Shown piece by piece: positions 1 through 64,000 of a stretch of 64,000 nt of DNA. Where the stretch lies: the NCBI GenBank assembly GCA_016779605.1, contig JADHNH010000005.1, positions 1 to 64,000 on the forward strand, given 5' to 3'. The position numbers and the translations under genes were made by a program. The notes under the pieces are model-generated. The model had not been told where the DNA came from and ran no database searches. It saw only the letters and a program-made list of their open reading frames with translations. Every line of letters begins with the position of its first letter. The stretch's first letter is position 1. The DNA is from Nevskia sp. GTDB taxonomy: Bacteria > Pseudomonadota > Gammaproteobacteria > Nevskiales > Nevskiaceae.

Positions 1-103
1 GTCTGCCCTAGGGCAGAAGTCGCAGCGCGAGCAGCAGCCCACGGCCGTGGGAGGCCGTGAAGAGGGGCAGCGAATGGCTGTGGCTGGGCGACATGATCGG
101 CGC

Positions 104-132
104 ACTATAGACCAAGATCGGTGGCGTGCCAA
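104..132 (-). promoter_or_regulatory. Leftward sigma-70-like promoter near the window edge
   Basis: Reading leftward, TTGGCA (132-127) is followed by a 17-bp spacer and TATAGT (109-104), a good match to a sigma-70 promoter. It points out of the window. The only frame in sight downstream is a 28-codon one (ATG at 94, TAG at 8), which I do not believe is a gene. Two perfect palindromes follow, TCTGCCCTAGGGCAGA (2-17) and CCCACGGCCGTGGG (38-51). The transcribed gene, if any, is outside the window. Confidence 0.35.
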
Positions 133-183
133 TCCCCTGTGGGGCTTGCGCGCCATCCTGGCATTGTCACTCGAAAGCAAAGT

Positions 184-447
184 TCAACCGACGTGCCGGG
201 CCTTTCGGCCGCGACCGGCTGAACCACTGGTCGGAGCGGACGCCTTCTGTGCAATTTCCACCAGCAACTGCAATGCCTGATTGACCGCCGTCGAATTCTG
301 GAATACCGCTGCAAGCTCCGGCTCGAGTACGACCGCATTTGATCTTGCCATTACGCGCTTGGTGTATTTGCCGCGCTCGAGCTTTTTGAAGCCAGAGCGC
401 TTGTACTCGGGTCGGAGCTCGTCGGTGTTTGGTTTAACCTTCTTCAT
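184..447 (-). CDS. Small basic protein of unknown function, antitoxin-like
   Basis: This is an 87-residue basic protein of unknown function. The start is supported by AGGAAGG nine bases before the ATG. It opens with a DELRPEY block followed by RGKY, then a VLEPELAAVFQN...AVNQAL stretch at about residues 40-60 that looks like an alpha-helical region. I recall a widespread family with this two-block layout whose members often sit in toxin-antitoxin-like pairs, but no partner is visible here: upstream lies only a transposase remnant and the downstream side leaves the window. The Lys/Arg-rich Gly-Ser tail looks disordered. GC is lower than in the core genes to the right, which fits acquired DNA. 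Function is inference only. Confidence 0.6.
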   Translation of the reverse strand: MKKVKPNTDELRPEYKRSGFKKLERGKYTKRVMARSNAVVLEPELAAVFQNSTAVNQALQLLVEIAQKASAPTSGSAGRGRKARHVG

Positions 448-574
448 AAATGCGCCTTCCTAACGGTGTTGCCAGACGTGCACTCATGATTCGAACGACG
501 TCGTTGCGGTCTGTACGTCTCAAAACCAGGGCGGTAGAGCAGAGGCAGCGCAGCGAATCCCGCCAGTCGCGTGC

Positions 575-733
575 CTAATCGAAATCCAACTCCCGCACAT
601 TAACGCCCGCTGCCCAATCGGTCGGATCGATTTCCACTGCTACAAGGCGATGCAACCGGCGCTTTTGATCCAGCATCACAATCGCGAAGAAAAAGGCTCC
701 ACCAGGAATAAAGGCGCGAATATACTGCGGCAT
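575..733 (-). pseudogene. Internally deleted RAYT (REP-associated tyrosine transposase) remnant
   Basis: This 52-codon open frame joins two ends of a RAYT (TnpA-REP, HUH/Y1 transposase-like) protein. Residues 1-26 carry the typical start, with MPQYIRAFIPGGAFFF close to the usual YRRAFxPGGTxFFT. Residues 27-52 resemble the usual C-terminus, where an HRxVA motif is followed by PxDW and a short acidic end (here HRLVAVEIDPTDW). The middle, which would hold the HUH histidines and the catalytic tyrosine, is missing, so the product cannot be active. The joined frame has stayed open without stops. It sits between cassette-like genes, and the left half of an attC-like site lies just upstream. Confidence 0.6.
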
Positions 734-790
734 TGCGGAGGGATCATCTAGGAAAGATAGCCGTCCGGTCGAGTGCCGCGTTCGGCGTCA

Positions 791-1192
791 TTACCACTTC
801 AACGCCTCACTATTACTTGCAGAAAGGACTTCGCCCGACTGTAGATGTAAGAAGCCCGCAGCATCGTAGGTAGCAAGAAGCCGGTTGGTTTTCTGAGCGA
901 ACAGTCGAGCGCCGGCATTCAACTCAGCCTTTTTAGGGCCGAAAGCGACTGCTTCTAACACTTGGCCAGTATTCAATCGAATTTCAGCCCCTCCTTCATG
1001 CAGGCCTAACCCGTCGCTGCTTCCAGCCACATCGATTGCTGCAAGTAGTACGCCGCTCAAAAGATCTCGGGTAACCTCTCCGTCCATCCTCTGTATGAAC
1101 ACAACACTCTGTCGTGCATTCGGATGCTGCGCCGGAAGCTCGGTGTGAGCGACCAAGCGCTTCTCAATTGGCTTTCGCTTCTGCCGTCTCAT
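791..1192 (-). CDS. Hypothetical cassette protein
   Basis: This 133-residue protein belongs to no family I recognise. It opens with a basic stretch (MRRQKRKPIEKR), then an apparently alpha/beta body with RDLLSGVLLAAIDVAG at about 45-60 and a repeated hydrophobic pattern towards the C-terminus. There is no signal peptide, membrane segment or catalytic motif that I can see. The ATG at 1192 lies four bases after a TTGGGC that ends an attC-like right half, the usual placement of a start in an integron cassette. An in-frame TTG at 1201 is possible but less likely. The stop is followed within two bases by GACGCCGAACGCGGC, which resembles an attC left half. Codon usage is less GC-rich than the chromosomal core. 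Confidence 0.6.
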   Translation of the reverse strand: MRRQKRKPIEKRLVAHTELPAQHPNARQSVVFIQRMDGEVTRDLLSGVLLAAIDVAGSSDGLGLHEGGAEIRLNTGQVLEAVAFGPKKAELNAGARLFAQKTNRLLATYDAAGFLHLQSGEVLSASNSEALKW

Positions 1193-1195
1193 GAC

Positions 1196-1219
1196 GCCCA
1201 ATGCCTGACGTTAAGCCGC
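1196..1219 (-). other. attC-like right half (integron recombination site)
   Basis: Read leftward, the motif is GCGGCTTAACGTCAGGC followed by ATTGGGC. Xanthomonas-type attC right halves typically read GCGGCTTAAYTCAGGC then GTTRRRY, so only the base at the cleavage point (A for G) and one inserted base differ. The stop codon of the upstream gene (TAA, 1213-1211) lies inside it and the next ATG is four bases beyond it, as in cassette arrays. I could not find a clean complementary left half, so the site may be degenerate or inactive. Confidence 0.5.
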
Positions 1220-2233
1220 GGGCCCGCTGGAGGCTGATCCTTCAGCGTCAACCGTTGATTTGGCAGCAGTTTGCGTCAGCTTCGCACTTTCTTCCAGTTT
1301 CACCCTACAGACGGGCATCACTTGTGCGGCAATGTTGCCCTGCCTTGAATATGAGAACTGCTCGTAGTTGTTGCGTATAGGGCACCCGTTGCTTGGCGCA
1401 TAGTCCTTGGCATATTTCTCCGACTGTTCAATCGATGCAAGGGTGTTTACGTAATATTCAGAAAACTTGGCATCAGTATTCATCGATTCGATGACTTTCC
1501 TGGCGTCGATGGAGCGAGTGTCCCGCCAATGACGGGGCCAATCTAAAATAAGGCCGCTGGTCTCCTTCGTGGAATCTTTTAGTTGGCGATTGAACGAGAC
1601 GCTGAAACGCTTAGGGATTGTTTGATTGATAAATGAACTGCACATCCCAGCACCAATGAACCTCTGATCGCGTTCCAGATCATTAGCCTCAATTATTGGT
1701 TGCCCGAGAAATATATTCCTTTCCTTATCGAGGATCGCGTCACCGACGGCCACTGCACCTCGAAGCGGCAACCCAACTTGCAAGCTTCGGCACATCAGCT
1801 CGTTGCATGTGTCAAGAAATGCATCGCAAGGAACTGGACGAAATAGCCAATCATGGTTTGGGTCCTTGGCGAACCTCTCCAGCTCACTCTTCTCCCCTTC
1901 ATGTAGATCGTTCCATGTGTAGTTTGCCCAGATTAAGAAGGTGTCGCTGGCATAGGCCGCGTAGACCTTAGTCATCACTGCTATTTCGCCGCCCGCACAC
2001 CAGTAGGGTCCCTCTTTCATGTGCGGAAAATAAGTCTTCATTTCTGCCAAATGCTCATCTTTTTTTACGACAATGTCGATGAGCATTGCGTATCTGGCCG
2101 TAATTTCTCTCAAGCCCAGTTTTTCAAATGTATTCTTGAATCCTAGAACATCGAAAATTCCGACGACGTAAGGACGAGCAACAACTGGATTCGTTGTCGA
2201 GATTGCCCTCGTGCTTTTCGGAGTAGTGGTCAT
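1211..2233 (-). CDS. Class III nucleotidyl-cyclase-like cassette protein
   Basis: This 340-residue soluble protein shows remote but ordered similarity to the class III adenylate/guanylate cyclase fold. FDVLGF at residues 27-32 matches the first metal-binding strand (F-D-x-x-G-F, Asp28). ASDTFLIW at about 95-102 fits the second metal aspartate hairpin (Asp97, SD in place of the usual GD). LPLRGAVAVGDAI at about 156-167 and FLGQPIIEANDLE at about 175-187 match the R-x-G-x-x-x-G and G-x-x-V-N-x-A-x-x-L-E blocks. The C-terminal 150 residues are not recognised. The ATG at 2233 follows an attC-like GTTGGGC by three bases; an in-frame TTG at 2242 is less likely. Cyclic-nucleotide synthesis, perhaps in phage defence, is inference. 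It could also be an inactive cyclase homologue. Confidence 0.6.
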   Translation of the reverse strand: MTTTPKSTRAISTTNPVVARPYVVGIFDVLGFKNTFEKLGLREITARYAMLIDIVVKKDEHLAEMKTYFPHMKEGPYWCAGGEIAVMTKVYAAYASDTFLIWANYTWNDLHEGEKSELERFAKDPNHDWLFRPVPCDAFLDTCNELMCRSLQVGLPLRGAVAVGDAILDKERNIFLGQPIIEANDLERDQRFIGAGMCSSFINQTIPKRFSVSFNRQLKDSTKETSGLILDWPRHWRDTRSIDARKVIESMNTDAKFSEYYVNTLASIEQSEKYAKDYAPSNGCPIRNNYEQFSYSRQGNIAAQVMPVCRVKLEESAKLTQTAAKSTVDAEGSASSGPAA

Positions 2234-2236
2234 GAC

Positions 2237-2258
2237 GCCCAACGCTGATTGAGCCGCA
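2237..2258 (-). other. attC-like right half (integron recombination site)
   Basis: Read leftward, TGCGGCTCAATCAGC is followed by a perfect GTTGGGC (the GTTRRRY recombination box) and, three bases later, the ATG of the cyclase-like gene. This is the arrangement at the 5' end of integron cassettes. The 244 bp between this site and the pssA stop at 2503 contain neither an integrase nor a convincing gene. The array boundary therefore lies here, and the integrase is absent, relocated, or was lost. Confidence 0.55.
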
Positions 2259-2502
2259 GTGAGAACCGTTATCGATTCAGCTTAACCCGCCGATTGATTG
2301 GTCAAGCCCTGATATTCCAGTAAGCGAAAATATTACGCCGGATCAAATTTCATCGCCTGAAAACAAGTGCAGGCAAATGACCACGACACGTCTGGCACGT
2401 TCGCATTGTCGCTTGATACAGCGGAATATGATCCGGTGGGTCCGAATTCTCGCCCGAGAGTGCCCACGAGAGCTTGCAGCTATTCGAACCGGGACGCCGC
2501 GC

Positions 2503-3288
2503 TCAGCCCGGTGCGCGCGGCGTGGCCGTCTTGCCGCGCCGCCGATACCACAGCGCCAGCAGCGGCCCCGACAGGGCGTAGCAGAAGAACAGCAGGAACA
2601 GCAGACGCGCCGGCCGGGTGCCGGCCAGCACCAGCAGCAGCCACAGGCCACCAAGCACCGCTACAAAGGGCGCAAAGCGGATGCGCTGGCGCACGTTGAG
2701 CTTCTTGAAGCTGCTGTAGCGGATGTTGCTGACCATCAGCACCGCCGCCGCCAGGGTCAGCACGCTGGCCGGCACCAGCACCTCGCTGCCGTCCAGCCCC
2801 AGGTCGACCGCGCTCCAGGCGAAGAACACCACCAGCCCGGCGGCCGCCGGGCTGGGCAGGCCGAAGAAATCCTTGCTGCTGCCGGCGATGCTGGCGTGCA
2901 CGTTGAAGCGCGCCAGCCGCAGGGCGGCGCAGGCGGCGTAGGCCAACGCGATCACGCCTCCCATGCGGATGCCAAACCAGCGGTACGGGATCAGGTGCAG
3001 GCTGAACGCATACAGGACGATGCTGCTGGCGATGCCGAAGGCGGCCATGTCGCACAGCGAGTCGTATTCCTTGCCGAAGTCGCTGGTGGTGCCGGTCCAG
3101 CGGGCGATGCGGCCGTCGGCCGAGTCCATCAGCATGGCGAACAGGATGCCCAGGCCGGCGTGGTCGAAGCGGCCGCTCATGGCCGACACCACCGCGTAGA
3201 AGCCGCCGACCAGGGTGCCGGTGGTGATGAGGTTGGGCAGCAGGTAGATGCCGCGGCGGCGCGGCCGCCTCACGGGAGTCTCGGGCAT
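2503..3288 (-). CDS. pssA: CDP-diacylglycerol-serine O-phosphatidyltransferase
   Basis: Inner-membrane enzyme that makes phosphatidylserine from CDP-diacylglycerol and serine, the first step to phosphatidylethanolamine. The 261 residues carry the CDP-alcohol phosphotransferase signature at about residues 55-81: DSADGRIAR, then DFGKEYDSLCD, which supplies the four conserved aspartates. About six to eight hydrophobic segments and a basic N-terminus (RRPRRRG) fit the membrane-bound type II enzymes. It follows ilvC on the same strand, an order I know from pseudomonads (ilvC-pssA). A palindromic repeat fills the 115-bp gap between them, so the ribosome site lies at the repeat edge (GGAAACC). Confidence 0.93.
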   Translation of the reverse strand: MPETPVRRPRRRGIYLLPNLITTGTLVGGFYAVVSAMSGRFDHAGLGILFAMLMDSADGRIARWTGTTSDFGKEYDSLCDMAAFGIASSIVLYAFSLHLIPYRWFGIRMGGVIALAYAACAALRLARFNVHASIAGSSKDFFGLPSPAAAGLVVFFAWSAVDLGLDGSEVLVPASVLTLAAAVLMVSNIRYSSFKKLNVRQRIRFAPFVAVLGGLWLLLVLAGTRPARLLFLLFFCYALSGPLLALWYRRRGKTATPRAPG

Positions 3289-3294
3289 TAAGCG

Positions 3295-3380
3295 GGTTTC
3301 CAGTTTCCGGTTTCCAGTTTCCAGATAAAAGCCGGGGCGCCGCCGCTTTTACCGGAAACTGGAAACCAACGACTGGAAAC
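3295..3380. repeat. Palindromic intergenic repeat, family A copy 1 (TTTCCAG type)
   Basis: Several head-to-tail GTTTCCAG units on the left face CTGGAAAC units on the right, with arms GTTTCCAGATAAAAGC-like and GCTTTTACCGGAAACTGG-like around a GC-rich loop (about 3332-3345). The transcript would fold into one long hairpin. A second copy with the same units lies at 48643-48734. Here it separates ilvC from pssA inside what should be one transcript. Confidence 0.85.
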
Positions 3381-3403
3381 TTCAGGAGCTGAAGGCTATG
3401 CCT

Positions 3404-4985
<1,582 letters not shown>

Positions 4986-5105
4986 AAAAAGTGAGGCAAG
5001 TTAGCCGGCCGGCGGCGCAAACGCAAGGGTCCACGGAGGGCGGGAACGGCCGTCTCGTGCTATAAAGGCAATCCACTTTTTAAGGATTTCGCCCGAAGTT
5101 TCGCC
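4986..5105. promoter_or_regulatory. Divergent control region between ilvH and the large-subunit gene
   Basis: This 120-bp gap must hold the start signals of both acetolactate synthase subunits. On the plus strand TATAAA (5061-5066) is a plausible -10 box but has only a poor -35. On the minus strand TTGCGT, 17 bp and TAACTT is a weak candidate close to the ilvH start. I see no leader peptide with Ile/Val/Leu runs and no clear attenuator hairpin with a T tract. Confidence 0.35.
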
Positions 5106-6947
5106 ATGAACGCCCAGCTGAAGCCCCTGACGCACCCCCTCTCCGGCACCCGCATGACCGGTGCGGACATCATCGTCCAGGTTCTGGCCGATGAGGGCGT
5201 CGACGTCGTCTTCGGCTACAGCGGCGGCGCCATCCTGCCGACCTACGACGCGATCTTCCGCTTCAACGAGGGCCGCCGCAGCGCCGGCCGCCACGATCAG
5301 ATGCCGCTGATCGTGCCCGCCAACGAGCAGGGCGCGGGCTTCATGGCCGCCGGCTACGCGCGCGCTTCCGGCAAGGTCGGGGTGGCGCTGGTCACATCCG
5401 GCCCGGGTGCGACCAACATGGTCACGCCGGTGCGCGACTGCATGGCCGACTCGATCCCGATCGTGGTGCTGTGCGGCCAGGTGCCGACCGGCGCCATCGG
5501 CTCCGACGCGTTCCAGGAGGCGCCGGTGTCCAACATCATGGGCGCCTGCGCCAAGCACGTGTTCCTGGTGACCGAGGCCGAACAGCTCGAAGCCACCGTG
5601 CGCACCGCCATGGAGATCGCCCGCAGCGGCCGCCCCGGCCCGGTGGTGGTGGACGTGCCCAAGGACGTGCAGAACTGGGAAGGCCTGTTCCAGGGTTCCG
5701 GCGTGCTGCCGGTGCCGGGCTACCGCGCGTGGCTGCGGGCGGTGGCCGAAAGCCGCCTGGAGGAGGCCGCCTGCCAGGTGTTCTACGAGCGCCTGCGCCA
5801 GGCCCGCCGGCCGCTGATCTACGCCGGCGGCGGCGTGATTTCCGCCGGGGCCTCGCGCGAGCTGCGCGATTTCGCCCACGCCTTCGGCATCCCGGTGACG
5901 ACCACCCTGATGGGCCTGGGTGCCTACGACACCACCGAGCCGCTGTCGCTGCATATGCTGGGCATGCACGGCGCCGCCTTCGCCAACTACGCCACCGACG
6001 ACTGCGACTTCCTCATCGCCGCCGGCAGCCGCTTCGACGACCGCGTGGCCGGCGTGCCGTCCAAGTTCGCGCGCAACGCCCGCTTCATCGCCCACTTCGA
6101 CATCGACCAGGCCGAGATCAACAAGGTCAAGCGGGTGCACTGGCACCACATCGGCACGCTCGGCCCGGCCCTGGACCAGCTGCGCGAATACATGCAGGCG
6201 CGCGGCTTCAAGCCGGACTACGCGCCCTGGCACGCGCACATCGCGGATCTGAAAAAGACCTACGCGATGAACTACGACCGCAACTCCGCGCTGATCCAGC
6301 CCTACGCGGTGATCGAGGAGATCAACCGCCACACCGGCGGCGAGGCGATCATCAGCACCGGCGTGGGCCAGCACCAGATGTGGGCGGCGCAGTATTTCGA
6401 CTTCCGCCAGCCGCGTCTGTGGCTCACCTCCGGCTCGATGGGCACCATGGGCTTCGGCCTGCCGGCCGCCGTCGGCGCGCAGTTCGCGCGGCCGGGCAAG
6501 ACCGTGATCGACATCGACGGCGACGCCAGCATCCGCATGAACCTGGGCGAACTGGAAACCGTCACCACCTACGGCCTGCCGGTGAAGGTGGTGGTGCTGA
6601 ACAATTTCGGCGACGGCATGGTGCGCCAATGGCAGAAGCTGTTCTTCAAGGGCCGCTTCTCCGCCAGCGACAAGAGCCTGCACAAGAAGGATTTCATCAA
6701 GGCCGCGCAGGCCGACGGCTTCGAGTGGGCGCGCCGGCTCGACCGCAAGGAGGACCTCGCCCAGCTGGTGGCGGAGTTCGTCGCCTTCCCGGGGCCGGCG
6801 TTCCTCGAGGTGATCATCGACCCCGACGCCGGCGTGTACCCGATGGTCGGCCCGGGCGTGAGCTACGCCGACATGATCACCGGCGACTGGATCCCCTCGC
6901 GCGAGCCGAACAAGACCATCGACATCGACAAGAGCGAGATGTTTTGA
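5106..6947 (+). CDS. ilvB: Acetolactate synthase large (catalytic) subunit
   Basis: Thiamine-diphosphate and FAD enzyme joining two pyruvates, or pyruvate and 2-oxobutyrate. The 613 residues show the three ALS domains: the N-terminal TPP pyrimidine domain with the catalytic glutamate in NEQGAGFMAAGYARASG (about 64-80), a central FAD-binding domain, and a C-terminal diphosphate domain with GDASIRMN at about 473-480 in place of the more usual GDGSFxMN, then VVVLNN. Length is slightly above the common 570-600 owing to an extended start and a C-terminal tail. It is divergent from ilvH-ilvC. The symbol ilvI would serve equally well. Confidence 0.92.
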   Translation: MNAQLKPLTHPLSGTRMTGADIIVQVLADEGVDVVFGYSGGAILPTYDAIFRFNEGRRSAGRHDQMPLIVPANEQGAGFMAAGYARASGKVGVALVTSGPGATNMVTPVRDCMADSIPIVVLCGQVPTGAIGSDAFQEAPVSNIMGACAKHVFLVTEAEQLEATVRTAMEIARSGRPGPVVVDVPKDVQNWEGLFQGSGVLPVPGYRAWLRAVAESRLEEAACQVFYERLRQARRPLIYAGGGVISAGASRELRDFAHAFGIPVTTTLMGLGAYDTTEPLSLHMLGMHGAAFANYATDDCDFLIAAGSRFDDRVAGVPSKFARNARFIAHFDIDQAEINKVKRVHWHHIGTLGPALDQLREYMQARGFKPDYAPWHAHIADLKKTYAMNYDRNSALIQPYAVIEEINRHTGGEAIISTGVGQHQMWAAQYFDFRQPRLWLTSGSMGTMGFGLPAAVGAQFARPGKTVIDIDGDASIRMNLGELETVTTYGLPVKVVVLNNFGDGMVRQWQKLFFKGRFSASDKSLHKKDFIKAAQADGFEWARRLDRKEDLAQLVAEFVAFPGPAFLEVIIDPDAGVYPMVGPGVSYADMITGDWIPSREPNKTIDIDKSEMF

Positions 6948-6957
6948 AGCCCCTCCC

Positions 6958-6980
6958 GACCGGCCGCCCCGCGGCCGGTC
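6958..6980. terminator. Hairpin between convergent ilvB and peptidase genes
   Basis: GACCGGCCGC (6958-6967), loop CCC, and GCGGCCGGTC (6971-6980) form a perfect 10-bp GC stem in the 31-bp gap between two convergent genes. It overlaps the peptidase stop codon. There is no T tract, so it is either a weak terminator in both directions or a transcript-end stabiliser. Confidence 0.5.
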
Positions 6981-8445
6981 AGGGCTTGGCCGGCTTGTCG
7001 ACCTCCGCGGGCAGCCGCGGCAGCGGCTCCGGCATCTCCGCCAGGTAATAAGCCAGCACCGCCAGCACCGCGACCTGGCGCCGGATGTTGTCCGGCTCCA
7101 CCTTGTCCAGCGTGTCGGCCGCCGTGTGGTGGTAGTGGAAATACCTGCGGACATCCAGCAGCGGCTCGAAGCCGGGCACGCCGGCATGCTCCAGCGGCTC
7201 GATGTCGGCCCCCACCGAGTGGTCGCGCCGCTCGATCGCGTTGGCCCCCAATGCGGCCAGAGTGTCGGCCACCGGCTTGAGGGCGGCCACCGAATCCAGC
7301 GTGTCGTGCACCATCACGCCCAGCGGCTGGCCGGCGCCGCTGTCGCTCTCGATCGCCGCGATCTGCTGCGCTATCTGCCCCTTGTTGGCCTCGAAGTAGG
7401 CCTGGCTGCCGCGCGAGCCGTTTTCCTCGTTCATCCAGGCGATCACCCGGATGGTGCGCCGCGCGGGCAGGTGCAGCGAGGCCAGCAGCCGGCCCGCCCC
7501 CATGGCCGAAGTCACGCCGGCGCCGTCGTCGATGGCGCCCTGCGCCAGGTCCCAGGAGTCCAGGTGGCCCGAAACCACCACCACTTCGTCGGGCTTTTCA
7601 CGCCCCGGCAGGTCGGCGATAACGTTGTGGCTGTCGACGTCCGGCAGGGTCTGCGGGCGCAGCAGCAGATGCAGGCTCACCGGCCCCTGCCGGGCCAGGC
7701 GCTCCACCTGCATGGCGTCTTCGGCGCTGAGCGCGGCGCTGGGGATCTTCGGCGCGTCGTCGTCGTACTTCATCACGCCGGTGTGCGGCAGGCGGAAGTC
7801 GGCCCCGCCGACCGAGCGCACCAGCGCCGCCACCGCGCCCAGGCGGGCGGCGGCGCTGGCGCCCCTGACCCGGTACTCGTAGCCGCTCAGGTAGGCCGTG
7901 GAGGCCTGGCCGTTGTCGGCCTGGAACTGGTCGAACGGGTGATCGAACACCACGATCCTGCCGCGCGCTTCGGCCGCGTGCGCCTTGAGCTCGTCGAAAC
8001 TTTGCACCACCAGCACCGGCGCGGTAATGCCGTCCTCCGGCGTCGCCACCGAGCCGCCGAGCGTGGTCAGGTGCAGGCGCTGGGTCAGACCGGCCGGACG
8101 GCCCGGGTAGTCCACCAGTTCCGCTTCCTCGGCGCCGCGCACCCAGTGCGGCACCTTCACCGGCTGCAGGCTCACCTTGAGGCCGGCACCCTTCAGTGCC
8201 GCCGCCACCTGCCCCACCGCGGCTTCCGCCTGCGGCGAGCCGGACAGGCGCGGCCCGACCTTGTCGGCCAGGTCCGCCAGGCGCTGGTAGGCCCAGTCGT
8301 CGCCCATGGCGGCGTCGCGGATGCGCGCCAGCACCGCCGGGTCCACGGCCGGCGCCGGCGGCGGCGGGTCGGCGGCCCAGGACGCCGCCAGCGGCAGGCC
8401 GGCGGATATCGACAGGGCGATGCGGAGTGCCAGGAAACGGGCCAT
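6979..8445 (-). CDS. Secreted M28-family zinc aminopeptidase with PA domain
   Basis: Predicted exported metallopeptidase of 488 residues. The ATG at 8445 has GAGAGG upstream and opens a Sec signal peptide (MARFLALRIALSISAGLPLAASWA). A protease-associated domain fills the middle. The M28 zinc site is complete: SGHLDSWD (His and Asp), AIDDGAG (bridging Asp), AWMNEENGSRGS (catalytic Glu-Glu pair), a third metal ligand around HDTLDS, and the last His in FHYHHTAADTLDKV. Members cleave N-terminal residues from peptides in the periplasm or outside the cell. It is convergent with ilvB and stands alone; specificity cannot be read from the sequence. Confidence 0.9.
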   Translation of the reverse strand: MARFLALRIALSISAGLPLAASWAADPPPPAPAVDPAVLARIRDAAMGDDWAYQRLADLADKVGPRLSGSPQAEAAVGQVAAALKGAGLKVSLQPVKVPHWVRGAEEAELVDYPGRPAGLTQRLHLTTLGGSVATPEDGITAPVLVVQSFDELKAHAAEARGRIVVFDHPFDQFQADNGQASTAYLSGYEYRVRGASAAARLGAVAALVRSVGGADFRLPHTGVMKYDDDAPKIPSAALSAEDAMQVERLARQGPVSLHLLLRPQTLPDVDSHNVIADLPGREKPDEVVVVSGHLDSWDLAQGAIDDGAGVTSAMGAGRLLASLHLPARRTIRVIAWMNEENGSRGSQAYFEANKGQIAQQIAAIESDSGAGQPLGVMVHDTLDSVAALKPVADTLAALGANAIERRDHSVGADIEPLEHAGVPGFEPLLDVRRYFHYHHTAADTLDKVEPDNIRRQVAVLAVLAYYLAEMPEPLPRLPAEVDKPAKP

Positions 8446-8701
8446 CGGCGGCCTCTCAAGGGGGTGGATGCGGGCATGTTGGGTAAACCGGCGGCGGCTG
8501 TAAAGCGGCCGCGGCGCATGCCTGCAATGCGGCCGGCACATGGGTCCACTCGCGCTGGCGCCAGAATTACCGTACGCTACCGTATGCCGGCGTCGGGAAA
8601 TGCCTCCCAAAAGCGCTCAAAAGCGTATTCAGAGATAACCAAGGGGAAGGCGTAGGCGCGAGGTGCGCCATACAGCGTTCCGCCGGCAGGAGGAGCGGTG
8701 C

Positions 8702-9562
8702 ATGAGTTGGACGACGATCAGCTATGCCGTGTCCGAGCGGATCGCCCGGATCACGCTGCAGCGGCCGGACCGTCTGAATGCGATCAACACCACCCTGGCG
8801 CGCGAGCTGGAGGCCGCGGTCGCGCGCGCCAATGCCGACGACGCCGTGCACGTGATCGTGCTGCAGGGCGCCGGCAGCGACTTCTGCGCCGGCTTCGACC
8901 TCAAGGAATACGCCGAAGGTTCCTCGCTGTGGAACCAGGACATGCCCTGGGACCCGCTGATCGACTACCGCATGATGAAGCAGTTCTCCGAGCGCTTCAC
9001 CTGCCTGTGGCGCTCCTACAAGCCGACCATCGCCCAGGTGCAGGGCCATGCCGTGGCCGGCGGCAGCGAGCTGGCCCTGTCGTGCGACATCACGGTGATG
9101 GCGCAGGACGCCCGCATCGGCTATCCGCCGGCGCGGGTCTGGGGCTGCCCGGTCACCGGCATGTGGGTGTACCGGCTCGGCGCCGAGAAGGCCAAGCGCA
9201 TGCTGCTCACCGGCGACGTGATCAGCGGCGCCGAGGCGGCCGCCATGGGCCTGGTGCTGGAGGCGGTGCCGGCCGAACAGCTCGAGGCGCGGGTGTCCGA
9301 GCTGGCGCGGCGCATGAGCGGCGTGCCGAAGAACCAGCTCATGATGCAGAAGCTGATGATCAACAGCGCCTACGAGAACATGGGCCTGGCGGCCACCCAG
9401 ACCCTGGCGACGCTGTTCGACGGCATCACCCGGCACTCGCCCGAAGGCCAGCGCTTCCGCGCCCACGCCGCCGAGCACGGCTTCCACGACGCCGTGCGGC
9501 TGCGCGATTCCGGCGCGCCGATCCCCGGCAGCAAGCCGACCCCGCCCGGCCTGGAAGCCTGA
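8702..9562 (+). CDS. Crotonase-superfamily protein, enoyl-CoA hydratase-like
   Basis: This is a 286-residue crotonase-fold protein acting on acyl-CoA thioesters. The start at 8702 has AGGAGG eight bases upstream. The oxyanion-hole segments are present (DFCAGFDLKEY at about 60-70 and HAVAGGSELALSCD at about 117-130). The first catalytic Glu is kept (GGSEL), but where true hydratases have PEVxxG the sequence reads PPARVWGCPVTG, so the second Glu is missing. It may therefore isomerise, hydrolyse or act on an unusual substrate. It begins a rightward block with a second crotonase 40 bp downstream. Confidence 0.85.
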   Translation: MSWTTISYAVSERIARITLQRPDRLNAINTTLARELEAAVARANADDAVHVIVLQGAGSDFCAGFDLKEYAEGSSLWNQDMPWDPLIDYRMMKQFSERFTCLWRSYKPTIAQVQGHAVAGGSELALSCDITVMAQDARIGYPPARVWGCPVTGMWVYRLGAEKAKRMLLTGDVISGAEAAAMGLVLEAVPAEQLEARVSELARRMSGVPKNQLMMQKLMINSAYENMGLAATQTLATLFDGITRHSPEGQRFRAHAAEHGFHDAVRLRDSGAPIPGSKPTPPGLEA

Positions 9563-9602
9563 ATCCGGTGCGCCCCATTCCACACGATTCCGGAGCCCCG
9601 CA

Positions 9603-10373
9603 GTGTCCGAGCTGATCAAGCACGAACGCCACGACCGCGTCCTCCTGCTGCGGCTGAACAACCCGGCGCGCAAGAACGCGCTGACCCAGGCCATGTACTC
9701 CGGCCTCGCCGACGGCCTCGAGGCGGCCGCCGCCGACAGCGGCATCCGCGCGCTGATCTTCGCCGGCGCGCCGGACGGCTTCTGCAGCGGCAACGAGATG
9801 CAGGATTTCCTGCGCGCGGAGGGGTTCGGCCCGCAGACGCCGATCCCGCGCTTCATGCACGCCCTGATGGACTTCCCCAAGCCGGCCATCGCCGCGGTCA
9901 ACGGCTTTGCCATCGGCATCGGCGTGACCCTGCTGCTGCACTGCGACCTGATCTACGCCGGCGAGAGCGCGCGCTTCCAGACGCCGTTCGTCAACATCGG
10001 CATCTGCGCCGAGTTCGCCTCCACCGCTCTGCTGCCGCTGGCGGTGGGCAACGCCCGCGCCGCCGAGCTGGTGCTGTTCGGCGAGCCGTTTTCCGCCGCC
10101 AAGGCGCTGGAATACGGCCTGATCAACGCGGTGCTGCCCGACGCCGAAGTGGAGCAGCACGCGCTGGCGCGCGCGCACAGGCTGGCGCAGCAGCCGCCCA
10201 ATGCGCTGCGCGTCAACAAGCGCCTGCTGCGCCGCGCCGGCCGCGCCGCGGCGGACGCGGCCATCGCCGCCGAGTTCGAAGCCCTGGCGCCGCTGCTACG
10301 CGGCGGCGAGGCGCGCGAGGCGATCACCGCGTTCACGCAGAAGCGCAAGCCGGATTTTTCGAGATTCGAATAA
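9603..10373 (+). CDS. Crotonase-superfamily protein, delta3-delta2-enoyl-CoA isomerase-like
   Basis: This 256-residue crotonase starts with GTG. The usual first catalytic Glu is absent (AIGIGVTLLLHCD). The active-site pattern instead resembles PECI/ECI isomerases, which have GIGVTLL and then an HTPF...SPEGCSS segment; here it is QTPFVNIGICAEFAS, with a Glu in the matching place. Such enzymes shift cis/trans-3 double bonds to trans-2 so that unsaturated fatty acids can enter beta-oxidation. Together with the preceding crotonase it suggests processing of unsaturated or cyclic acyl-CoA. The assignment by active-site residues is by eye. Confidence 0.8.
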   Translation: MSELIKHERHDRVLLLRLNNPARKNALTQAMYSGLADGLEAAAADSGIRALIFAGAPDGFCSGNEMQDFLRAEGFGPQTPIPRFMHALMDFPKPAIAAVNGFAIGIGVTLLLHCDLIYAGESARFQTPFVNIGICAEFASTALLPLAVGNARAAELVLFGEPFSAAKALEYGLINAVLPDAEVEQHALARAHRLAQQPPNALRVNKRLLRRAGRAAADAAIAAEFEALAPLLRGGEAREAITAFTQKRKPDFSRFE

Positions 10374-10426
10374 AGCCGTCACCCCCGACCACAGTTCCGA
10401 CAATCAGACAGCTCAACGGTGCGACC

Positions 10427-11809
10427 ATGATCAAACTCAAGTACGACCGCGGCTTCAGCCGCCGCAAGTTCCTCGCCGACGCCGCGCGCGGCGTGCTCTC
10501 CACCGGCGTGCTGATGCCGCTGTGGAAGGCTATGGCCAATACCGGCGACGTCGCCAAGGCCTACCCCGACGAACTGCTTTCGCTGGAGGTGTTCACCAAG
10601 GGCAAGGTCAAGGCCGGCGACGAAATCAACGCCGACAACGTCGAGCACGTGAAGGACCTGCTCGCGCCCATCACCTACGAGCAGATCCTCAATCACGGCC
10701 GCCGCCTCAAGGTGGCGCCCACCACCACCGACGTGATGCGCATGTCGCCCTGGGAATACATCGAGGCGACGCTGCGCAACTCGGGCAAGGCCAAGTTCGA
10801 CGAGCGCGGCAACGTGGTCGCCCCCGACGGCAGGCCCTGGATCGGCGGCAACCCGTTCCCCGACCCGAAGACCGCGGTGGAGCTGTTCGCCGCGCAGACC
10901 CTGAGCTGGGGCCGCCACGACGCCTCGTTCTACTCGTTCAAGGAATACGACGTCGACCCCGAGGGCAACGTCCTGTTCAACTACGAGGGCGGCTGGTGCG
11001 AAATGTCGCCGGTGGCGCGCGTCAGCATGGACCCCAAGCCCTACTGGCCCGGCCACGAGGACAAGCTGCGCTACCAGGGCGTGTTCTTCACCAAGCCGAA
11101 CAACCTGCGCGGCACCTCGTTCCTGAGCGTGTGGCCGTACGACCACAGCACCTTCCCGGACCTGCTGGGCTACGTGAAGGAATTCCGCCGCGTGCGCCAG
11201 TTCCCCACCGACCAGCGCTTCGAGCCGCTGGTGCCGGGCTCCACCCTGTACCTGTCCGACGCCTGGGCCGCCGGCGATCCGCTCTACACCTGGGGCAACT
11301 ACAACATCGTCGGCCGCGGCCCGTTCCTGGCCGGCGTGTCGGGCGGCTGGAATTCCGAGCACCCGAACTGGGAGCACACCACCCACGGCGGGCCCAAGGG
11401 CAACAACTTCTGGGACATGACGGTGGAGCTGATCCCCGAGGCCATCATCGTCGAGGCCGAGCCGGTCAAGTTCCCGCGCGCGCCGGTGTCGAAGAAGCGC
11501 GTGTGGTTCGACGCCCGCAACCAGGTGGTGGTGGGCATGGTCTCGTACGACCGCAAGGGCCAGGCGTTCCGCTCGTTCGACGGCTGCTACGCGCTCTACG
11601 ACGACGGCAAGGGCAAGAAGGTGATGGACGGCGCGCATCCCTACTGGAGCTGGGGCTGCGTGCACGCCTCCGACATCCAGACCGGCCGCGTCACCCGCCT
11701 GGAGCAGGTGCGCCAGATCGAGGACACCCACTTCAGCGGCGCCAACAACCCGGGATGGTACGACGCCTACCTGACGCAGGCCGCGCTGACCCACCTCGGC
11801 GCCGCCTGA
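10427..11809 (+). CDS. DUF1329 protein, Tat-exported
   Basis: This 460-residue protein of the DUF1329 family is proposed to have an outer-membrane-lipoprotein (LolB-like) fold. The N-terminus carries a twin-arginine motif, FSRRKFLAD, followed by a hydrophobic stretch, so export by Tat is likely; there is no lipobox. Family hallmarks include the Trp-rich blocks (LSWGRHDASFYSF, GPKGNNFWDMTVEL, HPYWSWGCVHASD). DUF1329 genes commonly neighbour MMPL/RND pumps, as here, and are suspected to help move hydrophobic compounds across the envelope. It is followed by a strong terminator, so it probably ends its own transcript. Confidence 0.85.
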   Translation: MIKLKYDRGFSRRKFLADAARGVLSTGVLMPLWKAMANTGDVAKAYPDELLSLEVFTKGKVKAGDEINADNVEHVKDLLAPITYEQILNHGRRLKVAPTTTDVMRMSPWEYIEATLRNSGKAKFDERGNVVAPDGRPWIGGNPFPDPKTAVELFAAQTLSWGRHDASFYSFKEYDVDPEGNVLFNYEGGWCEMSPVARVSMDPKPYWPGHEDKLRYQGVFFTKPNNLRGTSFLSVWPYDHSTFPDLLGYVKEFRRVRQFPTDQRFEPLVPGSTLYLSDAWAAGDPLYTWGNYNIVGRGPFLAGVSGGWNSEHPNWEHTTHGGPKGNNFWDMTVELIPEAIIVEAEPVKFPRAPVSKKRVWFDARNQVVVGMVSYDRKGQAFRSFDGCYALYDDGKGKKVMDGAHPYWSWGCVHASDIQTGRVTRLEQVRQIEDTHFSGANNPGWYDAYLTQAALTHLGAA

Positions 11810-11826
11810 GGCGACGCCGCTTCGAC

Positions 11827-11863
11827 ACGGCGGTGCGGCAGCCCAAGCCGCACCGCCGTTTTT
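11827..11863 (+). terminator. Rho-independent terminator after the DUF1329 gene
   Basis: ACGGCGGTGCGGC (11827-11839), loop of seven bases, and the complementary arm (11847-11859) are followed directly by a T tract ending at 11863. This is the clearest classical terminator in the window. It separates the DUF1329 gene from the MMPL exporter gene. Confidence 0.9.
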
Positions 11864-11903
11864 AGTGCCGGACTTCGACTAGACCAACAAGGGGCTCCGC
11901 TTC

Positions 11904-14345
11904 GTGTATTCGATCCGCTTCCGCATCGCCCGCTGGGTGCTGGCCCACCGCCGGCTGTCCGCCGCCGCGTTCCTGCTGGTGACCCTGTTCTTCGCCGCCG
12001 GGCTGCCGCGCGTGCACCTGCGCACTATCTTCCGCGACCTGCTGCCGCAGGACGACGAGTTCGTGAAGGTCTACAAGGACCACCCGGACTTCGGCAACCC
12101 GCTGACCGTGGCGGTGATGATCAAGCGCAAGAACGGCGACATCTACAACGCCGAGACCATCGCCAAGGTGTGGAAGTTCACCCGCGACATCGACCTGGCG
12201 CCGGGCGTGGACCACGACCAGATCCTGTCGATCACCACCGAGAAGGCGCGCTACGCCGAGGCCACCCCGGTGGGCATCGACATGCACCCGCTGATGGGCG
12301 ACCACCCGCCGCAGGCGCCCGACGAGATCCAGCAGTTCCGCGAGCACGTGGAGATGGCGCCCAACGTGCGCGTGTTCCTGATCTCGCGCGACGACACCGC
12401 GGCCATCGTCACCGCCACCTTCATCGAGCAGCGGGTGGACTACGGCCAGGTGTTCCACTACATGCACGACCTGGTGGAGGCGGCGCGCGACAAGGACCAC
12501 GACGTGGTCATGGCCGGCCAGCCGATCCTGATCGGCTGGGTCTACCAGTACGAGCTGCAGATGATCGGCATCTTCTGCGTCACCCTGGCGGCGCTGGTGA
12601 TCGCGCTGGTGCTGTACATGCGCAACGTGGTGGGCGTGGTCACGCCGATCATCACCTCGGCCACCGCCGGCATCTGGGCGTTCGGCTTCGTCGGCTGGCT
12701 CAACATCTCCATCGAGCCGCTGCTGATGGTGGTGCCGCTGCTGCTCACCGCGCGCTCGTTCTCGCATTCGGTGCAGTTCACCGAGCGCTTCTACGAGGTG
12801 TACGCCACGGTCAAGGACCGCGTGAAGGCGGCCGAGATCACCATGGGGGTGATGATGGCCCCCAGCGTGCTGGGCATCATCACCGACATCCTCGGCATCT
12901 TCATCGTCGGCTTCGCGCCGATCCCGGCGATGGTGCGGCACGCGATCTTCTGCGGCATGTGGGCGGTGTGGCTGATCCCCACCGGCGTGGTGCTGATCTC
13001 GCTGCTGCTGGCCAGCCTGCCCCCGCCGCGCAATGTCGAGCAGCTGGTCGGCCGCGGCAGGACTTCGGGCGTGCACCGCAAGTTCCACGACGCGCTGGGC
13101 AGCATCGCCAGCCTGTCCTACGGCCGGCGCGCGCGCGTCACCACGGTGGTGGTGGCGCTGGCTTCGGTGGTGTCGATCTACATCGCCCAGCAGATCAAGT
13201 TCGGCAACCCGGTGGAGGGCACCAACCTGCTCTGGTACGACTCCGATTTCAACACCGCGGTGCGCAAGCTCAACGCCAACTTCCCCGGCGTCAACACGCT
13301 GGAGATCGTGCTGGAGGCCAAGGACCAGCAGAACCCGAGCTGGGTGATGAACCAGGCCGACACCGCCATGACCATGCTCAAGCTCGAGCGGATCGTCGAA
13401 AAAGGCCCGCTGCCGCCGCGCGCCACGCTGTCGTTCGCCGACTACGAGACCGAGGGCAACCGGCTGTTCAACGGCGGCAACCCGAAATGGATGCCGCTGG
13501 ATCCGCGCGACGAGGCGGTCAACGCCGCCGCCATCGGCGTGATGATGGGCTCCAGCGCCAAGAACTTCGGCCACGTCACCAACTTCACCATGCAGAACGG
13601 CACCGTGTCGCTCTGGTACAAGGACAACAAGCAGGAAACCGTCGACGCCGCGCTCAAGGAGGCGCGAGCGGCGATCGCCGAGGTGGGCGCGGACCACCCG
13701 GCGTTCCGCATCCGCCTGGGCACCGGCACCATCGCCCTGCAGGAGGCGGTCAACCAGGTCATCGCACGCTTCCACTGGGTGGTGCTGGCGGTGCTGAACC
13801 TGCTGATCCTGCTCACCTGCAGCCTGACCTACCGCTCGCTGGTGGCCGGCCTGCTGCTGCTGGTACCGGTGAACCTGGCCAACCAGGTGCTGTACGCGGC
13901 CATGCACCTGATGGGCGTGGGCCTGGACACCAACTCGCTGATCGTCGCCGCGATCGGCGTGGGCGTCGGCATCGACTACGGCATCTACCTGCTGTCGCGC
14001 ATCTGCGAGGAGTACCACGCCGCCGAGGGCGACTGGGGCGTGGCCATCACCGCCGCGCTGCGCACCACCGGCAAGGCCATCATGTTCACCGCCAGCATCA
14101 TGACCTTGGGCATAGCGCCCTGGTATTTCCTGTCCGGCCTGAAGTTCGTCGCCGACATGGGGCTGCTGCTGATCGTGATCATGGCGATCAACATGGTGCT
14201 GGCGCTGGTGGTGCTGCCGCTGCTGGTATGGCTGGTCAAGCCGACCTTCGTCCATCGCCGGGACCTCATCATCGGCGAGGGCGTGGACCTGTCGCTGTTC
14301 ACCGACGCCCTGCACGAGACCGAACCGGCGCGGGCGCCGGCCTGA
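11904..14345 (+). CDS. MMPL/RND-family membrane exporter
   Basis: Inner-membrane proton-driven transporter of 813 residues, in the length range of MMPL/HpnN-type RND proteins. One membrane segment near the N-terminus precedes a periplasmic loop, then two bundles of five to six segments each (about 210-420 and 610-780) with a second loop between. VGVGIDYGIYLLSR at about 680-693 is a typical RND TM4-like motif with a membrane aspartate. It starts with GTG behind AAGGGG. The neighbouring DUF1329 gene, crotonases and BVMO suggest a hydrophobic lipid or steroid-like substrate, which is inference. Confidence 0.9.
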   Translation: MYSIRFRIARWVLAHRRLSAAAFLLVTLFFAAGLPRVHLRTIFRDLLPQDDEFVKVYKDHPDFGNPLTVAVMIKRKNGDIYNAETIAKVWKFTRDIDLAPGVDHDQILSITTEKARYAEATPVGIDMHPLMGDHPPQAPDEIQQFREHVEMAPNVRVFLISRDDTAAIVTATFIEQRVDYGQVFHYMHDLVEAARDKDHDVVMAGQPILIGWVYQYELQMIGIFCVTLAALVIALVLYMRNVVGVVTPIITSATAGIWAFGFVGWLNISIEPLLMVVPLLLTARSFSHSVQFTERFYEVYATVKDRVKAAEITMGVMMAPSVLGIITDILGIFIVGFAPIPAMVRHAIFCGMWAVWLIPTGVVLISLLLASLPPPRNVEQLVGRGRTSGVHRKFHDALGSIASLSYGRRARVTTVVVALASVVSIYIAQQIKFGNPVEGTNLLWYDSDFNTAVRKLNANFPGVNTLEIVLEAKDQQNPSWVMNQADTAMTMLKLERIVEKGPLPPRATLSFADYETEGNRLFNGGNPKWMPLDPRDEAVNAAAIGVMMGSSAKNFGHVTNFTMQNGTVSLWYKDNKQETVDAALKEARAAIAEVGADHPAFRIRLGTGTIALQEAVNQVIARFHWVVLAVLNLLILLTCSLTYRSLVAGLLLLVPVNLANQVLYAAMHLMGVGLDTNSLIVAAIGVGVGIDYGIYLLSRICEEYHAAEGDWGVAITAALRTTGKAIMFTASIMTLGIAPWYFLSGLKFVADMGLLLIVIMAINMVLALVVLPLLVWLVKPTFVHRRDLIIGEGVDLSLFTDALHETEPARAPA

Positions 14346-14362
14346 GCCAACGCATGAAATCG

Positions 14363-14391
14363 GCCCGGCGGCGCCACGAGCGTCGCCGGGC
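14363..14391 (+). terminator. Probable terminator after the MMPL exporter gene
   Basis: GCCCGGCG (14363-14370) pairs with CGCCGGGC (14384-14391) across a 13-base loop, followed by TTGCTTTG. The T tract is interrupted, so efficiency is uncertain. It lies between the exporter stop and the BVMO ribosome site. Confidence 0.6.
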
Positions 14392-14468
14392 TTGCTTTGC
14401 GCAGCAGCTTGATGCAAAAAATGCGGCAGCCGTCGGCTGATTCGCGCTTATCAGGAGGAGACGAATCG

Positions 14469-15956
14469 ATGGGCATCCAGCACGATCCGCTGACCGGCGC
14501 CGGCCGGACCACCCGGCGCGACCCGCGCATCGCCATCGTCGGCGCCGGCATGTCGGGCCTGCTGATGGGCATCCAGCTCAAGAAAGCCGGCATCGACAGC
14601 TTCACCATCTTCGAGAAGGGCCCGGCGGTCGGCGGCACCTGGCGCGACAACACCTACCCGGGCCTGGCCTGCGACGTGCCGGCGCGCCTGTACACCTATT
14701 CCTTCGACACCAACCCCAACTGGAACCACCGCTACGCCCGCGGCTACGAGATCCAGAAATACTTCGAATCGGTTCCGGCCAAGTTCGACCTCGCCCCGCA
14801 CATCCGCTTCAACACCGAGCTGGCCGACGCCCGCCACGCCAACGGCGAATGGCTGGTGACGACCAAGGACGGCCAGACCCTGGCGGTGGATTTCCTGGTC
14901 ACCGCCACCGGCATCCTGCACCATCCCAGCTACCCGGAGATCAAGGGCCTGGAAAGCTTCGCCGGCGCCTGCTTCCACAGCGCGCGCTGGGACCACGGCG
15001 TGCCGCTGCAGGGCAAGCGCGTCGGCGTGATCGGCACCGGCTCCACCGCCGTGCAGATCACCACCGCGCTGGTGGACAAGGTGGCGAAATTCGAGCTGTT
15101 CCAGCGCACCCCGCAGTGGGTGTGCCCGCAGATGGACACCGCCTACTCGGAGACCAACAAGCGCCTGTTCGCGCGCATCCCGCTGCTGCGCCGGCTGGTC
15201 TACGCGGTCTACAAGAAGTATTTCGAGCTGACCTTCGGCCGCGCCGTGGTCGGCGACAAGCGCCTGATGGCGGCGATCTCCTGGCTGTGCCGGCGCCACC
15301 TGGCCACGGTGAAGGACCCCGAGCTGCGCCGCAAGCTCACGCCCAGCTACTACCCGGCCTGCAAGCGGCTGATCTTTTCCGACACCTTCTACAAGGCGAT
15401 CCAGCATCCGGCCGCCGAGCTGGTCACCGAGGGCATCGACCATGTCGAGCCGCGCGGCGTGGTCGACAAGAGCGGCCGGCTGCACGAGCTCGACGTGCTG
15501 GTGCTCGCCACCGGCTTCAAGGCCCACGAGTACATGCGACCGATGCACGTCGCCAACGAAAGCGGCCTGACCCTGGACCAGGCCTGGGCCAAGGGCGCCT
15601 TCGCCCACCGCACGGTCGGCCTGCCGGGCTTCCCGAACTTCTTCATGCTGATGGGGCCGCACAGCCCGATCGGCAATTTCTCGCTGATCTCCATCGCCGA
15701 GATGCAGGTGCGTTACATCATGACCTTCATCGAGCTGTTCCGGCAGGGCAAGTGCAGCAAGGTGGAGCCGGCGGCCGAGGCGGCCCGGCTGTACAACGAC
15801 GCGATCCGCAACGCGCTCAAGGGCACCGTGTGGATGACCGGCTGCCGCAGCTGGTACTTCGACCAGAACGGCCTGCCCGCCCTGTGGCCCTGGACCTTCG
15901 GCCGCTACCGCCACGAGATGAAGGCGCCGCGGCTGGACGAGTTCGTGCTGAGCTGA
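14469..15956 (+). CDS. Flavin-dependent Baeyer-Villiger monooxygenase
   Basis: NADPH- and FAD-dependent monooxygenase of 495 residues that would insert oxygen next to a ketone to give an ester or lactone. The start at 14469 is set by AGGAGGAG just upstream. The FAD motif GAGMSG is at 25-30, the BVMO fingerprint F-x-G-x-x-x-H-x-x-x-W is complete (FAGACFHSARW, 164-174), and the NADPH Rossmann motif GTGSTA starts at about 189. The type I BVMO motif ATGF follows at about residue 352. It is 22 bp upstream of the DUF3237 gene. The substrate could be a steroid, cyclic ketone or fatty ketone; the sequence does not say. Confidence 0.9.
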   Translation: MGIQHDPLTGAGRTTRRDPRIAIVGAGMSGLLMGIQLKKAGIDSFTIFEKGPAVGGTWRDNTYPGLACDVPARLYTYSFDTNPNWNHRYARGYEIQKYFESVPAKFDLAPHIRFNTELADARHANGEWLVTTKDGQTLAVDFLVTATGILHHPSYPEIKGLESFAGACFHSARWDHGVPLQGKRVGVIGTGSTAVQITTALVDKVAKFELFQRTPQWVCPQMDTAYSETNKRLFARIPLLRRLVYAVYKKYFELTFGRAVVGDKRLMAAISWLCRRHLATVKDPELRRKLTPSYYPACKRLIFSDTFYKAIQHPAAELVTEGIDHVEPRGVVDKSGRLHELDVLVLATGFKAHEYMRPMHVANESGLTLDQAWAKGAFAHRTVGLPGFPNFFMLMGPHSPIGNFSLISIAEMQVRYIMTFIELFRQGKCSKVEPAAEAARLYNDAIRNALKGTVWMTGCRSWYFDQNGLPALWPWTFGRYRHEMKAPRLDEFVLS

Positions 15957-15978
15957 GCGGTTCGCCGGAAATCCCGCC

Positions 15979-16437
15979 ATGGACCCGAAATTCCGCCCGC
16001 TGTTCGTCGTCGACATCCAACTGCATCCCCCGCAGATGCAGGCGCGCACGCCGCTGGGCGAAAGAAAGCTGGTGCCGGTTGCCGGCGGCAGCTTCGAAGG
16101 CGCGCGCCTGCGCGGCAAGGTGCTGGGCGGCGCTTCCGCCGACTGGGCGCTGACCCGCCACGACGGCGTGCTGGTGCTCGACGTGCGCCTGACCCTGGAG
16201 ACCGACGACGGCGAGCGCGTCCTGATGCGCTACGGCGGCCTGCGCCACGGCCCCGCCGACGTGCTGGCACGCGTCGCCCGCGGCGAGCCGGTGGATCCGG
16301 CCAGCTACTACTTCCGCACCACGCCGACCTTCGAGGCGCCGCTGGGCAAGTACGACTGGCTCAACCGGCTGCTGGCCATCGGGATCGGGGAGCGGATGAA
16401 GGAAGGCCCGCGCTACACTGTTTTCGAGATTCTTTAA
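15979..16437 (+). CDS. DUF3237 family protein
   Basis: This 152-residue cytoplasmic protein belongs to the DUF3237 (beta-barrel, calycin-like) family. It shows the usual blocks: GGSFEGARLRGKVLGG (about 36-51), DWALTRHDGVLVLDVRLTLETDDG (about 54-77), RYGGLRHGP, PASYYFRTTPTFEAP and a conserved end GKYDWLNRLLAIG. Function is unknown, but members often sit in aromatic or ketone catabolic gene sets. Here it follows the BVMO closely. Its stop codon coincides with the left tip of a small inverted-repeat element, and the last 105 bp are almost identical to the end of a decayed paralogue 1.3 kb away. Confidence 0.88.
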   Translation: MDPKFRPLFVVDIQLHPPQMQARTPLGERKLVPVAGGSFEGARLRGKVLGGASADWALTRHDGVLVLDVRLTLETDDGERVLMRYGGLRHGPADVLARVARGEPVDPASYYFRTTPTFEAPLGKYDWLNRLLAIGIGERMKEGPRYTVFEIL

Positions 16438-16602
16438 CAGGCTGCCAAAAAACCCGGTATTCCTGCAGCCTGCGATTGGCGAATGGAGGTGCCAACGAAG
16501 ATCGAGCACGCGAGTAGCTGATCTTCGGGAGTGTGGAAAAGTCACGCCTTTTTGACTGCCACCTGAAAAAGGCCAAGGATGTCCTTTTTCAGCAACCCGT
16601 TA
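16435..16602. mobile_element. Small non-autonomous element with imperfect terminal inverted repeats
   Basis: The left end TAACAGGCTGCCAAAAAACC (from 16435) and the right end, read in reverse, TAACGGGTTGCTGAAAAAGG (to 16602) match in about 13 of 20 positions. The 168-bp stretch has no gene. A perfect 10-bp stem (CTGAAAAAGG at 16563 and CCTTTTTCAG at 16583) lies near the right end. It looks like the tip of an insertion sequence or a MITE. The DUF3237 stop codon is formed by its first three bases. The 150 bp from here to the hicB stop hold nothing I recognise. Confidence 0.5.
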
Positions 16603-16755
16603 TGTCCAATCAGGGCGCGATGCCGAGATCATCACCGCCCAAGATAGGGGCGCACGCGTTTGGCCGCCGCGCTCAATGGAGTGATTACGCGGCTGGAAAA
16701 GAACAAGGGCGGCGTCGGCCGGGTGCGGCGGCACGAACGGACTGTGCACCTGACC

Positions 16756-17172
16756 TTATCGCTTGGATTCCTCCGCGCCGGCGCTATGCAAGGCCTCACG
16801 AGCCGCGCGGGCAAGAAAGCCGGAACGGGTCTCGCCATGAGACTCGGCAAACCGGTCGATGCGGCGAAGCAGCCGCGCGGGTAACGTGACGTTGACTCGT
16901 TCCGCACCAGTTTCCAGTTCCGCCTCGTCGAGATCGAGCACAACCCAGACCGCACCGGCGTACTCCGGGTCGGCTTGGAGTTGTTCAAGAGTGCGGTTCT
17001 GAATTTCGATTCCTTCAGCGTCCATGCCTTCCAGGTGCAAAAGAACAGCTTCGCGCGCCGCCCCGATCGCCGCATCGAGCGTGCCGCCAGCGGAGAAGCA
17101 GCCCGGCAAATTTGGAACTGTTACGCCATAGTCCGAGCCCGGATCCTTATGAATCGCAAGTACATATTGCAT
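16756..17172 (-). CDS. hicB: HicB-type antitoxin
   Basis: Antitoxin of a HicAB module. The 138 residues have the HicB N-terminal partial RNase-H-like fold (YVLAIHKDPGSDYGVTVPNLPGCFSAGGTLDAAIGAAREAV, written here only as YGVTVPNLPGCFSAG at about 15-29 for the key motif) and a C-terminal ribbon-helix-helix region (RVNVTLPARLLRRIDRFAE, about 93-111) for operator binding. It neutralises HicA and represses the operon. The gene lies 88 bp downstream of hicA on the same strand. HicA first, HicB second is the usual order. No frame damage is visible. Confidence 0.9.
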   Translation of the reverse strand: MQYVLAIHKDPGSDYGVTVPNLPGCFSAGGTLDAAIGAAREAVLLHLEGMDAEGIEIQNRTLEQLQADPEYAGAVWVVLDLDEAELETGAERVNVTLPARLLRRIDRFAESHGETRSGFLARAAREALHSAGAEESKR

Positions 17173-17260
17173 GTGATGCTCTCAGCCCCTGATTACCCGA
17201 GGCGCGGTGCAAGTCCTTCGAGTCGCTGACATCTATTGCATGTGCACATGACGCCGCAGA

Positions 17261-17449
17261 CTACTTCCAGTTCCAACCTGCTTGCCGAAAAATACTGCGC
17301 AACGTGCCAGTGGGAATATCCGAGCGAGGATGCGGGACAGTCACCAGGCCGGGGCGTGCAGGATGCTTGAACTGCTGGTGGCTGCCGCGAACGCGGCAAA
17401 CCTCCCAGCCCTCTGCTTGCAGCCGCCGTATAACATCCGCACTCTTCAT
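17261..17449 (-). CDS. hicA: HicA-type mRNA interferase toxin
   Basis: Small dsRBD-like toxin that cleaves mRNA when free of HicB. It has 62 residues, the common size. The family core is complete: VIRRLQAEGWEVCRVRGSH (about 6-24, with the catalytic histidine His24), then QFKHP, VTVPHP and IPTGTLRSIFRQAG. The start codon lies two bases from a perfect inverted repeat that overlaps a likely promoter, and no Shine-Dalgarno is visible, so translation may be leaderless or weak. The gene interrupts the 5' part of a DUF3237 pseudogene of opposite direction. Confidence 0.9.
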   Translation of the reverse strand: MKSADVIRRLQAEGWEVCRVRGSHQQFKHPARPGLVTVPHPRSDIPTGTLRSIFRQAGWNWK

Positions 17450-17450
17450 T

Positions 17451-17468
17451 GTGTGTATTTTTACACAC
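17451..17468. promoter_or_regulatory. Palindromic operator in the hicAB promoter
   Basis: GTGTGTA (17451-17457), TTTT, TACACAC (17462-17468) is a perfect 7-bp inverted repeat with a 4-base spacer, ending two bases before the hicA start. Read leftward, TTGATA (17487-17482) lies 16-17 bp before the A-rich centre of the palindrome (TAAAAA), so the repeat probably covers the -10 box. Binding of the HicB ribbon-helix-helix domain here is the expected autoregulation. Confidence 0.65.
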
Positions 17469-17483
17469 TATATTGCTGGTATC

Positions 17484-17826
17484 AAAGAGAGGCCGCGCCT
17501 GCGCGTAACAATCTTGCCTGGAATCACCGCCCATCAGGAACTTACTTTCAGCAATGGCGTAGCGGTGCCGAAGCTGCGCCTGATGCTGGATACTTAAGAT
17601 GAATCGCGCATCCTGATGAACTGCCACGGCATGCGCCTTCACCGCGCGGATGTCTTGGCATCTCACATGTAGCGAGGCTGTCGATCTCGCCGACTAATAC
17701 CGCCGCACCGCGCCAACCATCAAAGCGCCGCTGGGCAAGTACGACTGGCTCAACCGGCTGCTGGCCGTCGGGATCGGCGAGCGGATGAAGGAAGGTCCGC
17801 GCTATACCGTCTTCGAAATCCTGTAA
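17484..17826 (+). pseudogene. Decayed second DUF3237 gene, 5' end lost
   Basis: Conceptual translation aligns without gaps to the intact DUF3237 protein. RPRLRVTILPG corresponds to GARLRGKVLGG. GVAVPKLRLMLDT corresponds to GVLVLDVRLTLET. Then comes a stop (TAA, 17595-17597), then DESRILMNCHGMRLHRADVLA opposite DGERVLMRYGGLRHGPADVLA. After a frameshift near 17665, CSEAVDLAD, a second stop (17695-17697) and YRRTAPTIKAPLGKYDW follow. The last 105 bp are nearly identical to the intact gene, far closer than the rest. The 5' quarter is missing where the hicA promoter begins. Confidence 0.85.
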
Positions 17827-17854
17827 TCCCGCGGGAACGCCTGCATCCGCAGAC

Positions 17855-17885
17855 AAAAAAGCCGGGGCTTGCGCCCCGGCTTTTT
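17855..17885. terminator. Bidirectional rho-independent terminator
   Basis: An A tract (17855-17860), GCCGGGGC, loop TTGC, GCCCCGGC and a T tract (17881-17885) form a symmetric hairpin that can end transcription from both sides. It separates the DUF3237 remnant (rightward) from the leftward fadBA operon. Confidence 0.9.
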
Positions 17886-17904
17886 CGCCCGCCCGTATGG
17901 GAGG

Positions 17905-19122
<1,218 letters not shown>

Positions 19123-19148
19123 TCAGCGGCAGACCCAGGAAGCCGGCC

Positions 19149-21299
<2,151 letters not shown>

Positions 21300-21393
21300 G
21301 GACGAGCGCTTCCTTGAGGCTGATTGGGAACTTTTTGAGACGGCCCGCGCCGTACCGCCAGGCAGGCCGCCAGGATCGAGGAGTTTTGCGGGA

Positions 21394-21422
21394 TGATATA
21401 CGCCTGCGTACGGTTGGACAAC
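21394..21422 (-). promoter_or_regulatory. fadBA promoter with palindrome in the spacer
   Basis: Read leftward, TTGTCC (21422-21417), a 17-bp spacer and TATCAT (21399-21394) make a good sigma-70 promoter about 95 bp before the fadB start. The spacer contains TACGC-CT-GCGTA (21400-21411), a perfect inverted repeat with a 2-base centre, where a bound repressor would block RNA polymerase. Fatty-acid operons are commonly repressed by TetR- or GntR-type proteins; which one acts here cannot be told. Confidence 0.6.
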
Positions 21423-21491
21423 GAAACGGCTCGCGGAAGTGCCTCGCGGCGGCCCCGCGGGAAGTGCCGGGCACGAACCAATTTTCCATCT

Positions 21492-21521
21492 TTGACAACG
21501 ATTTACCGCGATGCCTAGAAT
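21492..21521 (+). promoter_or_regulatory. Rightward sigma-70 promoter upstream of the ArsR-methyltransferase gene
   Basis: TTGACA (21492-21497), an 18-bp spacer and TAGAAT (21516-21521) face the ArsR-methyltransferase gene. The start codon is 290 bp further on, so the transcript would have a long leader. The rest of the 513-bp gap between fadB and this gene (21300-21812) holds only the fadB promoter; a 101-codon frame at 21511-21816 is proline/arginine-rich and not gene-like. Confidence 0.6.
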
Positions 21522-21812
21522 CAATTCGAAGCCTGCTCTCCAGCCATCGCCGCAACGCCGCAGCGCACCTGCCGGACCTGTCCCCGTGCCCGACCGCCGG
21601 GCGGCCGCAACAGCTCCGCAGGAGATCTTCCGGCGTCGCGGCGGCGAAGGCAGGCCACCGCGCCGGCAACCCGTTTTCGAAACTCGTCCGACCCATCGCC
21701 CGATGCCGCCCAGCCCCAAGCGCGTTGACATCCTGAGGCGGCGGCCCTGCCGCTCCATTGCCGAACCGCCGCCGTCCGTAACGGCGCCCGGCACACGCCC
21801 GCGCAAGCGGCC

Positions 21813-22742
21813 ATGAAGCTGAGCATCTCGCAGAGCACCGACATCTGCCGCCTGCTGGCGGACCCCAGCCGGCTGCGCCTGCTGCTGCTGCTGGAAGCGC
21901 AGCCGCTGGCGGTGGCGGAGCTGACCGAAATCACCGGGCTGGCGCAAAGCCGGGTATCGACTCACCTGGGCCGGCTCAAGCGCGCCGGGCTGGTGCGCGA
22001 CCAGCGTACCAACGGCGCCTCGCTCTATACCCTGGCCACCGGCGACAGCAGCGCGGCCGAGCTGTGGACCCTGATGCGCGGCCAGCTCGACGACGGCCAG
22101 GCCCGGCTGGACGTGGAGCGCGCCGCCGAGGTGGTGCGCAAGCGCAAGGCCGGCCAGACCTGGGCCGAGTCGGTGGCCGGCCGCATGGAGCTGCACTATT
22201 CGCCGGGCCGCACCTGGGAAGCCACCGCGCACGCCCTCATCGGCCTGCTGAACCTGGGCGACACCCTGGACGTTGCCAGCGGCGACGGCGTGCTGGCCGA
22301 GCTGATCGCCGGACAGGCACGCTCGGTCACCTGCCTGGACATCAGCGCCAAGGTGCTGGCGGCGGCGCGCAAGCGCCTGCGCCAGGCCGGCAACGTCAGC
22401 TTCTGCCGCGGCGACATGAACGCCCCGCCGTTCCGTCCCGGCAGCTTCGACCAGGTCTTCGCGATGCACGCGCTGGTCTACGCGCACGAGCCCAAGGCGG
22501 TGATCGCCGCCGCCGCGCCGCTGCTGCGCAAAGGCGGCCGGCTGGTGGTGGCAACGCTCAACGCGCACCGCCACGAGGCCGCCAAGCAGGCTTACGACCA
22601 CGTCAACCTGGGCGTGGGTGTGGACGCCCTGCAGCGCTGGCTGCGCGGCTGCGGCCTGGCCGTGGAAATGTGCCGGGTGACCTCGAGGGAACCGCGGCCG
22701 CCCTACTTCGAGGTGATCACGGCACTCGCGCGGATGCCATAG
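21813..22742 (+). CDS. ArsR-type regulator fused to a SAM-dependent methyltransferase
   Basis: This 309-residue two-domain protein has a winged-helix ArsR domain at residues 1-85 ([14 protein letters not shown], recognition helix in [20 protein letters not shown]) and a class I methyltransferase at about 130-305. The SAM loop [15 protein letters not shown] begins at about residue 150 and the acidic strand end is CLDIS. Proteins of this architecture are known near methionine or sulphur genes, but here the neighbours are fadB and dnaQ. The cysteine metal site of classical ArsR is not visible, so metal sensing is doubtful. It may sense SAM or a methyl acceptor, which is inference. Confidence 0.88.
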
Positions 22743-22767
22743 CGGGCTGTTCGAGGCGGGTCGAATC

Positions 22768-22852
22768 GGTCCGCCAATGAACGCAAATAAACGCCAATAA
22801 CAACGAATTGAAAATCTATATATTTGCGTTTATTCGCGTTCATTTGCGGACC
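22768..22852. repeat. Palindromic intergenic repeat, family B copy 1
   Basis: The left arm GGTCCGCCAATGAACGCAAA, continuing through 22801, faces a right arm ending CGTTCATTTGCGGACC. Units of the form AATGAACGC and AATAAACGC repeat within each arm, with an AT-rich loop between. It lies between the convergent stops of the ArsR-methyltransferase and dnaQ genes. A second, longer copy is at 49886-50014. Confidence 0.85.
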
Positions 22853-22858
22853 AAATAA

Positions 22859-23584
22859 TTACTCCGTCCAAAGCTGCCGGCCGCTCTTCTTGACGATGGC
22901 GGCCATGCGATCGCGGTGGGCGGCGGCCTCTTCCTCGCTGGCGCGGATCACCAGCAGCGGCCGCGGCGGCGCACCCAGCAGTTCCTGCAACTGTTCCAGC
23001 CCCGGCACCGCCGTGCTGCCGTCCGCGGGGCCGCGGTCCAACAGCAGCGCGGCTTGGCCGCCGGTCATCGCCAGGTAGACTTCCGCCAGCAGGCGCGCAT
23101 CCAGCAAGGCACCGTGCAGGTCGCGGTTGGAATTGTCCACGCCGTAGCGTTTGCACAGCGCGTCGAGCCCGGCCTTCTGCCCCGGGTGCAGCCGCCGCGC
23201 CAGCGCCAGCGTGTCCACCACCGTACAGATCTGCGCGATCCGCTCGGGGTGGCCGGCGCGCTCGAGCTCCATGTCCAGGAAGCCGACGTCGAACGCGGCG
23301 TTGTGGATCACCAGCTCGGCGCCGCGCAGGTAGTCGAGCAGGCTGGAGGAGATTTCGGCGAATCGCGGCTTGGCGGCGAGGAATGCGGCGTCGATGCCGT
23401 GGACGTCGAGCGCGCCGGCGTCGATGGCGCGGTCGGGGTTGAGGTAATGGTGGAAGTCGTCGCCGGTGATGCGGCGGCTCTTCATCTCGACGCAGCCGAT
23501 TTCGATGACGCGGTGCCCCTCCGACACTTCCAGGCCGGTGGTCTCGGTGTCCAGCACGATCTGCCGCGGTGGCGTCGGGCTCAC
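22859..23584 (-). CDS. dnaQ: DNA polymerase III epsilon subunit (3'-5' proofreading exonuclease)
   Basis: Proofreading subunit of the replicative polymerase, 241 residues. The DEDDh exonuclease motifs are complete: VLDTETTGL (Exo I, about 10-18), [11 protein letters not shown] (Exo II, about 94-104) and [14 protein letters not shown] (Exo III, with the catalytic His). The C-terminal tail that binds the alpha subunit is present. It starts with GTG, which overlaps the rnhA stop by four bases (GTGA), so translation is probably coupled. The gene order methyltransferase-rnhA-dnaQ is conserved in gammaproteobacteria. Confidence 0.94.
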
Positions 23585-24063
23585 GCGGCGCTCCCGGCGT
23601 GCCGGCCCAGGTGCTGGTCCAGGCCGCGGTTGGCCAGCCGGTCGGCGGCCTCATTGCCGGCGTCGCCCGAATGCCCCTTGACCCAGCGCCAGTCCACCGC
23701 ATGGCGCGCAGCCGCCGCGTCGAGCCGCTGCCACAGGTCCTGGTTCTTCACCGGCTTGCGGTCGGCGGTGCGCCAGCCCTTGGCCTTCCAGCCCGGCAGC
23801 CACTGGGTCAGGCCCTGCATGACGTAAACCGAGTCGGTGTGCAGCGTCACCGTGCACGGCTGGCGCAAGGCTTCGAGCGCGGCGATCGCCGCGGTCAGCT
23901 CCATGCGGTTGTTGGTGGTGTGGGTCTCGCCGCCGCAGAGTTCCTTGACGTGGCCGTTCCAGCGCAGCAGCGCGCCCCAGCCGCCCGGGCCGGGGTTGCC
24001 GCGGCAGGCGCCATCGGTATAGGCGACCACGGACTTGTGCTGGACCGCCTTGCCGGCGGTCAT
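23581..24063 (-). CDS. rnhA: Ribonuclease HI
   Basis: Removes RNA from RNA-DNA hybrids, for example after priming and at R-loops. It has 160 residues, the E. coli-type length. The four carboxylates are present: [14 protein letters not shown] (Asp at about 15), [15 protein letters not shown] (Glu), TDSVYVMQG (Asp) and NEAADRLA (Asp), with the conserved His in VKGHSGD. The ATG at 24063 overlaps the methyltransferase stop by four bases (ATGA), and its own stop overlaps dnaQ, giving a three-gene coupled unit. Confidence 0.96.
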
Positions 24064-24836
24064 TCGGGCTGCTTGGGCATGCCGCGCAGGTTGGGCACCG
24101 CGCCGCCGATGGCGCCGGGCACCAGGTTGCGCACCTGCGCGCGCTGCTGCCGCCCCACCAGGGTCACCGGCAGCACGCGCTTCTTGGCCATGATCAGGTA
24201 GGCGTCCGTGATCGGGCCGACCAGGCTGTGGAACCCGAACGGCTCGTCGGCGCTGCGCGGCTCCATCCGCGGGAATCCCGCGCCGTAGCGGCGGATCAGC
24301 AGCACCTCGAAGTCCAGCAGCTGCAGCCATTCGCACAGGCGCGCGGTGCTGACGAAGCGCGCGCCCGGCGGAAACGCGGCGTAGCGCAGGCCGATGCGCT
24401 GGCGCAGCCCCCACGGGCTCCACGGCGAAAAGCCGAGGATCAGCAGGCGGCCGCGGTCGGTGAGGATGCGGCTGGACTCGCGCAGCACGTCGTGCGGCGA
24501 ACGCGAGAATTCCAGGGTGTGCGGCAACAGCACGGCGTCCACGCTTTTGCTCAGCACCGGCAAGCGCTCAGGCTCCACCAGCGACTGCACCTCGGCGTCG
24601 CCGATGGTGCCGAGCACCGCCTTGTGCAGCATGTCGGCGCCCGCCAGCAGCCGCTGGCCGCGCCCCCAGTTGCCGATCTGCAGGATGTGGCGGCCGAACA
24701 GCTCGGGCAGCAGCCTGCGCAACTCGCGTGCTTCCAGCGCCAGCAGGCGGCGCCCGCGCCGGCTCTGCTGCCACAGGCCGAGCGTGTAGCGGGAAAACGG
24801 CTCGCCGCCGCGGATGGTAAGTTTGTGGGAGCCCAT
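24060..24836 (-). CDS. SAM-dependent methyltransferase, YafS-like
   Basis: This 258-residue class I methyltransferase is the counterpart of E. coli YafS, which sits in the same place between gloB and rnhA. The SAM loop is atypical ([13 protein letters not shown] at about 51-63). The later motifs [13 protein letters not shown] and [17 protein letters not shown] are clear, the second being the usual post-motif strand of this family. The substrate is unknown. It is divergent from gloB across 90 bp that hold four short repeats. Confidence 0.85.
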
Positions 24837-24864
24837 GTTGACGCGCCGACTTTAACCGATACAC

Positions 24865-24921
24865 GATCGCACTACATACAAGGATCGCACCAGATGCAGG
24901 ATCGCACCAGCAGGATCGCAC
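24865..24921. repeat. Four direct GATCGCAC repeats in the gloB leader
   Basis: GATCGCAC occurs at 24865-24872, 24883-24890, 24900-24907 and 24914-24921, each followed by CA or TA, with start-to-start spacings of 18, 17 and 14 bp. The last copy ends five bases before the gloB start. This may be a binding-site array or a replication-slippage product. The array lies in the common leader of gloB and the divergent methyltransferase gene. Confidence 0.7.
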
Positions 24922-24926
24922 TAACT

Positions 24927-25718
24927 ATGACAACCGTCACGCCATTGCCTGCGTTCAGCGACAACTACCTCTGGCTGATCCGCAGCGGCGGCCTGGCCGC
25001 AGTGGTCGATCCCGGCGACGGCCAGGTGGTTCTGGATGCGCTGCGGCGCGAAGGCCTGCAGCTGGCGGCGGTGCTCGTCACCCACCACCATCCGGACCAC
25101 GTCGGCGGCGTGGAGCTGCTGCGCAGCCAGTTCGAGGGCGTGGCCGTGTATGGCCCGCGCGCCGAAGCCGGCAAGATCGCCGGGCTCGGCACGCTGCTCG
25201 ACGACGGCGACACGCTGCACCTGCCGGAACTCGGCTTGCGCTTCCAGATCCTCGCGGTGCCGGGCCATACGCTGGGACACATCGCCTACCACGAACCCGC
25301 CGCCGGCCTGCTGTTCTGCGGCGATACGCTGTTCGCCGCCGGCTGCGGACGCCTGTTCGAAGGCACTCCTGCGCAGATGTTCGGCTCGCTGCAGCGGCTG
25401 GCCGGACTGCCGGCGGACACCGCCGTGTACTGCGCGCACGAGTACACGCTGTCCAACCTGGACTTCGCCCGCGCGGTTGAGCCCGACAACCAGCCGCTGG
25501 CCGCGGAAATGCAGCGCGTCCGCGAACTGCGCGCGGCCGGCCAGCCCAGCGTGCCCAGCAGCGTGGCCCGCGAGCGCCAATTCAATCCGTTCCTCCGCTG
25601 CGCCGTGCCGAACGTCGGCGCCGCCGCCGAACGGCACACCGGTAGGAAACTATCGTCCCCGGTCGAGGTCTTTGCCGAGCTCCGCAAATGGAAGGATGGC
25701 TATCGCCCTAAATTATGA
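24927..25718 (+). CDS. gloB: Hydroxyacylglutathione hydrolase (glyoxalase II)
   Basis: Hydrolyses S-lactoylglutathione to lactate and glutathione in methylglyoxal detoxification. It has 263 residues. The binuclear metal motif THHHPDHVGG lies at about residues 52-61. Further metal ligands are in VPGHTLGHIAY (His at about 114), CGDTLF (Asp) and YCAHEYTL (His), and the typical C-terminal helical domain follows (FNPFLRC). I chose ATG at 24927, where the MTTVTPLPAFSDNY start agrees with the family; an in-frame ATG 33 bp upstream runs through the GATCGCAC repeats. It is divergent from the YafS-like gene. Confidence 0.94.
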   Translation: MTTVTPLPAFSDNYLWLIRSGGLAAVVDPGDGQVVLDALRREGLQLAAVLVTHHHPDHVGGVELLRSQFEGVAVYGPRAEAGKIAGLGTLLDDGDTLHLPELGLRFQILAVPGHTLGHIAYHEPAAGLLFCGDTLFAAGCGRLFEGTPAQMFGSLQRLAGLPADTAVYCAHEYTLSNLDFARAVEPDNQPLAAEMQRVRELRAAGQPSVPSSVARERQFNPFLRCAVPNVGAAAERHTGRKLSSPVEVFAELRKWKDGYRPKL

Positions 25719-25833
25719 ACCTTGCGTGACAAGCCGCCTGCGACTGTGACGGGGTGCACATAACTGCTTCGATTGCAGCCGCATTCGACAGGCCATTTGT
25801 TAGACTTCAAAAATCAACGGGTTCCAATCTTTC

Positions 25834-28140
25834 ATGACGAAGCACCCACGGGGGGATGTCTGGCGCGGCGTGCTTCTGGCGGCTCTGCTCGCGCCGGCGG
25901 CCGCGTGGGCACAGGCGGCACCCGCCGACGTTTCGCCGCTGCAGCTCGATCAGAACATCCAGCAGCTCAAGGAACAGGTGCTCGCCATCGAGCAGCAGGC
26001 CGAGACCCTGGAGCAGGGTTACCTGTATCCGACCCAGAGCCGCGTGTCGTTCTACATCGGCACCAAGACACCGGGCCTGGTCATTTCCAAGATTTCGCTG
26101 TCGCTCGACGGCGGCGCGCCGGTCAATTACTACTATTCGGAGCGCGAAGGCGTGGCGCTGCAGGACCACGGCGACCTGCAGCGCATCTTCAGCTGCACGC
26201 TCGCGCCGGGCGGGCACCGCCTGCACGCCGACTTCGCCGCCCAGTACGCCGACGCGCGGCCGCAGGATCGCCCGTTCGTGGGCCACCTGGACACGCCGTT
26301 CACCAAGGATGACGGCCCGGCCGAGATGGAATTGTCGCTGGGCCAGGATGCCTCCACGGCGCCGCTGGCGCTCAAGCTGCGCCAGTGGAGCAGCGGCGGC
26401 GCCGGCGCTTACGTCGCCGGCGGCGCCGACGATCCGCGCATGCGCTCCGCCGCGTTCCTGGCCGACATCGGCCAGTACCTGAGCGCCTCGGCGCTGCTGC
26501 TGCGCATCCGCAACGAGACGCCGGACCAGGCCATGGCGCCTGCGTTCAACCTGCAGCTGGCGCAGGACACGCTGGACTTCGGCATGCCGCAGCGCGCCCA
26601 GGACCTGTTCGACGGGGCGGGCGCGGCGGCGCTGGAGCCGGTGGAGCTGGCCAAGGCGCGGCTCAAGCTTGCGGAATTCCTCTACCAGCGCGGCTATTAC
26701 GACCGTGCCGCCGCCGAGCTCGGCGGCGCGCGCGGCCAGCTTCCGCCGGAGCTGGCGGGCGGCTGGCAGGACCTGCTGTCGCGCGTGCTGCTGCAGCAGG
26801 AGCGCTACGGCGAGGCCGCCGACGCGCTCGGTACCGTCGAGACCGCCGCCAACCTGCCTCTGCACATGCGCTACAACCTGGGCGTGGCGCTGATCCGCGG
26901 CGGTCGCGCCGACCAGGGCGTCAAGGTGCTGGACGAAGCCGGCCGCGCCGCGACCAAGGACAAGTCCGAGTTGCCCATGCGCGACAAGGTCAACCTGTCG
27001 CTGGGCTACTACCTGATGCGCGGCGGCCAGGGCAACGCCGCAATCCCGATCTTCGGACGTGTCCGCGACCAGGGCGCGTTTGCCAACCGCGCGCTGCTCG
27101 GCATGGGCTGGGCTCACCTCGGCCCGGCCGGCTCGGCGCCGGCGGCCGGAGGCGGCAGCGGCGGCGTCAACCCGTTTGCCTCGCTGGCGACGATCGGAGC
27201 GCTGCTGCAGTCGGGCGCCGAGCATCCGGACGGTGCCACCGCGCGCGTGCGGCAGTCGATCAAGCTGGACGCGCTCACGCCCGAGCAGCAGGCACGGCTG
27301 CGCAAGGCGCTGGTGCCCTGGGTCGAGCTGATCAGCCGCGACCCCATGGATCCCGCCGTCCAGGAGGGCATGCTGGCGATCCCCTATGCCCTGGACGGCC
27401 TCGGCGCGCACGGCGAAGCGCAGCAATACTACGAGCGGGCCATCGGCGCGCTCGAGCAGACCCACCAGCGGCTGCAGGCGACCATGGCCGACGTCCGCAA
27501 CGGGCGCATGGTGGATGCGATGGTGTTCCGCGACGCCGACGCGGAAAACGGCTGGAGCTGGAAACTGCGCGACCTGCCCGGGGTGGACGAAGCCTTCTAT
27601 CTGAACTCGCTGCTGGCGGAGAACAGCTTCCAGGAATCGCTCAAGAACTACCGCGACGCGCGCCTGCTGCAACGCGCCCTGGACACCTGGAACAAGCATC
27701 TCGGCGACCTGCAGGACGTCTACCGGGCACGCGCGCAGGACAACGCCGGCTCCGCGCCGGACGGCGGCGCCGCCGCCGAAGCCGCGCTGCCCGCACTGGC
27801 CGGCGACGCCGCAAGGCGGCTGATGCTGGCCAACCACCTGGCGGTTGCAGTGCCGCAGCGCGATGCCAGCGGCGTCGTGCAGGCGCCGCTGGCGCTCAAG
27901 CTGGCCGGCATGCCCGAGCACTTCGAGGGCTTCTACGAGCAGGCGCAGTCGCTGCGTGACCGCATCGCCAGCTTGCAGCCCGCGGTGGATCAGGCCGCCG
28001 CCGCGCAACGCGGCGTGTTACAGGACGTGGCGCTGGCCGACCTCGGGGCACAGAGCAACCTGGTCGAGAAATACCTGGTGGAATCGCACCTGGCGCTCGC
28101 GCGCATCTACGACAGCGAGCCCAAAGGCGGCCACCCGTGA
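25834..28140 (+). CDS. Exported TPR-like protein, first gene of a Glt/Agl-like motor operon
   Basis: This is a 768-residue periplasmic or envelope-associated protein. A Sec signal peptide (cleavage after AAAWA, about residue 27) is followed by a coiled coil at about 37-60 (LDQNIQQLKEQVLAIEQQ), then a beta-rich segment at about 65-170. Degenerate TPR-like helical repeats cover about 190-460, with YYDRAAAEL, YGEAADALG and AYGEAQQYYERAI-like patterns. I cannot name a family with certainty; the position recalls the TPR components of Myxococcus Glt/Nfs machines. Its stop overlaps the next start by four bases (GTGA). It probably assembles with the two lipoproteins downstream. Confidence 0.8.
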   Translation: MTKHPRGDVWRGVLLAALLAPAAAWAQAAPADVSPLQLDQNIQQLKEQVLAIEQQAETLEQGYLYPTQSRVSFYIGTKTPGLVISKISLSLDGGAPVNYYYSEREGVALQDHGDLQRIFSCTLAPGGHRLHADFAAQYADARPQDRPFVGHLDTPFTKDDGPAEMELSLGQDASTAPLALKLRQWSSGGAGAYVAGGADDPRMRSAAFLADIGQYLSASALLLRIRNETPDQAMAPAFNLQLAQDTLDFGMPQRAQDLFDGAGAAALEPVELAKARLKLAEFLYQRGYYDRAAAELGGARGQLPPELAGGWQDLLSRVLLQQERYGEAADALGTVETAANLPLHMRYNLGVALIRGGRADQGVKVLDEAGRAATKDKSELPMRDKVNLSLGYYLMRGGQGNAAIPIFGRVRDQGAFANRALLGMGWAHLGPAGSAPAAGGGSGGVNPFASLATIGALLQSGAEHPDGATARVRQSIKLDALTPEQQARLRKALVPWVELISRDPMDPAVQEGMLAIPYALDGLGAHGEAQQYYERAIGALEQTHQRLQATMADVRNGRMVDAMVFRDADAENGWSWKLRDLPGVDEAFYLNSLLAENSFQESLKNYRDARLLQRALDTWNKHLGDLQDVYRARAQDNAGSAPDGGAAAEAALPALAGDAARRLMLANHLAVAVPQRDASGVVQAPLALKLAGMPEHFEGFYEQAQSLRDRIASLQPAVDQAAAAQRGVLQDVALADLGAQSNLVEKYLVESHLALARIYDSEPKGGHP

Positions 28141-30968
28141 AGCGCGCCGGCGCCATTGCGGCGATGTGCCTGTGGCTGACCGCTTGCGGGTGGGTGCTAC
28201 CGCACAAGGATGATTCCTCCGCGCCGCAGCAGCTGAGCAAGCTGGACAAGGACAAGGCGCCGCCGCCGGCGAAGCTCGCCATCCAGCCCTCCGCCGAGAT
28301 CACGCCGGACCCCGAAAAGGCGCTGGAGAACTACCGCAGGCTGCTCGAGTTGCATCCGGACTCCGCCACCGCCGCCGAAGCCGGCCGCCGCATCGCCGAC
28401 CTGCAGGTGCAGATCGAGGATGCCAAGGGCAATACCGACAACGGCGCGGCCCTGCGCGAGTCCATCGGCATCTACACCAGGCTGCTGGCCGAGCGGCCCA
28501 ACGATCCGGGCAACGACCTGGTGCTGCACCAGCTCGCCCGCGCCTACGACATCACCGGCAATCCCGAGCAGGCGCTGGCCACGCTGCAGCGGCTGGCGCA
28601 TTCCTACCCGTCCTCGCCGATGGCGGTGGACGCGCATTTCCGCATCGGCGAGATTCTCTACTCGCACGATCGCTTCGAAGAAGCGGTGCCGGAATACCAG
28701 GCGGTGGTCGCCGCCGGCCCGCAGAACCCCTTGTTCGAACCGGCCCAGTTCAAGTACGGCTGGTGCCTGTACCAGCTGCAGCGCTACGCCGACGACATCG
28801 CCGCGTTCTTCGCCGTCCTCGACCGCAATCTCCCCGCCGGCCAGCCGGAAGATCCGGAGGCGGCGGTCAAGGCCACGCCGGCGGAAAAGCAGGATGCGGT
28901 CAAGCAGTCGTTGCACGTGGTCAGCCTGTCGTTTGCTGCGCTCGGCGGCGGCGCCGCGGTCAACGACTACTTCAGGCAGCACGGAGAGCCGCGCTTCGCC
29001 GTGCTGGTCTACCGGCAGATCGGCGACTTCATGCTGGAGAAGCGCCGCTACACCGATGCGGCGGCGGCCTTTGCCGCCTTCATCCAGTCGCACCCGGCGG
29101 ACCCGCACGCGCCGCAATTCCAGATGCTGGTGATCGGCGCGCTGCGCGACGGCGGATTCCCGGACCTGGTGGTGGCCGAGAAGCAGCGTTACGCCGAAAC
29201 CTACAACCCGGCCGCGCCGTACTGGAAAGGCGCCACGCCCACGGCGCAGGTGATGGCCGACCTGCGTATCCACCTGGAAGACCTGGCACGCCACTACCAG
29301 GCCAGGGCGCAGCAGGATGCGCCGACCGACACTGCGGCCAAGCGCGCCGACTTCGCCACCGCCGCCGGCTGGTACCGGCGCATCCTGCAGTTCTACCCGC
29401 AGGATCCGAAGCTGGCCGACATCAACCTGCTGTATGCCGACGCGCTGTACGACGGCGAGCAGACCCGGGATGCCGCACAGGAGTACTACAAGACCGCCTA
29501 CACCTACCCCGGCTATGCCAAGGCGCCGGAGGCGGCCTACGCCTCGGTGCAGGCCTACCAGCGGCTGGCGGCACAGGCTGCGCCGGCGGATCGCGCGGCC
29601 GCGCTGCGCGCATCGGCCGATGCCGGCGTCAAGCTGGCCGACAGCTTTCCGCAGCACCCGCAGGCTGCCACGGTGCTCACCCGGGCTGCCCAGGACCTTT
29701 ACGAGATCAAGGACATGCCCGGCGCGGTGGCGGCGGCCTCGCGCGTGCTCAAGTACGCGCCGCCGGCGCCGGCCGACCTGCGCGCCAAGGCGCTGGCGGT
29801 GGTGGCCGACGCCAGCTTCGCGCAGAACAAGTATGCCGATGCGGAGCATGCCGATACCCAGCTGCTGGCACTGGACGGCTCCGACCCCAAGCAGCGCCAG
29901 ACGGTGACCGAGCAGCTCGCCGCCTCGATCTACAAGCAGGGCGAAGCTGCGCGCGGCGCCGGCGACCTGCGCGGCGCGGCGCATCATTTCCAGCGCGTGG
30001 CGCAGGTCACGCCGGATGCCTCGATCCGCACCAAGGCCGACTACGACGCCGGCAGCGCCTACGCCGCGGCGCAGGACTGGCCGGCGGCGGAGCAGAGCCT
30101 GGAGGATTTCCGCCGGCGCTACCCGGACAACGCGCTCGACGCCGACGTCGACAAGCAACTGGCCCTGGCCTACCAGAAGGACAAGCAGCCGGCGCAGGCG
30201 GCCGCGGTCTACCAGCGCATCGCGCAGCGCAGCACGGAATCGGCCGATACCCGGCGCGACTCGGCATGGCTGGCTGCGAGCCTGTACGAGCAGGCACACC
30301 AGGACGCGCTGGCGGCCGCCGCTTACGACGCCTATGTCCGCGCGTACCCGCTGCCGCTGGACCGCAGCCTGCAGGCGCGGCAACGCCTGGCCGGCTACGC
30401 GCTGGCCCGCGGCGACCGCGCCGCTTATACGATGCGTCTGCGCGAGATCATCGCGGTCGACGCCGCTGCCGGCGCCGGCCGCAGCGACGCCACCAGGCTC
30501 GCCGCCGCGCAGTCGGCGCTGGAGCTGGGCCGCATCGCCGCCGAGAACGCGCGGGTGGTGCGCATCGACCTGCCGATCGCCAGGACGCTGCCGCTGCGCA
30601 AGCAGGCCACCGAGGCCGCGGTGCAGGCTTTGAACCAGGCCGCCGCATACGGACTGGCCGAGCAGACCACGGCCGCCACCTACGAGCTGGCCGGCGTCTA
30701 TCGCGATTACAGCCGCGCGCTGCTGGAATCCGAGCGCCCGCCCCAGCTCGGCGGCGAGGAGCTCAAGCAATACGAGCTGCTCCTGGAAGAGCAGGCGGAA
30801 CCGTTCGACGAATTGGCGATCAAAGCGCACGAGGCCAACCTGGTCCGCATCAAGCAAGGTATCTGGAACCCCTGGGTGCGCAAGAGCGCCGATGCGCTGG
30901 CGGAAATGTCGCCCGGCAAGTACGGCAAGCGGGAACAACGCGAGGAGATTTATGACAATCTCCGTTAA
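28137..30968 (+). CDS. Large TPR lipoprotein of the motor operon
   Basis: This 943-residue lipoprotein starts with GTG. The lipobox LTAC-G (Cys at about residue 17) has no Asp at +2, so transport to the outer membrane is likely. The body is a long superhelix of TPR units (YRRLLELHPDSATAAEAG, LARAYDITGNPEQALATL, HFRIGEILYSHDRFEEAVP and many more through about 760), the pattern of protein-protein scaffolds in the periplasm. It is counterpart by position to GltD/GltE-type TPR proteins. Its last 17 bases overlap the next gene, implying coupled translation. Confidence 0.85.
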   Translation: MKRAGAIAAMCLWLTACGWVLPHKDDSSAPQQLSKLDKDKAPPPAKLAIQPSAEITPDPEKALENYRRLLELHPDSATAAEAGRRIADLQVQIEDAKGNTDNGAALRESIGIYTRLLAERPNDPGNDLVLHQLARAYDITGNPEQALATLQRLAHSYPSSPMAVDAHFRIGEILYSHDRFEEAVPEYQAVVAAGPQNPLFEPAQFKYGWCLYQLQRYADDIAAFFAVLDRNLPAGQPEDPEAAVKATPAEKQDAVKQSLHVVSLSFAALGGGAAVNDYFRQHGEPRFAVLVYRQIGDFMLEKRRYTDAAAAFAAFIQSHPADPHAPQFQMLVIGALRDGGFPDLVVAEKQRYAETYNPAAPYWKGATPTAQVMADLRIHLEDLARHYQARAQQDAPTDTAAKRADFATAAGWYRRILQFYPQDPKLADINLLYADALYDGEQTRDAAQEYYKTAYTYPGYAKAPEAAYASVQAYQRLAAQAAPADRAAALRASADAGVKLADSFPQHPQAATVLTRAAQDLYEIKDMPGAVAAASRVLKYAPPAPADLRAKALAVVADASFAQNKYADAEHADTQLLALDGSDPKQRQTVTEQLAASIYKQGEAARGAGDLRGAAHHFQRVAQVTPDASIRTKADYDAGSAYAAAQDWPAAEQSLEDFRRRYPDNALDADVDKQLALAYQKDKQPAQAAAVYQRIAQRSTESADTRRDSAWLAASLYEQAHQDALAAAAYDAYVRAYPLPLDRSLQARQRLAGYALARGDRAAYTMRLREIIAVDAAAGAGRSDATRLAAAQSALELGRIAAENARVVRIDLPIARTLPLRKQATEAAVQALNQAAAYGLAEQTTAATYELAGVYRDYSRALLESERPPQLGGEELKQYELLLEEQAEPFDELAIKAHEANLVRIKQGIWNPWVRKSADALAEMSPGKYGKREQREEIYDNLR

Positions 30969-31605
30969 GCCCTTGGCGCTGGCGGGCCCGCTGTTGCTGC
31001 TGGCGGCCTGCGCGGCCAAGCCGGAAAAGCCGGCCGAGGCGGCCGCCCCGCCGCCGGCGGCGGCGCAGGCCAACAAGGGCGACCCGGAAAAGCGCTTCGC
31101 CGACGCCCTGGCGCTGGTCAAGGCGCACAAGAGCGGCGACGCGCAGGCCGCCCTGGCCGCGCTTGCCGTGGATTTCCCGCAGTTCTCCGGCCCCCTGTGC
31201 GAGCTCGGCGTGCTTTACGCGCAGGGCCGCAGGCGCGACGAGGCCATCGCCAGCTTCTCCAAGGCGGTGGCCGCCAAGCCGGACAACGCGTTCGCCTACG
31301 GCTGGCTCGGCATCCTGTACCGCGAGAACGGCGCCTACGCCCGCGCCGAGCAGTCCTACCTCAAGGCGATCTCGATCAACGCCGACGATGCGCCGGCGCA
31401 TTTGAACCTGGCGATCCTGTACGACGCTTACCTGCACCGTCCGCAGGACGCGGTGAAGCAGTACCGCGAATACCAGCGCATCGCGGGCACGGACCGTGCA
31501 ATCGTCACCGCCTGGATCAACGAGCTGCAGGAGCCCGCCGCAAGCCGACCGGCGGCGGCGGCACCGACGCCCGGCGGCGCAGCCCCGGTGGAGCAGAAAC
31601 AATGA
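30952..31605 (+). CDS. Small TPR lipoprotein of the motor operon
   Basis: This 217-residue lipoprotein has its lipobox at LLAAC-A (Cys at about residue 17). Three to four TPR units cover about 45-170, including ELGVLYAQGRRRDEAIASFS, AYGWLGILYRENGAYARAEQ and HLNLAILYDAY. A proline/alanine-rich tail follows. The ATG at 30952 has GAGGAG four bases upstream, inside the preceding gene. The stop overlaps the next start (ATGA). It resembles GltE-like small TPR lipoproteins in plan, and is likely an outer-membrane docking factor for the motor. Confidence 0.82.
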   Translation: MTISVKPLALAGPLLLLAACAAKPEKPAEAAAPPPAAAQANKGDPEKRFADALALVKAHKSGDAQAALAALAVDFPQFSGPLCELGVLYAQGRRRDEAIASFSKAVAAKPDNAFAYGWLGILYRENGAYARAEQSYLKAISINADDAPAHLNLAILYDAYLHRPQDAVKQYREYQRIAGTDRAIVTAWINELQEPAASRPAAAAPTPGGAAPVEQKQ

Positions 31606-31952
31606 CGCGGATATCATGGGCCGTTCTCCGCCGGCTCCCGCATGGGATGGCCGCATGCCTGTGGCTCGCCGCACCGGCCTGGGCGCAGGCGCCCGAAGGC
31701 GGCGCCGCGCCGCAGCCGGCAGCCGCCGCGGACCAGGGAATCGGGACGACCATCGTCGGCGACAAGGAGACCCCGATGGGCCTGTACCTCACGCCGTGGA
31801 AGAACGTCCATCCGGAGCGCGGCCTGGAACGGCCGCCGCAGCTGCTGGACGAGGAATTGACGCCGGTGGACCCCAAGGTGTTCCACCGCCGGGTCTATTA
31901 CTTCGAAAAGCTTGCCGAGCAGCGCAAGCTGGAAACGGGCGCCGGCAAGTGA
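31602..31952 (+). CDS. Small exported protein of unknown function in the motor operon
   Basis: This 116-residue protein has a signal peptide (hydrophobic MAACLWLAAPAWAQA, about 16-30) and a mature part of about 85 residues rich in Pro and charged residues (TPMGLYLTPWKNVHPERGLERP at about 57-78, key residues W-K-N-x-H-P). I recognise no family. Its start overlaps the preceding lipoprotein gene by four bases, and the TolQ-like gene follows after 102 bp, so it is part of the unit. It may be an accessory of the TPR lipoproteins. Confidence 0.75.
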   Translation: MTRISWAVLRRLPHGMAACLWLAAPAWAQAPEGGAAPQPAAAADQGIGTTIVGDKETPMGLYLTPWKNVHPERGLERPPQLLDEELTPVDPKVFHRRVYYFEKLAEQRKLETGAGK

Positions 31953-32054
31953 GCAGGACCGGCGTGGCGCCCGCGATGATGCCGCGCATAGTGGAATTCT
32001 TTAACCGCTGCAACCGTTAGACCAACCGTCGACAAGCTGACCGAGGACTTCACC

Positions 32055-32687
32055 ATGGATTTAGTTGCCACCCTGACCCGCGCCTTCCAGAACGGCGGCG
32101 TCTTCATGTACCCGATCATGGCGGTGCTGGTGCTGGGTCTGGCCATCACGATCGAACGGTTCACCTACCTGCGCCGGGCCTACGGCGAGAACCGCAGCCT
32201 GTGGGCCAAGCTGCTGCCGCTGGTCAATGCGGGCCGCTACGAGGACGCCGAGAAGCTCGCGGCGGAATCGTCCACCGCCATCGGCCGCGTGCTCGGCTAC
32301 GGCATCGTGCGCTCGAGGGACCACGCCTCGCGCGACGAAGTGGAGCGCGCCATGGAAGAAGGCCTGATGGAAGTGACGCCGCAGCTCGAGCGCCGCACGC
32401 ACTACCTGGCGGTGTTCGCCAACGTCGCCACCCTGCTCGGCCTGCTCGGCACCATCATCGGCCTGATCCACGGCTTCTCGGCGCTGTCGGGCGTCAGCCC
32501 CGCCGAGAAGCAGGACCAGCTCTCTCAAGCCGTGTCCATCGCGATGAACTGCACGGCGTTCGGCCTGATGGTCGCGGTGCCCTTCATGCTGATCCACGCC
32601 TGGCTGCAGTCGATGACCGACGAGCTGGTCGACAGCCTGGAGATGGCGTCCGTGAAGTTCCTCAACAGCCTCGGGCTGAACGGCTAG
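32055..32687 (+). CDS. MotA/TolQ/ExbB-family proton channel protein
   Basis: Inner-membrane stator-type protein of 210 residues that would form the pentameric proton-channel core. It has three membrane segments: one at about 14-34 (VFMYPIMAVLVLGLAITIE), and two towards the end (about 120-145, ATLLGLLGTIIGLIHGF, and about 160-185, TAFGLMVAVPFMLIHAW) with the Thr and Gly residues that line the channel in TolQ and ExbB. A cytoplasmic loop lies between. It is the single TolQ-like gene, followed by two ExbD-like genes, as with AglR and AglQ/AglS in Myxococcus. GAGGAC precedes the ATG. Confidence 0.92.
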   Translation: MDLVATLTRAFQNGGVFMYPIMAVLVLGLAITIERFTYLRRAYGENRSLWAKLLPLVNAGRYEDAEKLAAESSTAIGRVLGYGIVRSRDHASRDEVERAMEEGLMEVTPQLERRTHYLAVFANVATLLGLLGTIIGLIHGFSALSGVSPAEKQDQLSQAVSIAMNCTAFGLMVAVPFMLIHAWLQSMTDELVDSLEMASVKFLNSLGLNG

Positions 32688-32722
32688 GACGGGCCGCCAC
32701 CGGACGTCGGGGAAGACCTGTC

Positions 32723-33238
32723 ATGATGCGGGGACTGTCGCGAGGCACCCGGCGCCTGTCGCGCCGACTGCGCCGCAAGCGCGCAACCGAACTGAACATC
32801 GTGTCGATGATCGACATCCTCACGGTGCTGGTGTTTTTCCTGCTGGTGAACGCCACCGGCGTGTCGATCCTCGGCATCAACCTGCCGTCGAGCAGCTCGC
32901 AGCCGCCGCAGCAGCTGCCGCGCGACCTCAAGATCGTCATCCGTACCGACGGCCTGACCGTGGCCGACGCCAGCGGCGCCATCCAGCTGCTGCCCAACGG
33001 CGCCGCCGGCTACGACCTCAACGGCTTGGCCGCGGTGCTCGGCCAGATCAAGGACAAGGTGCCCGAGGAGGACTCGATCAAGCTGCTGCTGGAGCCCGGC
33101 ATCAATTACGACACGCTGGTGAAAGTGATGGACGTGGCGCGCATCGACCCGGGCGGCACGGGCCGGCAGGCGCGGGAACTGTTCCCGCAGATCTCCATGG
33201 GCGACGCCCCGCCGAAAACCAACGGAGTCGGGCCATGA
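32723..33238 (+). CDS. ExbD/TolR-family protein 1
   Basis: This 171-residue protein has a very basic cytoplasmic N-terminus (RRLSRRLRRKR), one membrane segment at about 29-48 with the proton-carrying aspartate (SMIDILTVLVFFLL, Asp31), and a periplasmic TolR-like domain. It would form the rotor/plug of the TolQ-like pentamer. ATG ATG gives two possible starts three bases apart. The stop overlaps the start of the second ExbD-like gene by four bases. Confidence 0.92.
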   Translation: MMRGLSRGTRRLSRRLRRKRATELNIVSMIDILTVLVFFLLVNATGVSILGINLPSSSSQPPQQLPRDLKIVIRTDGLTVADASGAIQLLPNGAAGYDLNGLAAVLGQIKDKVPEEDSIKLLLEPGINYDTLVKVMDVARIDPGGTGRQARELFPQISMGDAPPKTNGVGP

Positions 33239-33750
33239 TGCGCTTACGCTCAACCTTCATGCGCGGGCGCATGGGCCGCCGCATGTTCAAGCGCGAGGCG
33301 GTGCCGCTGAACCTGGTGTCGATGATCGACATCTTCACCACCCTGGTGTTCTTCCTGCTGCTGACCTCGACCAGCGTGCAGACCCTGCATAGCCCGCGCT
33401 CGATGCAGCTGCCTTCGTCGACCACCACGATGGCGCCCAACGATGCGCCGGTGGTGATGGTCACGCCGACCGACATCTCGATCCAGGGCCGCTTCGTGAT
33501 GAGCGTGGCCGACGCCGAAGCGGCGCCGGACGACCTGCTGCCGCCGCTGGCGGCGGAGCTGCAGCGCGTCGAGAAGGCGCAGATCGAGGGCGCGGAAGCC
33601 GGCAAGCTGACCCGCGGCGACATCAACATCATGGCCGACAAGGACATTCCCTACTCGCTGCTCAAGCGCGTCATCCGCACCTGCGGGCAGTCCGAATTCG
33701 CGCACATCTCGCTGTCCGTCAACCACGTCAGCCGCCGGGCTTCGTCATGA
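33235..33750 (+). CDS. ExbD/TolR-family protein 2
   Basis: This second 171-residue ExbD/TolR homologue has a basic N-terminus, a membrane segment with the conserved aspartate (SMIDIFTTLVFFLL, Asp32) and a periplasmic domain that differs clearly from the first copy (about 60-170). The two adjacent copies are not recent duplicates. Paired non-identical TolR proteins with one TolQ are typical of the Agl/Glt and Nfs motors. The stop overlaps the AgmX/PglI-like gene by four bases. Confidence 0.92.
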   Translation: MMRLRSTFMRGRMGRRMFKREAVPLNLVSMIDIFTTLVFFLLLTSTSVQTLHSPRSMQLPSSTTTMAPNDAPVVMVTPTDISIQGRFVMSVADAEAAPDDLLPPLAAELQRVEKAQIEGAEAGKLTRGDINIMADKDIPYSLLKRVIRTCGQSEFAHISLSVNHVSRRASS

Positions 33751-34685
33751 CCTCGCATGCCATCCGGTGGGAAAGCTGGGCGCTGTCCGAAGAGGCGGAC
33801 CGCCGGTTCCGCCGCATCCTCGCCGGCGTGTGCCTGCCGGCGCTCGTGCTGGTGACGGTGCTGTCGATCTGGCGCATCGAAATGCCGCCGCGGCCGTTGC
33901 CGACGTTCAACCCCAACCGCTACGTCGAGCTGCTGGCGCAGGAAATCCCCAAGCCGCCGCCGGAACTGCCCAAGCCGGAAGAAAAGCCCAAGCCGCAGGA
34001 AAAGCCGACCGAGCGGGTGCCGCCGCCCAAGCCGGTGGAAAAGCCGATCGAGCGGCCGCCGCCGCCCAAGCCGGTGGAAAGCGCGCGCGACCTGGCGCGC
34101 AAGACCGAGGAATTCCAGGCCATCGAAAAGCTCGCCCACCTGCAGCCGCAGGACGCCGCCGCCCTCAACACCGGGCCGCTGGTTTCGCCCACGATCAACT
34201 CGGCCGGCGGCATCGCCCCCTCCGGCGAGAACATCGCCGGCTCGGCCGCCCGCACCAGCGGCGGCATCGGCTACGCCGGCAACGTCAGCCAGGGACAAGG
34301 CGAAGTCGGCCTGGGCGCGCGCCGCACCGGCACGGTCAAGAGCACGATCGACGCCAACCACGGGCGCGACAGCGGCGACCTGGCCAAGATCGCGCGCAGC
34401 CGCGCGGAGATCCAGGAAGTGTTCGACCGCAACAAGGGCGCGTTGAACGGCATCTACACCCGCGCCGCGCGCGAAAACCCGAACATCGCCGAGGGCAAGA
34501 TCGTGGTGCGCCTGACCATCGCCCCCGGCGGCGAGGTCACCGAGTGTTCGCTGGTGTTCAGCAGCTTCGGCGACCCGGAGTTCGAAGGCAAGATCATCGA
34601 GCGCATCAAGCTGATGCGATTCGCGGCCAAGAATGTGCCATCATTCACGGAACCTTCGTATTCCCTGACATTCCAGCCAAGCTAA
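33747..34685 (+). CDS. TonB-like protein with AgmX/PglI C-terminal domain
   Basis: This 312-residue protein has one membrane segment at about 28-46 (LAGVCLPALVLVTVLSIW) and a long Pro/Lys/Glu-rich stretch at about 65-115 (repeated PPKPVEKPIERP-like units) that could span the periplasm. A Gly/Ser linker follows, then the AgmX/PglI C-terminal domain at about 215-312 (IQEVFDRNKGALNGIY, KIVVRLTIAPGGEVTEC). In Myxococcus the equivalents (GltG, GltJ) join the inner-membrane motor to outer-membrane parts. It would transmit force from the TolQ/TolR-like unit. fabI follows after 21 bp. Confidence 0.88.
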   Translation: MTSHAIRWESWALSEEADRRFRRILAGVCLPALVLVTVLSIWRIEMPPRPLPTFNPNRYVELLAQEIPKPPPELPKPEEKPKPQEKPTERVPPPKPVEKPIERPPPPKPVESARDLARKTEEFQAIEKLAHLQPQDAAALNTGPLVSPTINSAGGIAPSGENIAGSAARTSGGIGYAGNVSQGQGEVGLGARRTGTVKSTIDANHGRDSGDLAKIARSRAEIQEVFDRNKGALNGIYTRAARENPNIAEGKIVVRLTIAPGGEVTECSLVFSSFGDPEFEGKIIERIKLMRFAAKNVPSFTEPSYSLTFQPS

Positions 34686-34706
34686 GGCGCGCACCAACAG
34701 GACGAC

Positions 34707-35519
34707 ATGGGTTTTCTAAGCGGAAAAAAAGCACTCATCACCGGCATCGCCAGCGAGCGCTCGATCGCCTCGGGCATCGCCGAGGCCTTCCACCGCGAAG
34801 GCGCCGAACTGGCCTTCACCTACCAGGGCGAAAAGCTCAAGTCCCGCGTGGAGGAGCAGGCGCACGCCACCGGCTCCTCGATCGTGCTGCCGCTGGACGT
34901 CACGCGCGACGCCGAAATCGCCGCGGTGTTCGACACGCTGAAGCAGCGCTGGGGCGGGCTGGACATCGTCATCCACTCGATCGGCTTTGCGCCGCGCGAG
35001 CTGCTGTCGGGCAGCTACCTCGACACGGTCACGCGCGAAGGCTACGCCCTGGCCCACGACATCTCCGCCTACAGCTTTGCCGCCCTGGGCAAGGCGGCAC
35101 GGCCGCTGCTGGCAGGCCGCGCCGGCGCCCTGCTGACGCTCACCTACCTGGGCAGCGAGCGCTTTGTTCCGATGTACAACGTCATGGGCGCGGCCAAGGC
35201 CAGCCTGGAAGCCAACGTGCGCTACATGGCGGCCGAACTGGGGCCGCAGAACGTGCGCGTGAACGCCATTTCCGCCGGCCCGATCAAGACGCTGGCTGCC
35301 GCGGGCATCAAGGGCTTCCGCAACATGCTGTCGCACGCCGAGGCCGGCTCGGCGCTCAAGCGCAACGTCACCATCGAGGAAGTCGGCAACGCGGCGGCGT
35401 TCCTGTGCTCGGACCTGGCGTCCGGCATCACCGGCGAGATCCTCTACGTGGACGCCGGCTTCAACATCATGGGGTTCAGCCTGGACCGGGAATCGGCAGC
35501 CGGCAATCGGGATTCGTAA
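34707..35519 (+). CDS. fabI: Enoyl-ACP reductase
   Basis: NADH-dependent enzyme of the last step in each fatty-acid elongation cycle. It has 270 residues with the FabI Rossmann variant ([15 protein letters not shown] at about 11-25) and the active-site YNVMGAAK (Y-x6-K, about 156-163), plus HSIGFAPR. The last dozen residues ([11 protein letters not shown]) do not look like FabI and are encoded by the left arm of a palindromic repeat, so the tail was altered by repeat insertion. It is only 21 bp after the motor operon and may be co-transcribed with it. Confidence 0.95.
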
Positions 35520-35567
35520 CCGCAACCGGGACGTTTCAATTCCCGATTGCCGGATCGCGACTCCCGC
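35487..35567. repeat. Palindromic repeat, family C, overlapping the fabI 3' end
   Basis: CGGGAATCGGCAGCCGGCAA (from 35487, continuing TCGGGATTC) faces GAATTCCCGATTGCCGG-like sequence ending at 35567. The arms match over about 25 bases with a 22-base loop. Repeats built on GGGAATCGG units are familiar from Xanthomonadales intergenic regions. The fabI stop (35517-35519) lies inside it. Confidence 0.8.
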
Positions 35568-35570
35568 CTT

Positions 35571-37505
35571 TCACCCGCCAGTTTCCGCGCCCTCGGCGGC
35601 CGGCTTGGCCTTGACCTGCACCGCGATGCGCTTGCCGATCTGCCGGCGGAACGCCGCGAACTCGGCCCCGGCCATCGCGTCGCGCAACTGCACGTTGTTC
35701 TTCCTGATCACCGCCTCGTCGGCCGACTGCAGCACGGGGTCGTCCACCGCGGACAGGGCGATCACGGCGATGTCGCCGTTGCCCAGCGGTGCTTCCGCGT
35801 AACCGAGCTTGCCCGCCGCCGGCCGCGGCATCCTGAACAGCACGCCCAGCAGCACCGCGTCGAGCGCGCTGTTGTCGCGCGCCGTGGCACCCGGCGAAAC
35901 CGCGCTGGCGGCTGCACCTTTCACCGCGGATTCGAACCCGGTTCCGGCCTGCAGGATCTTGAGCAGGGCGTCGGCCTCGGTCTTGGCGCGTGCCTTGGCC
36001 GCCTCGCTCTTGAGGTCGCCGCGGATCTGCTCGCTCACCTCGTTCAGCGCGAGCTGCCGCGGCGCTTCGTACGCGGCCTTGCGCACCACCACCACGTGCT
36101 GCGGGTCCAGCGCCATCGGCTTGCTGTTGTCGCCGTCCTGCTGCACTTCGGTGGAGAACGCCGCGGCCAGCACCGCCGGGTTGGAAGCGATGTCGGTGCC
36201 GCCCTTGCGCGTGATCCAGTCGGTCGTGCGGATCTGCAGTCCGAGCGACTTGGCCGCCGGATCCAGCGACGCGGAGTTTTCGAACGCGAGCTGCTCCAGC
36301 CGGCCCCACTGGTCCTGGAAGTTCTTTACCGCGTCCTTCTGCTGCCACAGCTCCACCAGCTGCTGGTGCACCGCCGCGTCGTCGAAGGGCTTGACCTGCG
36401 CTGCCTTGACGTCGATCAGCTTGATGATGTGCCAGCCGAACTGCGTTTCCACCGGTTCGCCGAGCGAGCCGGGCTTGTCCATGGCGAACAGCGCCGCCTC
36501 GAACTTGGGCACCATGGTGCCGCGCTTGACCCAGCCCAGGTCCCCGCCCTGCGCCTTGGAGCCGGGATCATCGGAATTCTGCCTGGCCAACTCGGCGAAG
36601 TCGGCGCCGGCCTTCAATTTCGCGTACAGATCCTGGGCCTTTTTCTGCGCCGCCGCCTTGTCGGCGCCGAAGGCGACCAGGATGTGCGCCGCGTGCCGCT
36701 CCTCGGGCGAGGAAAACAGCGAAGCCTTGCGCGTGTCGTAGATCTGGCGGAGCACGTCGTCGGAGGGCGGCGCGGACTTCGGCATCTGCTCCAGCGCCAG
36801 CTCGACATAGGCCAGCTTGATGCGCTCGGGCGCAAAGTAGCCGGCCTTGCGCTCGTCGTAGCGCTGCTTGACCTGGGCGTCGGTCACGTCCGCCGCTGCC
36901 AGGTACTTCGCCTGCTCGAAACGCACGTAGCTGAACACGCGCTGCTGCCGCTCCAGCCGCCAGCTGGCGCTGGTCTGCGCGGGTGTGACGAAAGCGCTGG
37001 CCAGCACGGCTTCGCGCATCTGCTCCACCGGCAGCTTGTCGCGCCGATCCGCCTCGAACTGTTCCGGCGTGGTGTGCAGCACGCCCGCCAGCACGCTCTT
37101 GTAACGGTCGGCGGAAAAGCGGCCGTTGTCCTGGAAGTACGGAATCGCCTCCAGGTATTCGCGCAGCCCGGCGTCGTCGATGCGGTAGCCGGCGCTGCGC
37201 GCGTACTGCTTGAGCAGCAGCTTGTCGACCATGTCCTGCAGCACCTTGTCGCGCATGCCGGCCTGGTCGATCTTGCTGGCGTCGAACGCCGGTCCCATCT
37301 GCTGAGCCAGCTGGCGATAGGCGCCGTCGTACTCGTTGCGGAACTGCGATTGCGTGATCTTGGCGTCACCGACCCTGGCGATCACCGGATCGGTGCCGCC
37401 GCCTTCGAAGCGCTGGACGCCCCAGAACGCGAACGGCAGGCTGATGGTTGCGATGACGACCCACAAAATCGGGCCGGTCATTCGGTCACGGATGGTCTGA
37501 AGCAT
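35571..37505 (-). CDS. ppiD: PpiD-type periplasmic folding factor with parvulin domain
   Basis: Inner-membrane-anchored periplasmic chaperone near the Sec translocon. It has 644 residues with a short cytoplasmic start, one membrane segment at about 12-32 (GPILWVVIATISLPFAFWG), a SurA-like N-terminal chaperone domain (about 35-200), and a parvulin PPIase domain at about 265-365 (ERHAAHILVAFG, LGWVKRGTMVPKFEAALF, FGWHIIKLID), then C-terminal chaperone segments. It lies downstream of the tRNA and hupB genes, the usual gammaproteobacterial place. It is convergent with fabI, the two stops separated by repeat C. Confidence 0.94.
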   Translation of the reverse strand: MLQTIRDRMTGPILWVVIATISLPFAFWGVQRFEGGGTDPVIARVGDAKITQSQFRNEYDGAYRQLAQQMGPAFDASKIDQAGMRDKVLQDMVDKLLLKQYARSAGYRIDDAGLREYLEAIPYFQDNGRFSADRYKSVLAGVLHTTPEQFEADRRDKLPVEQMREAVLASAFVTPAQTSASWRLERQQRVFSYVRFEQAKYLAAADVTDAQVKQRYDERKAGYFAPERIKLAYVELALEQMPKSAPPSDDVLRQIYDTRKASLFSSPEERHAAHILVAFGADKAAAQKKAQDLYAKLKAGADFAELARQNSDDPGSKAQGGDLGWVKRGTMVPKFEAALFAMDKPGSLGEPVETQFGWHIIKLIDVKAAQVKPFDDAAVHQQLVELWQQKDAVKNFQDQWGRLEQLAFENSASLDPAAKSLGLQIRTTDWITRKGGTDIASNPAVLAAAFSTEVQQDGDNSKPMALDPQHVVVVRKAAYEAPRQLALNEVSEQIRGDLKSEAAKARAKTEADALLKILQAGTGFESAVKGAAASAVSPGATARDNSALDAVLLGVLFRMPRPAAGKLGYAEAPLGNGDIAVIALSAVDDPVLQSADEAVIRKNNVQLRDAMAGAEFAAFRRQIGKRIAVQVKAKPAAEGAETGG

Positions 37506-37599
37506 AGTCAGGCTCTGCGCCCAGCGCTGGCAAACGGCATAAATGAAATGGGCGCCCGACAGAGCGCCCCTTGACCTGCATACGAAGAAAGTTCATGAG

Positions 37600-37676
37600 T
37601 GGCGGAGCGGACGGGGCTCGAACCCGCGACCCCCGGCGTGACAGGCCGGTACTCTAACCGACTGAGCTACCGCTCC
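37600..37676 (-). tRNA. tRNA-Asp (GTC)
   Basis: A 77-base tRNA with encoded CCA. The acceptor GGAGCGG pairs with CCGCTCC, the D arm contains AGCTCAGTCGGTTAGAG, the anticodon loop CTGTCAC gives GTC, and the T arm contains GGTTCGAGCCC. It lies between ppiD and tRNA-Val, as in many relatives. Confidence 0.97.
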
Positions 37677-37744
37677 ACGTCGTGAACCTTCTTTACGCAT
37701 CTTCAAGCCGTTGCCCCGCCCGATCGCGGGTGCCGCAACGGATT

Positions 37745-37820
37745 TGGTGGGTGCTGACGGGCTCGAACCGCCGACCCCCGCCTTGTAAGGGCGATGCTCT
37801 ACCGACTGAGCTAAGCACCC
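37745..37820 (-). tRNA. tRNA-Val (TAC)
   Basis: A 76-base tRNA with encoded CCA. The acceptor GGGTGCT pairs with AGCACCC, the anticodon loop CTTACAA gives TAC, and the T arm reads GGTTCGAGCCC-like. It sits 28 bp downstream of hupB and 68 bp upstream of tRNA-Asp, so the three may share a transcript. Confidence 0.97.
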
Positions 37821-37848
37821 GGGCGGGCAAATCCGGCCCGCGAACTGG

Positions 37849-38121
37849 CTATTTTACGGAGTCTTTGAGCGCCTTGCCAGCCTTGAACGAAGGATTCTTG
37901 CTGGCGGCGATTTTCATCGGCTGCTGAGTCTTGGGATTGCGGCCCAGGCGCGCGGCGCGCTTGCGGATGGCGAACGTACCGAAACCGACCAGGGAGACCT
38001 TGTCGTTCTTCTTCAACGCCTTGGTCACCACCTCGATGAAAGCGTCCACGGCACGCCCCGCGTCGGCCTTGGACAGGTCGGCCTTGTCGGCGACCGCATT
38101 GATCAGTTCGGCTTTGTTCAT
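37849..38121 (-). CDS. hupB: DNA-binding protein HU, beta type
   Basis: Nucleoid-associated histone-like protein of 90 residues. It starts [18 protein letters not shown] and contains the DNA-binding arm [19 protein letters not shown] (about 47-65) with the tip proline in GRNPKT. Position after lon and before tRNA-Val identifies it as the HupB type. It has its own 298-bp upstream region with a strong hairpin after lon. Confidence 0.97.
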
Positions 38122-38419
38122 GTCGATATTTCCCCTCGTCGATTCGGATTATGTGCCGCTGGATGCGAAACCGCGTCCCCCAATGGTGAAGCCGGCGCTC
38201 GACCCGGCGCCTTCCTGAAAAATTCCGGCTGCGGCAACGGAAGCTGTCTTATACCAACGCCCACCGTGAGCGTCAATGAATCGGATGCGCCATTTGGGCA
38301 ACGCGCACGTCAGGCGCGCGACAGCAATAAATCCCAAGCCTGCAAGGCACATTGTGCCGGCTTGCGGCACGCACGACCGCGCGCCTGACGCGGCCTGCGT
38401 GCCGTCATTGCCGGCTCTT
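38122..38419. other. Intergenic region between lon and hupB with nested inverted repeats
   Basis: The gap has no gene. GTCAGGCGCGCG (38309-38320) pairs perfectly with CGCGCGCCTGAC (38378-38389), and inside it GCAC-ATT-GTGC (near 38346-38356), flanked by GCAAG/CTTGC, forms a second stem. There is no T tract. It may end the lon transcript or stabilise its 3' end. The hupB promoter must lie closer to 38121-38300, but I see no convincing -35/-10 pair. Confidence 0.55.
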
Positions 38420-40816
<2,397 letters not shown>

Positions 40817-41009
40817 TCGTCACCTCGCGGATCTTCTACGCGCCTATTATGGACTACGCAGGAAAGATGCGAGCGGATCCGGCCGATTCAAGTACGGGAA
40901 CGGGCGCGGCACCGGCGGCACGATCCGCCGGGACCGTGCATGCCAGCGCCGCCGGCAGCTGGCGCGCATCCGCGCCGCAGGTTTCGGCGGCGCGGATGCG
41001 GCAGCGGAA

Positions 41010-42287
<1,278 letters not shown>

Positions 42288-42430
42288 CAGCGATACCTAC
42301 CCTTGGGGCTGCATCCAGCCAGCGTCAGCCTGTTTTATAGCATGCCCGGATGTTGCAGCAAAATGACCGGGAATTCCATCGACCTCGCATTCCCCGGACA
42401 TGAAGTCCGGCGCGGCCGGCCGCCGGCCGC

Positions 42431-43057
42431 TCAGGCCGCCGCCGCCGGGCTGGCGCGCCGGTCCATGATCTGGTCGATCAGCCCGTATTCCCGGGCCTGG
42501 TCGGCGCTCATGAAGTAATCGCGCTCGACGTCGCGCGAGATCTTTTCCACCGGCTGGCCGGTGTGCTCGGCGTACATGCTGTTCAGGCGCTCGCGCAGGT
42601 ACAGGATCTCGCGCGCCTGGATCTCGATGTCGGTGGCCTGGCCCTGGGCTCCGCCGGACGGCTGGTGGATCATGATGCGGGTGTTGGGCAGCGCGTAGCG
42701 CTTGCCCTTGGCGCCGGCCGAAAGCAGGAACGAGCCCATGCTGGCGGCCTGGCCGATGCACATGGTGCTGACGTCGGGCTTGATGAAGCGCATGGTGTCG
42801 TAGATCGACAGGCCGGAGGTGATGACGCCGCCCGGCGAGTTGATGTACAGGTTGATGTCCTTGTCCGGGTTCTCGGCTTCCAGGAACAGCAGCTGCGCCA
42901 CCACCAGGTTGGCCATGTGGTCGTCGATGGCGCCGACGATGAACACCACGCGCTCCTTGAGCAGGCGCGAATAGATATCGAACGCGCGCTCGCCGCGCGC
43001 GGTCTGCTCCACCACCATCGGCACCAGGTGCTGGGCTCGGACGATCGGGTCGGACAT
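42431..43057 (-). CDS. clpP: ClpP, proteolytic subunit
   Basis: Tetradecameric serine protease working with ClpX; 208 residues from ATG 43057 (upstream frame is read-through). The catalytic Ser is in [14 protein letters not shown] (about 97-110), the His in MIHQPSGG (about 125-132) and the Asp about 50 residues later. The N-terminal short propeptide region ([18 protein letters not shown]) matches the family. It sits 82 bp after tig and 143 bp before clpX. Confidence 0.97.
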
Positions 43058-43139
43058 TGAGGATTTCCTTGGGTTTTTTCGGGCTTTTCTGGGGGCATCG
43101 GCTGCGGGCGGCGCGGGACTGCGCGCCACCCCGGACCCT

Positions 43140-44477
43140 TTACGCTGTGGGCGAAGCCGGCGGTTTCAACAGCTCTTCCATCGACAGGTCGACGTCCGTG
43201 GTGCGCGCGCCCGCCACCAGCGCCTCCACCACCTGCTCCTCGATCACCACCGCGTTCAGGCTCTGCATCATGTCCGGCCGCGAGCGGTAGAACGTCTTGA
43301 CCTGCTCGGGATGCTCGTAGTCGCCGGCCAGTTCGTCCAGCGTGCGTTCGACCCGCTCGGCATCCGGCTTGAGCTCCCGCTTGCGGATCACTTCGCCGAT
43401 CAGCAGGCCCAGCGCCACGCGCCGGCGCGCCGACTCCTCGAACAGCACGTCCGGCAGCATCTGCGCCAGCTTGTCGGGCTTGAGCTTGCCGCCGGCGCGG
43501 TCCAGCTGCATGCGGTTGGCGGCCTCCAGGCGCAGGCGCTCCACCTCCTGCTGGATCTGACTGGGCGGCACCTCGATCGGGTGCGCGGCCAGCAGCTGGT
43601 CCAGCACCTCGCGCTTGACCCGCGCCTTGACCGCCTTGTCGCGCTCGGTTTCCAGCGCGGTGCGGCACTTGGCGCGCAAGCCGGCCTCGCCGGCGGACTC
43701 CTCCACGCCGTGGGATTTGAGGAACTCGGCGTCCAGCGCCGGCAGGCGCACTTCGCGCACTTCCAGCAGCTTGACCGCGAACCGCGCCGTCTTGCCCTGC
43801 AGGTCCTGGCGCCGGTAATCGGCCGGGAACACCACGTCGGCGTCGAAGGCGTCGCCGGCCGAGTGCCCGGCCAGCGCCGCTTCCAGCTCGGGCAGGAAGC
43901 CGCCCGCGCCCAGCTCCACTTCGACTTTCTCGCCCTTGCCGCCCTGGAACGGCTGGCCGTCGATGCTGCCTTCGAAGTCGACCACGGCGACGTCTCCGGC
44001 CTGGGCGGCGCGCGCCACCGGCTCCAGCGTGCGGCGCGACTTGCGCAGGTTGTCGACCAGGCGGTCGACGTCGGCCTCGGTCACCTCGACCCGCGGCTTC
44101 TTCACCTCGATCGCGTCCAGGTGCTCCAGTTGGATTTCCGGGAATACGTCGAAGCTGGCGACGTAGGCCAGCGGCTCGCCGGCCTTCTCGCTGGTGATCT
44201 CGAAGCGCGGCTCGCCGGCCGGGCGCACCTGCGCCTGTTGCAGCGCCTCGGGCCAGGTCTGGCGCACCAGCTCGCCGATCACGTCCATGCGGGTGGCTTC
44301 GCCGTAGGTGCTCTGCACCATCTTCATCGGCGCCTTGCCGGGCCGGAAGCCCGGGATGCGCGCGCGCACCGCCAGGCGCTTCAGGCGCTCGCCGACTTCA
44401 CGCTCGACGCGCTCATAGGGGATTTTGACGTGCAGGCGACGCAGCAGGCCGCCGGCCGATTCGACGTTGATTTCCAT
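43140..44477 (-). CDS. tig: Trigger factor
   Basis: Ribosome-bound chaperone with peptidyl-prolyl isomerase activity; 445 residues. The N-terminal ribosome-binding domain carries the signature [10 protein letters not shown] (about 44-53, usually GFRxGKxP). The FKBP-like domain is at about 150-245 ([21 protein letters not shown]) and the C-terminal helical cradle follows. The start at 44477 ([11 protein letters not shown]) agrees with the family. It is the first gene of the tig-clpP-clpX-lon series and lies 123 bp after a tRNA-Leu gene. Confidence 0.96.
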
Positions 44478-44600
44478 CGCGGGACTGTCTGATTCCACCA
44501 AAATTGAAAAATATTTCGAGATCCGGCTGTCGCCGGGCTCGCACGGAACCGCACTCTCCAAAAGGCCGGGGAACAACGCCGCAGTGCGTCGTGTATTCTT

Positions 44601-44685
44601 TGGTGCGAAAGGAGAGACTCGAACTCTCACGCCTTGCGGCGCTGGAACCTAAATCCAGTGCGTCTACCGATTCCGCCACTTTCGC
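44601..44685 (-). tRNA. tRNA-Leu (TAG)
   Basis: An 85-base class II tRNA with a long variable arm. The acceptor GCGAAAG pairs with CTTTCGC, the anticodon stem CTGGA/TCCAG holds the loop TTTAGGT, giving TAG, and CCA is encoded. It lies upstream of tig as in many gammaproteobacteria. Confidence 0.97.
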
Positions 44686-44782
44686 GCAGATTCAACGAGA
44701 AATCCGCCGACGAATTGAGCTGACAAACCTGCTGCCCGCCGCAGACTTGAAATTATACCAGTTCGGGGCGGCGCAAATGGCT

Positions 44783-45050
44783 TAGGGTCTGTTGACATAT
44801 GTTTGGTCGCTGCGTTGCCCCCAAAATTGTGCCCGGCAAGGCGCGAGGAGCGTAGTTTGGTTATTCCAAATGAGCGACGAGCAACGCAGCCGGGCGCGAT
44901 TTTGGGGGCAACCCGAAGGGACGGGGCCATTTTTGCCCATCGCTGCGTCGATCGGCACTCGCATGGATTGACCATGCCACGCGCCTCTCTCCTTGCGCTG
45001 GGCAAAAATGACCGCCGTCGCAGCGATCAAACATTTGTCAACAGACCCTA
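44783..45050. mobile_element. MITE-like element with long terminal inverted repeats and TA target repeat
   Basis: The element begins TAGGGTCTGTTGACATATG and ends with the reverse complement of TAGGGTCTGTTGACAAATG; the arms match over about 30 bp (TGTTTGGTCGCTGCG versus TGTTTGATCGCTGCG). Its 268 bp contain no gene. They hold two further inverted repeats: GTTGCCCCCAAAAT with ATTTTGGGGGCAAC (near 44813 and 44900), and GCCATTTTTGCCCA with TGGGCAAAAATGACC (near 44928 and 45000). The outermost TA on both sides fits target duplication by an IS630/Tc1-type transposase, which is not present here. Confidence 0.8.
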
Positions 45051-45072
45051 GCCCCCGCCCCTTCGCCCGACC

Positions 45073-46113
45073 ATGAGCCAACTGTCCGCCGCCCTGCGCA
45101 AGCCAGGCCCGCTGTGTGCGCTGCTGGCGCTGCTGATCCTGGCCGCGGCGCTGGCCGGGCTGGCGTTCGGCGCCACCCCGGTGCACGCCGCCGATGTGAT
45201 ACGCGCCCTGCTCGGCGCCGCCGGCCTGGTGCCGCCGGCCGATCCGGGCATCGCCGCCACCGTGCTGGAGCTGCGCCTGCCGCGGGTGCTGCTGGGCCTG
45301 TGCGTGGGCGGCGCGCTGGCGGTCAGCGGTGCGGCGATGCAAGGCATCTTCCGCAATCCCCTGGGCGACCCGGGGCTGGTCGGCGTGTCCAGCGGCGCCG
45401 CCCTGGCCGCCGCCGCCCTGCTGGTGCTGGCCGGCCCGGCCCGCGGCGGGCACTGGCTGCCGCTGGCCGCGTTTGCCGGCGCCGCCGCCGCCACCGCCCT
45501 GGTGCTGCGCCTGTCGAGCAGCGACGGCGTGGCGCGGCCGGCGCAGATGCTGCTGATCGGCCTGGCGGTGAACGCGATCGCCGGCGCCGGCATCGGCCTG
45601 ATGGCGCACCTGGCCAGCGACAGCGCGCTGCGCGCCCTGACGTTCTGGATGTACGGCAGCCTGGAGCGCGCGCAGTGGCCGGAAATCGCCGTGGCCGCCC
45701 CGCTGATGCTGGCCGCCGGCCTGCTGCTGCCGCGCCATGCCGCCGAGCTCAACGCGCTGCTGCTGGGCGAAGCCGAGGCCGCCCATGTCGGCGTGGACGT
45801 CGAGCGGCTGCGGCGCCGGGTGGTGCTGCTGGTGCTGGTAGCGGTGGGCGCGGCGGTAGCCGTGTCCGGCATCATCGCCTTCGTCGGGCTGGTGGTGCCG
45901 CAGCTGGTACGGCTGTGGGCCGGCCCGGACCATCGCGCGGTACTGCCCGCTTCCGCGCTGCTCGGCGCGGCGCTGCTGACCGCGGCCGACACCGCCGCGC
46001 GCACCGTGGCGGCGCCGGTGGAGCTGCCGATCGGCATCCTCACCGCCCTCATCGGCGGCCCGTTCTTCATCGGCATGCTGCTGCAGCTCAAGTCGCGCGG
46101 GGAGATGCTGTGA
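45073..46113 (+). CDS. hmuU: FecCD-family ABC transporter permease, haem/iron type
   Basis: This 346-residue inner-membrane permease has eight to ten hydrophobic segments and FecCD hallmarks (RLPRVLLGLCVGGALAVSGAAMQ at about 76-98, GIFRNPLGDPGLVGVSSGAA, GIIAFVGLVVPQLVRLW near 270). Such permeases import haem, siderophores or B12. The following gene is an HmuV-type ATPase, so haem is the best guess. No periplasmic binding protein or TonB receptor is adjacent; a MITE-like element ends 22 bp before the start. Confidence 0.85.
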   Translation: MSQLSAALRKPGPLCALLALLILAAALAGLAFGATPVHAADVIRALLGAAGLVPPADPGIAATVLELRLPRVLLGLCVGGALAVSGAAMQGIFRNPLGDPGLVGVSSGAALAAAALLVLAGPARGGHWLPLAAFAGAAAATALVLRLSSSDGVARPAQMLLIGLAVNAIAGAGIGLMAHLASDSALRALTFWMYGSLERAQWPEIAVAAPLMLAAGLLLPRHAAELNALLLGEAEAAHVGVDVERLRRRVVLLVLVAVGAAVAVSGIIAFVGLVVPQLVRLWAGPDHRAVLPASALLGAALLTAADTAARTVAAPVELPIGILTALIGGPFFIGMLLQLKSRGEML

Positions 46114-46934
46114 ACGGCGCCGGGCTGGCCGCGCAGGACGTCGGCTACGCCGTCGAAGGCCGCAGCCTGCTCGCCGGCGTGAGCCTGGAATTGCGGCCCG
46201 GCGAAGTGCACGCCGTGCTGGGCCGCAACGGCGCCGGCAAGTCGACGCTGCTGCGCATCCTGGCCGGCGAGCTGCGCGCGGGCAGCGGCACGGTGCGGCT
46301 GAACGGCCGCGAGCTGGCCGGCTGGAACGCGCAGCAGCTCGCCCGCCAGCGCGCAGTGATGCCGCAGTCCGAGTCGCTGCGCTTCGGCTTCACCGTCGAG
46401 CAGGTGGTGGCGCTAGGCCGCTTCGCCAGCCTGCGCCAGCGCCCGGAGGAGGAGCGGCGCATCGTGCGCCAGGCACTGGAGCTGGCCGGCGTCGGCCACC
46501 TGTACGACCGCAAGTACCCCAGCCTGTCCGGCGGCGAACGCGCGCGCGTGCATTTCGCCCGTGCGATGGCGCAGATCTGGCCGCCGGAAGACTTGCAGGC
46601 GGCACCTGCACGCTACCTGCTGCTGGACGAGCCCACCGCCAGCCTGGACCTCGCCCACCAGCACGACTGCCTGCTGCAGGCGCGCTGCTTTGCCGCTTCC
46701 GGCGTCGGCGTGCTGATCGTGCTGCACGACCCCAACCTTGCCCTGCGCTACGCCGACCAGGCCACCTTGCTGGCGGGCGGGCGCGTCGCCGGCCAGGGAC
46801 CGACCCGCCGGCTGCTCGACAAGGCCATGCTGGAGCAGGTCTATGGCCTGAACGTGGACCTGATCGAGGTGCCGGGCGAAGACGCACCGGTGGTCGTGGC
46901 ACATGCGCGCCGCGCCGGGCAGGCTTCGGGCTAG
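46110..46934 (+). CDS. hmuV: ABC transporter ATP-binding protein, HmuV-like
   Basis: ATPase partner of the preceding permease; 274 residues starting at a GTG that overlaps the permease stop by four bases. Walker A GRNGAGKSTLLRI is at about 37-49, the signature LSGGERARVHFARAM at about 139-153, Walker B YLLLDEPTASLD at about 169-180, and the switch His in VLHDPNLALRYAD. The MPQSE Q-loop and general shape fit haem (HmuV) ATPases. The gene ends tail to tail with recJ, the two stop codons sharing CTAG. Confidence 0.88.
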   Translation: MNGAGLAAQDVGYAVEGRSLLAGVSLELRPGEVHAVLGRNGAGKSTLLRILAGELRAGSGTVRLNGRELAGWNAQQLARQRAVMPQSESLRFGFTVEQVVALGRFASLRQRPEEERRIVRQALELAGVGHLYDRKYPSLSGGERARVHFARAMAQIWPPEDLQAAPARYLLLDEPTASLDLAHQHDCLLQARCFAASGVGVLIVLHDPNLALRYADQATLLAGGRVAGQGPTRRLLDKAMLEQVYGLNVDLIEVPGEDAPVVVAHARRAGQASG

Positions 46935-48628
46935 ATGACCTGCATCTGGTCGATCTGCAACTCCAGCGCGTCCAGCCCGCGGAAGCGGTTGACCGCCAGC
47001 CGGTACACCAGGCGGACGCGGCCGCCGGCGGCGGCCATGCGCGCGGCGCCGTCGAAATCCGGCGCTTCCACCATGCCGCCGCCCGGCTGGCGCAGACGGT
47101 ACTTGACGTGGCGGCCGTCGGCGCCGATCGGCCGCGCCTCCACCACATCGAACTCGCCCTCGAAGTGCGGCTCGGGGAAGCCCTGGCCCCAGGGCCCGGC
47201 GCCTTCGAGCACGCGCGCGGTGTCGATGCACAGCTCGGCGGCGCTGAGTTCGCCGTCGGTGTCGATGCAGTGCTGCAAGGCCTCTTCGTCCAGCGCCGCC
47301 GCGCAGTGCCGGTCGAAGGCCTCGGCGAACGTGTCGAGCGACGCGGCGGGCAAGCTCAGGCCGGCCGCCATGGCGTGGCCGCCGAACCGCAGGATCAGCC
47401 CCGGCTGCCGCGCATCGATCGCGGCCAGCGCGTCGCGCAGGTGCAGGCCGGCGATCGACCGCCCGGAGCCCTTGAGCAGACCCGCCTCGGCCGCCGGCGC
47501 AAACGCGATCACCGGCCGGTGCAGGCGCTCCTTGACGCGCGAAGCCACCAGGCCGACCAGGCCTTCGTGCCATTGCGGATCGAACAGGCAGACGCCGGTC
47601 TGCGGCGCGTCTTCCACCAGTTCCAGGGCCTGCTCGCGCATCTGCACCTCGATTTCGCGGCGCTCGCGGTTCAAGCGGTCGAGTTGCGCCGCCAGCGGGC
47701 GCGCCGCCTCGGGCGTCGGCGCCAGCAGGCACTCGATGCCGACCGTCATGTCGTCGAGCCGGCCGGCGGCGTTGAGCCGCGGGCCGAGCACGAAGCCCAG
47801 CTCGGCGCTGCCGGCAAACTGGCGGTCGCGCCCGGCCGCCTCCAGCAGCGCCAGCAGGCCGGGCCTGGCGCGGCCGGCGCGCAGCCGCCGCAGGCCCTGC
47901 GCCACCAGCACGCGGTTGTTGCGGTCCAGCCGCACCACGTCCGCCACCGTGCCCAGCGCCACCAGGTCCAGCAGCTCGGCCAGGTTGGGCTCGGCGCGGC
48001 CCTGAAAACCGCCCGCGGCGCGCAGCCGCGCGCGCAGCGCCAGCAGCACGTAGAACATCACGCCGACACCGGCCAGGTTCTTGCTCGCAAAGCCGCAGCC
48101 GGGCTGGTTGGGGTTGACGATGGCGTCGGCCGCCGGCAGTTGCGGTCCGGCCAGGTGGTGGTCGGTCACCAGCACCCTGATGCCCGCCGCGCGCGCCGCC
48201 GCCACCCCGGCCAGGCTGGCGATGCCGTTGTCCACCGTCACCAGCAGTTCGGCACCCTTGGCGCGCGCCAGCTCGACCACGGCGGGCGACAGGCCGTAGC
48301 CCATGGTGAAGCGGTTGGGCACCACGTAATCGACCTGGGCCGCGCCCAGCGCGCGCAGGCCCAGCACCGCCACCGCGGTGGCGGTGGCGCCGTCGGCGTC
48401 GTAATCGCCGGCCACCACGATGCGTTCGCCGCGCGCCAGCGCCTGCTCCAGCAGCGCGACGGCCGGCTCGATGCCGAGCAGGCCGCCCGGAGCCAGCAGA
48501 TCGGCCAGTTCCAGCGACAGTTCCGCCGTGCCGGCCACGCCGCGTGCCGCGTAAACGCGGCGCAGCACCGGATGCAGGTCTTCGCGGAAAACGCCGGCGT
48601 CACCCGGCGGCCGGCGCCGGATCAGCAA
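46931..48628 (-). CDS. recJ: Single-strand DNA exonuclease RecJ
   Basis: 5'-3' exonuclease of recombination and mismatch repair; 565 residues. DHH-family motifs are present: VVAGDYDADGATATAVAV (motif I, about 67-84), VTVDNGIAS, VTDHHLAGP (motif III DHH, about 145-153) and GTVADVVRL, with the DHHA1 signature GSGRSIAGLHL and GGHAMAAGLSL in the C-terminal half. The start is TTG at 48628 (LLIRRRPPG); no good Shine-Dalgarno is seen because repeat A ends only 14 bp upstream. It follows thrC on the same strand. Confidence 0.93.
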   Translation of the reverse strand: MLIRRRPPGDAGVFREDLHPVLRRVYAARGVAGTAELSLELADLLAPGGLLGIEPAVALLEQALARGERIVVAGDYDADGATATAVAVLGLRALGAAQVDYVVPNRFTMGYGLSPAVVELARAKGAELLVTVDNGIASLAGVAAARAAGIRVLVTDHHLAGPQLPAADAIVNPNQPGCGFASKNLAGVGVMFYVLLALRARLRAAGGFQGRAEPNLAELLDLVALGTVADVVRLDRNNRVLVAQGLRRLRAGRARPGLLALLEAAGRDRQFAGSAELGFVLGPRLNAAGRLDDMTVGIECLLAPTPEAARPLAAQLDRLNRERREIEVQMREQALELVEDAPQTGVCLFDPQWHEGLVGLVASRVKERLHRPVIAFAPAAEAGLLKGSGRSIAGLHLRDALAAIDARQPGLILRFGGHAMAAGLSLPAASLDTFAEAFDRHCAAALDEEALQHCIDTDGELSAAELCIDTARVLEGAGPWGQGFPEPHFEGEFDVVEARPIGADGRHVKYRLRQPGGGMVEAPDFDGAARMAAAGGRVRLVYRLAVNRFRGLDALELQIDQMQVI

Positions 48629-48642
48629 GGGGGGAGAAAAGC

Positions 48643-48734
48643 AGTTTCCAGAAGAAACAGTTCCCAGTTTCCAGAAAAGCGCGCCGAAGCCGCTTCTGCT
48701 TTTTCTGGAAACTGGAAACTGGAATCTGGAAACC
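48643..48734. repeat. Palindromic intergenic repeat, family A copy 2
   Basis: GCAGTTTCCAGAAGAAACAG at the left and CTGGAAACTGGAAACTGGAA at the right frame a GC-rich loop with GCTTTTT-like flanks, the same unit structure as at 3295-3380. It lies between the thrC stop (48741) and the recJ start (48628), again within a same-strand gene pair. Confidence 0.85.
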
Positions 48735-48740
48735 GTTTCA

Positions 48741-49862
48741 TCACAGTCGTGCGAGCAGCGCCCGTTCCACCGCCGCGCGCTCGGCGTCCACCTGGATCAG
48801 GTCGCGCAGGCCGCCGCGCAGTACCGCGTCAGGGTCCTTCAGGCCGTTGCCGGTGAGCGTGCACACCACGGTCGAGCCGGCCGGGATGCGCCCGCGCTTG
48901 AGGTCGCGCACCGCGCCGGCCAGCGAAGTGGCCGAGGCCGGCTCGCAGAACACGCCCTCGGCCGCCGCCAGGCGCGCCTGCATGGCCAGGATCTCCTCGT
49001 CGCCGAGCTCGTCGAACCAGCCGCCCGACTCGCGCTGCACGGTCCAGGCCTGCTCCCAGCTCTGCGGGTCGCCGATGCGGATGGCGGTGGCCACCGTCTC
49101 CGGCTCCTTGACCGGCCCGCCGCGCAGGAACGGCGCGGCGCCGGAAGCCTGGTAGCCGACCATGCGCGGCCGCCCGGCGACGGGCGCCGGCGGCAGCTGC
49201 GCGCAGGCGCCGCCGCAGAAAGCGCAGGCGGCGGTGCCGGTGCCCGCGCTCTCGCTGTAGCCGATCCAGTGCGCAGTGATGTTGCCGGCGTTGCCCACCG
49301 GCAGGCAGTGGAAGTCCGGCGCGCGGCCGAGCGCCTCGACGATTTCGAAGGCGGCAGTCTTCTGGCCCTGCAGGCGGTAGGGGTTGATCGAGTTGACGAT
49401 CGCCACCGGCGCGGTCCGCGCCACTTCCTTGACCAGTCGCATGCCGTCGTCGAAATTGCCGCGGATCTGCACGACCGTCGCGCCGTGCACCACCGCCTGG
49501 GCCAGCTTGCCCATGGCGATCTTGCCCTCGGGAATCAGCACGAACGCCTTGATGCCGGCGCGCGCGGCATAGGCCGCCGCCGCCGCCGAGGTGTTGCCGG
49601 TGCTGGCGCAGATGATGGCGCGGCTGCCGGCATGCACCGCCTGCGTCACCGCCACCGTCATGCCGCGGTCCTTGAACGAGCCGGTCGGATTGGCGCCTTC
49701 GAACTTGACGTAGATATCGGCATCCACGCCCTCGGCGCGCGGCAGGTTCTCCAGCCGGATCAGCGGCGTGCGGCCCTCGCCCAGGCTGATCGCACGCGCC
49801 TCCGGCGCCAGCGGCAGGCGGCTGCGGTAAGTCTCGATGATGCCGGTATATCTGGAAGTCAT
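48741..49862 (-). CDS. thrC: Threonine synthase
   Basis: PLP enzyme that converts O-phosphohomoserine to threonine; 373 residues from ATG 49862. The PLP lysine is in GSFKDRG (Lys64) and the phosphate-binding loop in [15 protein letters not shown] (about 86-100), with PVGNAGNIT at about 188-196. An unusual insert at about 203-229 contains three cysteines in C-x2-C-x3-C (CAFCGGAC, Cys213, 216, 220) before RPRMVGYQ. No clear Shine-Dalgarno precedes the ATG; repeat B lies immediately upstream. It follows hom. Confidence 0.93.
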
Positions 49863-49885
49863 TTTAGGTTTGCTGAATCGAAGAC

Positions 49886-50014
49886 GGTCCGCCAATGAAC
49901 GCCAATAAACGCAAATAACAGCTGAAAAATCTCATCCGCGCGTGCCATTGCTTCTTTGTACCGGTCCGAGTTGTTTCGCTTCTATTCGCGTTTATTCGCG
50001 TTCATTTGCGGACC
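49886..50014. repeat. Palindromic intergenic repeat, family B copy 2
   Basis: GGTCCGCCAATGAACGCC, continuing through AATAAACGCAAATAAC, faces ATTCGCGTTTATTCGCG and TTCATTTGCGGACC at the right end. The arms match copy 1 (22768-22852), but the loop is about 45 bases longer. It lies between the hom stop (50033) and the thrC start (49862). Confidence 0.85.
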
Positions 50015-50032
50015 GAAATCGCTGCCCGATAT

Positions 50033-51340
50033 TTACTCGAAATGTTCAACACGCAGCCGCGACGCGCCCGGCCGCACGAACGGCAGCGCCTGCATGCGCT
50101 CCAGGGCGCCCCTGGCGCGCGCGTCGGCGATTTCCGAGGTGATGATCGCCAGGGTGGCGTCCTCGTGCTCGCGCGGCTCCTTCTGCAGGATCGCCTCGAT
50201 GCTGATGTCCAGCTCCGCCAGGATCGAGGTGATCGCGCGCAGCACGCCCGGCTCGTCGGCCACGCGCAGGCGCAGGTAATAGGCGCTGGCCACGTTGCCG
50301 GCCGGCACCACCGGCAGTTCGCGCAGCGCGCCCGGCTGGAATCCCAGGTCGGGCACCAAGTGCCGCGGCGCGGCGCCCTGCATGCGCGCCACGTCCACCA
50401 GGTCGGCGATCACCGCCGAGGCGGTGGCCTCGCCGCCGGCGCCGCGGCCGGCGCAGACGATCTGGCCGACGGCGTCGCCGTGCACGCGGATCGCGTTGAG
50501 CGCGCCGTCGGTCCTGGCCAGCGGATGCGCCGCCGGCACCAGCGTCGGGTGCACCCACATCTGGATGCCCTCGGCCGAGCGCTTGGCCAGCCCCAGCGGC
50601 TTGATGCAGTAGCCCAGCTCCTGGGCGAGCTGGATGTCCTGCGGCGTGACCTGGCCGATGCCCTCGCGCGCCACCGCGGCGAAGTTCAGCGGCACGCCGA
50701 AGGCGATCGAGGCAAGGATCGCCAGCTTGTGCGCGGCGTCGACGCCCTCGACGTCGAACGTCGGGTCGGCCTCGGCGTAGCCCAGCTTCTGCGCGTCGGC
50801 CAGGGCGTCGGCGAAGCTCTGCCCGCGCGCGGCCATCTGCGTGAGGATGTAGTTGCTGGTGCCGTTGATGATCCCGGCCAGGCTGTCGATCGAATTCGCC
50901 GCCAGGCCTTCGCGCAGCACCTTGATGATCGGGATGCCGCCGCCCACCGCGGCCTCGTAGGCCAGGTGCGCGCCGGCGGCGCGCGCGGCCTGCGAGATCT
51001 GGTTGCCATGCTCGGCCAGCAGCGCCTTGTTGGCGGTCACCACCGCGCGGCCGCGCCCCAGCGCGGCCAGGATCAGCTCGCGCGCCGGCGAGATGCCGCC
51101 GATCAGCTCGACCACCGCGTCGACGTCGGCGCCGGCGACGGCGTGCGGGTCGGTGCCCACCGTGATGCCGGCCAGGTCGCAGTCGCGGACGCGGTGCGGA
51201 TCGCGCATCGCGGCATGCGTCACCACGACGCGGCGGCCGCAGCGGCGGGCGATCTCGTCGCCGTTGCGCGCGAGCACGCGCAGCACCGCCTGGCCGACCG
51301 TGCCCAGGCCGATCAGCCCGACGCGCAGCGGCGCGCTCAT
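50033..51340 (-). CDS. hom: Homoserine dehydrogenase
   Basis: Reduces aspartate semialdehyde to homoserine for threonine and methionine; 435 residues. The NAD(P) motif [12 protein letters not shown] is at about 8-19 and the catalytic region has [11 protein letters not shown] (about 155-165) and [17 protein letters not shown] (about 188-204, with Asp and Lys). A C-terminal ACT domain (about 350-430, [15 protein letters not shown]) gives threonine feedback control. The ATG overlaps the alaC stop by four bases. The alaC-hom-thrC order is typical of this group. Confidence 0.95.
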
Positions 51341-52587
51341 GCCGCGGCGGCCCGCAGCGGCGCGCCCTTGGCCAGCATCTTGCGGATCGAGCGCATCGCC
51401 TGGCGGGTGCGCTGCTCGTTCTCGATCAGCGAGAAGCGCACGTATTCGTCGCCGTACTCGCCGAAGCCGATGCCCGGCGACACCGCCACCCGGGCCTCGT
51501 CGAGCAGCCGCTTGGAAAACTCCAGCGAGCCCAGCGCGCGGTACGCCTCCGGGATGCGCGCCCAGACGAACATGGTCGCGCGCGGCTTCTCCACCGGCCA
51601 GCCGGCCTTGTTGAGCCCTTCCACCAGCACATCGCGGCGCTTGCGGTACATCTCGCAGATCTCGGCCACGCAGTCCTGCGGCCCTTCCAGCGCGGCGATC
51701 GCCGCCACCTGGATCGGCGTGAACATACCGTAGTCCAGGTAGCTCTTGATGCGCGCCAGCGCCGCCACCAGGGTCGGGTTGCCGCACATGAAGCCGACGC
51801 GCCAGCCGGGCATGTTGTAGCTCTTGGACAGCGTGAAGAACTCCACCGCGATGTCCTTGGCGCCGGGCACCTGCAGCACCGAAGGCGCAACGTAGCCGTC
51901 GAACACGATGTCGGCGTAGGCCAGGTCGTGCACCAGCCAGATGCCGTGTTCGCGGCAGATCGCCACGATCTTCTCGAAGAACGGCAGCTCCACGCACTGC
52001 GTGGTGGGGTTGGCCGGGAAATTCAGGATCAGCATCTTCGGCGCCGGCATCGTCTCCTTGATCGCCTTGTGCAGCTCGTCGAAAAAGTCCACGTCCGGCG
52101 TCAGGCGCACGTGGCGCACGTCGGCGCCGGCCAGCACCACGCCGTAAGGATGGATCGGGTACGCCGGGTTGGGCACCAGCACGGTGTCGCCCGGCGCCAG
52201 GGTGGCGAAGGCCAGGTGCGCCAGTCCTTCCTTGGAGCCGATGGTGGCGATCACCTCGGTCTCCGGGTCCACTTCGACCTGGTAGCGCGTGCGGTACCAC
52301 GCGGCCATGGCGCGGCGCAGCCGCGGGATGCCCTTGCTTACCGAGTAGCGGTGCGCGTGCACCGCGTCTTCATCGTGGTGCTCGGGCTTGACGTATTCCG
52401 ACTCGGTGCCGCGCACCGCCACTTCCACCAGCTTGTCGACGATGTGCCGCGGGGTCGGCTGGTCCGGGTTGCCCATGCCGAAGTCGATGATGTCCTCGCC
52501 GCGAGCTCGCGCCGTTTTCTTCATGTCGGAGACAATGTTGAAAACGTAGGGCGGCAAGCGCTGGATGCGCGGGAAGACGCTGTTCAC
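51337..52587 (-). CDS. alaC: Alanine transaminase, AlaC type
   Basis: PLP aminotransferase (class I fold) making alanine from pyruvate; 416 residues. The PLP lysine is in [15 protein letters not shown] (about 238-250), with NFPANPTTQ (Asn contact) and a C-terminal RFSLIEN. Compared with the AlaC sequences I know, where [16 protein letters not shown] runs on directly, about 17 residues ([17 protein letters not shown], about 62-78) are inserted after RGT. The frame is intact and the insert is acidic, His-rich. Its stop overlaps the hom start, so both are probably coupled. Confidence 0.9.
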
Positions 52588-52723
52588 GGGAGAGTCCTGA
52601 CGAGCGGTGTGGGTGGTTCGGGCGGCGCAAAAGCGCCGTTAGGGGCGCAATTATTGATTCGGCGGCCGAATACTTCAACGCGCAGCGCGCTTTTCGTGCG
52701 CCGCGCCCGTCTGCTGCGGGCTT

Positions 52724-53140
52724 TCAGCCGGCCGGCATGTTACGGGCGAATTTTGTGGCGGCCGGGTCCAGCGCCACCCAGGGCTGGGCCGAGTCGCACC
52801 ACAGGTGCAGCGCCGGCTTGAGCCAGGAAATGTCGTCCAGTGTGCCGGCCTTGATCCAGCTCAGGCCGGGCGTGGCCTCCACTTCGGACACGATCGGCGA
52901 GCCGCAGCGCGGGCAGAAGCGGCGCCGCACGGCACCGCCGCTTGCGCCGCGGTCGTCGAACGCCGCCAGCGCGGTGCCGCTGAACTCGAGGCTGGCCGCC
53001 GGCACGCCGACGATGATCGAAAAGGCCGAGCCGGACTGCCGCTGGCAATGCTTGCAGTGGCACACCGCGGTGGCCACCGGCTCCGCGCCGGAACGGTAGC
53101 GCACCGCGCCGCACAGGCAACCCCCTTCGATCCGGCTCAT
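52724..53140 (-). CDS. GFA-family protein (Mss4-like zinc fold)
   Basis: This 138-residue protein of the GFA/CENP-V family has two zinc sites: GGCLCGAVRY (about 7-16) and CHCKHCQRQSGSAF (about 27-40), then FCPRCGSPI at about 75-83. The family name (glutathione-dependent formaldehyde-activating) comes from one enzyme; most members have no proven reaction. It stands alone on the minus strand between alaC and a glycosyltransferase. I do not assign a substrate. Confidence 0.88.
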   Translation of the reverse strand: MSRIEGGCLCGAVRYRSGAEPVATAVCHCKHCQRQSGSAFSIIVGVPAASLEFSGTALAAFDDRGASGGAVRRRFCPRCGSPIVSEVEATPGLSWIKAGTLDDISWLKPALHLWCDSAQPWVALDPAATKFARNMPAG

Positions 53141-53217
53141 CCTGCGTTCTCCCGAATGGTTCCGCCCAACCCGCGCATGATTTCAGATCCGCTGCGCGCC
53201 TGCCTGCGCACCGCGCT

Positions 53218-54819
53218 TCATTTCAGGCGCGCCAGCATGGAAATGACGAAGCGGCCGCTGCCGGGCGGGTTCGGCACCGCGTCGTTGAACACCATGTCGA
53301 TGCCGTCGCCCAGGCGCGACAGGGGATGCAGCACGTCCGGGTAGGCCGAATCGCGCCGCGTGTTCATGAACACGAACACGCAGCCGCTGGCGCGCAGCAG
53401 CTGCCCGAACAGCGGGTCCGGCACCGAGGCCAGGGGCACCAGCGCAGCCTTGCGCCGTGCGTAGAAATTGATCAGGTCCGGGCGCACCGCGAGCACGCAG
53501 TCCTGCGGCGGCACCTGCGCCTGGATCTGCCGCAGGTCGCGCGCCATGACGATCTCGGCGTTGACCTCCTCGTAGGCCTCGGCCGGGTCCGCCTTGTACC
53601 ACGACACGTAGGCGCGGGCGTCGGGCAGCGGGCTGTCCGCGGCGGCGGCCACACGCGCGGCGCCGCGCACCAGCGCCGGCACCAGCGCAGCGGCGAGCAG
53701 GGCACCGGTTGCGGCCAGCGCGACACGCCGGAGGGAGAATCCCCCACCGGCCGTGCGCCGCAGTGCCGTCAGCGCCAGCACCGGCTGCACGGCCAGCACC
53801 GGCACGATCACCCACAGGAAGCGCGAGGCCTCCTCCGGAAAAGGCCACACGCACAGGATCGCCGCATACGCCGCCAGGTAGACCGCATCGTCGGCCAGGT
53901 GCGCCGCGCGCCACAGCGCGCCGGCCACGCAAGCCGCACCGAAGGCGCCGAACGCGATCGCCAAGGCCGGCCCGGCGCCGAAATCGTCCAGGAAGCCGCC
54001 TCCCAGGGCCGGCAGTTCCCGCTGCAGCTGGCCGGCGAGGTGGCGCAGCGGCGCCACCCCGTAGATCGCCTCGAGCTGCGCCTGGTAGCTCTGTGCGGAG
54101 CGGTGCAGCAGGTGCCAAGCGGCCAGCGGCGCTACGGCAATGGCCAGGGCGATGGCGCCGCTGCGGCGCGGCGCGCGCAGTGCCGCCAACGCCAGGGGCA
54201 CTAGCAGCGCCACGCCGATGGTGCGCGTCAGCACGGCGGCGGCCACCGCCAGCGCCGCCGCGTAGAGCCATTCCGCGCGCGCACTGCGCCGCCAGGCGCC
54301 GAGCAGCGCCAGTGCCAGCAGGCTGCACAGCAGGTAGAGGTATTCCGACTGCACGGTCAGCCCGAGCAGCCAGCTCTGCGGCAGCGCTGCGCACAGCAGC
54401 ACCGCCGTCGCCGCCTCGCGGGCGGCAAATCCCTCGCCGCGCAGCCAGGCCCACAAGGCCACCAGGGCCAGCAGGAACGCCGCCAGGGTGACCGCATGCA
54501 CCCGGTGCAGGTCGCCCGCGGCACCGCTCCAGGCCAGCAGCAGCGGATACAGCGGCGGGAACCGGCTCACCGCGGCAGCCTGCGCCGCCACGCCGGCATC
54601 CCCCGGACTGGCGAAATGTTCCGCCATCATCAGGTAGTCCGGCCCGTCGTTGGCGAACTGCCCCATCTGGCCCGTCCAGGTCCAGGCGCAGTACAGCGGC
54701 GCCACCAGCGCCAGCACCGCGACGAGCAAGGCCCGCCGCCGCCACTGCGCCAAAGCGCGGGCGCCGGCAGGTGCGACGTCGCTGCCGGCTGCGGAGCTGG
54801 GTGCGGGCAGGCCGTTCAT
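53218..54819 (-). CDS. Multi-pass GT-C type glycosyltransferase, family 39-like
   Basis: This 533-residue inner-membrane protein has about ten to twelve hydrophobic segments and a C-terminal periplasmic domain from about residue 390. The first periplasmic loop has the acidic motif NDGPDYLMMAEHFA (about 51-64) and RFPPLYPLLLAW (about 82-93), which is typical of GT39/ArnT-like enzymes that use polyprenyl-linked sugars. Acceptor and donor are unknown. I prefer ATG 54819 (MNGLP); ATG 54831 is in frame, neither has a clear Shine-Dalgarno, and TATGAT overlapping the first could be a -10 box. It is divergent from the peroxiredoxin gene. Confidence 0.75.
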   Translation of the reverse strand: MNGLPAPSSAAGSDVAPAGARALAQWRRRALLVAVLALVAPLYCAWTWTGQMGQFANDGPDYLMMAEHFASPGDAGVAAQAAAVSRFPPLYPLLLAWSGAAGDLHRVHAVTLAAFLLALVALWAWLRGEGFAAREAATAVLLCAALPQSWLLGLTVQSEYLYLLCSLLALALLGAWRRSARAEWLYAAALAVAAAVLTRTIGVALLVPLALAALRAPRRSGAIALAIAVAPLAAWHLLHRSAQSYQAQLEAIYGVAPLRHLAGQLQRELPALGGGFLDDFGAGPALAIAFGAFGAACVAGALWRAAHLADDAVYLAAYAAILCVWPFPEEASRFLWVIVPVLAVQPVLALTALRRTAGGGFSLRRVALAATGALLAAALVPALVRGAARVAAAADSPLPDARAYVSWYKADPAEAYEEVNAEIVMARDLRQIQAQVPPQDCVLAVRPDLINFYARRKAALVPLASVPDPLFGQLLRASGCVFVFMNTRRDSAYPDVLHPLSRLGDGIDMVFNDAVPNPPGSGRFVISMLARLK

Positions 54820-54893
54820 CGCGGCGATCATACCGGAGCCGCGCGCGCCGGCCGGCCGCTGCGCCACCGGCGTCCAATCCGTACACTGTGCCC

Positions 54894-55466
54894 ATGCATC
54901 CGCACCGTCACACGCCGGCACGGCGGCAGCGGTGGAAGCGGCTGGCGGCCGCGGCCCTGCTGTGCGCCGCGGCCCCGGCGCTCGCCGCCCTGCAACCGGG
55001 CACGAAGGCGCCCGCCTTCAGCGCGCCGGCTTCGCTGGGCGGCAAGGTGTTCGATTTTTCACTGGCCGATGCGCTCAGGCAGGGCCCGGTGGTGCTGTAT
55101 TTCTATCCCGCCGCGTTCACTTCCGGCTGCACGGTCGAGGCACACGAGTTCGCCGAGGCCTCGGACCAGTTCAAGGCCCTGGGCGCCTCGCTGATCGGGG
55201 TCTCGCACGACGACATCGGCACCCTGAAGCGCTTCTCGGTCTCGGAATGCCGCAGCAAGTTCGCGGTGGCCGCGGACCCGGACCAGTCGATCGCGCACGC
55301 CTACCGGGCGACCCTATGGTTCTGGCCCGGCCATGCGGACCGCACCTCGTTCGTCATTGCTCCCGACGGCAAGGTGATTTACGAATACTCGGCGCTGAGC
55401 CCGGACGCGCACGTGCGCAACACGCTCGAGGCGCTGCGCCGCTGGCGCGCGGCACAGCAGCGCTAA
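54894..55466 (+). CDS. Exported BCP/AhpC-type peroxiredoxin
   Basis: Thiol peroxidase reducing hydroperoxides; 190 residues. A Sec signal peptide (RLAAAALLCAAAPALA, about 15-31) places it in the periplasm, which is less common for this family. The peroxidatic cysteine is in AAFTSGCTVEAHEFAE (Cys79), with the conserved Thr three residues before it. A further Cys in VSECRSKFAVAAD (about 119) may be the resolving one. The last bases overlap the AraC gene stop tail to tail (CTAA). Confidence 0.88.
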   Translation: MHPHRHTPARRQRWKRLAAAALLCAAAPALAALQPGTKAPAFSAPASLGGKVFDFSLADALRQGPVVLYFYPAAFTSGCTVEAHEFAEASDQFKALGASLIGVSHDDIGTLKRFSVSECRSKFAVAADPDQSIAHAYRATLWFWPGHADRTSFVIAPDGKVIYEYSALSPDAHVRNTLEALRRWRAAQQR

Positions 55467-56443
55467 GTGGCGGGCGGCGCCGCGGCGACCTGGGCTTCGC
55501 GCAGGCGGCTTGGCGGCAGCCCGGCGTGCGCCTTGAAGATCCGGCTGAAGTGGGCGGCGTCGTCGAATCCCCAGCGCGCCGCGATCGCCGCGATGCTGCA
55601 GTGCCTGAACGCCGGATCCAGCAGGGCCTCGCGGCAGCGCTCCAGCCGCCGCTGCTGGATCCACGACGACACGCTGCGCCCGGTCTGCTCGAACAGCCGG
55701 TGCAGGTAGCGCAGCGAAATGCGGTTGGCGCGCGCGATCCGTTCCAGGCTCAGGTCCGCCTCGTGCAGGTGATCCAGGATGTAGCGCTGCACCGACTGCA
55801 GGTAGCGCTCGGACAGCCGGGTGGAGCCTTCGCCGTCGACGCTGGCCATGGCCGCGGCGATCAGCTCCAGCGTGGCGCGCTGCAGCCCTGCCCGCTGCTG
55901 TGGGTTCACCGCTTCGCCCTGCGCCGCCAGCGCCTGGATGTGCGCCGCCACGATGGTGCCGATGCCCCTGCGCCCGTCCAGGCGCGCGCCGGCGAACGGC
56001 GCGCCGCGCGGCAGGTGCTGCTCCAGCATGCGCCAGGGCACCATCAGCGTGATCTTGTGCAGCGGCTCCATCACCTCGAATTCGGTCGCGCGGTCGCTGG
56101 ACCAGAACACGATGTCGCCGGCGGCGATGGCGAGCGCCTGGTCGCCGATGCGGAAATGCTCGAGGCCCTGGCGGGTGACCTGCACGCCCAGGTAGGGCTC
56201 CTGGTCCTGGCGCAGCTGGCGTCCCAGGCGCCGGCCCGTGCAGGGGCTGCAGACGCATTCCACCACCCGCAGCGCGGACACGTCCTGCTGGCGCATGCGG
56301 GCGGAAAAACCGGGCGCCAGCCGGCGCGGCACTTCCCAGCTGCGGTAGCCGGCGCTCAGCGCCGCCTGCCAGGCGTCGGTGAGCTCCGCCGAGCCGATCC
56401 CCTCGCTGGACCAGCGCCCCGCCGGGAAATTGTTCATGTCCAC
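55463..56443 (-). CDS. AraC-family transcriptional regulator
   Basis: This 326-residue activator has an AraC-binding-2 type sensor domain (about 30-190, FRIGDQALAIAAGDIVFWSSD) and a C-terminal double helix-turn-helix (about 215-318: LSLERIARANRISLRYLHRLFEQ and IAAIAARWGFDDAAHFSRIFKAH). The GTG start has GGAGGAG five bases upstream. It lies 174 bp downstream of the SDR/glyoxalase/cupin operon on the same strand and is the obvious candidate controller of it. The effector is unknown. Confidence 0.9.
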   Translation of the reverse strand: MDMNNFPAGRWSSEGIGSAELTDAWQAALSAGYRSWEVPRRLAPGFSARMRQQDVSALRVVECVCSPCTGRRLGRQLRQDQEPYLGVQVTRQGLEHFRIGDQALAIAAGDIVFWSSDRATEFEVMEPLHKITLMVPWRMLEQHLPRGAPFAGARLDGRRGIGTIVAAHIQALAAQGEAVNPQQRAGLQRATLELIAAAMASVDGEGSTRLSERYLQSVQRYILDHLHEADLSLERIARANRISLRYLHRLFEQTGRSVSSWIQQRRLERCREALLDPAFRHCSIAAIAARWGFDDAAHFSRIFKAHAGLPPSRLREAQVAAAPPAT

Positions 56444-56617
56444 GGGATCTCCTCCAGGCCGCCGCCCGGGAGCCGGTTTATGGTGCAGCGGGCCGCAGAC
56501 TTGCGGCCCCGGTGGCGCGAAACCCTGGGCGGAAAGCGGCGTCTGCCGGCATTCTACGCCGGACCCCGGTGAGCATCGAAGCGCCGCCGGCTGCCGGCGG
56601 CGGCGGCATTTGCCGGC

Positions 56618-57421
56618 CTAGCGGGCGGTGAAGGCGCCGTCCACCGTCAGCATCGAGCCGGACACCCACTCCGACTCCTCCGCGGCCAGGAACAGCGCGC
56701 AGTTGGCGACGTCGGCGGCGGTGCCCACCCGCGGCCACGGCGTGAGGTCGTGCAGCAGCTTGTTGGTGTCGGCGTTTTCCAGGAACGGGCGCACCATCGC
56801 GGTGGCCAGGAATCCCGGGCAGATCGCGTTGACGTTGATCCGGTGCGGGGCGAAGTCCAGCGCGAGCTGCCGGGTGAGGTTCACCACCGCGCCCTTGGAG
56901 GTGCAGTAGGCCGGCTCCTGCGCCAGGCCCACCAGCCCGCCGATGGAGGCGATGTTGATCACCTTGCCGCGGCTGCCTGACGGCCGCGGCGCCTGCTTCA
57001 TCATCTGCGCGATGGCGTACTTGCACCCGAGCCAGACGCCCTTGGTGTTGACCGCCATGGTGAAGTCGAATTGCTCCTCGGTCTCGTCGAGGATCGTGTG
57101 CAGGCCGGTGAACACGCCGGCGTTGTTGACCATGACGTCGAGCCGGCCGTAGCGCGCCACCGCCTCGGCCACCAGCTGCTCGACCTGCGCGGCCCTGACC
57201 ACGTCGGCGGCGACGAACGCCGCCTTGCCGCCCTGGCTGCGGATCAGCTCGTCGGTCGGCACCGACAGGTCCGGCTCGTAGCCGTCCTTCAGCGCCTCGC
57301 GCGTGCGGTCCGAGCAGACCACGGTGGCACCGGCCTTGGCCAGCGCCAGGGCGATGGCGCGGCCGTTGCCGGAGCTCGAACCGGTGACGACGGCGACGTG
57401 ATTCTCCAGGCGGGACGTCAT
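56618..57421 (-). CDS. Short-chain dehydrogenase/reductase 1
   Basis: NAD(P)-dependent oxidoreductase of 267 residues. The cofactor motif is TGSSSGNGRAIA (about 14-25, classical TGxxxGxG), NNAG is at about 94-97, the catalytic Ser is in INIASIGGLVG, and Y-x3-K is in YCTSKGAV. The substrate is an alcohol or ketone of unknown type. It is the last gene of a four-gene leftward operon (cupin, SDR, glyoxalase, SDR); the gap to the glyoxalase is 64 bp. Confidence 0.9.
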   Translation of the reverse strand: MTSRLENHVAVVTGSSSGNGRAIALALAKAGATVVCSDRTREALKDGYEPDLSVPTDELIRSQGGKAAFVAADVVRAAQVEQLVAEAVARYGRLDVMVNNAGVFTGLHTILDETEEQFDFTMAVNTKGVWLGCKYAIAQMMKQAPRPSGSRGKVINIASIGGLVGLAQEPAYCTSKGAVVNLTRQLALDFAPHRINVNAICPGFLATAMVRPFLENADTNKLLHDLTPWPRVGTAADVANCALFLAAEESEWVSGSMLTVDGAFTAR

Positions 57422-57485
57422 GGCTGCTCTCCTGCCCGCCGGTCAGCGGGAGCGAATGCGGTGGGATGGTGTCTTTTGCCGGGTG

Positions 57486-57881
57486 TCAGACGTAATGACC
57501 GCGGCGCGCCAGCACCTCGATCTTGTAGCCGTCCGGATCGGTGACGAAGAAGAACCGCGCCAGCAGCTCGTCGCCGCGCTTGAATTCCTTGATCGGCTGC
57601 GGCTCCAGGCCCAGGCCGGTGAAACGCGCGTGCTCGGCGTCGAGGTCGTCCACCGCCACCGCCACGTGGCCGTAGCCGGTGCCATGGGTGTACGGCTCGG
57701 TGCGGCCGCGGTTGAGCGTCAGCTCCACCTCGAAGTCGTTTTCGGCGTTGCGCAGGTAGACCAGCGCAAAGTCCGGAAAATCCAGCCGGTGCGAGGTCTT
57801 CAGCCCGAACGCCTGCTCGTAGAAGCGCAGCGAGCGCTCCAGCTCCATCACGCGGATCATGACGTGGATGACTTTTGCCAT
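57486..57881 (-). CDS. Glyoxalase/VOC-family protein, lactoylglutathione lyase-like
   Basis: This 131-residue protein with a vicinal-oxygen-chelate fold has two beta-alpha-beta3 modules. Metal ligands appear at VIHVMIRV (His4), FEVELTLNRG (Glu), YGHVAVAVDD (His) and YKIEVLARR (Glu), all four as in GloA. It could be glyoxalase I, but the setting between two SDR genes suggests a role in breakdown of a dicarbonyl compound. The downstream SDR starts 64 bp on. Confidence 0.88.
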   Translation of the reverse strand: MAKVIHVMIRVMELERSLRFYEQAFGLKTSHRLDFPDFALVYLRNAENDFEVELTLNRGRTEPYTHGTGYGHVAVAVDDLDAEHARFTGLGLEPQPIKEFKRGDELLARFFFVTDPDGYKIEVLARRGHYV

Positions 57882-57906
57882 TGTCCTGCTTCCTGTGGGG
57901 CCGGTC

Positions 57907-58707
57907 TCAGACCGAGTAGCGGCACAGCGTCTCGCCGCCGTCGATGCGCACCAGCACGCCGTGCATGTAGCTGGATTCGTCGGAGCCCAGGAACACCGCC
58001 AGGCTGGCGATGTCGCCGGCTTCGCCCCAGCGCTTGAGCGGGATGCTCTGCACGAAGAAATCGTCGAAGTTCTTGTCGTCGAACAGCGCGCGCGTCAGCG
58101 CGGTCTTGGCGTAGGTCGGGCAGATGCCGTTGACGCGGATGCCGGCGTGGCCGTACTCGATGGCGAAGCAGCGGGTCAGGTTGGCCTGCGCGCCCTTGGA
58201 GATGTTGTACACCGACTGCTTCGGATGGCCCTGCAGCCCTGCGGTGGACACCAGGTTGATGATGTTGCCGCCGCCGCCCTGCCGCAGGAACGCCTTCACC
58301 GCTTCCTGGCAGCCGTACCAGGTGCCTTTCACGTTGACCCGCCAGCAGGCTTCCAGGTCCTCCTCGCCGAACTCGTGGGCGAGCTTGCCGCCGCGATAGA
58401 TGCCGGCGTTGTTGACCATGATGTCGATGCGGCCGTGGCGCACCACCGCCGCGTCCACCAGCGCGGCCACCTCGGCGGCCACCGTCACGTCGCATTTGAC
58501 GAACGAGGCGGTGCCGCCGGCCTGCACGATCTCCTGCACCGTGGTCAGCTCGGGGTGGCTCTCGAAACCGCCGGTCAGCGGCGCTTCACGCAGGTCGCTG
58601 ACCACCACCTTGGCGCCTTCGCGCGCGTAGGCCACCGCGATGGCGCGCCCGAAGCCGGACGCCGCCCCGGTGATGACCGCAACCTTGTTCTTCAGACGAT
58701 CGGACAT
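57907..58707 (-). CDS. Short-chain dehydrogenase/reductase 2
   Basis: This 266-residue SDR has the cofactor motif TGAASGFGRAIA (about 13-24), NNAG at about 93-96, Ser in NLVSTAGLQG (about 143-152) and Y-x3-K in YNISKGAQ. It starts at ATG 58707 with GGAGGG upstream. It is clearly different from SDR 1 in the C-terminal half (FDDKNFDDFFVQSIPLKRWG). Second gene of the operon, 88 bp after the cupin gene; a GC-rich hairpin (GGCGGCGGC and GCCGCCGCC) lies in that gap. Confidence 0.9.
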   Translation of the reverse strand: MSDRLKNKVAVITGAASGFGRAIAVAYAREGAKVVVSDLREAPLTGGFESHPELTTVQEIVQAGGTASFVKCDVTVAAEVAALVDAAVVRHGRIDIMVNNAGIYRGGKLAHEFGEEDLEACWRVNVKGTWYGCQEAVKAFLRQGGGGNIINLVSTAGLQGHPKQSVYNISKGAQANLTRCFAIEYGHAGIRVNGICPTYAKTALTRALFDDKNFDDFFVQSIPLKRWGEAGDIASLAVFLGSDESSYMHGVLVRIDGGETLCRYSV

Positions 58708-58795
58708 GAGGTTCCCTCCGGGATGCCAGCGCATCCAGCTGTTGCCGCTCGGGGCAGCGGGCGGCGGCGGCTTGCCGCCGCCTGCAGCGGGCCCT

Positions 58796-59227
58796 TCAGC
58801 CCAGCCAGGCGGCCTGGGCTTCTTCCCAGCCGATCACCGCCAGCGGCGAGCCGTCCGGCTTGATGAAATTGAGCGGGCCGAGGAAGGTCATGTAGAACTC
58901 GCTGTCCACCGGAAACGCGGTCTGGTCGTGCCGCGCGTTGGCGGATTCGTAGCCGTAGCCGGGCGCCACCGCGGTGTCGCCGCCGGCGGCCTTGCCGCCG
59001 CGGATGTCCATGCGTCCCTTGGTCAGGAAGTATTCGCCCGGGCCGATGTGGAAGTGCGCGGCGAACGACGAACCCTTGGGGCAGTCGAAAATCGCGGTCC
59101 AGGCGCCCATCTCGGGGGAAACGTGCAGCAGCTTCCAGCGGATGCCGCCGGTGGAAAACGCCGCCGGGAACGGCTTCCACTCCAGCGCATCCATCTGCAC
59201 GTACTCTTCTTTGAGCTTCGCTTTCAT
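58796..59227 (-). CDS. Cupin protein, acetylacetone/dihydroxyacetophenone dioxygenase-like
   Basis: This 143-residue single-domain cupin starts at ATG 59227 with GGAGGAC upstream. Metal ligands of cupin motif 1 are HFHIGPGEYFLTKG (H-x-H...E, about 68-81). Motif 2 is less clear (FYMTFLGPLNFI). The shape recalls Fe-dependent C-C-bond-cleaving dioxygenases such as Dke1 and DAD, which split beta-diketones or hydroxyketones. First gene of the operon with the two SDRs and the glyoxalase, so a ketone-degradation role is plausible but unproven. Confidence 0.8.
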   Translation of the reverse strand: MKAKLKEEYVQMDALEWKPFPAAFSTGGIRWKLLHVSPEMGAWTAIFDCPKGSSFAAHFHIGPGEYFLTKGRMDIRGGKAAGGDTAVAPGYGYESANARHDQTAFPVDSEFYMTFLGPLNFIKPDGSPLAVIGWEEAQAAWLG

Positions 59228-59399
59228 CGTTATGTCCTCCACGGCGAACGGCCGCCCGCGGCGGCCTGCAGGAATCGCCTTGCCGCCACAGCATACCCAG
59301 CCGGGGCCGGCCGCAGTAGACCGGATGTGCACAGCGGCTTGATCCAGCGTGCCCCGCCGCAGTCCTCGCCGCGGCCCCTGCCGGCCGCCGCGGCTGCCG

Positions 59400-60278
59400 T
59401 CACATCCGCGGCAGCAGCGGCATCGGGTCGACCGGGCGGCCCTTGTCGCGGATCTCGAAATGCAGCATCGGCTGCTGCTCGGGGCCCAGCCCCATTTCGG
59501 CGATCGGCTGGCCGGCCTGTACCTGCTGGCCCTCCTCCACCAGCCGCCGGCGGTTGTAGCCGTAGGCCGACAGGTAGGTTTCGTCGTGCTTGACGATGAT
59601 CAGCTCGCCGTAGCCCTTGAGCGCGCTGCCGCTGTAGACCACCTTGCCGCCGGCGGCGGCCACCACCACCTGCCCGCTTTGGCCGGACAGGTCCAGGCCC
59701 TTGCTGCCGTCCACGCCGAACCGGCGCACCACGCTGCCGCGCGTCGGCCAGGTCCAGTGGCCGTCGCTCGGCGGCATGTCTTCGACCGCGGCAGGCATGG
59801 CGGGAGCGGGTGCCGTGGCCATATCCGCCGGCGCGCGCTCTTCCGGTGGCGGCGCGGTCGCGATTGCTGTCGCGGCCGCCGCAGCTGGGGCGGCCGATGC
59901 GGCTGCAGCGTTCGATATCGCTGGAGCGGTTGATACCGCCGGAGCAGTCGATGCTGCGGCCACCCGCGCCTGCCGGGGCGGCGGCATCGCCTCGCCGCCT
60001 GGCGGTGTCAGCCGCAGCACGCGGCCCGGGTAGATGGTGTAGTCGCGGCCGATGTTGTTCCAGGCGGCGAGGTCATGGAAATCGAGCTGGTTGCGGAACG
60101 CGATGGAATACAGCGTGTCGCCGCGCCTGACCTGGTACTCGCCGGCGCCGGCGCTGCGCTCCGCCGCCGGCGCGGCATGGCTGCGCCTGGGGCTGTGCTC
60201 GCGCACGCCGCTGGAGCCGCACGCCGCCAGCAGCGCCGCAAGCGCGGCCGTAGCCAGCAGACGCCAGCCTGGCTTCAT
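59400..60278 (-). CDS. nlpD: NlpD-type LysM/LytM lipoprotein
   Basis: Outer-membrane lipoprotein that activates the amidase AmiC at division; 292 residues. The lipobox is LLAAC-G (Cys at about 20) and LysM at about 48-91 (YQVRRGDTLYSIAFRNQL). A low-complexity Ala/Pro/Thr linker covers about 95-175 and LytM about 180-290. Where active LytM enzymes have an H-x3-D site the sequence reads SKGLDLSG, so the first His is missing, as in NlpD, and the domain is probably an activator. Position next to surE, pcm and DedA agrees. It lies in the pcm-surE cluster on the same strand. Confidence 0.9.
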   Translation of the reverse strand: MKPGWRLLATAALAALLAACGSSGVREHSPRRSHAAPAAERSAGAGEYQVRRGDTLYSIAFRNQLDFHDLAAWNNIGRDYTIYPGRVLRLTPPGGEAMPPPRQARVAAASTAPAVSTAPAISNAAAASAAPAAAAATAIATAPPPEERAPADMATAPAPAMPAAVEDMPPSDGHWTWPTRGSVVRRFGVDGSKGLDLSGQSGQVVVAAAGGKVVYSGSALKGYGELIIVKHDETYLSAYGYNRRRLVEEGQQVQAGQPIAEMGLGPEQQPMLHFEIRDKGRPVDPMPLLPRM

Positions 60279-60282
60279 GGCC

Positions 60283-60873
60283 TTAGCGCCGGCGCAACAG
60301 GAACCATCCGACGCCGAGCAGCAGTGCGGCGAGCGATACGTACGCGAGCTGGTGCGTGTAGCTGCGCACCAGCTCCACGCCGGGTTCGCCCAGGTAGTAG
60401 CCGGCCGCGACCAGCACCGCGCACCACATCACCGAGCCGGCGACGGTGAGCAGCGCAAACGGCGCCGGGTGCATGCCGAACACACCCGCCGGCAGGGAGA
60501 TCAGGTGGCGGATCACCGGCAGGAAGCGGCCGCAAAACGTGGCGATCCGGGCATTGCGCAGGAACAACGCCTCCGCCTCGTGGTATTTGCGCTCGCTGAT
60601 CAGCAGGTAGCGGCCATAATGCAGCAGCAGCGCGCGCCCCAGGCTGCGCCCCAGCAGGTAGTTGAAAGCCGCGCCCAGCAGCGAGCCCAGGCCGCCGCAG
60701 GCGACCGCCAGCAAGGGGTCGAGGCGGCCCTGGTGCGCCAGGTACCCCGCGGGGATCATGACCAGTTCCGAGGGCACCGGAAACAGGCTCGACTCCAGCG
60801 CCATCAGCAGGATGATCTGGGGATAGCCCAGCTGCGCGTAAAGCCCGCCGAGCCACGCCTGGATTGCGGCCAT
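60283..60873 (-). CDS. DedA-family membrane protein
   Basis: This 196-residue inner-membrane protein has about five hydrophobic segments. DedA signatures include ESSLFPVPSELVMIPAGYLA (about 27-46), GSLLGAAFNYLLGRSLGR and FCGRFLPVIRHLISLPAG (about 113-130), with the conserved G-R-F-x-P-x-x-R. The family transports polyprenyl phosphate or phospholipid across the membrane. It lies four bases upstream of nlpD and ten bases after pcm, so it is part of the surE-pcm-DedA-nlpD operon. Confidence 0.92.
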   Translation of the reverse strand: MAAIQAWLGGLYAQLGYPQIILLMALESSLFPVPSELVMIPAGYLAHQGRLDPLLAVACGGLGSLLGAAFNYLLGRSLGRALLLHYGRYLLISERKYHEAEALFLRNARIATFCGRFLPVIRHLISLPAGVFGMHPAPFALLTVAGSVMWCAVLVAAGYYLGEPGVELVRSYTHQLAYVSLAALLLGVGWFLLRRR

Positions 60874-60883
60874 CGGGCGGCTC

Positions 60884-61585
60884 TCAGGCCTTGCCTTCGA
60901 GCAGCGGGACGAAGCTCACCGAGGTCACGTCGCGGCTGTGCCAGCGCCCGCCGCTGCGGTCGACCACGCGCAGCATCTGCTTGGCCGGCGGGCCCACCGG
61001 GATGATCAGGCGGCCGTTGCGGTCCAGCTGCTCGAGCAGCGCCTTGGGCACCTCGGCGGCGGCGGCGGTGACCACGATGCCATCGTACGGCGCGTGCGAA
61101 GCCCAGCCGCCGCTGCCGTCCGAGTAGCCGAAATGGATGTTGCGGTAGCCCAGGCCGCGCAGCCGCGCGCGCGCCGTCTCCGACAAGGTTTTCAGCCGCT
61201 CCACCGAGAACACGTTGGCCACCAGCTGCGCCAGCACCGCGGTCTGGTAGCCCGAGCCGGTGCCGACCTCCAGCACCTTCTTGCGCACGCCGCCGCCGGG
61301 CGCGTTGCGGTCCAGCAGCAGCTGCGTCATCAGCGCCACGATGTAGGGCTGCGAAATGGTCTGCGACAGCCCGATCGGCAGCGGCATGTTCTTGTAGGCC
61401 TCGGCGCGCCAGGACTCGTCGACGAACTCGTGGCGCGGAACCTTCTGCAGCGTTTCCAGCACGCGCTCGTCGACGATGCCCTCGGCGCGCAGTTCGGCGA
61501 TCAGCCGCGCGCGGCTGGCCGGCGAAGTCAGCCCAGTGCCGGCGCCGCCGAGCGCGCGCACGCCGCTGCGGCCGGGCCCGGTCAC
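60884..61585 (-). CDS. pcm: Protein-L-isoaspartate O-methyltransferase
   Basis: Repairs isoaspartyl residues in aged proteins; 233 residues from a GTG that overlaps the surE stop by four bases. The motif PRHEFVDE (about 47-54), SQPYIVALM and the SAM site [18 protein letters not shown] (about 96-113) are typical, as is GYSDGSGGW (usually GDG). The C-terminal block GRLIIPVG (about 190) is intact. It is a member of the surE-pcm operon, an order conserved in gammaproteobacteria. Confidence 0.93.
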
Positions 61586-62328
61586 AGCGCGCGCGCCCAC
61601 TGCGTGAGCCGCTCCATCGCGCCGTAGCGCGTCAGGTCCACCACCAGCGGCGTGATCGACACGCGGTTGTTGGCGATGGCGTGGAAGTCGGTGCCGGGCC
61701 CGCAATCCTGCTCCGGCCCGGCCGCGCCGATCCAGTAGATCTGGCGGCCGCGCGGGTCGCGCGTGCGCGTCACCGGCTCGGCGCGGTGGCGGTTGCCCAG
61801 GCGCGTGACCTCGTAGCCGCGCAGGGCCTCGAACGGCACGTCCGGAACGTTGACGTTGAGGATGGTGTCGCCCGGCAGCGGCTCGTGCTTGAGCTGCTCG
61901 ATCAGCCGCAGGGTGACGCGCGCGGCGGTCGGGTAATGCCGCACATCGTAGGACACGCAGGACACCGCGATGGCCGAATAGCCGAGGTGGCGGCCCTCCA
62001 TGGCGGCGGCGACGGTGCCCGAGTACAGGGTGTCGTCGCCCAGGTTGGCGCCGGCGTTGATGCCGGACACGACCATGTCGGGCGTGTGGTCCAAAAACCC
62101 TGTAAGCGCCAGGTGCACGCAGTCGGTCGGCGTGCCGTCCACGCACCAGGTGCCGTCCTCGTGCTGCTGCACGCGCAGCGGGTTGAGGATGGTCAGCGAG
62201 TTGCTGGCACCGCTGCGGTTGCGGTCCGGCGCGACGATTTCGATGCTGTGCGGGCCGCGCAGGTGGTCGGCCAGGCAGCGCAGGCCGGGGGCCGTGCAGC
62301 CATCGTCGTTGGACAGGAGTATGCGCAT
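61582..62328 (-). CDS. surE: 5'/3'-nucleotidase SurE
   Basis: Metal-dependent phosphatase for nucleoside monophosphates, linked to stationary-phase survival; 248 residues. The N-terminal metal site is [16 protein letters not shown] (Asp8, Asp9), followed by [12 protein letters not shown] (Ser at about 39-43) and [22 protein letters not shown] (about 91-112). ATG at 62328 follows a promoter region shared with the divergent Smr gene (57-bp gap). It is translationally coupled to pcm. Confidence 0.95.
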
Positions 62329-62385
62329 CCGGGGGAAGGTCGGGGGTTGAAACTAGTTTAGCGGTTGGCGGGCTATCATGCCCAC

Positions 62386-62943
62386 ATGAAGCGCCCGCAC
62401 GCCGATCCCGACGATGATTTCCGCTCGGCCATGGCCAACGTGCGGCCGCGCGCGGACTCCGACCGCGTGCCGCCGGTGCGCCGGCCGCCGGCGCCGCGCC
62501 CGCTCAGCGCCGAGGCCGACGAGCGCCAGGTGCTGGCCGAGCTGTTGAGCGCCGAGATCGAGCCCGAAATCTTCGAAAGCGGCGACACCCTGTCCTACCG
62601 CGCGCCGGGCCTGCAGGACGCGGTGTGGCGGCGCCTGCGCCGCGGCAGCTACCGCATCGGCGCCGAGCTGGACCTGCACGGCATGAACCGCGAGGCCGCG
62701 CGCGCGGCGGTGGCCGGCTTCCTGGCGCATTGCCAGGACCGCGGCCTGCGCTGCCTGCGCATCATCCACGGCAAGGGGCGCGGCTCGCCCAACAGCGGGC
62801 CGGTGATCAAGTCGCTGCTCGACGGCTGGCTGCGGCGGCGCAAGGACGTGCTGGCGTTCTGCTCGGCGCGGCCCCACGACGGCGGCACCGGTGCGGTCTA
62901 TGTACTGTTACGCAGTTCTCAGACGGTACCCGGGCCGCGCTAG
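62386..62943 (+). CDS. Smr-domain protein (YdaL/SmrA-like)
   Basis: This 185-residue protein has a C-terminal Smr domain (about 93-180) with the nuclease-like motifs LDLHGMNREAARAAVAGFL (about 94-112), IIHGKGRGSP (about 130-139) and a late HDGGTGAVYVLL. The N-terminal 90 residues are charged and proline-rich. Stand-alone Smr proteins are nicking or RNA-cleaving enzymes, and some help rescue stalled ribosomes; the role here is unknown. ATG 62386 follows TATCAT (62374-62379) by only six bases, so the transcript may be leaderless. Confidence 0.87.
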   Translation: MKRPHADPDDDFRSAMANVRPRADSDRVPPVRRPPAPRPLSAEADERQVLAELLSAEIEPEIFESGDTLSYRAPGLQDAVWRRLRRGSYRIGAELDLHGMNREAARAAVAGFLAHCQDRGLRCLRIIHGKGRGSPNSGPVIKSLLDGWLRRRKDVLAFCSARPHDGGTGAVYVLLRSSQTVPGPR

Positions 62944-63015
62944 ACGAATGCGGCGCAAAGGATGTAGCTTCAATCGCGTCCGCCATGCCGGCCGACGCTC
63001 AAGGGGAGAAAGAAC

Positions 63016-63216
63016 ATGCTTGCATCGATCCGCGCGCGCCTGAAAGCCTGTGCCATCGCCGCCTCGCCGCTGCTGCTCAGCGCCTGCGGCCAGGACGACG
63101 GCACCGGCACGCAGAAGTTCGAGGCGCTGGCGATCCCGCTGCTGTTCATGACCGTGCTGGTGGCCACGCAACTGTTCGCGCGGCGCAAGCCCGCCATGCT
63201 GCGCACGGGGGCCTGA
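63016..63216 (+). CDS. Small lipoprotein of unknown function
   Basis: This 66-residue protein has a signal with lipobox LLLSAC-G (Cys at about 24) and a second hydrophobic stretch at about 40-55 (ALAIPLLFMTVLVATQLF), then a basic end RRKPAMLRTG. The mature part is therefore only about 42 residues and may cross or lie along the membrane. AAGGGGAGAAAG precedes the ATG. No family recognised. It follows the Smr gene after 72 bp and is convergent with the WD40 gene. Confidence 0.7.
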   Translation: MLASIRARLKACAIAASPLLLSACGQDDGTGTQKFEALAIPLLFMTVLVATQLFARRKPAMLRTGA

Positions 63217-63222
63217 GGGCCT

Positions 63223-64000
63223 TCATCGCGCCGGGAGGCACTGCGCGCCGCCGGGATCGGCGGGTCGCAGTTCATCGCCGTCCAGCTGCCAGGGCACCCG
63301 GCAGCGCAGTTCCGCGGCCAGCTCGCCGGGGCCGCGGGTTTCCGTGCGCAGCGACCACTCGCGCACCACGCCATCCACCGACCCGGTCAGCAGGCGCTGT
63401 CCGTCCGGGCTGATGGCGGCCGCCTGGAACGGGATCTCGGGCAACTGGCTGGCGTGCTGGGCAACGGTGCCCAGCAGTTCGCCGTCCCGCGTGTCCCACA
63501 GCCTGGCGGTGCCGTCCACCCCGGCGGTGACGACGAAATTCCCGTCCGGGGAAAATTCGGCGCTGCGCACTTCGCCGGCGTGGCCGCGCAGGGCCCAGGC
63601 GCGGCCATCGGCGAGGCGCCAAAGCGTGGCGCCGCCGCTGCCGGCGGTGCTCACCGCCCGTTCGCCGCCGGGGCCGAACAGGATCGAGTTGATCTCGCCG
63701 CCTGAAGCCTCCTCGAAGCGGCGCAGCACCTTGCCGTCGCGCACGTCCAGCAGCGCCGCCACCCGCCCGTGGAGCGCGGCGAGCACGCGCAGGCCGTCGG
63801 CGCTGAAGTCGATCGCCGCCACTTCGCCCGCGTTACCGCCGGCGGCGGGCGCCAGCTGCGTGGACCAGGCGAACCGCCTGGCGCCGAGGTCCCACAGCTT
63901 CACCGCACCCTGCACGCCGACCGCGTAGCGGCGCCCGTCCGGGCTCCAGTGCCCGGCCCGCGCCTGGTCGCGCTCGAACCGCGCGATCTGGGCGCCGCTA
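63223..64000 (-). CDS. WD40-repeat protein, 5' end outside the window
   Basis: The visible part is 259 codons; the frame runs unbroken to the window edge, so the N-terminus is missing. WD40 blades are recognisable at HWSPDGRRYAVGVQGAVKLWD, AIDFSADGLRVLAAL, SAEFSPDGNFVVTAGVDGTARLWD and AAISPDGQRLLTGSVDGVVREW (each about 40 residues apart). Such propellers bind proteins or scaffold complexes. The short C-terminal tail has two cysteines (LRCRVP and QCLPAR). Neither a signal peptide nor a partner domain can be seen here. Confidence 0.85.
   Translation of the reverse strand, partial: SGAQIARFERDQARAGHWSPDGRRYAVGVQGAVKLWDLGARRFAWSTQLAPAAGGNAGEVAAIDFSADGLRVLAALHGRVAALLDVRDGKVLRRFEEASGGEINSILFGPGGERAVSTAGSGGATLWRLADGRAWALRGHAGEVRSAEFSPDGNFVVTAGVDGTARLWDTRDGELLGTVAQHASQLPEIPFQAAAISPDGQRLLTGSVDGVVREWSLRTETRGPGELAAELRCRVPWQLDGDELRPADPGGAQCLPAR

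Follow-up and report, generated by a model that had tools for sequence, protein, structure and literature searches.

Duplication of the 3' end of a protein-coding gene around an inserted element has been described for e14 in the icd gene of E. coli. According to the accessible part of that account, e14 leaves a 165-bp 3' duplicate with 12 nucleotide changes and two conservative replacements (PMC11148124). A DNA stretch of 64,000 nucleotides from Nevskia sp. (contig JADHNH010000005.1, positions 1 to 64,000; hereafter the window) contains a locus which, as far as the available text of the two e14 reports goes (PMC6379469, PMC11148124), resembles e14/icd in that copies of the 3' end of a protein gene flank an insert, the full-length gene would owe its end to a copy with few and mostly conservative changes, and the far copy is a pseudogene bearing the other tail. 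The e14/icd-type direct repeats of the gene 3' end are present on both sides of the insert. Unlike in e14, no integrase was found, a site-specific recombinase being absent among the ORFs scanned, and the insert is only 1.3 kb long with hicAB as its sole recognised genes. Moreover, a decayed upstream body is attached to the far copy, a feature not described for icdC in the accessible portions of the same reports (PMC6379469, PMC11148124).

Three further systems are relevant here. Short gene conversion between bacterial paralogues likewise produces a patch of near-identity between otherwise diverged copies; in contrast to such a patch, however, the similar stretch at this locus reaches the stop codon and is silently diverged in its distal part. 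The HicAB type II toxin-antitoxin systems are matched by adjacent HicA and HicB genes, as identified by Pfam, with the toxin gene first behind a promoter-like site. We regard this hicAB as a predicted toxin-antitoxin module in which nothing unusual was seen. The intact gene (copy 1) encodes a full-length member of the DUF3237 family (PF11578). In the available part of the report on PinX, another DUF3237 member, its authors predict a decarboxylase acting in pinoresinol catabolism that resembles the decarboxylases PhcF and PhcG (PMC12607616). By analogy with PinX, decarboxylation in aromatic catabolism is suggested as the function of the family. The locus is not named in the literature that we found on DUF3237, protein-gene integration, e14, paralogue conversion or hicAB transfer, which is no proof of absence.

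The gene order is flavin monooxygenase, copy 1, dispersed repeat, spacer, hicB and hicA (both on the minus strand), remnant of a second DUF3237 copy, hairpin, and convergent thiolase. Copy 1 closes a DUF1329 / MMPL / flavin monooxygenase / DUF3237 gene run, in which the monooxygenase was identified by Pfam, and the names DUF1329 and MMPL are those which we take to apply from the look of the sequence. The features, with their positions in the window, are as follows.

15979–16437, plus strand: intact DUF3237 gene (copy 1), 152 aa (PF11578, E value 1.2e-40)
16336–16377, plus strand: left 42-nt exact core, codons 120–133 of copy 1 (exact runs, change point)
16378–16437, plus strand: left 3' end, sharing 51/60 nt with its right counterpart, changes mostly silent
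16438–16599, no strand: dispersed MITE-like repeat adjoining the copy 1 stop codon (ends set by eye)
16604–16755, no strand: spacer, ~65% GC, without recognised gene
16756–17172, minus strand: hicB, predicted antitoxin, with HicB-like domain (PF15919, E value 1.4e-41) and ribbon-helix-helix (PF07878, E value 6.1e-08)
17261–17449, minus strand: hicA, predicted toxin (PF07927, E value 1.4e-21)
17457–17485, minus strand: promoter-like hicAB site, TTGATA-17-AAAAAT (weak; one site versus 0.6 expected)
17484–17724, plus strand: second DUF3237 copy, decayed body, codons ~39–119 (stops 17595–17597 and 17695–17697; frameshift 17664–17667)
17725–17766, plus strand: right 42-nt exact core (exact runs, change point)
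17767–17826, plus strand: right 3' end, undecayed, stop codon 17824–17826
17849–17892, no strand: terminator-like hairpin beside the convergent thiolase gene (inverted repeat; absent from the terminator scan list)

A similar hairpin follows the thiolase in 6/6 relatives viewed (by eye), and the weak promoter-like site abuts the start of the remnant. A search of 16300–18000 against Rfam gave four matches up to an E value of 1, none reaching the gathering score, and Pfam yielded for the spacer only a sub-threshold TOBE match (E value 0.071), which was disregarded.

Orthologues of the thiolase are found in 16 of the 18 genus genomes, this one included, and its surroundings were compared in 10 of the other 15. 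An enoyl-CoA hydratase orthologue lies downstream of the thiolase in 8 of these 10 stretches (55–68% identity, at most 4 kb away); the stretches without this neighbour are L151 and L154, the latter only 4 kb long. The gap between thiolase and hydratase measures 296 nt in L152 and 239 nt in L150, and in L149 it contains a monooxygenase (39% identity) and an alpha/beta-hydrolase-like ORF (named by eye). Because DUF3237, DUF1329 and MMPL had no match in any of the 10 genus stretches around the thiolase, the block 10427–17826 is, judged from gene content, an island-like difference between species. At 1e-3, 9 of the 18 genus genomes (this genome included) carry more distantly related DUF3237 genes. 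Elsewhere, a Xanthobacteraceae MAG (L082:2420–3815) carries three consecutive DUF3237 genes with 3' parts somewhat more alike than their bodies, and a Rugamonas MAG (L050:5001–6157) has a tandem pair, its parts 89–97% identical, that looks like a recent duplication.

The repeat behind copy 1, taken as 16434–16602, has eight other copies in the genome with 69–90% identity. Taken as 16438–16599, its family comprises nine copies here and six in genome G004, with none in the 16 other genus genomes. Its ends are imperfect inverted repeats and it includes a strong internal palindrome (by eye), and, as is typical of MITEs, it occurs as short dispersed copies without a gene. The flanks are TTAA (16434–16437) and TTAT (16600–16603), while two other copies (L096 and L097) have TTAG on both sides; such flanks may be linked to the YTAR targets of IS5-type elements. 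The left TTAA, which includes the stop codon of copy 1, stems from the CTT TAA ending of the left tail; with CTG TAA, the right tail offers no TTAA. Provided that TTAA was the target, the left variant of the tail predates the insertion of the repeat.

The earlier note had described a 5'-truncated DUF3237 remnant with two stops and one frameshift, and this is borne out by the alignment to copy 1. Positions 17478–17663 align to codons 37–98 (45% amino acid identity, one TAA) and positions 17668–17823 to codons 101–152 (79%, one TAA), both parts being separated by the net frameshift at 17664–17667, and the first 36 codons are absent. The direct repeat formed by copy 1 and the remnant is 155 nt long with 85% identity and a spacing of 1389, and the body shows 61% identity over 243 aligned nucleotides. 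A change-point scan places the main break in divergence at 16336 (reached by 0/1000 permutations) and a weaker second break at 16378 (118/5000), so the near-identical patch is clearly bounded at its 5' side and less clearly at its 3' side. The last 105 bp had been thought near-identical with mostly silent differences. Their silence was confirmed (nine codons differ in codons 120–152, of which eight are silent and one is I/V), but the identity is uneven, with 42/42 nucleotides shared between 16336–16377 and 17725–17766, followed by 51/60 between 16378–16437 and 17767–17826. Over codons 119–142, 68/72 nucleotides are common to both copies, and silent codon changes number 1/20 there versus 7/10 in codons 143–152 (Fisher 4e-4; border chosen post hoc). 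Differing residues make up 43/80 in the body versus 2/34 in codons 119–152 (Fisher 6e-7). A 29-nt piece of the core, with at most three mismatches allowed, was found in 1 of 398 sampled phylum genomes, namely this one, at these two places.

At the body sites conserved in at least 80% of relatives (n=26), copy 1 keeps 26 residues and the remnant 13. In 31 relatives as distant from copy 1, a mean of 85% of the conserved residues is kept, the minimum being 13, and the lowest keepers are five divergent genes of this genome and genus (L002, L005, L008, L010 and L012) with 12–16/26. The body differences are spread 25/22/29 over codon positions, which is non-discriminating, as 36 relatives of like distance share the position-3 portion (mean 38%). 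Neutral simulation from copy 1 gave 1.7 stops versus 2 observed in the remnant, and 9.2 conserved residues kept versus 13 observed (P for at least 13, 0.084). Changed body residues match relatives at 0.069, as compared with 0.034 in the simulation (P 0.003) and 0.10–0.31 in 14 sampled relatives. Because of these simulation results on stops, conserved residues and changed residues, the remnant body looks like mostly neutral decay with a little older divergence. As a point against decay, one net indel in ~240 nt seems few for such drift; a laxer gap cost breaks the remnant alignment into more pieces. In the tail, neutral change would give 30% silent differences, and with 8/9 differing codons silent (P 4e-4), the tails have mostly changed inside working genes. 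This pattern indicates that the tail derives from a gene that was still working after decay of the body had begun.

A 3' end so strongly conserved in the family that it only seems recombined could account for the terminal residues, 10/10 of which are the same in both copies. The relatives argue against it. Among the 76 that cover enough of the gene, identity to copy 1 over the 3' 34 residues averages 10 points below that of the body and exceeds it by at most 6 points, whereas in the remnant the excess is 48 points; over codons 119–142 no more than 67% (48/72) is shared with copy 1 by any of 83 relatives, as opposed to 68/72 here, and 76% is the highest value among 2686 pairs of relatives whose bodies are less than 65% alike. 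The earlier note had pointed to tandem DUF3237 genes with equally similar ends as the case that would speak against recombination. More than one DUF3237 gene is present in 5 of the 131 loci examined and tandem genes in 4 of these, the fifth (L088) having convergent genes and being left out of the pair comparison, and no such jump was seen in the 4 loci and 6 pairs (one each from L020, L050 and L077, three from L082). The L082 genes show a mild 3' rise (codons -34 to -10, nucleotide identity 0.64–0.71 versus 0.46–0.58 in the body). As a full explanation, conservation was rejected on the comparison of 3' end and body in relatives, and it is close to refuted. Because the body is decayed and the 3' jump is unmatched in relatives, we conclude that a decayed body became linked to a 3' end on which selection had continued to act. 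It is highly improbable that the body instead represents a more divergent DUF3237 subfamily of the same genus and is not mostly decayed. The five low keepers named above are open frames from this genome and genus and so lend the idea some support, but the closest sequences to the first part of the remnant are copy 1 (45.9%) and L020 (40%), the best 14 matches listed for that part include not one of the five, and the remnant has two stops and a frameshift. Merging of two loci or strains via a short repeat during assembly is unlikely. The draft assembly does consist of 188 contigs and the exact repeat is short; nevertheless, ordinary reads are presumably longer than 42 nt and there are many differences between the copies, and synteny with relatives holds for the thiolase and for genes upstream of the block.

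A quite possible, if on balance doubtful, alternative is that tandem duplication and insertion of hicAB, with removal of the 5' end of the second copy, were followed by decay and then by one-way conversion of 42 to ~105 nt from copy 1 into the remnant. Nothing beyond a tandem pair and ordinary homologous recombination is required for such a course, and DUF3237 tandems do occur, as in the 4 tandem loci among the 5 of 131 with more than one gene. The body differences resemble the decay of a copy-1-like gene, as would be expected of a local duplicate (0.069 versus the simulated 0.034), and the nearly silent-only tail can be tolerated if most changes fell in copy 1, the P value for tail silence under one-way conversion being 0.12, 0.35 or 0.02 with half, one third or 70% of the changes in the remnant, respectively. 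On the other hand, silent changes are concentrated in the last ten codons, so that a single 105-nt tract fits less well, while a tract of 42 nt would not account for the absence of decay in the tail (P 4e-4 at the rate of the body). Nor was a trace of the monooxygenase 3' end detected before the second copy (blastn of 16603–17483 against 9001–16437, best E value 0.23), although a deletion is possible.

We weakly and tentatively prefer, over one-way conversion, a crossover in the 3' third of the DUF3237 gene, for which e14 in icd provides a parallel. In this proposal, a single working gene composed of the copy 1 body, the core and the tail now at 17767–17826 would originally have stood next to the thiolase terminator. 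A hicAB segment would have brought along a decaying piece of a DUF3237 gene, 5'-truncated and with a functional tail at its end, and this fragment, whether incoming or neighbouring, would have recombined with the working gene inside the common core (16336–16377 / 17725–17766). Copy 1 would thereby have acquired the incoming tail, with its silent differences, as its end, and the old tail would have been left on the decayed body of the fragment; later, the MITE-like repeat would have landed on the TTAA at the new stop codon of copy 1. The anatomy, the decay, the break at 16336, the nearly silent-only tail differences and the repeat are observed; that a single crossover rather than a conversion took place, which of the tails came in, and that hicAB entered in the same event are points which we infer.

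In favour of the crossover, a decayed body (13/26 conserved residues) stands beside an undecayed tail (8/9 changes silent), and silent divergence of the tail continues past the core, which makes one fresh copy of the entire 3' end a poorer fit. Next to the right tail is a hairpin of the type that follows the thiolase in the relatives viewed. The left tail has T-ending codons at 4 of its last 6 positions, and windows of 6 codons with at least 4 AT-ending ones number 99/15593 in 38 neighbouring ORFs picked by a GC rule. Against it, 2 of 38 windows at ORF ends reach 4 AT-ending codons, so that the left tail is only mildly unusual for a gene end, and the right tail has 3/10 AT-ending codons and is not clearly native. 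A fragment already decayed on arrival would also require, for its intact tail, either an earlier integrated selection or a young age, and one-way conversion followed by drift reaches the P of 0.12 given above when half of the changes fall in the remnant. Campbell-type integration of a foreign circle, as first read from the codon endings, is kept as a preference only, the codon test being weak (2/38 ORF ends alike, and the right tail AT-rich too). The recombination between the copies after the onset of decay that the earlier note had suspected is supported by the contrast between decay and tail, with a weak leaning on our part to a crossover or insertion over conversion. The suggestion that the repeats could serve for the excision of hicAB is possible on paper. 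With the 42-nt core lying in frame in either copy, joining of the flanks yields an intact gene (153 codons, no internal stop, 1 aa change; 152 aa); however, no excised or empty form was seen.

Searches for a donor, an empty site, a circle or a recombinase covered several collections, and their negative outcomes count against the crossover. No recombinase was found between the repeats when hicA, hicB and three further ORFs of the 1.3-kb insert were scanned with Pfam. An orthologue of copy 1 was detected in 0 of 57 other family genomes at an E value of 1e-25 or below, and DNA searches of plasmids and phages gave no match at 1e-5. The 51 records of plasmid DUF3237 proteins were all less than 60% identical, a protein-pattern scan of viral contigs returned no relative, and the same approach with genome contigs returned 77 loci, the best with 60%. 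The class sample of 369 genomes gave 6 matches at 1e-30, including the genome itself, the best other having 51%. For hicB, matches were found in 7 of the 369 class genomes, again including its own, at no more than 56% identity and too far for a comparison of flanking DNA; its best identities to relatives in separate searches were 47%, 49% and 56%. A tblastn search with the translated insert against the upstream DNA, with composition correction and masking switched off, gave many matches scattered over all six frames (best E value 3.7e-6) that were judged to be low-complexity noise.

The order of events at this locus becomes readable by contrast, since a freely drifted body is fused to a tail kept under selection. 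It is a highly improbable extension that the 1.39 kb represent a recombinase-less hicAB unit that uses homology to a host gene's 3' end for its movement, and equally so that the gene fragment and functional tail of such a unit would keep the host gene intact on entry or loss while the toxin-antitoxin pair would punish loss. The history of the locus is neat but fairly ordinary. If conversion is true, it would be an ordinary event between tandem copies. If insertion is true, the locus would present the e14/icd pattern in a small, recombinase-less form around a toxin-antitoxin pair, and such modules may settle behind useful genes without breaking them.
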